Source of the DNA: Paramecium tetraurelia
Lineage: Eukaryota; Ciliophora; Oligohymenophorea; Peniculida; Parameciidae
Length of the DNA stretch: 64,000 bases
NCBI RefSeq assembly: GCF_000165425.1
Contig: NW_001799200.1
Location: forward strand, 186,178 to 250,177
Direction of reading: 5' to 3'
Under the pieces are notes generated by a model, which saw only the letters and a program-made list of their open reading frames with translations, was not told the origin of the DNA and did no database searches. How positions within the stretch are numbered: the stretch's first letter is position 1; each line of letters begins with the position of its first letter. Shown here piece by piece: positions 1 through 64,000 of this stretch. The position numbers were made by a program, and so were the translations under genes.

Positions 1-60
1 AATATATTGGAACAAATAAAGCAAGACTATTTTTGTCATCACATAATACATTTATTTTGA
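1..60 (+). CDS. possible 3' end of a gene entering from the left
   Basis: Frame 1 is open from the window edge for 19 codons and closes with TGA at 58-60. This would fit the last exon of a plus-strand gene converging on the minus-strand TPR gene whose stop is at 232-234. The stretch is too short to show any family. An open run of this length is expected by chance where only TGA is a stop, so this is a weak call. Confidence 0.2.
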   Translation, partial: NILEQIKQDYFCHHIIHLF

Positions 61-231
61 TTGTGAAGAAACTTATATAATAATATGAACTTTTACTTTA
101 AATATAAAATTTCATTATCAATTAAACATAAATTTATGAAGATTTCTTAAATTCACTAATACGGCTATATCTTGAAATTAATATTAAAGTAAAATATTTT
201 ATACTGATTATTTTGAATATTTTATCATTAC

Positions 232-2168
232 TCAATCAGATTGGATATTTTTTTGAACTTCTGCTTCATCATTTGATTCAACTTATTCATCGATTAAGAT
301 TTCATCTAAAATTTTTAAAGAATTAGACCTATGAGTTTTTAAATTTTTATGTTCTCTGGGGATATATCAAGTACTGAGTGTAAGAGATCAATGGCTTCTT
401 AATATTTTTTCAAATGAGATAGGGTAATGGCTATAAAATTATATTTTTATAACCTTTAAAGGATGCAATCCAAAAATTATACGGATCCCTAGATAAAGCT
501 GCACTAAAAGTTAGTAAAGCTTCATCATATTTTTTCTCATTCATTAAAATAAAGCCTTTAATCCAAAATAGAAATATCAATTGTGGAAATCTTATCAACA
601 AATAGTCCATGTATTTAATTTGTTAGTCGGAATCTAATTAAGCTAAGTCCTAAGTAAGAGTGTTTTGATACTTAGAATCTTTCAAATGTTATACGAATGT
701 TATCAGGATTAAATACTAATATTGATTCTAATAGCTCTAGAGATTAATCATTTTTGTTTTCATTTTTTAAAAACCTCACTAAAAATAAGCTCAAATACAC
801 CTTTTAAATGTTTAATCATCCATGATGTTGGGTCGATTTCTATAAGCTTCTCTTAAATCTTTTATGCTTCTTCAATATTGTTATCCTTTATTAAAGATAT
901 TCCTTAAAAATAAATGGATTTAATGCCTTTTAAGTACAATGCAAAAATATTCTATGGAAATTATTATATCATTTATTCAACTTCATTAGTGTCTTAGTGG
1001 AAATCACAGAACTCTCTTATAGTAAAAGTTGATATTGATGTATTCAACAAAAAGATGTCAAATTTTTGAGGAGAATTTTCTAAAATTTAATCAAGGATCT
1101 ATTTAGCTTCTTCAGGATGTAAGGTTAGAAGTAACAAATTGCCTAAATTATAATATATTATACTTTTAGCTAGCAGAGTATAATTATTATCGGAATTAAT
1201 TTTGACTACTTCTTCGAAACACTCTTTAGCTTCTGTAAAATTCCACAATTATAGTAAACAATAACCTGATAAAAGTTTTACAAATTACCCTTATAATAAA
1301 TTGATGCAAAATCAGATTTATCCAAAAGTATGGCTTTATTATATACCTTAATTGCTGTATTAAATTAATGCAAATATCATAAACATTCTCCTAAAAATTA
1401 AATTGTTTTTAACCTTGTTTGATATATGCTTGAGCATTGTTGTTATTTATGAATTAAACTTTTTAATAACACTCTGATGCTTATTTAAATTATTGAATAG
1501 CTCTTAAACACTCGCCTGAAATTTAATTAGAATTTTACCTTTTCCGAATAAAGCTTATTCATTTTCTACATTCATATTTAAACATTCATCGTAGTATTCA
1601 ATTGCCTTTCTGTATTATTATTATTCAAATAAATAGCTACCTATTTTGTTATTCATTAACTCTTACCAATTTTTACTAAGATCTCTTCATCTTTCTAAAT
1701 GAATAAGTTTAACTAAAAATTTTGATATGTATCTTCAATGGTTTTTCTTAATTTGTAAAGTGTTTGATCAATTGATTATTACATTGTTGATTTTACTCTT
1801 TCAAATAAGAATAAGTTTGCTATTGTTTCTTAAATTTCATTTAAGTTCATATTGTTCATCACAGCCTCTAACCCAAAAACTTGATATTATAACCCTATTA
1901 TCAATGTGTTGAATGACTCCTTTGCTAGGTCAAATTCATTTTTTGTGGCTGTAATAACTTCTTTAATTTTGCTTAGCTATTAATTAATGAAAATGTTAGC
2001 ATCTTCCAATTTTTAAACAGCATCCATATGCTCTATATGCTATTTCTATTTCAAACAATCCAAACAAAATATTCTATTTTAATTGCATTCTTATTTAAAG
2101 CAGCAGAATATGACGCTTTCATTAGGATGTAATTTACAATGTTAATTGCTTTTTTATTACTAAATCAT
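232..2168 (-). CDS. B-box zinc finger / TPR-repeat protein (paralogue 1)
   Basis: Minus-strand gene read with TAA/TAG as Gln. The start ATG at 2168 opens an N-terminal Cys/His cluster of B-box type (about residues 10-40, ending in a CLDC..KH..H pattern), followed by a helical, Gln-rich coiled-coil stretch and then TPR-like helix pairs with the usual Ala/Tyr/Asn positions to the C-terminus. The gene stops at TGA 232-234 after an acidic tail. Several 23-27 nt introns interrupt it, the first at 1641-1666. The N-terminus (MIQ..., then spaced Cys/His) closely parallels that of the neighbouring gene at 2878-6970, so the two look like a tandem duplicate pair. Seen: motif layout and introns. Known: TPRs are protein-protein interaction scaffolds. 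The partner and cellular role are unknown. Not every intron boundary was resolved. Confidence 0.75.
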
Positions 2169-2877
2169 TATTAAATACAAAATTTTATAAATAAAGTAAA
2201 TAAAATATACGTAAAAGTGTTCTTTCAAACGTGAAATATTCAATAATTATTATAAGAAGATACATAATTAATATAATTCTATAATATAAAATTTACTCTG
2301 CCATTGGTTATTAAATTTGATAAAATAGCACTTTTCTTAAGAAAAGTTGAATGCCTTAGTTTTAAGATATTAAGAGCAAATTTAAGGAAGGATACGTAAT
2401 TAGACAATTCAATTTTTATGATACTCCAAGCTACTCATTAGGGAAATTTGAGCATTTATCTACATATATATATATTCAATTTTATCAAAAAAACTAAATT
2501 TTAAATCGATAATAAAATATCTAAAATAAGGTGGATAAGTGAATTAGATTCATTTTATCTCGTAAATGGCTTCTTAAAATTTATTTCTTTTGAACTAACA
2601 ATAACAATTTTAATTGAAATCATGGTAAAGCATGATACAAAATTATTAATTAGTTTATTGTTTAATAAAGGCCGATTAATCCATTAATATTGTGATTTTA
2701 TTCAGGTTAAATCGAATTAGTTAATTGCTGTAAACATTTTAATTATTATAATTCTGTTTACTCAATTCTAAAATATATATAAACATGTAAATTAGAGATT
2801 ATTAATAAATTAATGGATTTTCTATTTAATTAAACTTTATGATTATATGATTTGAATAAATATTATAAATTTATTAT
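2169..2877. other. intergenic gap between the two TPR genes
   Basis: About 700 bp of very AT-rich sequence between the start of the first B-box/TPR gene and the stop of the second, both on the minus strand. I see no coding pattern, only short poly-A/T tracts and an AT dinucleotide run near 2463-2476. It should hold the promoter of paralogue 1 and the terminator of paralogue 2. The gap is long compared with the other intergenic spaces here. Confidence 0.6.
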
Positions 2878-5800
2878 TCATTTTGATTTTGCAGAATTTG
2901 TCTTCTTAAAAACATCTTCACATTATTCTACATCAAAATATAATTATTACTTTTTCTAGTTTGAACCCATTCATCATTTGGTTTAATTCTCAAGGCTTTA
3001 TCAAAGATTGATAATGCTTCTGAATATTGTTTTATTTCTTGTAGACATGCACCTAAATTTGTATAAGTCCCATTGCTACACTTTTTAAATAAGAGAAATA
3101 TAATTATTAGGGTTAATACTCAAAGCAATATTAAATTATTTCAAAGCTTGGTCATATTGTTTAAACATCCTTAATATTTCACCTAATTATGAGAACTTAT
3201 TACCCTTACAAGCCAATGAGTTAACGTGTTTGGAATCATGCTTTAATGCAAAGTCAACCCATTATTCAGCTAAATTATACTAACCCTAAGCTTTTAAACA
3301 ATCAGCTATTAATATTCACCATTTATTTACCTTTACAAAACAAAGCATTTACTGATTTAGAATCATAGGCCAAAATCTTTTCAGCAATTACTATTGATTC
3401 TTTACATTTACCCAAAGCTCTTAAATTATCAGCTAAAAATTAATTACTAAGTTACCTTTATAGTTTAATATACTCATGTTATCTGGATCTTATTCAAGTA
3501 CCTTTTCAATCCATAGATTCGATTCCTCATGTCTTTCTGTTGAATGTAAGAGTTGAGCTTATTAGGTTATAAAGTATTTTATACCTTTTTGTTCAATAAC
3601 GGTTAGGTTAGTAGGATCAATGGTTAAATATTTGTCTATGTAGATGAGAGCTTCCGAATGTTGTCCTAATAGTCTTAAACAATTAGCTAACTAATAAAGA
3701 GGAATACATTTGCAAAGAATAGTTTCAGCATGATCTGGGTCTACTTTTAAAACTGCATCAGTCGATTCTAGAGCTTCAGAGAATCGGCCAAGTTTAAATA
3801 AGGTATTAGCTAAATGAATGTGATTGATTACCTTTTATGAATAAGGTAGGAACATGATTAGGATCAATCTCTAGAACCAAATCAACACAAATAAGAGCCT
3901 CTTTATTTTTATTTTACAAATGTAAGCACTACGCTTTTAATTTATGATAAATTTTAATACTTTTGCAAATCAGAACATCTTTGTTCTAAAAATTAGTTTC
4001 TAAAACCTTATCAGCTTACTTAGATGCCTCTACATGCTATCCCTTTTACAATAGCACATTCACTAAAAATATAATTTCAAGCATACCTTTACAACTAATG
4101 ACTTACTCATTATTTGGATCCAGTGCAAGTACTTTATTGATGTATTCTAATGCCTCATCGTATTGTTTAAGGTTATATAAACATTGTGCTAGAGTTAATT
4201 GCTGAAAGATACCTTTACAACTTAAAATATCTATGTGATTTGGGTTTATCTCCAATACTTTATTACAATATAACAGAGCATCCAAATACCTTTTCAATTG
4301 TCTTAAGCAATCAGCTAAAGATATTTGAATTTGATTTACCTTTACAACACATGGAATTTAAATTACTTGGATCTAACTCTAAAATCTTGTCAGATAACAC
4401 AATTGAATTATCAATTTTGCCTAGCCAATATATGCATTAAACTAAAATATAATATATTAAAAACGTTTGCAATCTAAAGTGTTTATATGCTTTGGCTCTA
4501 TTACCAAGGCTTTTTCTACTAATTCTAGTGCTTACTAATACTACCCCATATTTTTTAACTAATTAGCTATTCAAATGCTTTCAGTTTGTACCTTTCTAAC
4601 GTAAAATATTAACTGATTTAGGATTGGCAACTACAGCTTTCTCTGACCAAATAGCAGCATCCTAATACTAACCAAGTAATCTTAAGCAACTAACTAAACA
4701 TATTTTATTGAATGATACCTTTGCAATGTAAAGTTCTGGTATGTTCAGGATTTATAGCTAATACCTTATCAGACCAAACAATTGCATCTTTGTAATTCCC
4801 AAGCAATCTTAGATTATCAGCTAGAATATGATATTAAATTTACAACCTTTGCAATATAATGTATCTAAATGATTAGGGTCTATTTCTAAAACTTAATCAG
4901 CCCAATTTATGGCTTCTTGAAATTGATCGAGTAAATATAAACTTTGAGCTTTGATATTAAATAAAAACATACTTTTAAATAATAATAATTCTAAATTTTT
5001 AGGATCCTTCTCTAACAATTTGTTTATACAAATTAACGCATCCTTATGATTACCTTCTTATTTTAAACTATTTGCTTAAGGTTAATATTATTTTACCCTT
5101 ATAAAACAATGCTGTTTGATGATTAGAGTCAATACTCAATACTTTATCAGCATAAGTTTCTACCTTTTTATATTTTTTACGCATAAATAAACTCATTGCT
5201 TATAATATTTTAACAATACTTTTAAAAATTAAAGCATTCAGATGCTTGGGATTCTTAGTTAAAATCTTACCAGCTAATTTAATAGCCTCACGATATTTCC
5301 CAAGGGAATATAAAATTTCAACTAAACTTATAGGATTAAAATAATACTTTTACATTCCAAGGCATCAATATCATTAGGATCTTATACCAATACTTTGTCA
5401 ACAACTTTTTACGCTTCACTTGTTTTTTTTTGTACAAATAAGATTTTTGCTATATTTTCAAAATTAAATTACCTTTAACACTTAAAAGATTGACTTGGTT
5501 TGAATCTTCACTCAAAGTTTTATCTATCAATTGAATCGCTTCTTCATACTTCTAGAGACCAAATAAACTTTGAACTTGTAATTAATGATTACTTTTACTT
5601 TTACAATATAATATTTTGGAATTGTTAGGATTTTCAACCAAAGCATTCTCAGCACATTCAAGAGCCTCTTAACATTTACCAACCATAACTAAACCATACA
5701 CTATTTATATGAATTTAAGTTTACATTTACAAAACAAGATATTTATATTTTTGGGATCTTATTTAAGGACTACATCTGCCAATTAAATAGATTTTTGATA

Positions 5801-6970
5801 TTGTCCTAGTTCTCTTAAGCAATTCACTATTAATTACAATTGCTAATTACCTTTATTAATCATAGAATTTAAATGATTAGGGTTTATATGCAACACTTTT
5901 TCAATAACATCCAATGCTTCTTTGTATTTTCCAAGAATACTTAGACAATAAACTAAAATATTAACAGATTCTTACTTTTACAATCTAAAGCTTTTATATG
6001 ATTAGGTTCTATCTCAAGGACTTTATCAGCCCAAACTAGGGCTTCGTCATAATTTTCTGTTAACCTTAAACCGTAAGCTAAAAATTGTTAGGTATATACA
6101 TTTCAGATAAAAGGCTTTAGAATTAATTGGATTTAAAACCAATGATTAATTAAACATCTCAATAGCTTCTTTAAACATTTATTTCTCAGTTAACTTCTAA
6201 CCTATCAAATTGAATATTAGATAGATACCCTTAACGCAAAGTTCTAATGATTACTGAATATCTTTAAGGTTTGAAACAATTTTTTTTTCCCTCGACTAGC
6301 TCTTTTTTTAAGTTGATATGTTATTTTTTTGACTTCGTACACTAATATTCTCGTTAGATCTGCTTATCTTATCACTTGATATACTAATTTTATCACTCAA
6401 TCCACCATCTTTTTACATAGCTTCTTAATATTTATATTCACTTAATCTACTAATCTTCTCACTTGATTAATTATCTACTTGATTGACCTCCATATTTTTC
6501 TCTTCACTTACAATTAACTTATTTTACAAATTTATTATTTATTGATTAAACATTGATCCATACTCTTAAATTGTTTTAATAGTCTCTTCTTTAAATTCTT
6601 TGTATTTCAACATTTAACTGACAACTACATTTATTTCTTTTAGACTTAATTTCTCAATTCTCTCCTAGTCTAAAATATATTTTGTTTTTATTCCTTCCTT
6701 CAAATTATTAAAATTCTATATAATTGCATTTACATCTTGAGATAACTCAATCATTAGACTTTGATAATCAGTCTCAAAATTTTCTATTTATTCAATAAAT
6801 TAAGGAATATCTATCCAATCTTACAAATGAGTTGAATGATGCTTATTTTAAACGCATTTCATGCAAAATAGTCTAAACTCTTTACACTGCTCATTTAGAC
6901 ATACCATTTTAATATTGCTCTTGTGTTCAGCCAAAGAGCATGGTAATTCTAGACTCTTTTCTTATATCAT
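2878..6970 (-). CDS. large B-box zinc finger / TPR-array protein (paralogue 2)
   Basis: The start ATG at 6970 encodes an N-terminal B-box-like cluster (C..H..C..C..FC.KC...HH..H, about residues 11-47). A charged coiled-coil/low-complexity linker to about residue 230 follows, then some 25 TPR-like units to the stop TGA at 2878-2880. Units carry the motif family NPNH..aL.cKG, then a YDEAL..K.L helix pair. Almost every unit has a 22-27 nt intron at the same place and phase, just after the CKG. Examples are 4063-4086 and 4189-4212, exactly 126 nt apart (34 codons plus a 24 nt intron). The first intron is at 6202-6228 and the last at 2938-2960. The array therefore repeats at DNA level with a period near 126-130 bp. 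Estimated length is about 1100 residues. The B-box and TPRs suggest a binding scaffold; no specific function is assigned. Confidence 0.85.
2960..6230 (-). repeat. intron-containing tandem array of TPR units
   Basis: Roughly 25 tandem units of about 126-130 bp, each a 34-codon TPR plus one 22-27 nt intron in phase 1 at a fixed position. On the plus strand the marker is the recurring acctttacaa or close variants, which is the reverse complement of the exon end TGTAAAG followed by GT. The equal spacing and conserved intron phase imply duplication of exon-plus-intron units rather than repeated intron gain. Units have diverged enough that the protein motif is clearer than the DNA match. Confidence 0.8.
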
Positions 6971-9621
6971 TCTTAATTATTATTATTATTCTAAAATAAA
7001 TTATTTTTAATTACAAATTATAACCCTATATACTTATCAATATGACCTCTTGATTAGAAATAGAAAATCAGTATCAATATAACTACTAGAAATTGAATTA
7101 TGAGAGCCCTTATAATTATTTTAATATGAATATTTAGATATGTCAAGTGCGATTAATAATAGTGTTCATTTTTCAATCTACGCCTAAAATATTTAAAAAT
7201 AATAAAATTTAGATACTGTCATAGTGTTCGAATTATTTTTTTAATTTCAGGTATTAATATAAATTAACAGAAAAGAGAAATGCACCACTTTAAAATAAAA
7301 TAATTAGAAAAATGTAAATTTTAATTTCTAAATTGCAGCCCTTTAAAATTTTAAAGTAAGATTTCTTTCTCTTCAAATAAATTTATAGTAGCAATGGGAT
7401 TATTATTCATGCCAAAGACTTTTAAATCAAAAAATAAAATTTCTTAGAATTATTAACAAATAAACTATCTAAAAATTTTACCCTAAAGACCTTCATCTAA
7501 GATAGAACTGAATATATACTTTAAATGCTAATAACTTAGACAATAGAAATAAAAAATTCTTATTTAAGAATGAGCTAGTTTTACAAGCTACCCTAATTTG
7601 TAGACGATTGTTTTCTCTATCTAATTTAAGGTAAGTGCTTGGACATATTAGCTGAAAAATATTGGTAAACATTAATAAGTTTTTAATTTAGACATGGAGA
7701 GTGTGAAGAGCAAATTATGAAAATTAAAAAAATCAACAAATAGGTATATGAATTTATCAAATAATTTTATGTATCTATTTCTATTAAATTTAAGTAATGT
7801 ATATATGTACGTCAATCAGAGATGAGACTCTTATATTTATCTGTATAAAATATGTAAATTTCTTTAATATATTAGAAAAAAGTCAAATTTTAAAGAAAAT
7901 ATAGATCTAAGGAGAAACCTTATATAATAAATAGAGAAGACACGAAAAGATATAAAATGATGTGAAGAGGAGTAATGATTAGATAAATAAATCAATAGAG
8001 AATTTGTAAAAGAAAGGCATTTAAGGAGAAACAAAAATTTCCTAAATTAATAACTTAAATTACTCAAAATAATGAACAATATATTATATAAGGAATCACA
8101 TTAAAAATTTTTCAAAAAATTTGAAATAGGATTGTTAGTACTTTGAAAAATGAAACTTATCAAGAAATAAAAACAATAATCCCATAATAGTACAGATCTT
8201 TCTCTAAATCATTTTATCTTATTAACTTTTTTTATTATGTCATTTATAGTTTGTTTTCATTCTCTATCAGATATTGACTATGAAATCGAAAATAGTTATT
8301 GGGTTTGTCCTTCTTCAAAGTTGATATGATTATTTCAAATTTATCTATTATGCAAGTAGCTAATTATAGAATTAGGAAATTTGGCCTATTTTGATTGGCA
8401 ATTAATTTTTCAATTAATTACTAACCGAACTAATAGAAAACATGAAGTTTAAATAAAATATTCTCCCTATAAGTTACCCAATATATTCTTGAAATAGATT
8501 CTGTAACTTTTAAAAAGGTTCTTTTTTTTTTCCATTCCTTTAAATATATAAATTATTCTTATTTAAATGAAACAGTAATCCATTACTATGACCAAGATCT
8601 TTTAAAGTTTCATGTTGTCCTTTCCTTTTAAGAAAGCTTTTTGTTCATTATGAGAATTCTAACTAGTGAATGCATTTTCATTAAGAAATTTAGTAATTCA
8701 ACTATAACTCATTTTGCTTTGCTTAAGGTGACTCTATTTTATAATAATTTGAGTGTTTTCCAAATACAAGTAAATTTTGACCTTTCTTCTAGATGGTGTA
8801 TTTCGATGATTAATCTTAAACAACCCAGCAGGGCTAGATCTATATATTGTTGTATTTTGCATTTCTAAGATTGAGATAATCTTTTCACCAATCTGAATTT
8901 GACAAAATCTTTTTGATCTTAATGAGCTAATTTTATAATTTACGGGTTGTGTTCATTTTGTGTTATAAGTTTGAAAAATATTTATTAAAAATAATTGTAT
9001 CAAAAAAGTGTAATCTAAACTGCTCATATTTTTGGTTAATATTTAGAAATAGCATTTAAACAGGTTATTTTTAAATATTTTCAAAACACAATATTAATTG
9101 TTGTTGAAGTAACACTAAAAGCCACATTATTTTGAAAACATGGGATTATTTTGTCAAAACACTAAAAGAATCTGCAACAATTCTTAAGTCTGAATTTCAA
9201 TCCATATTTTTCCCTTCTAAATAAACTCAGAGAAAATAGAACTGTTTGACTGTATATATAAAATAGGAGAAGTACCTTTATCAAAATATTTGCAATACGA
9301 ACTTGGGTAATAAACTTATTCCATAAATCAATTCTTCAATATTTATTAATCTTGTTTTAAAACATAAGAATCTGTATAGGTTCAATATTTAATGATTCAA
9401 TCATGGTTTAAATTAATTTAACTTTCTGATTTATGAAAATTATAAAGATATTGAAGTAGATCTCAAAGAAATAATCAAATTATTCTTGAATGAACTACTC
9501 TGATATTCACTAAGTAATTTATAATTTAAATTAATTATCAAAGTTTAATTTAACAATAAGGAGAGGAAAAAAATAAAATGATTTAAAATATTTCCCTATA
9601 TAAATTTAATAATCAATTGGA
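6971..9621. other. long gene-poor stretch
   Basis: About 2.65 kb between the start of the large TPR gene and the 3' end of the surface antigen. No open frame on either strand keeps a family pattern for its length. A possible FHA-domain relic lies at 8500-8960 (separate entry). The rest is AT-rich with scattered short frames, for example around 7500-7800 on the plus strand, that I could not tie to any family. Confidence 0.5.
8500..8960 (-). pseudogene. possible decayed FHA-domain gene fragment
   Basis: Read on the minus strand in changing frames, the region gives pieces that look like a forkhead-associated domain. These are a KDLGHSNGLL segment at about 8576-8604 (compare the family signature D.GS.NG), an upstream SRRK-(V/I)-KIYL piece (compare the S.KHA.I strand), and an earlier IQIGEK strand. 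No single frame holds all three, and TGA codons interrupt. The nearby intact FHA gene at 40778-41505 is not obviously its parent. The similarity is by eye only and could be chance in a low-complexity AT-rich region. Confidence 0.3.
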
Positions 9622-12600
9622 TCAGAAAACTAGATATCCTAAGATAATAGTTGTGAAACCTAGAATGTAACCTGAGGTATCTGTGTTGTTTGGAGTTGTT
9701 GTATTAGGATCTGTAGTGTTATTATTATTAGGTTAAACAGCTGTGCATACTCCACATTTATTTGTAGAAGTGCTCCAAGTATATGTATATCCTGAAGTCA
9801 AGTAGCATTAATCTTGGGTGAAAGTAGCAGGGTCCTTTTCTTTACAATCAGCACCATCGACAACACAAATTTGTTAAGATTTTTAATCCCAACTTAAGAA
9901 ATTAACGCAATTTCCATTATTACTTTATTTATATGAAGCGCAGGTATGTGGATCACATTTGCTAGGAACGGTTGTTGTTCCTGATTTTGATTCAGGAGTA
10001 AATGAACATCTGTCTTTGGCATTTGCGCAGGCCTTTGGATCATTTTTAGCTTATGTGCATGATGTCATCAAGGCACATGTACCTTAGTTTTCAGTGGCAC
10101 CTGTAGCAGTAGATTTAGTGAAGACACAAATTCCATCCTTTCCTGCAGAGTTGCAAGCAATTTTATTTTGATATGATGTACTACTGCAATTTGCTTAGTC
10201 AATACAGATAGTTCCATTGGAAACACATGTGGATAATCCAGCCTGACAGATAGATGTTGATATGCCTCCAGCAATATCTGAACATTGGTATACTCTGCAT
10301 GCTCCAGCATTGTTATTGGCTGTAGCATCCCATAAGCATTTACCAGAAGGTCCATCAGATCCATTAGCAGTTGTACAAGCTATTTAAGAAGTATAAGATG
10401 CGCAAGTAGAAATTGCTAAACAATTAGTTCCATCTGAAGTGCAACCTTTCAATTACCTGTAGCACTAATCATGAGTTATTCCTTTAAGATCCTTACAAAC
10501 TTCATCTCTGCAAGTACCATTCTCCCAAGCACATTAACCTGTTGATGTAATCAAATTAGTTGTCTACTCAAGAACTGCACCAACATTGTTTAAGACACAT
10601 GCTTCTTAAAGACCATAAGTTGAACAAGCAGCAAGAGGAGCACAAGATGTTACACCATTAGTTGTGCATTTATTACTTGCTTCTTAACATAATCTGTGAG
10701 TCTTATAGAATGCATCAGTGCATGAAGTATAAGCTTTACAAATAGCGGAATCAGTTGAATCAAGTGCTGGAACAGTCTTAATGCAAGGACCATCATATCC
10801 AACTCTGCATCCCTTTGTATTTGTTTCTGAACATAAAGTAATAGCCAAACAAGTTGATCCATCTGTAGTACATTAGCCTGAGATCTTTTAACATTCATCA
10901 TGGTCTGTCCAAATTAGACTCTTGCATGAAGAATATTGGAAACAACCTCCATTTCCAGAGTTTGCACCAGAAATCCAAAGACATGGTTGATATGTTCCAT
11001 TATACAATCCTTCAATACAAGCAGCTCTTACTGTAGCAGCTTCACAAGTTAACTGGGTGGTACATTTACCATTCAAGCCAGCAGTGCATTTAATTTTAGT
11101 AGTTGCAGCTTTGCATTCTGCATGAGTAGCAAAGGAAAAATCTTAACATCCTTGATCTCTACATTTACCATTGTCCCAGGTACATTTATTAAGGGGTTAG
11201 CCTGCAACATTATTACATGCTGATTCTGCTGTTGCAGCAGAGCATGTTGATTTAATAACACATCCTCCTCCTTACTTAGTTGTACATTCTTCTTTGTAGG
11301 CTATACATTCTGCTTCAGTGTCATAATCAGTAGAAACAGGAGCTGTTGCACAAGTTCTTGAAACACAAGTGCTACTGGCTGTCAACCATTAACATTTTCC
11401 ATTCTAATCATCTTTCACACATCCTGCAACATTAGTGACAGCTTAACATGAAGTTCTCAATACACATTTAGTACCATTAGTAGTACAACCAGCTTTTGCT
11501 TTTTAGCATTCGTCATCTGTAGTGAATGTGAAATCTTCGCAAATTTCAAGTTTACATTTACTACTTTCATCCAAAGTACATCCTGAGAAATAACTAGCAC
11601 ATCCATCTTTAGTGGTTACATCACTTGGAGCAGTTGAACAAGCTTTTGTATAGCATGCACCATCCAAATATTAACATGCATTTCCTCCTTTATCCTTAAC
11701 ACATTATTTTTCAGTCATTCCTTCACATTTGTCAGGTCTAACAACACAACCCATATTATCTGATGCAACTGTACATGTACCATCATCCAAATATAATTTG
11801 CATTCATCATCGCTATCATAACTTTCTGTATCAGGTGCAGTTTCACATGTCTTAATTCTGCATTTAGCTGTGTCATCCCAAACACAGGTTCTCCCTTCAG
11901 AATCAACAAAGCATTGTGCTTAACCATAATCAGTACAGTTTCCAACCTTTTAACATCCAGAAGCAGAAACTGTTCCATCTGCGGCTGTCACTATAGCAAC
12001 TGTGCAATGGTCTGATTTCTTGGTTCCAGCATTAGCCTTATAGTAATCATAACAACCATTATGGTCAGTGTAGGAACTTCCTGCAGTTGTACAAGCTTTT
12101 TCCATGCATTTATTTGAACCATCTTCCTGTGTTACCATGACACATGGCCATTCAGCTGAGTTTAGGTAACAATTTTTATCATTATAACTGGAACATGTAG
12201 CCTATCTGTTTTAACATCCTACTCCTGTAGATTTAACTGTACATTTCAAGCTAGAAATTCCATTACATAATGCGTGAGTATTGTAAGAATCCTCAATTTT
12301 ATCACATGAAAGATCTACACATGTCAAAGCCTTTTTTTCATTCCAGAAACAACTTCCTCCATTTGTGCATTATTCAGAGGATAAATAAGTATTACATGCA
12401 GCCTTAGGAATACAACCACCTACTTTTGCAACTGTGCAAGTATTTAAATAAGTATTACAATCTGAATGAGTTAATGCTGTAGTAGTTGGTTTAGTATAAC
12501 AAGTCTTTTTCACACATTATCCTCCATCGCTACCAACAACCCACTCACAATCTGCATCGGTAACAGAACCTATGCAGTCTGCTTAGACAGTAACTTCTGA

Positions 12601-15600
12601 ACATTTATTTGGTGCATTTTTGCATGCATCAGCTCCAGTCACTTTATTGGCTGTACAAGTTGACAAGTAAGTTGAACATGCAGAATGATTCCATGGTGTA
12701 GGCTTATTTGTACATGATTTAGCTTCACAAGCATTAGCAGCAGTATTAACGCTACAATTTGTATTGTAGGATTGACAATCACTATATGTTAATCCAGTAC
12801 CTGTTACTTTAGCACAATCTGTTGCATTTATTTATATACAAGCAGCAGTTCCACTTGTATTCCAGTAACACTTAATTCCTCCAGAAGTGCTTACACAATT
12901 TGTAGATGAACCAGTGTAATCAGAGCATTTTGTTTTCACTTCAACGCAAGAAGAAGCATCACTATTTTTCACGCAAGAAGCATTGAATGCTTTACATATT
13001 GCATCAGAAGTATTAGTATTTGATAATTATGCTTTCAATAGTTTGGGACAATCAGAGCTGGCAGTTGAAATTTATATACAAGAAGCAGTACCTCCTCCAC
13101 TTGGGGTATACCAATAACATTTAGCTCCACCTGAAGTTTTTGTGCAAGATTTTTATACATAATCAGAACAATTTGTTTTCTTTTCAAAACATGCAGATCC
13201 ATCTGATAAAGCATAGCAGCTTGAATTATATGATTAGCATTTATCATCTGTAAGGGCGCTACCTGCATCAGTTACTTTGGCACAATCACTACCAGCTGCT
13301 ATAGCTACACAACTAGCTGCATTTGCTCCGGCAGCACCATCAGAATCATACCACAAACATGTTCCATCGGAACCCTTTACACAATCAGCTCCAGCAGCAG
13401 CAACATAAGAGCTACAAGTTCCAATCGTTAAACAAGCAGATCCATCTGCTTTAACTGAGCATGATGTACTAAAGTCTTAACATATTTCATATGTTAATTT
13501 ATCGGAGCCATTTTTAACAATTTTAGTACAATCTAATGTTGCATCAATGTCGGCACAATCAGTACCGCTAATCTTACACAATCCAGCGGTTGATTTTCTA
13601 CAGCTTGCAAGTGCACTTGTATAACCTGAACAAGCAGCTTTTTTATCAATACAAGCAGTACCAGCAAGGTTGACAGAACAAGTTGAATTAACAGCTTAGC
13701 ATTAAGCAAAGGTCAAATTAGTTCCAGTTTTTTAAATACAAACAGTAGATTTTAATACACAATTAGTACCGTCCCAAAAACATTCTCCTGCTGTAGAGTA
13801 TGAGCATGCATTTTAATCTGTTCCTGTACATGTTGCTGGTTTTGTCATACAAGCTTTTGTAGAAGCACTATTAATAGTACAACTTGAATCTAAAGATTTG
13901 CAATGATCCTCAGTGGAAACAGCTGTGCCAGATGCTGTTCCTTCAACCTTTGTATAGTCTGCACAAATTTTATTTTGACAAGCAGTTGTAGAATTAGCCT
14001 TGCAAGTATTTTTAGCAGCTTCACAATTGGCATCACTATATGATGCCAAAACAATTTAAGCACAAGTCAAGGTACTAAAAGTCACACATGTATCATTTCC
14101 ATTCCAATAGCATGAACCGCCAGCAGAATTAAGAACACATTAAGGTTTAGAAGTATAATCACTACAATTAGCTTTTCTGGGTATGCAACCTTTATTGTCT
14201 ACTCTTTCGATAACAGTACAAGTACTAACATAATCATTACATTTTTTATGTGTATTATATGAACCATCGTCTGTGGCATCAGAACATGTAGCTTCCCTAC
14301 ATGCAGCCTTATCCCAAATACATTTTTTTCCAGATTTAGTGCTCTTACATTAATTCTATTCATATTATCCACAACTTTCCAATTTAGTCATACATGCAGT
14401 TGGAGTGCTACCTTTAGCTACTGTACATGCTGAACTCATTCCTGAAACGCCCTCACAAGCAACATGAGTAGTTAACTTAATTTTTTCACATACTAGGTCA
14501 ACACAAGTATTATCTGAGTTCAAATAACATGATTTATCAGTGGCTGTTTTTTCAGAGCAATTATATTAATTATAATCAGCACATTGAGAAGCTTTGTTTC
14601 GGCATCCACTATTTGAATTATTAACAACACAACCATCAAAATAAGCCCTACAATTTGAATTAGTAAATGATGTGAGATATCCACCAGTACTGGGTGAGGT
14701 AATTGTATTATCTGATGCAGTGTCGCAACTTCTTGGCTAACATTTCTTAGAAGGACTAAAGACACATTTAAATCCTACTGATGAATAACAGTTGTCCTCA
14801 ATTTAACGTGATGTGCAAGCAAAAGTAGTAGGATCAATACATCCATTTGCAGTATTGTTTACTAAACAATTATTTTTATAGCTGCCACATGCAGTATTAT
14901 CGGTAGTTGTTGATGGTGCTGTGGAACATGATTTATCTTGACATTTACCACCAGACCATGCACAATCTCCGTTTAATGAATTGGAAACACAACCCTCCTA
15001 TGTTTTGATAGCACCACAACTTGGTGGGATTGGCATACATCCTTTTCCAGTATTGTCAAGTGTACAAGATGGCATATGTGATTAGCATCCAGAATATGTA
15101 GTTATAGATTATGATGCTAAACGGCATTCTTATTTATAACAAGAGCTCTTATATTTGCATTTTGAACCACTTTTATCAACTTTACAATCTCCTGATTCTA
15201 CAATGTTTTCGCAAATCATATCAATACAAGCATTCTTTTAAGAATTAACTGTACAAGATGACAAATATCCATTGCATTTTTCATGTGATGTCTTAGAATC
15301 AGCTGGTGCATTTGCACAAGTCTTATCAAGACACTTACTCAAATCTTTATCCCAAACGCAATCTTTACTAGATTAATCCTTGAGACACACTTCTTAAACA
15401 TCAATTCTATCACAGGTTGTAAGATTTTAACAACCACCTCCTTTTTTAGGTATACAATTAGGCCAATAACTGCTACAATCAGTAAGTGAAACCAAGGTAG
15501 ATGGTGCATTATCACATGATCTGATTCTACATCCCTTTGAAGTAGCATTTACTGTACAGGTGGGGAGATATAAGGTACATGCTTCATGAGTTGTATTTGT

Positions 15601-16674
15601 AGTAGGGGCATTGTCACATATTTTATCTTTACATAATGTTCCATTAACTACACAAGGTGAATTATTTTTATCCTTCTCACATGCAACTACATCAAGGGAA
15701 CTGCAAGTACCATTTTCTTTACAACCTCCATCTTTCTTTGTAACACATCCTGGGATAAAGCCATTACATAAGGAGTTCGTATTCTTTGAAGGTGGGGCAG
15801 AATCACATTTATAATCCCTGCATGAACCTTCAACCCAAATACATTATTAACCAGAACTATTAATTTTACAACCCTCTTATAGCTTTGCATCACTACAAAT
15901 TGTTATTTATCTACATCCAGCTCCATTTGTAGTACAACTGGGATCATAATCTGTAAAACATTGTTCATGTCTTGTGTTGGAAGTGGGAGCTTAATCACAA
16001 GTCTTATTCACACATGCATTTCCATTCCAATAGCATTTCTATTTTGCCTACTGATCTCCATATTTGCATTGTGGTTGTCCATCTTATGAAGCACAAGATG
16101 TAGCACTATCCTAACATCCAGTTCCACTCTTTGCAACAGTACATTTGACATTCTTAGCTCTACATTGTTCATCAGTTGTTAGGGTTTTTGGATATTGTTC
16201 ACACAATGTAGCATCAATACATGCATTATCCTTCCAGAAACAATCTTTTTTATCAGAATTCACTACACATGAGACCTAATTCAAATATGATTTGCATTCT
16301 GCAATCTCTACACAATGAACTCCATCTGTAATACATCTGTTAGATATAGCTTTGCAATCATCATCTGTAGTCTTTTTAAATGCTGTGCATCCTGTAAAAT
16401 GGGTGCATTTATCAGTATTCCATAAGCATCCAAAGGTCTTTACACAATCAGCTTGTGCGAAGTTTTAACAATAGGATGCATAAGTTGTTGTTACGGGAGG
16501 AGTAACAGTGCCTTTTGAGCACGTATTTTTAGTTTCATCCCATGAACAGCCAAGTGAAGTTCTCTTTGTGCAATCTGTCTTTGATAGTAATTGTGTACAT
16601 GAACATTCAGTTATTGATGTTGTTACACTTAATGATATTCCTATCAGAAGCCAAAGGCATAAAATTTATTTCAT
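9622..16674 (-). CDS. cysteine-rich surface (immobilisation) antigen, PSA-repeat family
   Basis: A single uninterrupted frame of exactly 2351 codons (2350 residues), using TAA/TAG as Gln and ending in TGA at 9622-9624. The N-terminus has a signal peptide: MKQ, a Leu/Ile/Gly-rich core and a small-residue cleavage region by about residue 20. The mature protein is a long series of modules with regularly spaced cysteines and many Thr/Ser/Ala, often in the form C..DG..C.W or CTW...C. This is the layout of Paramecium surface antigens that coat the cell and cilia. The C-terminus is a hydrophobic stretch after a Thr/Asn-rich region, as expected for a GPI-anchor signal. Length is slightly below the roughly 2700 residues known for classic serotype antigens. 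GC content is visibly higher than in the flanks. Central modules around 12840-13400 are locally duplicated. Such genes are known to be expressed one at a time; which serotype this is cannot be told. Confidence 0.93.
12838..13320 (-). repeat. duplicated cysteine modules inside the surface antigen
   Basis: Two segments about 240 bp apart (starting near 12838 and 13079 on the plus strand) share the same order of blocks. Each has an acaag.agcagt block, a block encoding a tryptophan next to a tyrosine, a conserved aatcagagca/aatcagaaca block followed by tttgttttc, and then further Cys codons. This corresponds to a repeat of about 80 residues with conserved Cys spacing. A third, weaker copy continues towards 13320. 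Central tandem repeats are a known feature of several Paramecium surface antigens. Here the copies are diverged, not identical. Confidence 0.6.
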
Positions 16675-17591
16675 TTAAAGTATTATTTAAAAAGTACGTG
16701 CTAATTGTGAATTTATATAAATTATTTGATTAATATATTTTTTGGTTTATCTTACGTTTGTTTTATTTTTAAAATTAATTATCAACATTTAATCTGTTTT
16801 TAAATTACATTATTAATAAAAATATTAATATTATAAATTTCTACGATATAAGAATTCTACTCCTCATCAGACGTTGCCCAAAGAAATAACTTTAATGTTT
16901 AGAACGATCACACCTATTTACAAACATTTTTTAAATTCTACGTATCCTTTAACAACGCAATTTTCTCACCATCATATGAATCTACTTCTTCTTTCAATCC
17001 CTCGACACTCTTAATATGCAGGTACAATCGAAATACTGTTTAAGTATATGAAAATCGAGAAATGCCACTTTTAAAAATAGAAAAAAAGGGGATTTTTTCA
17101 TTGTTATAACATATATCTTATAATTAAACAAGAGTAAGAAATTTTCTCATTACACTTTGTTATCATTCTTCTAATTGTGGGCTCCTTATCTCTAATCTCT
17201 ATTGATTGATGAATAGAATATAATTTCAATATATATTTCCATTAAACCATTTTTAGAATATATCAATTAAGTCTATCTGCTCTTTTCCTCAAAAAATAAG
17301 AATTTATTAGAGATTCAAAAGAAGTCAAAACATTCTAAAGTCTACCATAAAGAAAAAACAACAAACTATCTAGGGAATAAAATATAGAATCCCAGAAAAT
17401 ATATTTAAAGTTGGATATAAAGAAGGTGCTACTAAATGAGATAATTCTTTTCATAATATATAGTATTTTAAATACGGTTACCATTTGAATTTCATTAACA
17501 TATTTTTATGTAAAAATAAATTATGGAATTCTATAAAATTTATTTATAAAATATTATAATACTTATTAATAATTAAAGTAATAAATATAAA
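16675..17591. other. upstream region of the surface antigen gene
   Basis: About 920 bp separating the antigen start (16674) from the stop of the next minus-strand gene (17592). No convincing coding frame is present. The sequence is AT-rich and should contain the antigen promoter, which in Paramecium is known to lie close to the start codon. I cannot point to a specific control element from sequence alone. Confidence 0.5.
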
Positions 17592-18314
17592 TCAGTTATC
17601 AGTGGAATAATTTCCCCGAATTAAAATAGACTTAAAAGGCGCGAAATATTTATTAGATCCAACTGGCGTAACCGAATTCAATTATTCTTTAGTTTATTGA
17701 TTCTTCGTTGAGGTATTTAGTTCTTTTGATAATTCTCTTCTACTATTTTTTATTTTTCTCTATAAATTTTTAACTGCTTAATTATTGATTATCAATTTTG
17801 AAGTATTTTTTGTTAGATTTACTTTAGTAGTTTATCTTTAATTTTTTTCTTCATATTTCATAGCAGCTTAATAATACTTCTCCATTAAAATCAAAGAAAT
17901 ATTATTTTGAGATTCAATCTTGCTACTTAATGCTTGTTCCCTAGATACTCTAACAATAGGAATATCTATCAATTTGGGTTCATGTCCACTTTGCTTTCTC
18001 TTAATTGATTCCAATATTTGCTTAGAAACTCTATTTTATGAGCTCATGATCTATTCCTTATTTTCCTTATTTGATATTCTATATTAAGAATATGAGGATG
18101 GTTATGTAACTTTAGAATTATTCTAGTATTATTGAGATTTGTTTCGTTATTTATCTGGAGTTTTCTTCTTCTGTTATTAACCCATATATGGAATCTTGTC
18201 TAATTCAAATATTTTCATCTTTTCCTTTAAAATTTCTTATGCCTTGCTTCCAAAAAATTCCTCATCATCTGTCTTACATATTGCAAAGCTTGAATGAATG
18301 ATTTAATTGTGCAT
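17592..18314 (-). CDS. unrecognised basic, low-complexity protein (240 residues)
   Basis: One open frame of exactly 241 codons from ATG 18314 to TGA 17592-17594, with no intron. The product starts MHNQ, has an acidic DDEEF patch near residue 19, then Lys/Gln/Ser/Asn-rich sequence with a coiled-coil tendency, and ends with an aromatic/basic tail. No domain was recognised. It begins only 39 bp beyond the stop of the upstream gene on the same strand. A single fused gene would need an intron of more than 50 nt, much longer than any other in this window, so two genes are preferred. The disorder-prone composition would fit a nuclear or cytoskeletal accessory protein, but that is a guess. Confidence 0.6.
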
Positions 18315-18353
18315 AAAATAAATAATTATAATTAATATACAAAGTTGTTTTAC

Positions 18354-19765
18354 TCATAAGATTTTCTTAATTGTTCTTTCCAACGATTCTGTATTCTTCC
18401 CATGAGTTTACAATAAATTTATTAATTTTTAGAGGGATCTCCTCATTCTATCAGTCGATTGAGGCTCATTCTTAGCAAATTATTAATTCATTTTTTAAAA
18501 TTGCTCTCTGAGTATCATTTCCTATGATCAAATCAATATCATACCGATTCAATATTACTAACTATGTGTTATGTCTGATCCAAAGGCAACAAAGTTAGCA
18601 ATTAAAAGTAACTGCCAAGTTCCAAGTCTGAGATTTCCTTAATATTTATAAAAGAGATGAGGTTGAGCAAATGCTCCTTGGATACTACGTAATTCCATTT
18701 TAAATGCATTTCAAATAAGATTATAATCATGATCTTTGTAGAAAATTATTGAATCTAAACTCTCTATTATATAACTTATAAAATTTCTCCTGCCATTAAT
18801 TATTAATAATCTGTAAGTTGGGTTAAATTAAATACGAATGATTATAAGGCTAGATCTGGAAATGAAGAAACCCCTGTCTTCTAAATTCGATTTAGCAAAG
18901 ATGATATAATTACATTTATTTCTTATTTCATAAATTAATCTTTTAGTTTTAAAAGGGCAGTAATTAAAATTGTAGTTTCTTTGGGTGTCATATTATTGAA
19001 ATCTTAACCTTCAGCAAAATTACATATTAATATTTTGTAGTAGGTTTTATAGAATTCAACAAATTAACCTATATATGTTGCTTCTTGTTCTAATTTAAAG
19101 TAAAATAATCCTTTGATGAGGAATGAAATTTAAGAAAACATGCAACCAGATATTTTATATTCTGGTTTATAATTAGCAATAGCATATTTTATCAAATCCT
19201 ACCACTATTTTATGAATGCTTCATTTTTAGTTAGATTGCTATACCTTAAAAGGGCTTAACCAAAAATAAAAAGTAATTACACTTAAATTGTAAAATTATA
19301 TTATGTAAATTCTTAAATTGTAAACTAATTAATAAAGACTTCCATAAGTTATTCATTAATAAACCCTAATTAACATGCTTGATTAATTATTGAGATGATG
19401 TCCTCATTAAAGTTGTGTAATTAATTTAGCACTATTTATGTCAAACATTATTTATTGGTTCTTGACAAAAACAAATTATTTTAGTAGATTTTCTCTAATA
19501 GTATTTATAACTCGCTGATTTCAATATCATTTACATTCAAATATGAAGCCAAGGATGTGTTAAATTGAATACTATTTGATTAATATATGTCATCAATTAA
19601 ATATTAAAATTTGCTAATGGTAATTTTTGGACATTCAAATTCGCTCATTTCATAGTTGGCAAAAAAGTGCTCTAATTTACTATATTGATATCTGGTTTAA
19701 TTTTTTGTTATCATTTTCAGCATTTGAAATGCAGTTCTGGTCAAAGATGCTCCTTTATTAATCAT
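18354..19765 (-). CDS. unrecognised helical protein, possibly mitochondrial (462 residues)
   Basis: ATG at 19765, one 23 nt intron at 18522-18544, TGA at 18354-18356; the exons sum to exactly 463 codons. The N-terminus (MINKGASLTRTAF...) has basic and hydroxylated residues without acids, as in a mitochondrial presequence. The rest is Leu/Ile-rich amphipathic helix throughout, resembling helical-repeat proteins, but I could not assign a family. An upstream ATG near 19863 is out of frame. It is divergent from the SURF2-like gene (118 bp between starts), which suggests a shared bidirectional promoter. Its downstream neighbour follows after 39 bp. Confidence 0.7.
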
Positions 19766-19883
19766 CAATAATTTAATTAACCAGAATTAAACTCAATAAC
19801 AATAAATATTCAAAGAATTTTATAAATATAATTTAATTACCTCGTATGCACATTGTTCTCATATATAATTATTATTTTAATTT

Positions 19884-20626
19884 ATGAATAAAAATAAAGA
19901 ATCTGGAAAGCAAACTTAAAATAACAAAGCAAATGATTCTAATTCAAATAAAAACAAAGAATTATAAAAGCTTGTTTAAAATAATAAGCATTTTGAATTT
20001 TTATCAAGTGGAAAAATTAAATGCATTCTAACACATCATGAAATCCTCCCAACTTTACAAGAATTCACCAATTATTTAAATGGTCGAAGCTATAAAAACG
20101 CATTAGAAAATGAGATTGAATTTACTTAATTTGAACCATACATTGTCTAGCATAAAACTGATAAGTAATTTAATTAATTAAAATATAGAAATAAACTATT
20201 TTGTAATTTAACCAGATAAAATATTAGTAAAAAGAAATCTGTTGTTCTCAAACACGTAAATGGAAAGAGATACAAATATTATTTATCCAGTAATTCTATT
20301 TAGTCTATATATTCTTAGAGTACCTAGAGGAATAAGCCAAAGAAGAACAAGAAAATTAATAAGACAATTAAGAAGAGGAAGTCTAAAATGAATTGGAAGA
20401 ATTGAATAACTTAGTAAATGAGGAAGAACAGGAACACTAACCAAAAAAATAAAAAAGTGGTATTCTAAAAGGAGGAAAGAAAATTAATAAAAAGAAGGTG
20501 AAACCTCAATAAGAAGAATAAATAGAAATTGAATAAACAGTATAAAATAAATCAAAAGTATAATAAAAAGATGGTAAATAAGTGAAAAAGTTAAAAAATA
20601 AATAATAAAAAGGATAAGTGGAATGA
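19884..20626 (+). CDS. SURF2-family protein
   Basis: ATG 19884, one intron at 20290-20318 (29 nt), TGA 20624-20626; exons give exactly 238 codons (237 residues). After a Gln/Asn/Lys-rich N-terminus, residues about 40-140 match the surfeit locus protein 2 pattern: a GKIKC.LT.HE.L opening, then FEPYIV.H, then KLFC.LT...I.K, and VLKHVNGKRY close to the family's HV..H..GKRY signature. The C-terminal half is acidic then strongly basic (KKVK-type), also typical of SURF2. The family is conserved across eukaryotes and probably nucleolar, but its biochemical role is poorly defined. It is convergent with the DDX49-like helicase gene, whose stop lies 55 bp away. Confidence 0.85.
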
Positions 20627-20680
20627 AATACGATGACTTTATTATGTATAATATCAATGTAATCTAAAAACAATATTAAA

Positions 20681-22058
<1,378 letters not shown>

Positions 22059-22617
22059 TTTTTATTATTATAATTTTAATGATTAATTCATTGTATTATT
22101 ATTCTAACACCTAATTCTAATTGATATGATTAATGTTATTTTGATCAAGTATATGAGAATGCATGATCTTGACTTTGATTATTGTATAAATAGTAAATTT
22201 GGATGAATTTAATGTATTTATTCATTTATATCTTACTTGAAGAGATGAAGAAAGTATCTTAATTGGACATATCATGAAAGTAGTCATAACAACTGATAAT
22301 AGTAATAGATGTAGCAAAATAAAAAATAAGTAACGAATAGGCTGGTTAAGTAATGCAATTGAAAGAAAATCTAAATTTTTGATAAAATATTATCTATTGG
22401 TAGTGATATAATGACAAGGGTAATAGGATAATATAAAACGAAGATTTCCTTAGTTTAGTAAAATTGAAATTAATATTTACTATTGTCCATATAATTTGCT
22501 TAAATCATGATATTTTGAATACAAAAAATATATCATATGAATTAATCAAAATTCAAATTTATAATTATTTGCGTATATAAATTACTTTACATATATTATA
22601 AATAGTTAATTATAAAA
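22059..22617. other. intergenic region between divergent genes
   Basis: About 560 bp between the starts of the helicase (minus) and the MYND/Aurora-like kinase (plus). It has no coding pattern and should hold both promoters. AT-rich, no recognisable motif. Confidence 0.5.
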
Positions 22618-24139
<1,522 letters not shown>

Positions 24140-24193
24140 TTAATTTAAATACTTTATTTTATTTTAGTTTAGATAATTTAAAGTAACTAGAAA

Positions 24194-25468
24194 ATGAGCA
24201 AAGTATATGAACTTTATATTCACTTACTTGTGAAACAACAACACAGTCCTATGATTTCAACAATATCTAAGTACGAACCATCTGGTTTCAAGGATGACAA
24301 CAACCCATTGTGTATGGCTAACAAATTTAGAGTGATGAGATATAGATCAGAAAAATTACTATTACCAGATAACATTCTCCAACATTACATTAACTTATTT
24401 AGACATAATAGATAGTTGTTTATACTATTTTTAAGATAATTAACATCCCCAGTTTAAGAACATGAATTATCGGATTAATAATAGATAGAGAATATTATAT
24501 AATAAATTGAATTGGATAGTATTCTAATAGAATAGATGAATTTATGGTCTAATATCTTTCAACTCACTTAATAATAACTTCAATCCTTTTTCTTATGTCA
24601 AAATATGAGTGATTATTTGAATTTCCTTAAAGAGTTCTTATCAGACCAATTGCAAAGGTTTTAGAATATTGACTTATCTCAAATCAATTTAGATGATGAC
24701 TATTAAAAAAATGAATAAACTCAAATCATCTACGTAAATGAAATGTATGAGAATCACTACAAACCAAGTAGTAAAAAGAAACTTGTCTCATTTACTCATA
24801 AGAATGAATTGAGCGAATCTGATTAAAATTCAATTATCAAAATTATCCAAAAAAAGAAGTTAGCTTCTATTAGAGATATATATAATGCCATTATTACATA
24901 ATTTGATCTTTAGCCTAAAATCCAATACACTGAATAAAATGGATAATGGATATGCTAAATTGAGATTAAGTAAATTTAATCAAAGTAAACTTCTTAGAAT
25001 AAAAGTTTATCATTAATATGCTCATAAATCCACGTAATTAAATAATTATGTCCAGTCATATTTGATTATATATTAGAAAATTCTAATCAAGATATCGATT
25101 AAATCAAAAACAACAAAGGTAACTTAAATCTCGCTTTACCCACTTCTAAAAATCATAAGTTAATACCTTAAGAGGATTATTTGAAACAATTACCATATAA
25201 TTATGAATTAATTGAGAATTATATTGAGCATAAAAACAGTAATGAAACATGTGCAATTAGAAAATTATAGAATGAAGTAACCAACTATTTAATCTAAAAA
25301 TATAATAAATTTTCTATTAACAAATAGTTATTAAGTGTAGCTTCAACTTATGAATTGACTATGACTTTCGTGGAGAATGGACAACTGAAATAAATTCAAA
25401 AGTAAAATTTATTAAAATATCAATTAGAACTTTTACCACAAAATTAAGATTTTGCAATGCAAGATTGA
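24194..25468 (+). CDS. unrecognised 424-residue protein
   Basis: One open frame of exactly 425 codons without introns, from ATG 24194 to TGA 25466-25468. It starts 54 bp after the kinase stop on the same strand. The product begins with a compact segment (residues 1-75) rich in Leu, Tyr, His and Arg, followed by Gln-rich helices, a middle with a KKKLASI segment, and a C-terminal mixed part. No catalytic motif, signal peptide or membrane segment is seen. I do not recognise the family. The frame has no TGA over 1.27 kb, well beyond chance for this composition, so the gene is probably real. Confidence 0.75.
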
Positions 25469-25777
25469 TAGGTTAGTAATATATAATAAATGTGATTGGA
25501 AACTTGATATTTGGAGAAGAAAGATCAAGACAATTTGATAATATTAATTAATTTTTGTTATAAATCTAATGATGTTTATATATCAATGATATATCGAAAT
25601 CTACATATCAGAACAAACCCAAAAGCATTAAGAATAAAAATATTCTACATATTAAAGTAAGACTTAAGTAAAGGAATAAATCAACAAAATTAAAAGTAAA
25701 TTTAAAGCCAATTTATTTTAAGACTATAAACAACAACAAATTGTAAAATTGTAGACAAATATAAATATATGTATGTA
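25469..25777. other. intergenic gap between convergent genes
   Basis: About 310 bp between two gene ends, AT-rich, with no coding pattern. It must contain both 3' ends. Confidence 0.5.
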
Positions 25778-26683
25778 TCAAAATTTCTTTACTTATTTGG
25801 CTTTAATTGAAGCAACGTGCAAAGTTACAGATTTCTTGTTGCTATTATCTTATAATCTAGATTTTGGTCGAGAGTACAGAGTTGCTAATTCCTAAATTTT
25901 CTCGAGAGATGAATATTGTTTTTCTTCAATTGACTATTTGGAACTTGATGAATATATGCTATTAGTTACTTTGTTTAAAAATCTTAGTATTCAGTAATCA
26001 ATCTATTCTTTCGAGTATTAGATTTAACAGAGATATGTTATTTTTATTAATTGAGATTCATGAAATTGTTGTGGAATGTATTTGATCTGGATTTAGAATC
26101 GTATTGAATGGTCTATTTCTATTGATCTAAAATAATTTTATCGATAATTGATTGAGTTTTTTGTTACAATTACTGATTCTTCTAATATTTGGCATCTTCG
26201 AGATCTTTCTTCATCTATGTAATCTCCTTTTAGTAACTCTAAGAATATAGAAATAAGAGATCATACCAAGATTTAAGCTTTATAATCTTTTTCTATTACC
26301 AGTTGTTATTCATAGAGTTCTTGGATGTTTTCGCAATGAATTTTCAATCTCTATTCTGTCTATAGTTATTTTAATTATTAATACTCTGATATGAGATCTG
26401 CACTCTCCTTCATACTTTTATAACTATTATTCTAATTAGGCATATTGGCAGTTTATTTCTTATAGAATTCTAGAGAGAAATATTTATACTAATACCCGAA
26501 TAATTCATCAAGGACTGATATGATAATTTGAATACCCTTTAAGGCATTGTTTGGTTATTAGATTGTTAATGTTGATTGTCCTAATTCTTGTAAGTATTAT
26601 GTAAGTTTGGGAAAATAGTTAGTAATCTATAGAAATAATAGTAAAAGGATTACTTCTTATTAGATCTGATCTTGTAAGTTCAT
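25778..26683 (-). CDS. coiled-coil protein (about 275 residues)
   Basis: ATG 26683, TGA 25778-25780. Introns at 26239-26266 and 25944-25969 are required for the frame. A third at 26627-26653 (27 nt, typical GTAAT...CTATAG ends) is likely, because leaving it in would add a hydrophobic stretch out of character. The product is Gln/Lys/Glu-rich with heptad-like helices from about residue 60 to 160, followed by a Ser/Asn-rich tail ending KQVKKF. No family assigned. It starts 41 bp after the stop of the NDUFA5 gene on the same strand. Confidence 0.72.
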
Positions 26684-26724
26684 GAAGATAATATTTATTA
26701 TTATTGTTATTATTATTGTGAATA

Positions 26725-27321
26725 TCAATTTCCAATAAATTTAGTTTATTCTCTGGCTGGTCTTTCGTTTCTTTAGTGCTTCAAAGCAGGGTGTCGTTAT
26801 CTAAGCAATTCAAAGGTGCTGTCATCTTGAGTCTTCTCCCAAGGTTTGTAATATCTAGAAAATGATAAAAAGTTAGTATACTTCATTTGGTCAACCAAGT
26901 CAACTTCCTTGGCAAGTGATTAGATGAGGAATTCTATTTACTCAAACCCGAATTCCTCCTCAAGTTATCTGATATCCTCGATTTCATCTGTAATTCGCAT
27001 AATATATTTTAGTTTCTCCTCAGTGTATATTCTGTAAAGAACACCTTCAGGAATTTCTGCCTTTAATTTATCAAGTATTGTGTAGCATAATTTCATGATC
27101 TTAGCTCTTGGCATGGGCTCAACATCAAGGAAACTGTATCCAGTAGTTAATTTGATTTTTGATGATGGTACTTCGTATTTCTTGGCTTCATATGGTCTTA
27201 AATAAACAGGGATAGGATTTGATTAAGATGCTGATGTTTGAGTACCAGAAGCTACATTGGATGATCCAAGTGTTGATGCAAACCTGAATCTGGGGACTAA
27301 TCTATAGAGTGTTTGAATCAT
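26725..27321 (-). CDS. NDUFA5: NADH dehydrogenase (complex I) subunit NDUFA5-like
   Basis: Intronless frame of exactly 199 codons, ATG 27321 to TGA 26725-26727. Residues 1-30 look like a mitochondrial targeting peptide (MIQTLYRLVPRFRFAS). The core, about residues 75-165, follows the NDUFA5/B13 family: LCYTILDKLKAEIPEG-(A/V)-LYR.YTEEKL, two further helices with QLEEEFG.EQIEFLI and a conserved closing W in YKPWEK. NDUFA5 is an accessory subunit of the peripheral arm of respiratory complex I on the matrix side of the inner membrane. The protein is longer than the mammalian one (about 116 residues), with extra N-terminal and C-terminal parts as usual in ciliates. Its start lies 22 bp from the start of the divergent Sec24 relic. 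Confidence 0.88.
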
Positions 27322-27343
27322 TTATATTTAATAAATAATAATA

Positions 27344-29607
27344 AAATGAGTGTTCATAGGAAAATTTTGGAGAAGAATGGTAGATTGGATTTTCTGCAAT
27401 AACAATAGCAATAATATCCACATCCATAGGTTTAGGAGCTTAAATAATAAATAGAAAAATAGGATTTTGAGGTTCTCATAAATTTAGAGTCATATCAACA
27501 ATATAATGCAATTAATAACATAAGGGTTACATCCAGAGTGTTTCCAAGAACTAAATAACTGTATATGGAAGTCAAAATTCCATTTGCAGTGATTATTTAA
27601 CCCTATGGCTTAACTATATAATAAGGATTCCCTACTGTAATTTATGGGAGCAATCAGATTTTGAGATGCCAGAATTGTAAACCTTACATCAATCTTTTTA
27701 TGGAGCATATGAAGGATGAAGATTATTTGAGATGTAACATTTGCACATCTATAATTAAAATACCAACAAACTTCATTAGATAGGAGTCCTGATTTGACTA
27801 CTAGATCCTATGACATCAGAGCAGGATAAGAGTATTAGATGAGACCACCAATGGCGCCAGCTTACTTTTTTATGATTGACATGTCGCAAAAGAGTCAAGA
27901 ATTATTAGGAATTATGGGGTAGATCATCAAGGATATGATTGTGGAAGATAAATTGAATCAAAGAACATTGCTTGGATTCATTATGTTCAATACTTGTATA
28001 CATTCGTACAATTTCAATTCTAAAATTAAATAAGTATAAATGTATGTGTTAACAGATGACAACGAAATGCCAACTCCTGATGATTATTTGTTTAATTTGT
28101 AAGATTCTAAAGATATTATTGTGGCCTTTCTGAATCAATTGGATAGTTTATTTCCTAAACAAAATTAAAGAGTACTTAGTTCATTTCAGCATTTAATTTT
28201 GCTTTTAAAATTATGTAAGACAAAGGAGGCAAATTGATCATTTTGACCTCCTCTCCAATTAAAGAGTTGAATCTAACTGATAATTCTAAATCATCTTAGA
28301 ATCGCTTTTTAACAATAAACAATGTATTAAAGTAAATCACTGGAAAAATGCATTTGAACTGCATATGTTCTTCAATCTTTGTTTTACCTTGTGGATTCAA
28401 TAATGTTGTGACTCTAAATTAATTAGTCAAATTCTTGAATGGCGACATCTTTTTTTATGATGATACCGCTATTTGCAGTAATTATTATATTAAGGTAAGC
28501 TCAAAGGTTTTATTCCGATTTAATTTCAGTTTTGGAGAGAGATTATACTTGGGAATCAGTCTTCGGAATTCGAATATCAATTGGATGGAAAGTTAATTTA
28601 TAGAATAGTCAAAAGGTAATAATTTATGAATTAGAAATGAATCAACCTAGAGCTCCTTAAGATAATTTATATCTATAAGCCGCTTTACTATATGCTTCAA
28701 CCCAAGGGGGGAGAAGAATACATATTCATAATTTTTGTATTCCTACAGTGATTTCTTGAGGGCTATCTATTCTCAAATCGATTAATCATGTTTAGAAATC
28801 TCATTGTACATAAGATTGCCCTGTCTCAATTAAATAGTGCCAAAGAGATCAAAGACTGTATTCAAACCAATGATTTCTTAATAGCTAAAACCAGATCCAT
28901 AACTAATAATTCTAAGATTTTCAAGGAACCCCTTGATTCTTTAACTTTTATATGTTAGGAATCATGAAATCCTCAATTATGCCTATGATCAACAGTTAGC
29001 CCTAACAGATTATATGATTTCCTTCAGATCAATTATCCAATATACAGATGTGGATGAATTGATTACATACATACATAGGTAGTCAGATATTTAATCTATG
29101 ATACCACAGTTATACAACATTTCTATCTTACAAGAACAAGATTACTTTTAGGATGAAAATGGGTATTTCACATATCCATAACCGATTTCCTTAGTTTTGG
29201 AGGAGGTTTCGAATGGAGGATTACTACTGATGGATTGCGGTTATTATTTGATATTGTTTATATGCAAAAGTATTGAATCTTTAATAATTAGGTTGCATGA
29301 TGAAAGTCAAATTGGCGACATATTTGGGAAATAGTACTATAGTCTCAATCTAGTAGAGGATAATCTTTATTTCAATTCTAAAAACCCCATAAATGATAAA
29401 CTACATTATCTAATTACAGAATTGAGAAAGTAAACATTCAATGTTATTATGTTTAGCAACAAGTATAGTAAATATGCCTCATTGTATATAGTGAAATAAG
29501 GATGTAAGAGTTATTGGGAGGAGGTTTTCTTTCAAAACTTAATTTACGATGATTTTAATAAGAATTATAGAATGGATTATAATCAATTTGTAAAATATAT
29601 TGGTTGA
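27344..29607 (+). pseudogene. decayed Sec24 (COPII coat cargo adaptor) gene
   Basis: Starting with ATG at 27344, the frame encodes a Gln-rich N-terminus and then the Sec23/24 zinc finger (LRCQNCKPYIN..., then LRCNICTS, about 27650-27770). A trunk follows with the family's MRPP.APAYFFMIDMS block, KIMQDKGGKLIILTSSP and GDIFFYDD, then a beta-sandwich piece with QAALLYAST.GGRRIHIH, and a C-terminal gelsolin-like part (GGLLLMDCGYY) to TGA 29605-29607. These blocks lie in the right order but in different frames. Breaks fall near 27785 (one base too many), 28183 (an apparent 5-base duplication ttca/tttca), 28535, 28757, 28800 and 28930-28990. No Paramecium-type intron repairs them. The last 600 bp are open. 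Intact Sec24 selects cargo at ER exit sites. Because neighbours are intact, true decay of a duplicate is more likely than poor sequence. Confidence 0.85.
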
Positions 29608-29641
29608 TATTATTAATATTTATATATAATAATAATATACA

Positions 29642-32600
29642 ATGAAGAAAAATAGATTCCAGCAACAAAAGGAGGAGCAGAAGAAACAAAATTATTTTGA
29701 CGAAGAGGAAGATATTGATTTAGAAGATGATGGTCTATTTGGGAAAGAAGTATTAACAGCATGTAATCACTAATCATTTATTATCAGCCAAACCCTATGA
29801 AGAGTACTTCTAAAAGTTTAATGAGTTATACAACAATCACATCGTTAAGTTCTCAGCATTTGAAGAGGATTATCAAATCCCATTGACTTCGCCTGATTAT
29901 GAAAACATCATTCAGAGTCATTTCATGGTTTACGAAAAGAACATGGGATTGTTTGATTTCATGAAGTCAGATAACAAAGTATTTGATAAGATTAGTGCAT
30001 CCTTTGTCTTCATCGATAATTAAATTAGATAAATAGAAGATCAAGTACATCAACAACTATTATTCTATAGTTCTATAAATTCCTTGATAAACTGACTATT
30101 TATGGAGAGTTGGCCGATCTTCATTTGGAAGAAGAGAGAAAATTGACTGATGGTGAGGCTGAAATCATGATATGTAGAATGCTTGGCTAATTCAAGTAAA
30201 TATATGACATTATTAAAAAACTCATCAATTACATCACCCATTTGGTCAATCAATTGAATTTACTTTACAATAAAAAGGATCCTATTTCTAAAATCATTAA
30301 AATCTTTAACTTAAAATTTTCCATTAGATACAATAGGAAGAGCATTGCAACTGCTTTTACATCTTAGACAATGTTGTAGAATAGAATGATTATCTTATAA
30401 GAACATTGGAATTATTGTAAGAGAATGATAAAAATTGTGAAACCAGATCCCACTAAATTTAATTCTAATGCCTAAAATGTTAGACAATTAGAAAAAATTA
30501 TGATAAGATTAGACAAGACTGTACTATCTGGTTCTTGTCTCTAATCAGTTTTAGCACAAAATTGGGATTAAAATGTGCATGAAAAAACAGGAAAAGAGAA
30601 AAATGCCAATATTCCTGCCATCAAAAACAATAAAGAATTCTACAATGTTCTCAATACATACCTCAAAGAAAGATATGAATTATTTGATAAAACCTTAGGA
30701 ACTGCTAAAGAAATGTTCGAAAGAGATTTATTATTACCAACATTTTGTGTTTATGCTTTAGTCAGATAATTATATCAAAATGATGAGAATAGAGATCTAT
30801 GGAAAAATCTTTGGTCTCTTTAAAAGAAAGTTCCAATGGTGGATGGACACTCACAAGTTCTATGTTATTTGAGTAAATTTCTTATGGAAGTTACTCCATT
30901 ATCTAAAAAGAGTTCAACTATGGATCCAAAAGATCCTATTGCCAATTTTAAGAGTTATCTATAAAGATTATCAGCCTCATTTTAAAGTTCATTAACTGCT
31001 TAATATGTTGCATTCACAACTTGGATTGTTAGAGTTGACTCATTCTCTTGTAGTTAAGCCTCTTTTAACAATATTGATAAAATTGATAGGGAAAGAGCAC
31101 AGAGATATATTGAAGAGAGAATGAATTAGAGAGTAATTTTAGTGTTGTAAGGATTGACAATAGCTTCTCAAACAAGGAATCTATTATAAGCATTGCTATT
31201 AGGACATTTTGGATTAGAAGAATAATCTTTAGATATGTCATTATCAAAGGATGTTGTTTTGGCTGTGGAGATGCTAAAAGCAATAGAGTATTATTTCGAA
31301 TAAAAATATGATGTCTTCTAGCCTGCTTTAATCTAAAATCACATCACTAAAAATGGATAGAGAATCATATAATAAGTATTAGAGAAGATGAAGGCAAATA
31401 TTAAGAGTTTTGGTACAGGAGGTGCAGAAATTTTGGGAGCATTATAAATTTTGAATTCTATTCTCAAGAGCACACTTTCGCCTTTGAAATTATAGACAAT
31501 GTATTATTTGATGGATTTCATGGTTGCAAAGGATATATTCACTAATTCAGAGAAGGAAGATTTTAGAAATATTCTTTGGAAACTTGATAAATTAATTTTA
31601 TTACCACTCTATGTCAAAAAGGTGACAGCAAGTACCTATTTTTATTGGTGTAGAGAATTGCTACCTTCATTCTTTTAATACATCTATTAAAATCCATCAT
31701 AAGCAAAAAGGTTCTAATTTTTATTGAATGCTGTTTCTGATTGTTCAATCTAATTAAAAGATTGTATGCACTTAGAAAATCCTGATGAATTATTTGATTC
31801 TTTTAGATAATATGTTGTTAAGGAGTTTTATGCTTAATATTTGTAACCCTTGGCCAGAGACATCGAGGATTATTTAAGAATTTAAGTGCATACAGTGTTG
31901 ATTGAAAAAATAACAGCTTTAAACCCATTCAAATAATAAGTGAAAGACTTGAAAAGATTACTAGATATTGATTACGTATTGATATTTGATTCAATTGTGA
32001 ATTTAAGAACTGAAATCAATCAGATACTCAATGAAACATTCTATAATATCAATGTTCTCAATATGTATGATCAAGAAACCTATGAATAAATGAGAAGTTT
32101 AGCAAATTCTAAATTTGGATTAAACTTAATAAATGTTTATTTGCCAACTTAAACAGTTGATTAAGGAAACTTCGATGTGCTCAATGTTCTCAAGAATATC
32201 CAACAATTCTTTACTAAATACACCTACAATTTATATTAGTAATAATTTGTTTAGGTATATAAGTTTATATTATCAATATAGGTAACATCGGAGAGTAAAT
32301 AAGTCTATTCAATTAGTATTCAATAAATTGCAGATTCAATTAGAACGCATGGTATTGGTATCCTGAGTACAACAGTTAATAGTGTGTATAAATTCTTACA
32401 AAAGTATAATATTATATGTGAATCATTAGAAAAATTTAAATGTTTTCACAATTTTTATTTGATGATCTAATTCAATCTCCCTTGGTCAGAGAAGACAGAT
32501 TTTTTAGGGAAAAAGAAGGATGAATTGGATGGCCAATATCCTTATGATAGAGCAGAGGCATTATACAAAGAGATCAAGAAAATGGGTACATTTGATGATG

Positions 32601-33392
32601 GAACAAATTACCTTGACAAATTCAGAACTTTAATAACACAAATAGGAAATTCATTAGCATTTGTTAGATTATTGAGATCAGCAGCTTTACATGTTAATTC
32701 AAAATGTTTAGAATACGTTCCAAGTTAATACAATCCTACTCAATTAGAATCTTTGACAAGAGAAGCTGGATTTAGTGGTAAATATATTTTTTGATATCCA
32801 ATAATAGATGCCACTGTAAGTACTGCAAAGGAGTTGGAGGAGATATTTACATTATATAAGAGTAGTTTTTCAGAGAAGATTGATTATATAAACCTGTTGT
32901 TGAAGGCATTCTCAAGTATCAATACACCAGAAAATGAACATTTGTCTCTATTTTATTTAATTGTTCCAACATTGACTCTGAATTTCATTGAAAAAATGTT
33001 AATTTCAAAAGATCAAATTGGTAAGAAGAACTCTACTACTGAAGTCTTTATTAGTGTAAATAACTATTTGTATTAATATAGGATGATGGTTTCATTTTGG
33101 GAATTCAGTTTTTCTTAACCTTATTAGATTAAAAAGGATAATTTGAATCTCTTCATTGGAGGAAAGAAATCAAAAATAAATTCAATCTTGATTTGAAATC
33201 AGCCAAGACCTTAGCCACGACAAAACCAAATTAATCATAAAGAGCAACAGATGAAGTAATTCTTATATCAAATCTTATTAGATCAATATGTAAAAAGAAT
33301 TGTCATTACGTAAATTAAATATGCAATATGATGAATTCCAAATGTTCTTCTATGCTTTCAATTCATGTAAAATTCTATTTCTAGGAGAATGA
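29642..33392 (+). CDS. WASHC4: WASH complex subunit 4 (SWIP/strumpellin-partner WASHC4) homologue
   Basis: ATG 29642; introns at 29763-29787, 30046-30071, 32778-32807, 33056-33081 and 33256-33281; TGA 33390-33392; exons sum to exactly 1206 codons. A further 27 nt in-frame candidate intron lies at 32255-32281. The length matches the human protein (1173 residues). Clear family blocks are seen in the C-terminal third: GNSLAFVRLLRSAALH, YLIVPTLTLNFIE, DDGFILGIQFFL.LLDQ..QFESLHW and the closing YDEFQMFFYAFNSCKILF. The WASH complex activates Arp2/3 on endosomes to shape membrane and sort cargo. No signal peptide or membrane span is seen. The gene follows the Sec24 relic after 34 bp and precedes IFT88 by 37 bp. 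Confidence 0.92.
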
Positions 33393-33429
33393 TTAAACAA
33401 ATTTAAATAATAATATATATATATATATA

Positions 33430-35775
33430 ATGAATTAGTCTTAATATGGAGCCTTTGGTATGAGTGGAAACAATTTCAACCAAACTGGTGGTAAACCACC
33501 TGTCAATAATTATAATTTTGAAAATGTCAGAGTAAAACAATATTATTATCAGTTTAGGCACAACAACCTGCACCAGGTGGACCATAACCATCTAGAGGGA
33601 AACCCCTGGGAACAGCTGCCAGACAACCATAGGCAGAAGCCAGACCAATGACATCTAACAGAGGAGCTAATTTTGGTTAAAAAAAGGACCCTTTCAATTC
33701 TACTCAAAATCAAATTAATTTGAATAAACCTAAACTTGAAACCAATCCTGAAGAATAGTTTAAAGGGATGGAAAAGGAAATCAATACCCTAATAGAATAG
33801 AGTGCTATCGCTAAATTGAGAGGCAATCTCTCTGAATGTCTAGAAAAGGCAAAAGAAGCATTTAATAAAGAAAAAAAATTAAGATAATCTAAAGAAGCAC
33901 AAAATTTAGCAGAATCCATCAATGCAGATCTTAGTTATTGTGCAGCCTTAACTTAAGCCTGTGCTTTACATGCTAATGGACTCCATTAAGATGCTTTAGC
34001 AAAATACCAAGAAATTATTAAATGTAAATAATACCCACAAGCAGGTAGATTGAGGGTTAATATGGGAAACATTTATTTTGAACAGAAGAAATACCCTACT
34101 GCCATAAAAATGTACAAAATGGCTTTGGATTTGATTCCTGCTACATCCAAGGAAATGAGGTTCAAAATCCAAAAAAACATAGGTCATGCGCAAGTAAGGT
34201 AGGGCAAAGAAAAAATCCTAGAGGCAATCAACACATATGAATAAATCCTCAAAAGTTCACCTGATTTTCCAACTGGGTTTAATCTTATGATTTGTTTGTA
34301 TTTTAGTGGAATTAAGAATAAAATGAAGGACTATTTCGTTACTCTATTAACCATAGAAATACCAGGAGAGAGTGAAGAAGAGAATAATGAAAATAAGGGT
34401 ACTACCATTACAGATAAATTGAGAGAGGATACAAAAGAAAGAAGAAGAGAAGCCGTTCATTATATTGTAACATCTGCTAAATTGATTGCTCCATTAATTG
34501 AAGACGATATTATTGTTGGATATGAGTGGATTTTAGAATAACTCAAGAATTCTACATTTCCTGAAGCTGAAACTGAAATTGAAATATGCAAAGCTATGGC
34601 CCATTTAAAGAAAAAGAACATTGAGAAATCTATCGAAACACTTAAAGGGCTTCGAAAAAAAGGATAAATCAATTATGGCTCGCATTGCTACAAACATCTC
34701 TTTTTTGTATTTCTTAGAGAATGATTATAAGCAGGCTGAGAAATATGCTGAAATTGCAATTACATATGATAGATACAATGCAAAGGCTTTAGTCAACAGA
34801 GGAAATTGCTTATATGTGAAAAATGAATTCTTGAGAGCCAAAGAATAATATCTAGAAGCTATAGGTGTTGAAGCAGATTGCATAGAAGCACTCTATAATT
34901 TAGCTTATGTAAATAGAAAATTGAATATGTTTGTTGAATCTCTGCAAGCATTAGACAAGTTATAAACAATTGTCTGCATCCCTGAAGTTTTGTATCAAAT
35001 GGCCACATTGTATGAGATGACTGGTAATTCAAAATAGGCCATGAAATGGTATTTAGAATTGTTAAACAAGGTTCCAAATGATCCTAATATACTAGCTAGA
35101 TTAGGTTCACTATTTGCAAGGGTAAATAAAATGATATTTATATTTGATTAGGAAGATGATGAACCCTAGGCATTGCATTATTTTTTGGAATCCTATAGAA
35201 TATTACCAACAAACATTGATACAATATCGTGGTTGGGAGTGTATTATGTGAAATAAGAAATGTATGAGAAGGCGAGCTTATATTTTGAAAGAGCAGCACA
35301 AGTGTAAACAAGAGATGAGAAATGGAAATTGATGGTTGCAAGTTGTTATAGAAGAATGGGGCATTTTCAAAAGGCATTAGGCACCTATTAGAAAATCTAT
35401 TCCGATTATCCAGATAACATTGAATGTACTTTAAGTATATAAACATCTTAGGTCTTCGATTCTTAGTGCAGCTATGTAGAGAAATGGGATTACCATATGA
35501 AGAATATGCAGGGTAATTAAGAAAATTAGAAAGAGAAATGGAAATGATAGAAGGGTATTAGGGTCAAGATATAAATTTAATCAATAATGAAGAAGAATAA
35601 ATTCGTTTGCCTTAAGGAGACGATAATCCTGTTAGTTTCACTAATAACACTAGGTATTTACAAAAAATATTATTATAGGAGAGCCAATAAACAACCACCT
35701 CCTAAAACAAATGTGAGATAAAATTTAGAAGATGAACAATTTTAAGATGGGGTGGAGGATAACTTTTTACCTTGA
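33430..35775 (+). CDS. IFT88: intraflagellar transport protein IFT88 homologue, with one frame break
   Basis: ATG 33430; introns at 33532-33557, 35122-35151, 35426-35451 and 35654-35678; TGA 35773-35775. The N-terminus is Gly/Gln/Pro-rich and includes GTAARQP and RPMTSNRG, as in IFT88. The rest is TPR helices with the family blocks NMGNIYFEQKKY, LEAIN.YE.IL, SYRILPTNIDTISWLGVYYV and WKLMVASCYRRMGHFQKAL. IFT88 is a core IFT-B subunit needed to build cilia. The exon total is one base over a multiple of three, and the shift lies in the GGG run at 34647-34649: before it the frame reads ...SIETLK, after it GFEKKDKSIMARIATN. One G too many explains everything. This is either an assembly error, a very young null copy, or less likely real recoding. 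Everything else looks intact. Confidence 0.9.
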
Positions 35776-36719
35776 TATTATGTAAAATCTAGAATATTGA
35801 TAAATCTGCTATTTTATAAAGAAATTAATTCTATGTATTTAGGAGCAATATTGGACAACTCTTGATTGTTTTCATATTGTTCGACTTTATTAGATCCTTC
35901 TAATTCTCTTCCTTCAGTTCCCATAGCAGTAACGTAGATCTGGATCATTCTCCTTGCATTTTCCTCAAACTACATAAATTAGAATCAAAGAATTTCAATA
36001 CATATATTATTTTGTGTAACCTATGCATGTTTGTTTTTAATTGCTCAAGAGCTTCAATATGGGAGGGTTTGCTTCCATCATTTTCCAATATTTAATTGAT
36101 ATGTCTTAATTTCATTTTACTCGTTTTATGGACCCTTTTTGTTGGCCAAAATAAATAAAGAATATTAAAATCTAATTATACCAAAAGTTATGAATCAAAT
36201 TCTCATAAATTCAAAGTCATTTCAAATTGAACTATCGTACCTCCAGTCCCCAATTCTGTACTTCAATCTAACCCATCAAATGTAGTTGACTACTAGAAAA
36301 CCTCCATTTTTTACTTTTCCAGCCTTTAAATCAATTAGGTCTTTCTTGCCAACATAATCTATAAGATCTAGATTTGATCTCACCTTAGAATAAAGCAGAA
36401 AATCAGAATAATTAGCTTGCTACACCTTTCAAAGATTCCACCTAAATAGGGGATGATCCACTTATATTTATTGATTTCTAACAATTATAATCTATTTAAT
36501 TCACAATGGAATAAAATTCAGTACATTATTAATCTTAAACCTTCTGGGATGAATGTACTTTAACGCAAACTCACTAAAATTCAACACAATATTTCATTTA
36601 TCATATCTTTGTTTGGGCTCTTCTTTATCATAAATTGTTATCTCTTTATCAACTTCATTGTCAAATTATTTCAACGTTAGTATTCCATGATCTATTTGTT
36701 GGATTTAATTATCTATCAT
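35776..36719 (-). pseudogene. unrecognised minus-strand gene with several frame breaks
   Basis: From a possible ATG at 36719 the minus strand gives protein-like stretches: an acidic N-terminus (MIDNQIQQIDHG...), a FALKYIHPRRFKINN piece, a DYVGKKDLIDLKAGK piece near 36330-36370, a GTGGTIVQFEMTLNL piece near 36210-36250, a helical stretch (KLRHINQILENDGSKP), and a FEENARRMIQIYVTAMGTEG segment near 35900-35975. Good introns are visible at about 36272-36297 (26 nt) and 35968-35999 (32 nt). However, the frame still has to change at several points, TGA interrupts, and no stop is reached before IFT88. I do not recognise the family. A decaying duplicate is the simplest reading. Reading TGA as tryptophan was considered and rejected. 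Confidence 0.4.
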
Positions 36720-36850
36720 AAATGGTCTTCTTTCAGAAATAACAAAAATACAGAAATGTAAAATTAGACAATGGTTCGTCATTATAATTAATTTATCGAA
36801 CTGGTATTTTTATGTATATTTCAACTAATTTTAAATTAATTGAATTTATA

Positions 36851-37981
36851 ATGTAAATATTAGTAATGTTAATAGCAGTCGTTTCTACGACTTTTGGTGT
36901 ATTTCTTATAAGTGGATTAGGAGCTTATTTAACTCGCAAGAAAATCATCAACAAGTAATTGACAAACCAACTATCATGCTTAACTGAGAATTTATTTACT
37001 CCAGCTCTAATATTTACAAGCTTTTAAAAGACTCTTACACTAGAAACCATTTATTTGTATATTCCTTGTATCATCATAACTTTACTCTGCTTAATTCTCG
37101 GATATGTTGCAGGAATACTAAGTAACAAATATTGGATCAAAGAAAAAGCCTTGAAATCTGTAATAATATTAGCCTGTGCAAATCCTCACACCACGAATTT
37201 ACAATTATAACTTTGCTATGGGTTAAGTAATTATTTTGCAAAAATAACTGGACAGCCATAAAAATAATTAGAGTAAAGACTTATTACAACTGTTATTATT
37301 TAAACTGTAGTAGTGAATTCAATAAGGTGGTCAATTGGAAAAAGTATTTTAGAATAGCATGAAAATAACTAAAGTGATCTAGAAATGACAAATTTATCAG
37401 TACCATAATCACACTAATTGACTTTGCCTTTGTCTCAGTAATAACAAACAAAACCTGAAAATGAATCTTAAAAAAAGTCATTTTGGAATCCTCCTTTGTA
37501 CGCTACTTTGGTTTCAATAGTTTTTATATGTATTCCAGGGCTTCAGGCAACTTTACTTGAAAACTAGATAATTTATAATGCAATTTTTCTACCTCTTTAA
37601 ACTATATCAAGAGCAACTTCTCCAATTATATTATTAATTCTTGGGAGTAGTCTCTATTAGATTTATTTTGAAAATTAGGAAAGAGTGGAAAAATATTCAA
37701 CAATATTATATATAGCTTTCAATCGGTTATTATTGATGCCAATAATTGGTATATTTATAGTGATCATTGTGCAAAGCCAGAAGATTATTAATGATTAATG
37801 TCAGTTGTTTATGATATTTCTAACATTTTGCACTCCGCCATCCATTAATATATTAATGTTAGCAAAATAATATCTATAATCAGCTGAGGAAATAGTGGCA
37901 GTAATTTTATTAAACAGTTATTTGATATCTATAATAACATTGCCTCTCTGGATGATTACATATATGATATTTTTTATATGA
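36851..37981 (+). CDS. auxin-efflux-carrier-like (PIN/PILS, Mem_trans) membrane transporter
   Basis: Intronless frame of exactly 377 codons, ATG 36851 to TGA 37979-37981. The product has about five hydrophobic spans in the N-terminal half, a polar Gln/Ser/Asn loop (about residues 165-215), and about five more spans to the end. Family features are an early GAYLTRKKIIN followed by L..LTENLFTPALIF, the conserved A.PHTTNL-like stretch in span 5, LLILGSSL in the second half, and FCTPPSINILMLA near the end, which matches the family's P..N pattern in span 9. The family moves small organic acids across plasma or ER membranes. The substrate in ciliates is unknown. Confidence 0.85.
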
Positions 37982-40777
37982 TAATAGTGTTGTTAAAAAT
38001 TTAAATTTTTAATATCGTTTTTGTAATTTTTGGTTTATTAATTAAATTATAAAATAAATAATTAAGATTACAAATAAATCAAGAAATTCTCAAATTTTTA
38101 AATTTACTCTATATAATAAGAATTCATTAAATATATTTCTGAATTTATCAATATAGTTGATCAATTTATATTCTCAAGCTTGTAAATCCAAATTAGATTA
38201 TACTTTAATACATTTCTATTTTCGTATATGTACAATTGAATTATGAATAAAAATTTTATAAAATCTCTTGATTTGAATGATTTTCTTGCAATTTTATTGT
38301 TTGTTGTTCGATTAGTTATTCAAAAGCTTATTCAGCAACATGTGGGCATAATACTATTTAATCATAACCCTAGTTAATTAATTCAATTATGCAATTCAAA
38401 ATTGCAGAATTCAATTAAGAGTAAGACTGTCTCATGCTAAACTCAAATAATTTCTCATCAATTATCGAATTATTTATAAAAAATTTTTGCTATTTCATCT
38501 TTCTTACTTTCAGTCCATGATAAATAATATATTAAATAATTATATATATAATTTATACTCATCATATTATATAAATCTCTTATTCACACCATAAAATATT
38601 TTAATTTATTTTTCCTTTGCTACAAATACAAGGAATGGTGAGGGAGCAAATTATAAATCATATTTATTTGAAAATGAAAGAACTAAAAATATGTATAAAT
38701 TTTTTAAATTTTTATGTTAATCAAAAATGCAGATTTCATAAATGCAATCAATATTGTTTCAATTGAAAGTAAGATAGGGGTTTTATATAATCAATTGTTA
38801 AATGGAAATATTGTTGTACTATTTCTCTCAAGTGTTTAACACTTGAATAGAAAAAAAAGGAAAATTATCGAACAAAATTTGTTATTCTTAAAACTTATAC
38901 AAAAGGATCCTAATAATAGAATTAACAAAATTAAAGTATAAAAATATTATAATTCTTGGGATCTTAATTTACTTTATAATTGGCGAGAAGAATTGTAGTG
39001 ATTTTCGAGCAAATCTTTAAATGATATTCTTTTTCTCTTATATATCATTTCCTTTGAAAAATGGAGATCTTAAATATTTGACAGGCAATTTTTAATAACA
39101 AATCAAAGTTCAAACTCAAAAATTAATTTACCCTCTAAATTCAATTCATATGGAATTTATATACCAAGCATCGAATGCATATCATATAATTACAAAGCTA
39201 CATTAAGAATAAACACATATTAAAAATTTGAAATTGGAATTTTACAACTTCATTGTTAAATATTGATAAATTAGAATTAAAATGAATAGTTAACTTTAAA
39301 ATATGGAAACAAAAATTTAGAAAAAAAAAGTGGATATAACTTAAAAAAAATTAAAATATAATTTTATTATGGGTCTATTTTGCTATCAATAAAATGATTT
39401 GTAACAACCTACTGATTGCTTGTTGATAAACAAGGTTAAATAAGGTGATAAGGAATTCTTGTAGAGAAAAGTAAGATATGATTAAGATTATTACAATATA
39501 AATTCTTAATAGTTTAATGCTAAAATTAATTTACAATTCAAAAGGTTTGCAATTTTAGATAGCAGATGCCAGAAATTATTATTAATATAATTTATTTTAT
39601 TAATTTATAGATTTGGGAGATAAAATAGGTCTTTAAGTCAGATTAAATTGCAAATTCACGATATTAAATAGAGTGCCAACTTTAAAGTGTACAAATTCTA
39701 AATCAATAAACTAGACTGAAATAAAAAATAATAAAAGATGATTAATTGTTAAAGCATCAACTATTTTAAGAAACTGTGTATATTTTAGAAAATTACCTTA
39801 CATTTTAAATAATATATATATAAATTATCTTAGGATTATTGTTTAGAGCACTAAACAGAAAGACAAAGCCATGAACATAATATAAGAACATTTAAATTTA
39901 ATGAGGCGAGGTATTTTATATTTGACTTGTTTTTTATATTCCATAAATCTCTAAATAAGGAAATTCATTAAGATATTTTTATATTATATAATGAAAATTT
40001 AAAAAATTATTATATTTTTTGCCAAATATGAAGTGGTGAATTTGCAATAGAGGAAAATCACCAATAGATATGTTAAATTTATTGGTGAATTTGGAGATTT
40101 GGAAATTTACTCATATAATTATGGATATCTTCGTTAAATTCCTCGCCTAAAATTTATAGAATGGGCCAATTATATCTCCAAAACTCATAAGTTATATTTA
40201 AGGAATAATTTCTAGCGTAAGTTCAAAAGTCATAAGTGATGATTTTTTACAATTATAGAGTTCTGAATGAAACCCAAAATGAAAGATTTTTGTGAATTAC
40301 TTAGCAAAAGTACATCTCTCAAATTATCCATATTTTTTAAAAATTTTTATAATGAGTAAAATACTACCAATATTACTATCAGATAACTCTAATATCTAAA
40401 AATAATATGAAAACTATTAATCGCAAATTTTTAATATCTAGATTTGGAAAAGTTGTCTAAAAATTACAAAGTTGTCAATTAATTAAAAATTATATCTATC
40501 TTATTGTAAAATAATAGGGTATCTGAGGCCAACCCTTCGTAATCATTAGAATATTTAATTCAAATATTCTATCAATACCATATAGTTTGATTTGAATATA
40601 CCAAAGCATTATTGTAATATTTTTAGTAGTTAATGTTTTTGCCATTCTTTTTATTTTATTTAGAAATAAATTTTAAGAACAATAAATATCGCTCAGTTGG
40701 TATTAAATAAAAATTCAAATTTTCCTTATGATATATGAGCATTTAGATAATTTTAATGAATTAATAATTAAATAAAT
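37982..40777. other. long gene-poor stretch
   Basis: About 2.8 kb between the transporter and the FHA-domain gene. No frame on either strand gives a convincing full gene. Two weak traces are noted. A plus-strand piece near 38880-38970 resembles the end of a kinase domain (LIQKDPNNRI followed by a helix and W). A 116-codon plus-strand frame at 39369-39719 begins MGLFCY, a possible lipid-anchored start. The rest is AT-rich sequence without structure I can name. Confidence 0.5.
39369..39719 (+). CDS. doubtful small ORF with MGLFCY start
   Basis: Exactly 117 codons from ATG 39369 to TGA 39717-39719. The first residues MGLFCY would suit N-myristoylation plus palmitoylation and recall the MGSHCSLC start of the MORN gene at 57075. 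The remaining sequence is Gln/Lys/Leu-rich without a domain. An open run of about 117 codons is only moderately unusual where TGA is the sole stop, so this may be chance or a remnant. Confidence 0.2.
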
Positions 40778-41505
40778 ATGGATTAATAATTTACATTAAG
40801 CGTCCCAATCGATATATTAAGTGACATTTCTAAAGAAACCTTTTAAAAGTATTTTCATTATAAATATTTAGAGTTGTTTTTAGAAGCATAACTGATGAAT
40901 TTTCTTATGATTTTGATATAAATAATGGACTAGTTTTAAAAGATTCTACTCTTACTTAATTTAATTAAGCTATGCTTAAGGATATTAATTGCACTTATTA
41001 ACAAGATGAATTATTGAGTTTAATATACCCTACGTAACAATAAATAAATATTAGTAAAATCAATAATCAAAGTTTATTAATGGTTGTAAATATCTCGAAT
41101 GATGGAATTTATGAAAAGATCAATAACTAAAAAGAATTATTTAGAGGAGAACACTATCAGATTGGACTTCCAGCGGGATCAAATAAATAAACTATTGAAA
41201 TAAAAGAAGATCAAATTATCATCAATTCTTAATCTTTTGCGATAAAAGAAATGTTGCAAATTGTTTTTGTTAAAAAGATTTCTGATAATAAATATGAATA
41301 TATATAGATGGCTAATCCAAGCGATTGTTCATCTCGTAAGCATGCTCATATTAAAATTTAAAATGGACGAATATTTTTGCTTGATGGGTTTGAAAAGCAG
41401 GTTTCAAAAAATGGAGTATGGGTATTAATTAAACATTAAAGATTTTCAAATCAGAATCAATATTGTTTTAAAGATTTTAGAGTAGCTATTAGATTAAAAT
41501 ATTGA
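40778..41505 (+). CDS. FHA-domain protein (234 residues)
   Basis: ATG 40778, one 23 nt intron at 40849-40871, TGA 41503-41505; exons sum to exactly 235 codons. The C-terminal half shows a forkhead-associated fold: a GEHYQIG strand, then SSRKHAHIKIQNGRIFLLDG (the conserved S and H of the phosphothreonine pocket), then SKNGVWV in place of the usual S.NGT.V. The N-terminal half is acidic and helical with no named domain. FHA domains bind phosphothreonine peptides, often in signalling or DNA-damage proteins. The arginine expected before the first loop is not obvious, so binding ability is uncertain. The next gene starts 54 bp downstream on the same strand. Confidence 0.75.
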
Positions 41506-41559
41506 AGTATTGAGTAACTTTTCATTAATTATTATTATATATAAATAATAATTAAATAA

Positions 41560-42618
41560 ATGGATAAAAAGTATACAATCAAGTAGTATGAATTGAATGA
41601 AGAGTTTAAATAGAAAGTTTAAGTGGGAGACTTCATTTTAACCCAGACAGATAGCTTTATATATTCACTTGCTAGATCTATTTTAAAAATTGAATATGAT
41701 CACCTATTGGTTTTAATAAAGGAAGATCAATTATTGCACATTGGCTGGCCTTAAATAAGAATAATAAACCCTCTTTAGATACTTAGTCAATCTTCTAGAT
41801 ATATTATATTTAGACCACCATATTAGGAAGGGGAGCTTCAAAAGTTCATCATGTATCTTTAAACTAGTTTAAAAGCAGACTATGATTACTAAAAATTATT
41901 ATAAGGAATGATAAAAAAATTAGTAAATAAGGTTCCGACAGATCCTGTGCCGTTTTAACCCAATCTAAAATCTTCTCGGGTTTGTACAGATCTAATTTTC
42001 TATTGGTTAGAAGCTAGCAGTGCAAAGTTTAGAGAATTATTACCAAACTATTTAGGGTATTTGGATTATCCATTAATTGGTTCTTTCACACCAGACGATA
42101 TAAATACATTAGCAAAAATGAATGTATTTTTTCAAATAATTCATACAAAAGAAATATAAAATCCAGAAAGTACTTTAGAAAGTTTAGGAAGGAATATTTA
42201 GAATAAAGGTATCAGTAATATCTTTTTTGCTGAAACTCCAACTCTTAAATAAATAAAGAAATTGATCTAATTTATCCCCTACCCTCAAAATTTTATAGGA
42301 TTAATACAATAATTTATTTTTGGGTTTTAACTAATAAAATTGTATCAAATGCCAAAAAAGAAACGAATGAAATTGTTACTACTCTTTGTGGTTAAGAGAT
42401 ACTCTAACGATGTGTTAGATGAAAAAAAATAAAGAAAAATAGTAAAAAAATTGATGATTTTGGTTGATACAATGGAGATCATAATTTCACCTTTTTAATG
42501 GATAAGCTATATAAGATTAATTTAGAATATAATCGAGTTATTTTTTTTCACAAATTAATCAGCAAAGGATTAGGTGATTAAAATGATTTTTAAAGACATT
42601 TTTAAATCAAAATTATGA
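41560..42618 (+). CDS. putative permuted papain-fold (YiiX/NlpC-P60-like) protein
   Basis: Intronless frame of exactly 353 codons, ATG 41560 to TGA 42616-42618. The first 150 residues follow the circularly permuted NlpC/P60 pattern: GDFILTQTDSFIYSLARSILK (start of the fold), then YDHLLVLI with a candidate catalytic His, and later SSRVCTDLIFYWLE with a candidate nucleophile Cys. The C-terminal half is Lys/Leu/Phe-rich helix with hydrophobic stretches near residues 245-260 and 320-335. The family includes amidases and lipid-acting thiol enzymes. Assignment rests on motif order only, and a structural-role-only protein is possible. Confidence 0.6.
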
Positions 42619-42919
42619 ACAAATAACTTATTTTCTAATGTTTACATTTTTAATAAATAAATGAATTAGGACTAATTAACTTATTCCTATCTTTTTTAAT
42701 TATGAAAATTATATGAAGAACATCTAATTACGAAAGTATCATCAGTTTTTCAATCTGATCAAACTTGAGTTATTATTCCACATCATTTTTTCCAATTTCC
42801 ATATTATTTTTGATCGATTTCAAATTTATTTTAGCAAAATTTTAGAAAAAATTTGATCAGATTAGTTATAAAAATTAACAACTCTAATAATAATATATTT
42901 TGAATTTAAACTTAAAAAG
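42619..42919. other. intergenic gap
   Basis: About 300 bp between two plus-strand genes, AT-rich, no coding pattern seen. Confidence 0.5.
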
Positions 42920-44166
42920 ATGTTAAAAATTTAAAGATCAAAAAGTTGTGATGCTATTCTAATAACTCTAAAAAATCTTGATAAAGGAGACAATTAATCA
43001 TAGTAATCATTTAGGGTCTATGAAAACTCAACAATTTTAGATTTAATTGTTCATATCAATAAAAGTTAGCAAACTAAGTCAGATATTAAACTATACTTTG
43101 AACAAAATATTTAATTTACAGGAGATTTGAATCAATATTTAATAGATATTATAAAGAAAACGAAAAATAGAAGCATAGGGTATAGATTGATTGAATAGCA
43201 TCCCTAAACGAAATCTGAGTATGTAAAAATTAACTAATATACTTAATCTGAAATATATCCTGAAAAAAGAATCATTGCTACCTAAATCCCAAGTGTTGAA
43301 TAATATAATCCAGACCTAAATATTAATACATAAAATTAAGTTGTGAAAAATTAATTAAGAAACAAAGAAAACTATGAAGAAGAAAGATCATAAAGAATTG
43401 ATAATTTTGAACAATTCAAATAAATGTAAGAAAAAGCTTCTTAATACCAATAATTTTCATAATTAGTGTCAAAAACAGAAAATATTCACCATGAATAATA
43501 ATAATCCAATCATCAATAGAGCATGTACATAAATATTTTATATTAAGGTCTTAAAATTATAAAAATCTTGAAATTGAAAATTAAAAACTAAAGGATGCAT
43601 TTAAAACCTTATAGAATTAGAATCAAATTTTGGCTGAAGAAAACAATAGACTAAAGATTGAAAACTAAATTTTAAAAGTTAATTAGAACAATCAATAAGT
43701 AAAATAAATTTCTCCAGTTTCTGAAAGATAAGAAAACAAATTACATGAAACCACATAATTCACTAATAAATGCAAACATCAAATTAAAGAGAAATAATTG
43801 GAATAAATTTTTACTTAAGCATTGCTCAATAAATAGTTTGCAAAATGTCCGTAATGCAATCAAAATATTAGCAATAAGCTATGTTAGTAATTTATAATTT
43901 TTGGGCGCTAGTATCTTGATATGAAGAATTAAATGGATTTGTATGTTTTAAGTGAAAATATACAATAAAAGTTGAGATAGAATAAAGAATAATCTTTGGT
44001 TCGATGTTCAAGCAAAAATTGTAATTTCATATGTATTTGGTAATAAAATTTGGTAACCTAAAAGCAACTAGGATTTTGCCCTATTTGTTTATCTAATTCT
44101 TTAGGCAATCCATAAATTAAAGGCTATCGATAGAGCAATTTATTACTAAACAAAGGAACTAAATGA
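42920..44166 (+). CDS. coiled-coil protein with C-terminal IBR/RING-like zinc region
   Basis: ATG 42920, one 23 nt intron at 43525-43547, TGA 44164-44166; exons sum to exactly 408 codons. Residues about 1-65 look ubiquitin-fold-like or at least compact, followed by a Gln-rich linker and a clear heptad coiled coil (LEIENQKLKDAFKTLQNQN). The last 150 residues carry paired cysteines: a C.H pair, CPQCNQN, RCSSKNCNF.C and FCPIC. This spacing recalls the in-between-RING/RING2 part of RBR ubiquitin ligases, in which the second RING carries the catalytic Cys. Without a clear first RING the ligase role is only a suggestion. Confidence 0.7.
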
Positions 44167-44299
44167 ATTATAAAAATAAATTAAAATTTATAATATTGTA
44201 AAAACTACCCTTATTTTATGTAAAATAATTTCGAAAGTATCAACAAACATATAAGTTTAACATAGAAATTATTAATATTTTTGTTAAATCAACAAACAT

Positions 44300-45050
44300 G
44301 ATTCCGATTATTATTAACATGAAGATTAAACTTGATATCTTAGAAATCGTGATACTTCACCTGTATTGATATCAACAACTAATTTCAATAGGATCAATTT
44401 TTTTTTTCATTTTAGAATTAAGCTTAGAAAATGAGAAAATAAGAAAGCTAAAATAAGAAATTCAGAAATAAAATATTAAGCTAAAAGTCTTATCAATATA
44501 CAGAGGCAAGCACCATTCATAAGTAAAATTAAAAAGGGTAATTTGAAGAGATAAAAGGAAGAAGAGGAATTAAAAGGATGCATTTTAAACCAATATTAAC
44601 AAATAAATATAATATTCATTAAAACCTGTAAGAGTGAGTCTGAAATTTTTTTATAGAGATAATGAATAAGGCAAGATAGATGAAATAGGAAAAGGAGGTT
44701 TTCTATGATGCTGAATACCAAATATTCAAAATCGACCTAATTAATCTGTACCCAAAATTTTTGATTTGAGTAAAGAGTCTCCAATTCTAAGTGTATTTAT
44801 TGAATGTCAAAATATGAATCTCAAAATTGAAAGGCTAGAATTTGGATGAGAGAAGGAAATGATATAGAATCAGTGATGAAAAGATTTACTAAAGCTCATA
44901 GAATTAACAACTTGTAATACAACTAATATAAACTTTTGGTTTTAATTATGTTAAAAGGAAATTGTAATAATTTATATAATTCATTGTTAAAGAAATTTTA
45001 GAATACTATATTTATTGATAAATTTTTATTATATGCTCAATTTAATATCT
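44300..45050 (+). pseudogene. decayed gene with ubiquitin-like/IQ-type 'REGND' terminal module
   Basis: Plus-strand pieces in different frames: a Lys/Gln-rich segment around 44440-44660, a IFDLSKESPILSVFIECQN segment near 44750-44810, and RIWMREGNDIESVMKRFTKAHRIN near 44830-44910. The last matches a short module common at the ends of ciliate cytoskeletal and Leu-rich proteins (a G+I.(V/I)REGD....A..F...H.L pattern). A one-base shift near 44845 separates it from the preceding segment, and TGA codons interrupt upstream. No start or full frame was found. The identification is by eye. Confidence 0.4.
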
Positions 45051-45055
45051 GATTA

Positions 45056-46486
45056 TCATGATTAGTGCTCATTAATTTCTTCACTCCACATTCTCTTATA
45101 TGGATAGATAGAAGAACGATGGCCATCAGACCAAACAATTGCTACAGCATAGTTTCCTTTTGGTTCAATCTTTTATGGAAATACTTCTTGATCAAATTTT
45201 TGATTCTAATTTAAAGTTAAAATTACTTGATTTAATCTTTTTCCAGTAAATTCATCTACACATAAGGCACAATTGCATTTTGATCTAAGTTCTAGAGATT
45301 TTATAGATTTTTCTTTGCCTTCAAAGTCCTTAATGATGATCACTCTTTTAGTTGTATCATATCTCACAGTGGGACTTTTATTCAAATCAGTTCTATTTAA
45401 TTCATTTACAACGTTATTGGCTAATTTTCTATAGATATAATTAATAGTGTGGTCTTCAGGTAAGGTTAAGACTACAGGACTTCCCAGATCTGAATATTTG
45501 GAAATATCTCCATATAAAGGGATAGACAAAGCGGTAGCAATGCCAAATTGTTTTTGTAACAGATTTATATAACCTGGTCCAAAAGGTCTATGTAAGTGAT
45601 TGCAATTAGGACAGACATATTCAGCCATATTCTCAACCACGCTTAATGTTGGTACTTTAAGGACATCAAACATTTCTATTCCCTTAACAACATCAATGAA
45701 ACTTAATCTTTGAGGAGTAGTAACAATGATTGCTCCATTAAAATTTAATTCTTAACATAAACTGATTTGAATGTCTCCTGTTCCTGGTGGCATATCAACA
45801 ACTAAATAATCTAAGTCTTGCCATTAAGTCTGTTGTACTAATTAAACAACGATGCTACTAACCATAGGACCTCGAATAATAGCTTTCTAATTGCCACTAG
45901 CATATCCATAACTCATGGTTTTAACACCGTTGAATTCTATGGGTAGAATTTCTTTAGGTTTATCTTCTGGAGCATATAATTACTATTTCTCTTTGCCAAT
46001 CAAGGTCGGAAGAGATGGACCATAAACATCAGCATCAAATATTCCTACTTTGAAACCCAATTTTTGCAAGGAAAATGTAAGATTTAAGGCAATTGTGCTT
46101 TTACCGACTCCTCCTTTGCAACTTGAAACAGCAATGATCTTGCTAACATTTTACAGATTTCCTCTTTTTTATGAATTAGCTTGGGTTGTAACATTCTCTT
46201 TTTTTGGAGCCATGCGAATATCCAAATTCTTGACTCCATTCATATTGTTTCCAGGGCATCTGAGCAAAGAGCCCTTTATCTTTCTGTAATCTTAGTCTAG
46301 TTTGAGATCAATAATGACTCTTTCCATCTAATATACTTGGTCATTTGAGGTACCATTTCCAATGATAGATTTTTCTATTTGCCCATTGGACCCAATGTCC
46401 TTTTCAGAATTGGATTGCTTTATATGTATGAGTCTATTGAGAATTTAGATCTTATATTCTGATTATCAAAATTTTGATACCTTCAT
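45056..46486 (-). CDS. Mrp/NBP35-type Fe-S scaffold ATPase, HCF101 architecture
   Basis: ATG 46486, one 30 nt intron at 46451-46480 directly after the second codon, TGA 45056-45058; exons sum to exactly 467 codons (466 residues). Domains in order are an N-terminal MIP18/DUF59 region (residues about 1-70, ILNRLIHIK...EKDIGSNG), a P-loop ATPase of the Mrp/NBP35 type ([39 protein letters not shown]), a CPNC cysteine pair for the bridging cluster, and a C-terminal DUF971 domain ([17 protein letters not shown], then [12 protein letters not shown]). This three-part layout is that of HCF101, known as a plastid 4Fe-4S transfer factor in plants and found as a cytosolic or mitochondrial form in other lineages. 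I see no strong targeting peptide, so cytosolic or mitochondrial action remains open. Confidence 0.92.
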
Positions 46487-47941
46487 TGACAGAGAAATTG
46501 AAATACAATCTCTCGATTAATGGAACTGATCCAGATTAATTTTCTGAACATTTAATAAATATATATATATATATATGTATAGTTTATTTTCAGAGTAGTG
46601 ACAAGTGTATCTCATAAACAATCAAAAACACGGACGAAGTGATCATCATTATATAAATTAATTTTATTAATGAATTATCTATCATAAATATTTTAGTTAA
46701 AAATTCTCAAATTTTATAACACTCTTAATTACTAAATAATGTAATAAAAAGTTTGGCATTATATTTGAGATTTCATTGAGAGTTTGATACGAAATTTAAA
46801 TATGGGCTTTTTAAAAATAGAGTCAAATATAACCTTTTAATGAAGTCCTAATGCTTAGCCAATCAATTTAAAATAATTGCTGAAGGATATAAGTTCCTTG
46901 ATTAGGTGGTATATTTGGAAAGATAAAACAAACAATTTTTATCTCTAATTAAAAAATAGACTGAAATAATTCAAAACCACCTTTCATTATACAATTTTAA
47001 ATTGGTTTGAGACTTAGTTGTGGTTTAATCAAGAGAATTCTGAACTAGTTTTCACATTTAGCTCCTAAGAAATATTAAAAACATATAAAAAAGTTATATT
47101 AAGATTTGAATATTTTAGATTATTTAAGACCTACAAAATTTTAAAGTTAGACAACACTTCCAATTTAAATCTTAGTGGGAATTCAGAACAAAAACAGATG
47201 CTCCTGGCATTAGTTCCAAAAACGATATACAATTATAAAAAAATTGCTTTTAATTTTCTGTTGAAAATGATTGATTGTCAATTATTCAAACAATCTTCAA
47301 ATATTAAGAAGGTCATCTTGATTCTGGATATTTATTTAATAAAAATTAAATAGAAATCTATATTTCAAAACCTTTTAAGCACAAAATAACATCATTATTA
47401 TTTTTCTATTAGATGAATCCTGCTCTCCTAACTTGGATTAATATTTTTTCTTTGTTTTAATATGTATCATTTCTTAGCTATTAATCTTGAATTAAATTGC
47501 TTCTCAAACATTAATTAATTATGTATTGGAATAATCTATTTTAATTTATTTTACTTGCAAAAGAGTCTTAAGTTTAAAGTGATTTAAAAGGAATTCAGAT
47601 AGAATGAGCAAAGACTTTAAATTTTTAGTTTCAGAATTTAAGATTTAATTAAATGAAGAAAATGTTTATGAATAAAAAGTGTTTTTGATGTAAACGAAAA
47701 AGCCATTGTGAATAATGTCTAATAAATTTAATTCTCTTTAAGATATTTTGCAAGAATTAAAATTACTTGAGTTATTAAAATATAAATAAAGTAGACCACA
47801 CACATTACTTATGAAACTGTTACTATCTTAATCTAGGAATAGATACTTAAGGAATACAATCATATTTAAGACAAGGCTTACAATAGCAATAATTTCCTGA
47901 TTTTTATTTATTATAATAATTTCAAATTTAAAAATTGAAAA
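46487..47941. other. gene-poor stretch between divergent HCF101-like and kinesin genes
   Basis: About 1.45 kb. Starts with an AT dinucleotide run near 46559-46577. Plus-strand pieces between 46860 and 47000 and again between 47560 and 47800 have Lys/Gln/Glu-rich translations, but TGA codons break them often and no motif is visible. They may be remnants of a coiled-coil gene or chance. It should contain the promoters of both flanking genes. Confidence 0.45.
46559..46577. repeat. AT dinucleotide run
   Basis: About nine consecutive AT units, just upstream of the HCF101-like gene. A similar run lies at 33408-33429, between WASHC4 and IFT88. Such runs are common in this AT-rich genome and are likely slippage products. 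Confidence 0.8.
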
Positions 47942-50900
47942 ATGACAGATAAATTTAAGGCGGAACGAGACAATATTCAAGTTTCCATCAGAATAAAGTA
48001 TGAATCTGTTTATTAAGTATGCAAGACCTTTGATAGAAGATGGAAGATCATGTATTAAATTGGATTCCAATTTAAAAAATACTATAATTATTGAGGGCAA
48101 TCAGTAATTATAGTAAGATTAGAAATATTTTTATTTTGATTACGTAGCATAACAAGACTCAAGCTAAGAAGACATATTTAATATTGTAGGAAAATAATAA
48201 GCAATTAATTGTCTAGATGGTTATAATGGATGTGTGTTTGTCTATGGGTAAACTGGAAGTGGAAAGACATATACTATGATGGGTACATAGAAGTAACCTG
48301 GCGTATTGCCAAGAGTTATCGATTTTCTATTTAATTGCATTTTGGAGGATTCGTCAGAAAATGTAGAATATTTAGTGAAATGCAGTTATTTGGAAATCTA
48401 TAATGAACATATAATAGATCTTTTGAATCCTCAGTTGGGAAACTTACAACTAAGAGAAGATCTAAAAAAAGGGGTTTATGTGGAATAGTTAAGTGAAGAA
48501 GTTTGTACAAATGTGGCTGAATCATTAGAAGTACTATAGAAAGGGAGTCTTAATAGACATATATCATCAACTCAAATGAATATAGAATCATCAAGATCAC
48601 ATAGTGTGTTCACGATATAACTTGAATCAAGAAGATAGTCATCTCAGACATAGGTTATAAATCATAGATTCTCTAGATTTCACTTTGTAGATCTTGCAGG
48701 TAGTGAAAGATAGAAACAATCTTAAGTTCAAGGTGAAAGATTGAGAGAAGGTTGCAATATAAATAAGAGTTTACACATTTTAGGTAATGTAATCAATTCT
48801 CTGGTTGAGGACAATCAATCATATGTGCATTATAGAGATTCTAAATTAACATTTTTACTCAAAGATTCTTTGGGAGGTAATTCAAGAACTCATCTTATTG
48901 CTAATATTTAATAATCCTAACAATTCTATCAAGAAACCTTATCAACTCTTATGTTTTCTAAGAGAGTCAAATAAGTGAAAAATAAAGCTAGGATCAATGA
49001 AGATGAAAGTGGTAATTTAGAGAGCTTGAAGAACGAAATCAAAAGACTCAAATAAGAACTTGCAAAAAGTGTTACTACATAATAATAAAAATGGGAATCA
49101 CCAAAAAAGTTTGAATAAAAACAGTAACAATCGTTTATTAATGAATAATGTATTAAATTTCTTATTATGTCTTAGTCTTGCAATCATTAGAATTGGAAAG
49201 TTTAATGATAAATGATTAAAATTATATCAAACTTGAAGAAATCTTAAAATGTTATTTGGAGTAATCAACTGAAAGTGAAACTGCTTTATTTTTAGAAATT
49301 GAAAAATATTTGAATGGAATCAAATAATTAAAGGAAGGCTTTTAATTAGGATAATAACTAGAGTAACAGTTAAAATTTGTTATTAAATTGTAAAATGAAT
49401 AAATATAAAAATTAAAGTTAAATTAATCAGCAGATGACATACAATAATAAATTTAGTAATAATTAGCATATGCTTTGCAATGTCAAGGTTTAGTTATGAA
49501 AACATTTTATGAAAATTTAACCTTAAAAGAGTAATAAGGAGCTATATAGACAGTGTCAAAAGTCTAAGTACAAGTTGATACCAATCTAAATTTATTAAAA
49601 GATATAGTTGAAACTGTTTAAGTATTTATTATTTTTATGAAAGAATTCTCTAAATGAAAGAAGATAGTTTCAATAATAATTAGATTTATAATTTAATTCA
49701 TAATATGTTACATTAGATAAATTTAAAGAATTAGAAACCTTATCAGAATATAAGGAGAAGCTCTTATCAGAATAAACACAAAAATTAGTCTTCATGGAGG
49801 ATTAAATAAAAGAGATTGAAAAACAAATATTGCAGAAGTTAGAAGAAAATGGCATTACATTTAATGAAAATGATAAAGTTGTTGATGTTAGAGATTAACA
49901 GATTTAGGATTTGAAAACCAAAATTACTGATCTTAATTAAGAACTCCAAAATTCAAACTAAGAATTAAAAGAATTATCTATAAACTCAGAACAGGTAATT
50001 TAATAACTAAGGTTTGAAAATCAATAAATTGTTAATTAAAAATAAGAAATAGAAAGTAATTATGAGCTAACTTAAACTCAAATATCCGAGTTCTAAGATA
50101 ATTCTAAATAATAAATTATTAATCTCGAGTAACAACTAAGCTAATTACAAGATTAAAATTCATAGTATTCAAATCAGTATCAATAGTTAAATCAATAAAA
50201 TGAAGATTTAAAATATAAAATTGAAAATGAGGAACATTAAAATAAATAACTTACTTAAGAATTAATATAAAACCAAGAAAAATTAAAATTACTAGATTAA
50301 ATAATAGTTGATAACGATATTGCAATTTAAGAATTTAAATAATAACTAACTTCTTATGAAAGCATTATCATTTAATTAAAAAAAAATATAAATGATTAGA
50401 ATGCAAATCTTCAATTAAATTAATAATCTATTTCTTAATTAGAGTTAGAAAATGCAAATCTAAAATAAGAATGTTCCAAATAATAAAATGAACTTACCCT
50501 TATGTAAGAATAAGTATCATTATCAATGTCTAAATTAGAAAATTCAGAATAAGAATTATTCTCCTAATTATAGTTATCTTAAAGAGATAATTAAAATTTA
50601 TAAAATGAGAATTCTCTCCTGTCAAAAGCAAATTAAGAAATGCAGTCAGAAATGGATGTTTTGATTCTAGAATTAAACTCAAAAACTGAAGATCTTTAAA
50701 ATACGCAAATTTAACTTTAATAAAAATAACAAAAGTATGAATAGGAAATAATAATATATCAATAAAAATCTTAAATTGAACGTTCAACCTTGGAAAAAGA
50801 TTATTAAGAATAAATTAAATAGTAAAAGAAAGATTTTGAGTTGCTATTATTTTAGTTTAATACAAAACAAAGTTGTGATTTAAATAAGTTGAATCAAGAA

Positions 50901-53733
50901 GTATTTTTTAATATATAATTAGATACTCTCATTAAATTACATAATTAAGGAAAAAGAAACTAATAATACAGAATCTCAATCCTAATAAGAATTCCAAATT
51001 AATGTACTTTATTTATACTTATTTTTAGTTGTTAAATTAAAAAATACAGAAAGAGACATAAAGAGCTCTACAATTAGAGAGCTTACTTGAAGGATAGAAA
51101 AATGAGTTTCAAGAAATTCAAAAAGAGTAAATGTCCAGCATAGACTTATTGTAAAAGTAATTAGAAAGTAAGCAGGCTGTAATTCAAGAAACATCGGATC
51201 ATTATAACCAAGTTCATGAACTCTACCTCTCTTTGTAAGCTAGGATGGAACAAAAGGACTTAGTTAATTCAGAATTGAAAAGAGATATACTATAAAATAA
51301 ATCCAAATTAGAGAGTTAGACAAAAGAAATACAACAATTACAATAAAAAGTAATCTCAATAGAGAATGAGAATTTACAAAGCAGAAATACAATGGAAATT
51401 TAATAATAAGGTAAATTGTAAGATATGACATAAAAATTATCAATAAAAATGAGAACAATAGAATAATTGACTGCTGAAAAGATTAATCTGAATGATAAAA
51501 TTAAGGAGATTGAATGTGAATCCAATAAAAATAAATAAACCATATGCCTATTAGAACAATAATAACATGAATCTTAAAATTAAAATAACTTATTATAAGC
51601 TCAAATTTAAAGTTTAAATAATGAGCTAAATCAGAAGGAATAAGAAATTGGGTTTTTATAATAAGAATTAAGTAAATAAAATTAGGTTCTTGATAAGAGC
51701 TCTGAAATTTATAAAAAAGAAACAGATTAGATGGAAATAGATAACAATATTTTAAAAAAATAACTAAGTGATAAATAAAAAGATATTCACAAACTAGAAT
51801 AAAAATTGAATGCAACTTTAAATGATTTACAATTAAAAGAATAATAAATAGATCAATTAAAATTGTAATTAAATCATCTCAATACAAATTTATAACAATA
51901 GTTAGAATTAACGACTAAAGATAACTTATTATTGAAAAAGGAAATATAATAATTGAATCAGCATATTGAATCATAACATGAGGAAATAGATTAGATGAGA
52001 ATAGAATTGGATTAAAAATAAACTCAAGTTGATGAAAATAAATCAGCTGTTAAGAAATTGACTAAATAACTTGAATTAGAAATTAAATAATATTCTCTAC
52101 ATCTAAAAAGAAATGAGGATTAACATAAAAAAGAAGTTTAAGAGTTGGTAGATCAATTAGACATTCATCAAAAGCAATTATAATAAAAGGATTTGATTGT
52201 TGAATCATTAAATAAATAAGTAAATGGATTATAGTGTGCATTTGAAACGAAAGAAGATTTAAATCATTAGACTCAAAAGGATATCTAATAATTAAAGGAT
52301 AAATTAAAATCTGACTAAAATAAATTCACGGTAAATACATATATATATTGATTATTAGAAAATAATTTAAAGTCTTGAAAATGCCAACAATCAATTGAAA
52401 AGTTAATTAGAGGAAAGTAGTCATTAAATTTAAGAAAATGCTCATAAATATTAATCAGTATAGAAGTAAAATGATTTATAGAGCATTTAATTTAATGAAT
52501 AATAAGAAAAATACACTCTCTTAAAAGAATAATTTACTAGATTAGAATCTTAAATGAAATAAGAATCATAGATAAGAGAATAATATAGTCATATTGCTGA
52601 TAAAGTAACAAAAGAAAATAATGAATTAAAATAGAAGATTGATAAAAAATAATAAGTATAAATTGTTATGTATTAAAGATCATAGTACAATTAGAGTCAG
52701 CACTCTTGTAAAATGAAGAGACATTAAAAAATGTTCATGATCGAGCTAAGGAATTTTGTAAATAATAAGAAAAAGAAATTAATGATATTAAGGATCAATA
52801 CTTAAAGCTCGAGGCTGAACACAATGCAATATTAGTAACTTACTTTATTATATTTAAAGTCTTAAAATCAAGAAAGAGAGGATGAAAATGAATAAATGAA
52901 AGATTAAAAAGATCAAGCATTAAGATAAATGCATACTTTAGAGGATGAGATTGGAAAATTAAAGAAAGAATTATAAGAATAACATGAAAAGTTAACCAAA
53001 TCAAATAATGAGAGATCTATGTTGTACAAATAAATAGAGGAAATGTAAAAGGATATTGCTTAGCTTGGAGGTCATAATAATCCCTCTTAAAAAATAAGAT
53101 ATTTAAATACAATTAAATAAGAAAATTCTTGTTTGAAATAAGAAAAACTATACTTATCCGAATAATTGCAAAAGGAAATAGAAGAAAAAAATAAATTATT
53201 ATAGTAATAATAATAGAATCGAAAAAACACTGACTCAGATAATTAGTCATCTAAATTAGATATGGTATTTATACTGTGTATTTTTATAGTAAAAATTGAT
53301 GGTTGAAAATTAGAGACTTAATAATGAGATGACTAAACTTAATTAAATTTTAAATTTAAGCGGAGTTAAAAACAGATTTTCTACAATAAAAGGTAGTGAC
53401 GGAGACAAGATCATCTAATCTGTATAATTACTTATTTAAGAATTAATTGTAATTCTCATATATAATCTCTAGGATTGCAAATAAGAAATTTAACAGAGGA
53501 ATAAAGATTAGGAAGGGAAAAATCTTAAATATCAAACCATGGAAAAAGATCTACTAGTTATGAAATAAAAGTTCTATGCTATCTAAAAGGATAATCCTTA
53601 AAGCTAAACTAAAGCATAGAGTCCTGCTGTATAACATGATGTGTTAAGAGACAATAATCGAATGAATATGAATTCAGGTAGTGTGTAAAGATAATCAAAA
53701 CCAAAAACTTAATAGACTTTCCAATTTTAGTGA
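47942..53733 (+). CDS. large kinesin with N-terminal motor and long coiled coil
   Basis: ATG 47942 and a first intron at 47998-48025; the motor occupies about residues 10-350. Visible motor motifs are VSIRIKPL, P-loop [26 protein letters not shown], switch [12 protein letters not shown], switch [39 protein letters not shown], and a neck-like end with ARINEDESG. About 1500 residues of Gln/Lys/Glu-rich heptad coiled coil follow, then a Ser/Gln/Pro tail to TGA 53731-53733. Several small introns interrupt the stalk, for example 49150-49175. N-terminal motors with such stalks occur in kinesin-7 (CENP-E) and kinesin-12 (KIF15) groups; the motor looks closer to these than to kinesin-1, but I cannot choose. 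It moves toward microtubule plus ends in those families. Not all stalk introns were resolved. Confidence 0.92.
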
Positions 53734-53780
53734 TTATAAAAATACAAATTCCATTTAATTAATGTATTTGATATTTAAAC

Positions 53781-54670
53781 TCAAAATTTTGGCTTATTTT
53801 ATATAAATTAACCATCTTTAACAACTTCACCATTCAAAAATGCTAATGGTGAATTCTGAAACTTTCCCACATGTCCAGTCAGCCTTTATAAATTACCCTC
53901 TAATTCAAATCTAAAATCTGATCTTTCTAATTGATTATATTTGACTTTGATTTCATTTTTTAAATAGTCTGTTTGTTCAGATTCTTACAGCTTTTATAAA
54001 TCGTAGTTTGGATCTGGATAATTAAGAATTCCTTTTTTGCCTAATAAGAAGATAGTAATTGATATTTACTGAATTAGAAGATATGAGGATATGTATGTTT
54101 TAATGAATCTCCAGAATCAATAAAAGTGAGAATGTTTTTATAACTGCCTAATTATTTAAGTATTAGCAATTGTAAGAATATGGGTGGAAATAAGCTTATC
54201 TAATTAGAAATAAATTTTTCTAAAAATCCAACAGGAGTATTCCATTCATAGCTTATACTTTCATTCTTATTGATATTTAATGCTTCATAATTGTTTAAAT
54301 TTAAAATAAAAAACTAAGTGTCATATCTTTTTTTCATCATCTGAGGTGTAATTATTCTCATGAATGGTTTAATTTGTGAATATAATTATTTATAATCTAA
54401 TTGAATATTAGTTTCTTCAGTTGTTTCTCTAATAGCAGCAATTAATGATGAATCATACCATGAATGAGTTTGATGGCAATAATATTTCAAATGACTTTGT
54501 TAAATTTATTATGAATCTGCCTATGCTAATTTATAATCTGTTTCTTCTAAGACCCCTCCAGGAAAAGCAAATGAACCTCCAAAAGATAGATCATTATTTC
54601 TTTTTAACAGTAGGACATTAAAATCATCCCTTATCAGAATTAATGCAGCGCTCCTTCTACAAATGCTCAT
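53781..54670 (-). CDS. Nudix hydrolase, NUDT19-like
   Basis: ATG 54670, one 29 nt intron at 54041-54069, TGA 53781-53783; exons sum to exactly 287 codons (286 residues). The N-terminus reads RRSAALILIRDDFNVLLLKR with no signal peptide. The Nudix box is split: FPGGVLEETD at about residues 38-47, then roughly 40 intervening residues, then AAIRETTEETNI carrying the RE..EE core. An extended box with an insertion is typical of the NUDT19/RP2 group, which hydrolyses CoA esters, often in peroxisomes. The C-terminus ends KPKF rather than a clear SKL signal. It is convergent with the kinesin gene (47 bp between stops). Confidence 0.85.
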
Positions 54671-54760
54671 TTTTATTCTAAATTATTTTATATTTAATGA
54701 TTAAAGTCTTGGAATCAAATTTTACAATAATTCATAATTATATTGTATTTTATTATCAAT

Positions 54761-55210
54761 TCATCCCATATATAGTTAGATGGCGATGATCTTCCCTGTG
54801 TTGAATTGAACAGCTAATATTTCCAAATCTTGTATCCATGAAACCCTAGTACAGTTTAGATCTAATATGACATTGCTCTCAAACTTTTGTTTCTTATCAG
54901 GAATGTTTAATTATCTGATTAAATTTAGGGAGAATTAATTGTTTAATTTTAGATAAAAAGATGAATCCAATTTTTCAATTATCAGATCATCACCATAATT
55001 ATCTAAAGTAAACATATAGCCATAACTTTTTTATTGCAAACTAAAATATTTAGTATAATTACAATTTATTTCCAGGAGATGTTCCTTTATTTCTCAGATA
55101 ATTCTATCGATCTGTTTCGTAATTTGAATATTAATATGCTGTTGAAAATATATCATCCACTTTTGGATTAGGATCCTATACTGTTGTGAAAATATCATCA
55201 TTAACATTCT
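54761..55210 (-). pseudogene. truncated CPSF1/DDB1-family beta-propeller fragment
   Basis: The minus strand is open from about 55210 to TGA 54761-54763 with one 22 nt intron near 55036-55057. The product has an acidic NDDIFTTVQDPNPKVDD segment, then GYMFTLDNYGDDLIIEKL, and finally VILDLNCTRVSWIQDLEILAVQFNTGKIIAIQLYMG in two pieces (about 54765-54870). The last part resembles a beta-propeller blade of the CPSF1/SF3B3/DDB1 group, as in CPSF160 where LDL...V..L.GG.I..L.L..DG occurs. The family is over 1000 residues, yet only about 140 are here and no start or further blades were found. A broken duplicate is likely. Plus-strand frames over the same DNA were considered less convincing. Confidence 0.4.
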
Positions 55211-55860
55211 ATTATGGGGTTTGATAAATCATTTAGGGTAATAAATTTACATTAGAAGATTACATACTTTAATAAGGCGATTGTGGGTTTTACGAGACTA
55301 TTGTGCATCATATTACTAATTACCTTATTTTATTTATATCTGAGGTTAGAATACTCCCTGAGCAATTACAAATTAGGGAGTTGGATTACTTTAAATTTAT
55401 TAAGGTATTGTCTTCTATTACAAAGTACTTTAATTAGAAATAATACTCGGGTTTCCAAAGTTCCCTTATTGCTAATTGAAAGTTTATATTGTCTTTTATG
55501 GCTTATCCTAAACATACATTTTAAATTTACTATAAGTTAAAGTTAATTATGAGGTTAGACAAGATCTTTTACTAAAGAATTTTAATTTACTAACAAAATC
55601 TAACCATTTCGTTGCCAATATTTGTCGCTAATATTGCCAGGAAGGCCAGAATACTAAAATAATTAATAGAATGTCAAGTTTTCAGGCACCTAAATGGGCT
55701 AACCATTGAAGTAGATATCCATAGTATTAATTAATTATTAATAAAATTCTTTTAAATCCTTAATTCTTATTTGTTGGAGTGTATATAATAATGACTGACT
55801 TTGAGTTTTATATATATTTGATATTAAAAACATAAAATATCAATAAATAATATTCCATTA
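55211..55860. other. intergenic region with short ambiguous frames
   Basis: About 650 bp. A plus-strand frame at 55283-55540 gives a hydrophobic 85-residue product, and other frames on both strands give short protein-like pieces that may belong to the same decayed gene as the fragment to the left. None could be tied to a family. Confidence 0.4.
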
Positions 55861-57006
55861 TCATTGTTTATATCTGCTAATATAATTCGAAATCAATCTT
55901 GAATTTATCATGCTATCTTTTGAAGAAGATCTGTCACGTTATTTAATTTCTTAGTTCATTTGATATAATTGATTTTCCAGATTCTATATAACTATCTTAT
56001 ACTCTGCCACTTATTCTGAGAGCAGTGAAGCTTAAGCTTATATGTCATCTTGATAACTATTAATTATAAATAGTAATAATGTACTTCTAATTCAATTCTT
56101 AAATTTTATTTTATAATAAAAGGTTTTCATTTAGTAATTTTTGAGTTTCTGATTTTTATTTCTCAAGTTCCATTTTTATCAAATGCAACTCTTCTTCCTT
56201 TTATTCAATTTAAGATTCACAGTCTTATGACAATTCATTACTTTAGATAATATACTTTTCTTAAATTTCAGAGAGTTTGATTTGGAAATTAATTTCTTGT
56301 TAAGTCAACTATTCAGATAGATGATTATTTTATAGTTTTATAGTTTACATTTAGGAATGAATTTCTTGTAAGTATTTTTGATTAGTAATATCATCAGTTA
56401 ATTTGGCAATCAAGTCCTGCTATTTAATTGAATATTTATCTTATTTGTCTTTGTATTCAACAAATTAATTATGTAAGGATTGAAACGATTATTACAATTC
56501 ATTATTAGCTATGAGTAATTATTCAACTTAATATTTATATTATTAACACTCTATTTATAACTATTATTTTTCTTTTTAACTTTCAATAAATTTGACTTCC
56601 AATTATTGCAACAAACTGATTTCTTTTTCATTGCTTTTAGCAGATTCAAGTCGGGCAAGCAAATCCTTTTTTTCATTAAGCAATTTCGTTATAGTGCCTT
56701 ATTATTATGTGAGCAAATTCTAGTATTATTCGAATTTCATCTCATAATAGTATTTATCTGCATATGCTTAAGATAATTTTTCAATTTCACTTTCCTCATT
56801 TGTCATAGAATTTCTTAATTCAGTTGATTGATTATCTGGGAACATTTTTTTTTGATTATTAATAGATTAAGTCTTTTCGAAAGTTTGTGCCACATATTAT
56901 ATATCAAGTTGCTAGGATTATTAGAATCTATTACCACTCTTTTACTTGGCTGTTTAGATTAAACTGAGCTTTAATTCACATAGGCACTTGTTTTGTCAGC
57001 TAACAT
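55861..57006 (-). CDS. coiled-coil protein (364 residues)
   Basis: ATG 57006, introns at 56912-56934 (23 nt) and 56057-56084 (28 nt), TGA 55861-55863; exons sum to exactly 365 codons. After a short Ser/Gln-rich head, residues about 60-330 are continuous Gln/Glu/Lys/Leu heptad coiled coil. The tail is Arg/Ser-rich (RDRSSSKDS). No family-specific motif. Long simple coiled coils of this kind are common among ciliate basal-body and cortex proteins, but that is only a suggestion. The divergent MORN gene starts 68 bp away, so the two may share a promoter. Confidence 0.8.
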
Positions 57007-57074
57007 AATCGTTATATTTTATTAAAATAAATTGTTCAAAAATTAAGAAATGTCAAATATAATTATATATTTAA

Positions 57075-58103
57075 ATGGGTTCTCATTGTTCTTTATGTAA
57101 TTGTGATAAGAAATCATATGAAATATAAGTAATATAATTTTTAATTAGGAATGTCTATCAATCCAAACTACTGGTTCTAAAACTGAAAAAACATATATGA
57201 CAAAAAATAAAATGGCAACAGTAATCTAAAAACATTGGAGAGGTTATATTGAAAGGCGTAAAGTTGATTATTAAAAAATACTTTATGCCTTTGAAACTGA
57301 AACAGTTGAAAGCGGAATCTCAATAAATCACGATGATTAAGCTAGAGTTGAAAAACTTACTTATATGTATTGAATTCCAATATTTAGATTTCCTGGAGGA
57401 GCTACTTATACTGGTGAATGGAGAGGAAACTCAAGGGATGGATATGGAATACAAGTTTGGCCGGATGGTGCAAAATATGAAGGTGAATGGAAACATAATA
57501 AAGCACATGGAAGAGGTAAATTTTCACACATTAATGGGGATACTTATGAGGGAGAATGGGAAAATGATATGTCTAATGGATATGGAGTCTATAAACATAT
57601 TGATGGTCCCAAATACGAGGGAGAATGGTTTAATGACAAGTAACAAGGATATGGTATTGAGTTATGGCCTGATGGCTCTATGTACGAAGGATATTATCAG
57701 AATTCTTTAAAGCATGGAAAAGGTAAATATCAATGGAGTAATGGTCAAAAATATGAAGGAGATTGGGTTCAAAATAAAATATCTGGAAGGGGAATTTTAA
57801 TTTGGATGGATGGAAGAAGATATGAGGGAGATTTTTACTTTGGTAATATGAATGGCAGAGGTATATACACCTGGCCAGACGGAAGAAGATATGAAGGATA
57901 ATATCTTAATGATAAAAAGCATGTATCTTTTTCATATGATGTAAAATAAGGGTTATGGCATTTATGATTGGGGAGATGGTAGAAGATATGAAGGAGAGTG
58001 GGAGAATGGTAAGTAGCATGGCAAAGGATGCTTTTATATGAACAAAAAAGGGAAATATGGATTTTGGAGTAAAGGTAAACGGATAGCATGGGATGATTAA
58101 TGA
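57075..58103 (+). CDS. IQ-motif and MORN-repeat protein with lipid-anchor start
   Basis: ATG 57075; introns at 57129-57148 (20 nt), 57367-57387 (21 nt) and 57923-57950 (28 nt); TGA 58101-58103; exons sum to exactly 320 codons (319 residues). The first residues MGSHCSLCNC suit N-myristoylation at Gly2 with palmitoylation of nearby Cys. An IQ motif (ATVIQKHWRGYIERR) follows near residue 45, then about nine MORN repeats (YEGEW...HG.G.....G..) from about residue 95 to 300. MORN proteins bind membranes and shape cortex or cilia structures, and IQ motifs bind calmodulin. The parts point to a calcium-responsive membrane or ciliary scaffold. Frames at 57333-57710 in other phases are artefacts of unspliced reading. 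Confidence 0.92.
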
Positions 58104-58173
58104 TATTTATGCATTACTAACTAAATATATGTTATTTGACTAGTTCTTTATTATTATTATAACATTTAAATTC

Positions 58174-61100
58174 TCATTAACCTACAGACTTTAAGATTTA
58201 TTCTGTTAGACATTTTCCACAAAATGAATCAACTTCTTTTGAATTTAATCTTAATCCTTACAGAATGGAGATTATTAATCTAAATTTCTCTTTTTCCTTA
58301 TCAAGATTCTATTTATTATTTAATTATATCTTACTTAATCTTATTTTTGTAATTATTATTGCAATGTTTTAAGAATAGGCTCAAAGGTTTTTAGCAAAAT
58401 TTCTAAATAGGGCACTAATTCAAGAGGGTTTGATTTAATGATCTTCTAAATAATTCTTAATCTAGGTATTCTGGTTTCTTCGTATTTATCATCAGCTATC
58501 ATATAATTATGATAAATTTTACCAAATTTGTCAAAGACTTCAACTAAAATAGGTTTCAACTCTACATTTTATATGGATAAGAATGATTCTAATAAGTCAA
58601 ATGAAAGAGATCTTAAATCTTTGGCATCATCTCTTTTTTCAACAAAATTACCAAAATTTAATTCTTTTTCTTCATACCTTCTTAAACAAAAAGTTAAATA
58701 TTGAGTCAAATTATTTAATTTAATATGTTGTATATTTTATGTAAGTGCTTTGATAATTCCTGTAAGTATTTGAATATCCTTTTCCTTTTAAAGCATTTCT
58801 AATAATATATGAGCTTTGTTGGTCCATTGATGGGTATACTTCAGACTTTGAATACAAGAATATCTAATAGCTTAAGATGCACTTTAGATACTGTAAAATA
58901 ACAGTTGTTCAAGTTATGTATAATTCTATTTGAAGAAACCACCTAAAATGTCACCACAAATAGTTGAAATAGTCTTATCTTTTCCATCTACTTAATTTAA
59001 CATATATTATGCAATTTCAGTTGGATTATTTATTTATGTTATCTCAGTGAATTCTTTTAAGGCTTGATAAAATTAATATTAATTAGGATTTTAATCAATC
59101 AACTTTTGTATTTATTGAAAGTCAGTAACAGCTGATCCAATCACAAATGCAGCTAAATCTGAATCTTAGTTATCTTTAATTAATTAACATAATATGTCTA
59201 AAGCCTTTTGATCTTTTTGATACTTATGTAAGAATCTTAAAGTTGATAATTTTAATTATCTATTAGTTGTTAATGAAGAATATAAAGAACTAAGGGATCC
59301 AGGTACATTTTTTAATATTGAACAATAAATTTATCCGGCAGGATACAATTCTTCTTTTCCTAATTATTTAGTGATTTCTTATTCAATTAAATTTTTCTGA
59401 TTGACCAAATTAAAGAAGTCTTCAATTTCTGGTTTTATTTTTGTTTGTTACAATCCAATTTTAACAGTCTCTTTTATAAGTGAATCAGGTAATTTAATAT
59501 TAGTAACTTTAATTAAGACCTAAAGGGTTAAAATTTATAAATCATAGTTTTCTGTTGTAATTTACTTGAATCTACTTAAAATATCAGTCGCTAGATTTTG
59601 ATCAATTTTGTTATTCTAAATTAAATTTATTAATGCTAAGTAAGTTTAGGATTTGTCGTTTTTCTAAAGATGATTAGCTATGCTTGAAATCAATATCTTA
59701 GGATCATTGAGGTTCTTGAAGTATTAGACAAGTGTCATAATATTGTTTGTTAGAGCTTCAATTTATAATCTAAGCAAGGAGGTTTGAGCTAATTACTCTA
59801 CTTCTGTTTTTGTATATATGGAAGGGAAGTATTTAAACAAGCTAGTAGCGAGTGAAAATAAACTTTATTTAACCTCTTAATCTAAGGTATCAACCTAAAT
59901 TTTAATAATTAAAGTTTATTTAATTTTTGACAATGAGTCTTAAAATTGTTCTTGATAATTCTATTTAAATACAAAAACTAATATTTCTAAGGTACTATAT
60001 CCTTCTATTTAAATTCTGATATATTTCTAATTGACTGCTTCAATTAGTACTTAAACCATCGACTTCAAAATGGGTACTTAAAATGCAGCTGGTTCTGTAA
60101 TCTTAAGTATACTTTTCATAGTTAAAATGGAGGCAAGCTAATTTAGGATTGAGAAATACTTTTTATTCATTAGAATAATTAACAGAAGAACCATCAATTG
60201 ATTATTTAATGATTTCAACAATTTTTGAGAAACATAATTGTGATTTTTATATTTGAGAGTGGAAATATTGACCAATAGCTAATAATAATTTTGTGGATTC
60301 AGATTTTAAGGATTATTATTCTTAAGCATCCTAAAAGATCAATGATACTTTATCCAACAGTTATTCTACTAATTCAATTAGGGAAATAGATGGTGGAATT
60401 GATCTTTACTTTAATAATGACAATTATTAGAGTTCATCTTCTGGATTCAATTCCTCGTTTGTAACCGCAGATGCCTAAACCAAACTAATCAAAAATTAAA
60501 CAATTGATAATTTTATTTCAGCATTTTTTTCATTTATTCTGTTCATGATAATTTGATTTGGACCAAATAGAGCTGATAATATTACCTTGTATTATTATGG
60601 TTAAATCTTCAATAACTCTTGGAATGTGTATAATGCACATCTTCTGACTCTCCAGGTTGAATCAGAGGCTAATGAATATTTAACCAAATTATACTCTCAT
60701 CAATATAGTAATCATCATCATATGGATTTTCTTCTATTGCTGCCACTCCTAAAGGATCAAAGTCAATCAATGGTGTAATCTAATCTATCAATTTTTGATC
60801 AAATGCACGAGCATAATTATTGGATAATAAATAATTTATTGTGAGTAATTAGATTTCTAATATCTCAGCATATTAATTAATATTATCTAAATCTATTTTT
60901 TGTTGTTCTTTCTATATCTAAAAGAATCTCTCAAATATTTATTCAACTAAAGCTTTTTCAAAATATTTCCCAGAACTTTTAGCCAAATGATTCAAACTTT
61001 AATTTAAGTAAAGTATTTTTGCAAAACTCTATTAATCAAATCTTAATTCTTTAACTAGTGGTAAAATTCCTATATATATTTCAATCTCTTACTGTTTTAG

Positions 61101-61837
61101 ATTAAATCATTTAGGCTTTATTAACTAAGGGATACTCCCAAGTAGCCTAGACATACACATGAATTTTTTCGAATTGATAATTCATTTGAATTTGTTATAT
61201 TATCTAATAACAAATCACTAAAGTCTTTCTGATATAGTTTAGGCCATCTTGACATTATAGAACTTAAAATCTTTAGAAGTTCAGCCTATATTTCTACATT
61301 CTACTAAATCTCTTGGTGAACTATTTAATTGGAAACTTATAATTTCTTAACAGTTTCCTTTGATTCTCTTAATTCTATTATTCTTATGATCATATTTACT
61401 TTTGACAATCCCTTCTTAAACCTCAAATAAACTCTAGACTTGAATTGGAATCTTTTCCACAATTTCTTAAAGACAAATATGATAATTCTCTCTTGTATCA
61501 TTCATACCTTGAGTTGAAGACTTCAATAATTCCTATGCTATATATTGCACCTCTTAAGATCTCATCAATGGAGATAACCTTTAAAATTATCTAATTGCAT
61601 TTCCTTATATAATATATTGAGTACTATACCTTATATTTCTCTATATTGAGATGATAAATGCTAATAAAATACATTGTAGCATTCATTAATAATATTTTAA
61701 TTCTTTTCATTCTATTCCTGTTTCCCATAAAAAATTGTCAATTCATTTGTGAGTTCCTCTGCTCTCATATATTGTATATCAGGGTCAGGATTTTTTAATG
61801 CTTCATTAATAAGACTCTCAATCTTCTTTTAATCCAT
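58174..61837 (-). CDS. CAND1: CAND1 (TIP120) cullin-regulator homologue
   Basis: ATG 61837, TGA 58174-58176, several 22-30 nt introns (first 61604-61629). The N-terminus (LINEALKNPDPDIQYMRAEELTNEL) and following helices fit the CAND1 HEAT-repeat start. In the middle, near 60650, the acidic YDDDYYIDE is followed after a 26 nt intron by STWRVRRCA, matching the conserved D...SW(K/R)VRR.A block of CAND1. The C-terminal part, about 58200-58680, has the TIP120 pattern (RDLRSLSFDLLESFL, VFDKFGKIYHNYMI, LRIIQKIIKSNP). CAND1 binds cullin-RING ligases lacking NEDD8 and exchanges their substrate receptors. Estimated length about 1150 residues versus 1230 in human. Middle exons were not all resolved, but no break was noticed where checked. 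Confidence 0.88.
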
Positions 61838-62191
61838 AAAATTATTTCTAAATTAATTTTAAGAGTGTCATAGTCAAGAATCTAAATCAATAGTCAGATT
61901 GTAATAGGCAATTAAAAAAAATAATACTACCATTATTGGCTTAATTCATAAATATATGATATGATGTTATTAAGCTATATATATATATCTACATATTTAT
62001 GATACAATTAACTAAATTTAAATACATTACATATTAAATCGTGAAATTAAATTAATGATTGATGACTAAAATGAAAATCAACTTAAACCTTAAATAGATT
62101 TTATTAGTTTTGTCTTTTATATCTAATGAAAAATCAGTTATATCATTGAATTTTTCTTATTATTTATTAAAATAAAACATATTTGATTTAA
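61838..62191. other. promoter-containing gap between divergent genes
   Basis: About 350 bp between the CAND1 start and the SPRY-like gene start. AT-rich, with an AT run near 61975-61991. No coding pattern. Confidence 0.5.
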
Positions 62192-63135
62192 ATGTTTGCA
62201 AATAAGGAAACCTTTGAAGTTTATGAACAAGTTAAAGAAATTCGAAAAATTTACTCACAATTTAAGTAAAGCATTGTTGTTTAGCTTGAAAAACTAGAAG
62301 TCTAGATTGAAAAAATGATTTATGAGTTTTCTCAAAGTAATTCTTCTATTGATCAAATTTATGATAACAAAATTGAAAATGAAAACACCTTACTAAATGA
62401 GGATGAAATGCAATAACTGATTTCAAATTGGAATAAAGTATGTAATCAGAAAAATGTTGAATAGTGCCCTAAATTTAATCATCAATTAGTAAGAAGAGTT
62501 CAGAAGACATTTAATCTATGGGATAAATAAATTTAAGAACTATTATAATTTAATCTCGAAATTATTCCAAGACATTCCAGTTTATAATATTATTTTGGTA
62601 CTAACTCAAAATATCAAAGTATTAAAATTAATGAAAAATCTATAATTGAATAAACTCAAACTTAAAACCATTATTGTTTTGCTATTATTGAATAAAGATT
62701 GAATTAAAATGAAACTAGTTCTATTTAATTCAAATTTCCAAAATTTATTGGAGACATTGGAGTTGGAATCTGTGATTAAAAAATCCTCAAATCTAAAGAT
62801 TATAGGCCTCCTTTGAACGTTGTGAATAATGGATGTTTTGTTTGCTTTTAAGATTCATGTAAAATGATACATAATCATAGACACTATAAATACTGAATAA
62901 GAAGAATTAAACTGGAAAACTAAAGGATTTCAATTTGGCGAAAAAGATGTTATCGAAGTTACTTATGAACCAGCTCTTAAAAGGGTCAGTTGGAAAAAAG
63001 TTTAAGTATTTATTTCATATATCTTAGAAACCTCTAGAAGGATATTCAATAATCTTAAAAAATGATAATAGAGAATTACATTTTTGCTGTATTGTTAAAA
63101 CATAAGGAGCAAAAGTCGAAATAATAACAGAATGA
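62192..63135 (+). CDS. SPRY-like domain protein (299 residues)
   Basis: ATG 62192, introns at 62859-62880 and 63006-63027 (both 22 nt), TGA 63133-63135; exons sum to exactly 300 codons. The N-terminal 130 residues are helical and Gln/Glu-rich. The C-terminal half looks like a SPRY/B30.2 sandwich: FIGDIGVGICDQKI, then NNGCFVCFQD, then a second half with KGFQFGEKDVIEVTYEP followed by VSWKK and a final LHFCCIVK strand. SPRY domains bind proteins; no enzymatic motif is seen. The similarity is by eye, moderate strength. Confidence 0.68.
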
Positions 63136-63299
63136 AAATTCAGAGCCATTTTTGTAAACATTAATTTACTCAACAATCATTTTATTAAATATCGTATATC
63201 TCTAATCAATTGATAATTATAATATGTATTTTTTGTAAATAATTTTGGAATAATATTGAAGAGTTAAATAAAAATAAAATTTATTTAGAATTAATAATA

Positions 63300-63801
63300 A
63301 TGAGATCATAAAGTCTTTTACTATCCCCTTAAAATTATTAGCTGAATCCTAATCTATTAACACCAACTTAGAAAAGATATATTTCACAATTATCAACCGG
63401 ATAAAATAAATCTAGTACATCTTAGACTGAGTTTATACTCAAAAAAAAAAAGGGAATTCTAACTGTATATCCCTTAGTTAGTTTCTGAAAAGTAAGAATA
63501 ATTTCAAACTGTTAATAACTACTATAATCCAAATAGTATAACCTATTTAAAACTTTCTGAAAGTCCTTAAAAAATTTTATTCAAAACAGGATATGAATAA
63601 TAAATAGAAATTAAAGAGTTGAATTAGGAAAATCAAAATTTAAAAGAGATTGTAAAAAAGTAAGAAGATTAATTACACGACTTAGGAAATATTTTAGAGT
63701 TAAATCAATAGCTTAAAGATAAATTATTATAATTACAACAAGAAAATGATATACTACTTTAAAAGAAAGAGCAACATCAAAAAAATTCTCAAAATGTATG
63801 A
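63300..63801 (+). CDS. small coiled-coil protein with homopolymer frame break
   Basis: ATG 63300, TGA 63799-63801. Total length is 167 codons plus one base. The frame must change at the run of eleven A followed by GGG at 63441-63454; with ten A the whole region is open and encodes about 166 residues. The N-terminus is Ser/Pro/Leu-rich and the C-terminal 90 residues form a clear Gln/Glu/Lys coiled coil (IEIKELNQENQNLKEIVKK). No family assigned. A single-base miscount in the A run is the simplest explanation, so the gene is probably intact in the cell. Confidence 0.6.
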
Positions 63802-64000
63802 CTTTAATTAAATTAGATTTTAATACTAAAATGACTTAGTAATGATAAGCAAATACTAATATATATATCTAATTCTTAATCTTATTTTAAAGTATCTTTA
63901 AAGAATACTAATTCATAATATAAATTATGTATAAACTAAATTAATACTGCTTTCTACAAAGGATGTGCAAACTCATATTTTTTTAACTAAAATTTTAACT
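63802..64000. other. right edge of window, no gene seen
   Basis: About 200 bp of AT-rich sequence after the small coiled-coil gene. Nothing recognisable. Confidence 0.5.

Follow-up and report, generated by a model that had tools for sequence, protein, structure and literature searches.

A Paramecium tetraurelia Gene With a Probable Clonal Array of 102-bp TPR Exons and Tiny Same-Phase Introns

Here we describe, within a 64,000-nt stretch of Paramecium tetraurelia DNA (the window), a gene that we read, with a probability of about 0.85, as protein-coding and carrying a clonal exon array, grown by copying intron-plus-exon units and interrupted by tiny spliceosomal introns of the same phase. It occupies positions 2878-6970 of the minus strand, from an ATG at 6970 to a TGA ending at 2878; start, stop and frame were read directly with the ciliate code 6, and the TGA was taken in the frame that the last repeat uses. 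The first exon (6229-6970; 742 nt, 247 aa) encodes an N-terminal Cys/His module and a helical-looking linker, and is followed by 26 tandem TPR exons (2951-6201) and a short tail.

Each exon of the array would represent one TPR frame of 34 residues, and the unit at the DNA level would be an intron together with its downstream exon. As exon length is a multiple of three (3n) and phase is 1 at both ends, such units could be gained, lost or exchanged with frame and fold intact by unequal recombination, which we infer to have been the copying event.

Gene Organization and Intron Detection

In a model built by hand, 25 of the 26 exons between introns measure exactly 102 nt (34 codons), and the odd one, 3182-3082, has 101 nt. 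The 27 introns are 21-29 nt long and all follow a Lys codon; 26 are in phase 1, and intron 26 stands one base early because the preceding exon has 101 nt. Intron 1 (6202-6228; 27 nt, phase 1, 3n) was placed by hand. Introns 2 to 25, all on the minus strand and in phase 1, were obtained both in the hand model and in a position-free search. They lie at 6078-6099 (22 nt), 5953-5975 (23 nt), 5827-5850 and 5701-5724 (each 24 nt, 3n), 5575-5598 (24 nt, 3n, AAG end), 5450-5472 (23 nt), 5322-5347 (26 nt), 5199-5219 (21 nt, 3n, AAG end), 5075-5096 (22 nt, AAG end), 4949-4972 (24 nt, 3n, AAG end), 4821-4846 (26 nt, GTT start), 4694-4718 and 4567-4591 (each 25 nt), 4442-4464 (23 nt, GTT start), 4315-4339 (25 nt), 4189-4212 and 4063-4086 (each 24 nt, 3n), 3934-3960 (27 nt, 3n, AAG end), 3810-3831 (22 nt), 3687-3707 (21 nt, 3n), 3558-3584 (27 nt, 3n, AAG end), 3433-3455 (23 nt), 3306-3330 (25 nt) and 3183-3203 (21 nt, 3n). 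The last two were again placed by hand: intron 26 (3053-3081; 29 nt, GTG start), right after its Lys codon and at the point where the frame is broken, and intron 27 (2928-2950; 23 nt), which separates the last repeat from the tail and is in phase 1 when read in that repeat's frame.

The position-free search used a TPR profile built from the gene's own units and followed a path from 6202 to 3076. All 24 introns that it found fell at a single column (column 0) and in phase 1; those starting at 6228 and 2950 lay outside the path, and the one starting at 3081, at the path end, was not called. The array scored 1530.5, well beyond chance, 15 dinucleotide shuffles giving 14.7-22.1. It is absent from the listing of Tandem Repeats Finder, probably because DNA identity between its units is only about 50%.

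A preliminary description had announced about 25 phase-1 introns of 22-27 nt, in units of 126-130 bp, just after a conserved CKG. The many tiny introns are there, though their exact number is 27; both length ranges came near the measured ones, the spacing of units from start to start being 122-131 nt; and the shared place and phase hold throughout save for intron 26. The distance of exactly 126 nt between introns 4063-4086 and 4189-4212 was correct, and the differing phases or positions that were to count against the proposal did not appear in the position-free search. CKG is better called a consensus than an invariant motif since, judged by eye, Cys precedes the junction Lys at just 14 of the 27 introns.

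Predicted Splicing of the Gaps

All 27 gaps have GT..AG ends (GTA in 24, GTT in 2 and GTG in 1; TAG in 21 and AAG in 6), and G+C is 14.9% in their cores vs. 29.1% in the exons. In these ends, in their AT-richness and in their length of about 25 nt, within the range of 20-35 given for P. tetraurelia, they are like the ultra-short introns of Paramecium as the available text of two studies presents them (PMC5663052, PMC5014332); their number sets the gene apart from the average P. tetraurelia gene, for which the same text gives a mean of 2.3 introns. Judging from the DNA, all 27 would be removed by splicing, each probably being recognized as a unit in the RNA.

Some gaps, chiefly the stop-free 3n ones with AAG ends, might instead be coding inserts of 7-9 residues, that is, former introns. 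Twelve of the 27 are 3n and none of these twelve contains an in-frame TGA; moreover, five of the six AAG-ended gaps are 3n, and a coding-potential model treated many gaps as coding. However, in G+C the 3n gaps (14.6%) equal the others (15.2%) and differ from the exons, AAG ends are as common in non-3n (14/67) as in 3n introns (8/41) in a set of 108, and an insert would land inside TPR helix A, with the helix limits as we assume them. The remaining 15 gaps, non-3n and at the same place, need removal if the frame is to be kept, and coding inserts are, on balance, decidedly unlikely.

That coding-potential model, a generic one of codon usage, recovered only 9 introns, reading many gaps through and halting at 3001, and was set aside because it is biased against stop-free 3n introns. 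An origin of the gaps as IES (eliminated DNA) was rejected by reasoning only: after TA-to-TA excision surplus bases would stay behind, and the frame would be shifted.

Related Arrays in the Genome

The layout recurs. Eighteen further arrays in the genome share the intron column and phase with the window gene, one of them, the degraded locus L026, adding only one such intron. When 20 family loci were searched on both strands, 15 of the 40 locus-strands reached an array score of at least 60, and 81 of the 86 introns called on the best path of each of these 15 arrays had the same column and phase. With L046, L049 and L050 added and the window gene included, the set comprises 19 arrays with 123 introns in all, not counting one in L046 that sits at a different column; 97 of the 104 exons between consecutive introns measure 102 nt (72 of 78 without the window gene). 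In the search of the 20 loci, each locus-strand entered the count with its best path alone. The later rows for L031+, L032, L033, L036, L038, L039 and L043, which were excluded, repeat these paths and run on beyond the array with falling score; their extra introns are mostly at other columns.

Other genes of the genome lack the layout in whole or in part. L047 and L048 are TPR genes of 9 and about 25 units without an intron at the shared place, showing that the intron site is not set by TPR sequence alone; L046 has introns there in two of five junctions. Six relatives that share the N-terminal module have WD40 repeats, encoded in a single open frame, and the site is therefore not forced by the family either. 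The claim that each intron is expendable thus seems plausible in view of L046, L047 and L048.

As to genomic location, at least 11 of 24 family matches are no more than 12 kb away from a contig end (p 8e-7, with a cut-off chosen after looking). Telomere repeats are absent from the three near-array contig ends that were read, and these ends may be assembly breaks.

Proposed Copying of Intron-Plus-Exon Units

Evidence on copying comes mainly from arrays whose units are still alike. Units of the young arrays L032, L036, L039 and L042 are similar at the DNA level, and in the first three DNA alignments cross the introns at one-unit offsets. Before units were compared, 12 of 122 were dropped for falling below the profile cut-off or containing a stop. 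Young pairs were defined as those with downstream exons at least 70% identical (78 pairs from 29 units, non-independent and mostly from a few genes). Within them the normalized intron alignment score is 0.135, vs. 0.044 in restricted shuffles (none of 2000 reaches it) and 0.051 in a length-matched null (none of 500), and intron lengths differ by 1.23 rather than 2.15 nt (p 0.0005). Relative to the upstream exon the effect on the score is weak (p 0.07 restricted, 0.04 length-matched). Plain gapped identity of introns in young pairs shows no excess over chance (0.75 vs. 0.744, p 0.38), and a Mantel test over all intron pairs finds intron and exon similarity uncorrelated (r -0.02, p 0.70). Some co-variation of introns with their downstream exons in young units is therefore present by score, and it lends moderate support to the view that intron-plus-exon units were copied.

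A different origin would be the independent and repeated insertion of introns at one proto-splice site (AAAG|G or similar) of an already expanded TPR array. A plausible site of this kind, AAAG or AAAA, does precede most introns; the two nulls just given, by plain identity and over all pairs, are in keeping with such insertion, as is the presence of introns at only some L046 junctions. Against it stand the two TPR genes of 9 and about 25 units with nothing at that place, the identity of phase and column across 19 arrays, and the intron length and score-based sequence that young units share beyond chance even with length controlled. We therefore hold repeated insertion to be very improbable, and favor the copying of units.

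The preliminary description had drawn the growth of the array by copying from the window gene itself, and had proposed that intron and exon divergence be compared between units. The growth is supported, mainly by the relatives. In the window gene, units have a mean DNA identity of 50.5% and adjacent ones are not significantly more alike (p 0.14), so its introns keep no visible record of copying; the "natural experiment" on short introns that had been envisaged here would thus be better run on the young paralogues.

The Protein Product

Up to repeat 25, the predicted spliced product (1097 aa) is a TPR repeat protein according to Pfam (TPR_2, E 1.1e-88; TPR_1, E 1.2e-79), and four repeats compared with engineered TPR structures gave a best E of 4e-39, the junction residue aligning to the Gly of the YNLG motif. 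The intron junction would fall in the codon of TPR position 8, presumably inside helix A, so that the DNA unit would be offset from the structural repeat. Once fused, the exons would form one long TPR superhelix behind the N-terminal Cys/His module, and the protein is most likely a scaffold or adaptor.

The residues of that module (C11-H16-C24-C29-C36-C39-H45-H48) form a pattern conserved in 17 sequences, the window gene and 16 of the 20 loci. We take its spacing to resemble that of a B-box; the module has no Pfam match to a B-box zinc finger at E<=5, and its profile found only weak and uninformative matches to helical regions in PDB (best E 0.013).

Introns of 3n Length, NMD and the State of the Frame

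The 12 stop-free 3n introns of the window gene (44%) exceed the published P. tetraurelia figure of 19.9% NMD-invisible introns, a class that also takes in some non-3n introns (p 0.003). A family-wide escape from NMD was considered and rejected: outside the window gene 26 of 96 introns are 3n and stop-free (p 0.096 vs. 19.9%). When five weaker models (L026-, L027+, L027-, L031+ and L045-) are left out, the count is 28 of 97 (p 0.04) if the window gene is included and, by subtraction, 16 of 70 if it is not; only the window gene stands out. The ends GTA..TAG are found in 71 of the 123 introns vs. 71% in P. tetraurelia (p 0.001), in 58 of 97 (p 0.02) once the weaker models are removed, and in 18 of the window gene's 27 (p 0.67).

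It is conceivable, though unlikely, that Paramecium independently evolved the clonal exon-array mode and that these 12 introns are optional in-frame spacers for which the demand for NMD visibility has been lifted. If this were true, a TPR helix would gain 7-9 internal residues with each retained intron, in-frame superhelix variants could arise from the one gene in many combinations, and the introns would be spacers, not waste.

The available text of one study gives P. tetraurelia introns a mean of 25.1 bp and a mean retention of 3.3% per intron, and states that exon skipping was not observed (PMC5663052). Accordingly, repeat number would stay fixed in the mRNA, only about 40% of the transcripts of a gene with 27 introns would be fully spliced, and the gene would be a sharp test of selection for better splicing in intron-rich genes.

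The same excess of stop-free 3n introns would also fit a decaying pseudogene whose introns are no longer under selection. A single 1-nt frame break, in exon 3182-3082, shifts the final repeat and the tail by one base relative to the remainder of the gene, and its closest relatives, L026 and L027, are visibly degraded. On the other side, 1097 codons are open across 25 introns ahead of this lone break, which adjoins five consecutive A and could stem from a sequencing error, and 26 of 26 units pass the cut-off of the TPR profile, trained on those same units. Decay of the array is thus rather doubtful, and we retain its reading as a protein-coding gene.

Known Systems and Significance

The closest known system is that of the LRR arrays of Tetrahymena, as described in the available text of PMC6564038: tandem exons of exact length, each one repeat-length long, with one dominant phase. 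The window array is the same kind of architecture in another family, the differences being TPR, 102 bp and phase 1 here vs. LRR, 90 bp and phase 2 there, and introns of 21-29 nt vs. intron lengths that, in the young arrays of Tetrahymena, peak near 122 and 257 bp, against a genome background of about 56 bp. Further marks of the Tetrahymena system are a subtelomeric or pericentromeric place in the germline genome and retrotransposon copies alongside. According to the same text, the Tetrahymena arrays vary in unit number, their growth has been proposed to occur by unequal crossing over and possibly retrotransposition, and the LRR genes of P. tetraurelia lack a 90-bp exon peak (PMC6564038). Among the matches listed in our literature searches there was no report of a TPR version.

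In the shuffling of symmetric (1-1 phase) exons in other eukaryotes, phase-matched 3n exons likewise duplicate without breaking the frame, the introns are long, and one exon usually equals one structural domain. Here, in contrast, the junction lies inside a helix and the introns are near the splicing minimum.

The array suggests that the building of repeat proteins from single-phase exon units of exact length is not peculiar to the LRR genes of Tetrahymena, and that a second ciliate genus employs it for a different repeat, with introns close to the minimum size. Furthermore, since one transcript combines 27 introns, 12 of them in-frame and 15 frame-shifting, whose exon context is nearly constant but whose sequences and lengths vary, the gene offers a ready internal test of the determinants of splicing and NMD of very short introns.

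Anatomy of the TPR Gene

Read with TAA and TAG as glutamine, as the long frames of the window read through, the TPR gene lies on the minus strand, opening with an ATG at 6970 and closing with a TGA whose last base is 2878. Its first exon encodes 247 residues, comprising eight conserved Cys/His positions and then a helical-looking stretch; a Pfam search of this Cys/His head found no B-box, and nothing there rose above the Pfam cut-offs. It is followed by 27 predicted introns of 21–29 nt, between which lie 26 exons, 25 of them of 102 nt and one of 101 nt. A Lys codon precedes every predicted intron, and 26 of the 27 are in phase 1, interrupting the codon that follows between its first and second bases, intron 26 lying one base early. 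Because of the 101-nt exon, the last repeat falls out of frame in the sequence as read, and the one-base shortfall is possibly a sequencing error or a true frame break. A run of five A adjoins this short exon, and within the intron 26 stretch (3053–3086, minus strand) another frame gives, by eye, the TPR-like CSNGTYTNLG.

A Single Intron Site

The preliminary description placed the unit introns at one position and phase. This was borne out by a dynamic programming search in which GT..AG introns of 18–36 nt could be placed in any phase and opposite any of the 34 columns of a TPR profile: 24 introns were called, all of them at column 0, phase 1. The score, 1530.5 against 14.7–22.1 for 15 dinucleotide shuffles, is flattered by a profile made from the gene's own units, of which intron position is no part. 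The introns at 6228 and 2950 lie outside the search path and that at 3081, at its end, was uncalled, all three belonging to the hand-placed model alone. Intron cores have a G+C content of 14.9%, vs. 29.1% for the exons. In an alignment with engineered TPR structures, the intron-split residue faces the Gly of the YNLG motif, which by conventional numbering is position 8 of the repeat, within helix A.

A Family of Related Arrays

Across the whole 69-Mb genome, in which the window belongs to contig C158, an N-terminal module query returned at least 24 matches, the window gene among them, and a TPR consensus query at least 78. When 20 N-terminal loci were searched on both strands, arrays scoring at least 60 were present in 15 of the 40 locus-strands, corresponding to 13 loci; along the best path of each of the 15, 81 of the 86 called introns sit at column 0, phase 1, and three of the five off-site introns belong to the degraded locus L026. 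Among five further TPR loci (L046–L050), the same layout occurs in L049 (3 introns) and L050 (10 introns), L046 has an intron at the repeat junction in two of five, and no intron was found at the shared site in the TPR genes L047 and L048, which have 9 and about 25 units, respectively. L046, L047 and L048 offer, within one genome, a natural contrast to arrays with an intron per repeat. Altogether the shared site holds 123 introns in 19 arrays, L026 supplying one and the minus strand of L027 two. Exons between consecutive shared-site introns measure exactly 102 nt in 97 of 104 cases (72 of 78 without the window gene), the other lengths being 93, 99, 101, 105, 233, 251 and 501 nt.

Seven of the fetched loci lack an array. 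Six of them (L028, L030, L034, L035, L041 and L044) carry WD40 repeats after the same N-terminal module, head and repeats sharing one open frame that lacks an intron per repeat; one Cys/His head is found in the family with two kinds of repeat body, TPR or WD40. The remaining locus, L040, shows no more than a frame of 198 codons. The heads nearest to that of the window gene belong to L026 (contig C109) and L027 (contig C26), a duplicate pair 89–94% identical across two stretches. Small indels separate their heads, and in comparison with L027, L026 has an altered 5′ splice site and lacks one stretch. Both loci are degraded, which suggests a birth-and-death family.

At least 11 of the 24 N-terminal matches are found no farther than 12 kb from a contig end (C26, C46, C223, C218, C50, C193, C206, C174, C65, C19 and C21; the length of C54 is missing from the count), an excess of p 8e-7 over a uniform expectation with a cut-off picked after looking. 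They may reflect subtelomeric clustering or, since the three near-match contig ends read carry no telomere repeats, assembly breaks at repeats. Less than 3 kb from the window TPR gene, its neighbor at 9622–16863 (minus strand) is an extended open frame in which 25 stretches match the Paramecium surface antigen domain PF01508 (Pfam, E 8.8e-225). This domain indicates the genus, and together with the glutamine reading of TAA and TAG it leads us to treat the genome as a macronuclear one of Paramecium.

Proposed Copying of Introns With Exons

In the young arrays, whose DNA is still similar, matches cross introns and recur at one-unit offsets: L036 matches itself over 680 nt at 73%, and L032 matches L036 at several offsets. 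Taking as young those pairs of units with a downstream-exon identity of 70% or more (78 heavily overlapping pairs), intron alignment scores beat both a null restricted to the units involved (0 of 2000) and one among equal-length introns (0 of 500). Their introns also differ less in length than under the null (p 0.0005). The signal is weak when the upstream exon is used instead (p 0.07 and 0.04, respectively), which points to the intron plus its downstream exon as the copied unit.

Plain identity shows no excess in the young intron pairs (0.75 vs. 0.744, p 0.38), and over all pairs intron and exon similarity are uncorrelated. More distant pairs hardly differ from chance at four-fold sites either (0.38 vs. 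0.35), and therefore an age-related loss of intron signal is expected. The window array is old; its units share a mean DNA identity of 50.5%, adjacent ones (offset 1) show no significant extra likeness (p 0.14), and there are slight rises at offsets 8 and 9 (p 0.047 and 0.008, with no correction for the 12 offsets). Growth by copying exon-plus-intron units, as originally proposed, is moderately supported by alignment score in the young pairs of the relatives, but neither by plain identity nor in the window gene. Because this support varies with the measure used, our confidence is trimmed to roughly 85% for the best explanation as a whole, a clonal array of phase-1, 102-bp TPR exons with tiny spliced introns.

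The authors who described the Tetrahymena LRR arrays of 90-bp exons considered these unique (PMC6564038). The Paramecium array shares the exon-array architecture described there, but differs in repeat, exon length, phase and intron size. No per-repeat-intron TPR array in Paramecium was reported among the listed literature matches (titles and abstract beginnings, outside subscription papers and ParameciumDB gene models). The array would accordingly appear new, within an architecture already known from Tetrahymena LRR genes.

Reading Frame and Functional Implications

In the window gene, 12 of 27 introns have a length multiple of three, and none of the 12 contains an in-frame TGA. This exceeds (p 0.003) the 19.9% of P. 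tetraurelia introns (12,996 of 65,159) given as NMD-invisible in PMC5663052, a class that includes some introns of other lengths. Single retention of any of the other 15 would bring a TGA 3–151 codons on, in the sequence as read. In the rest of the family the excess of such stop-free introns is unproven (26 of 96, p 0.096), and the overall share of multiples of three (44 of 123) is near one third, the value that neutrality of length modulo three would give. With 3.3% average retention per intron (PMC5663052), 40% of window gene transcripts would be intron-free.

The protein would form a long TPR superhelix after the Cys/His head and may act as a scaffold or adaptor. Exon lengths in multiples of three, together with a common phase, would allow units to be gained, lost or swapped with frame and fold kept. 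The authors of PMC5663052 suggest that the Paramecium splicing machinery recognizes only very short introns, and no exon skipping was observed; the number of repeats would therefore be kept despite interchangeable junctions.
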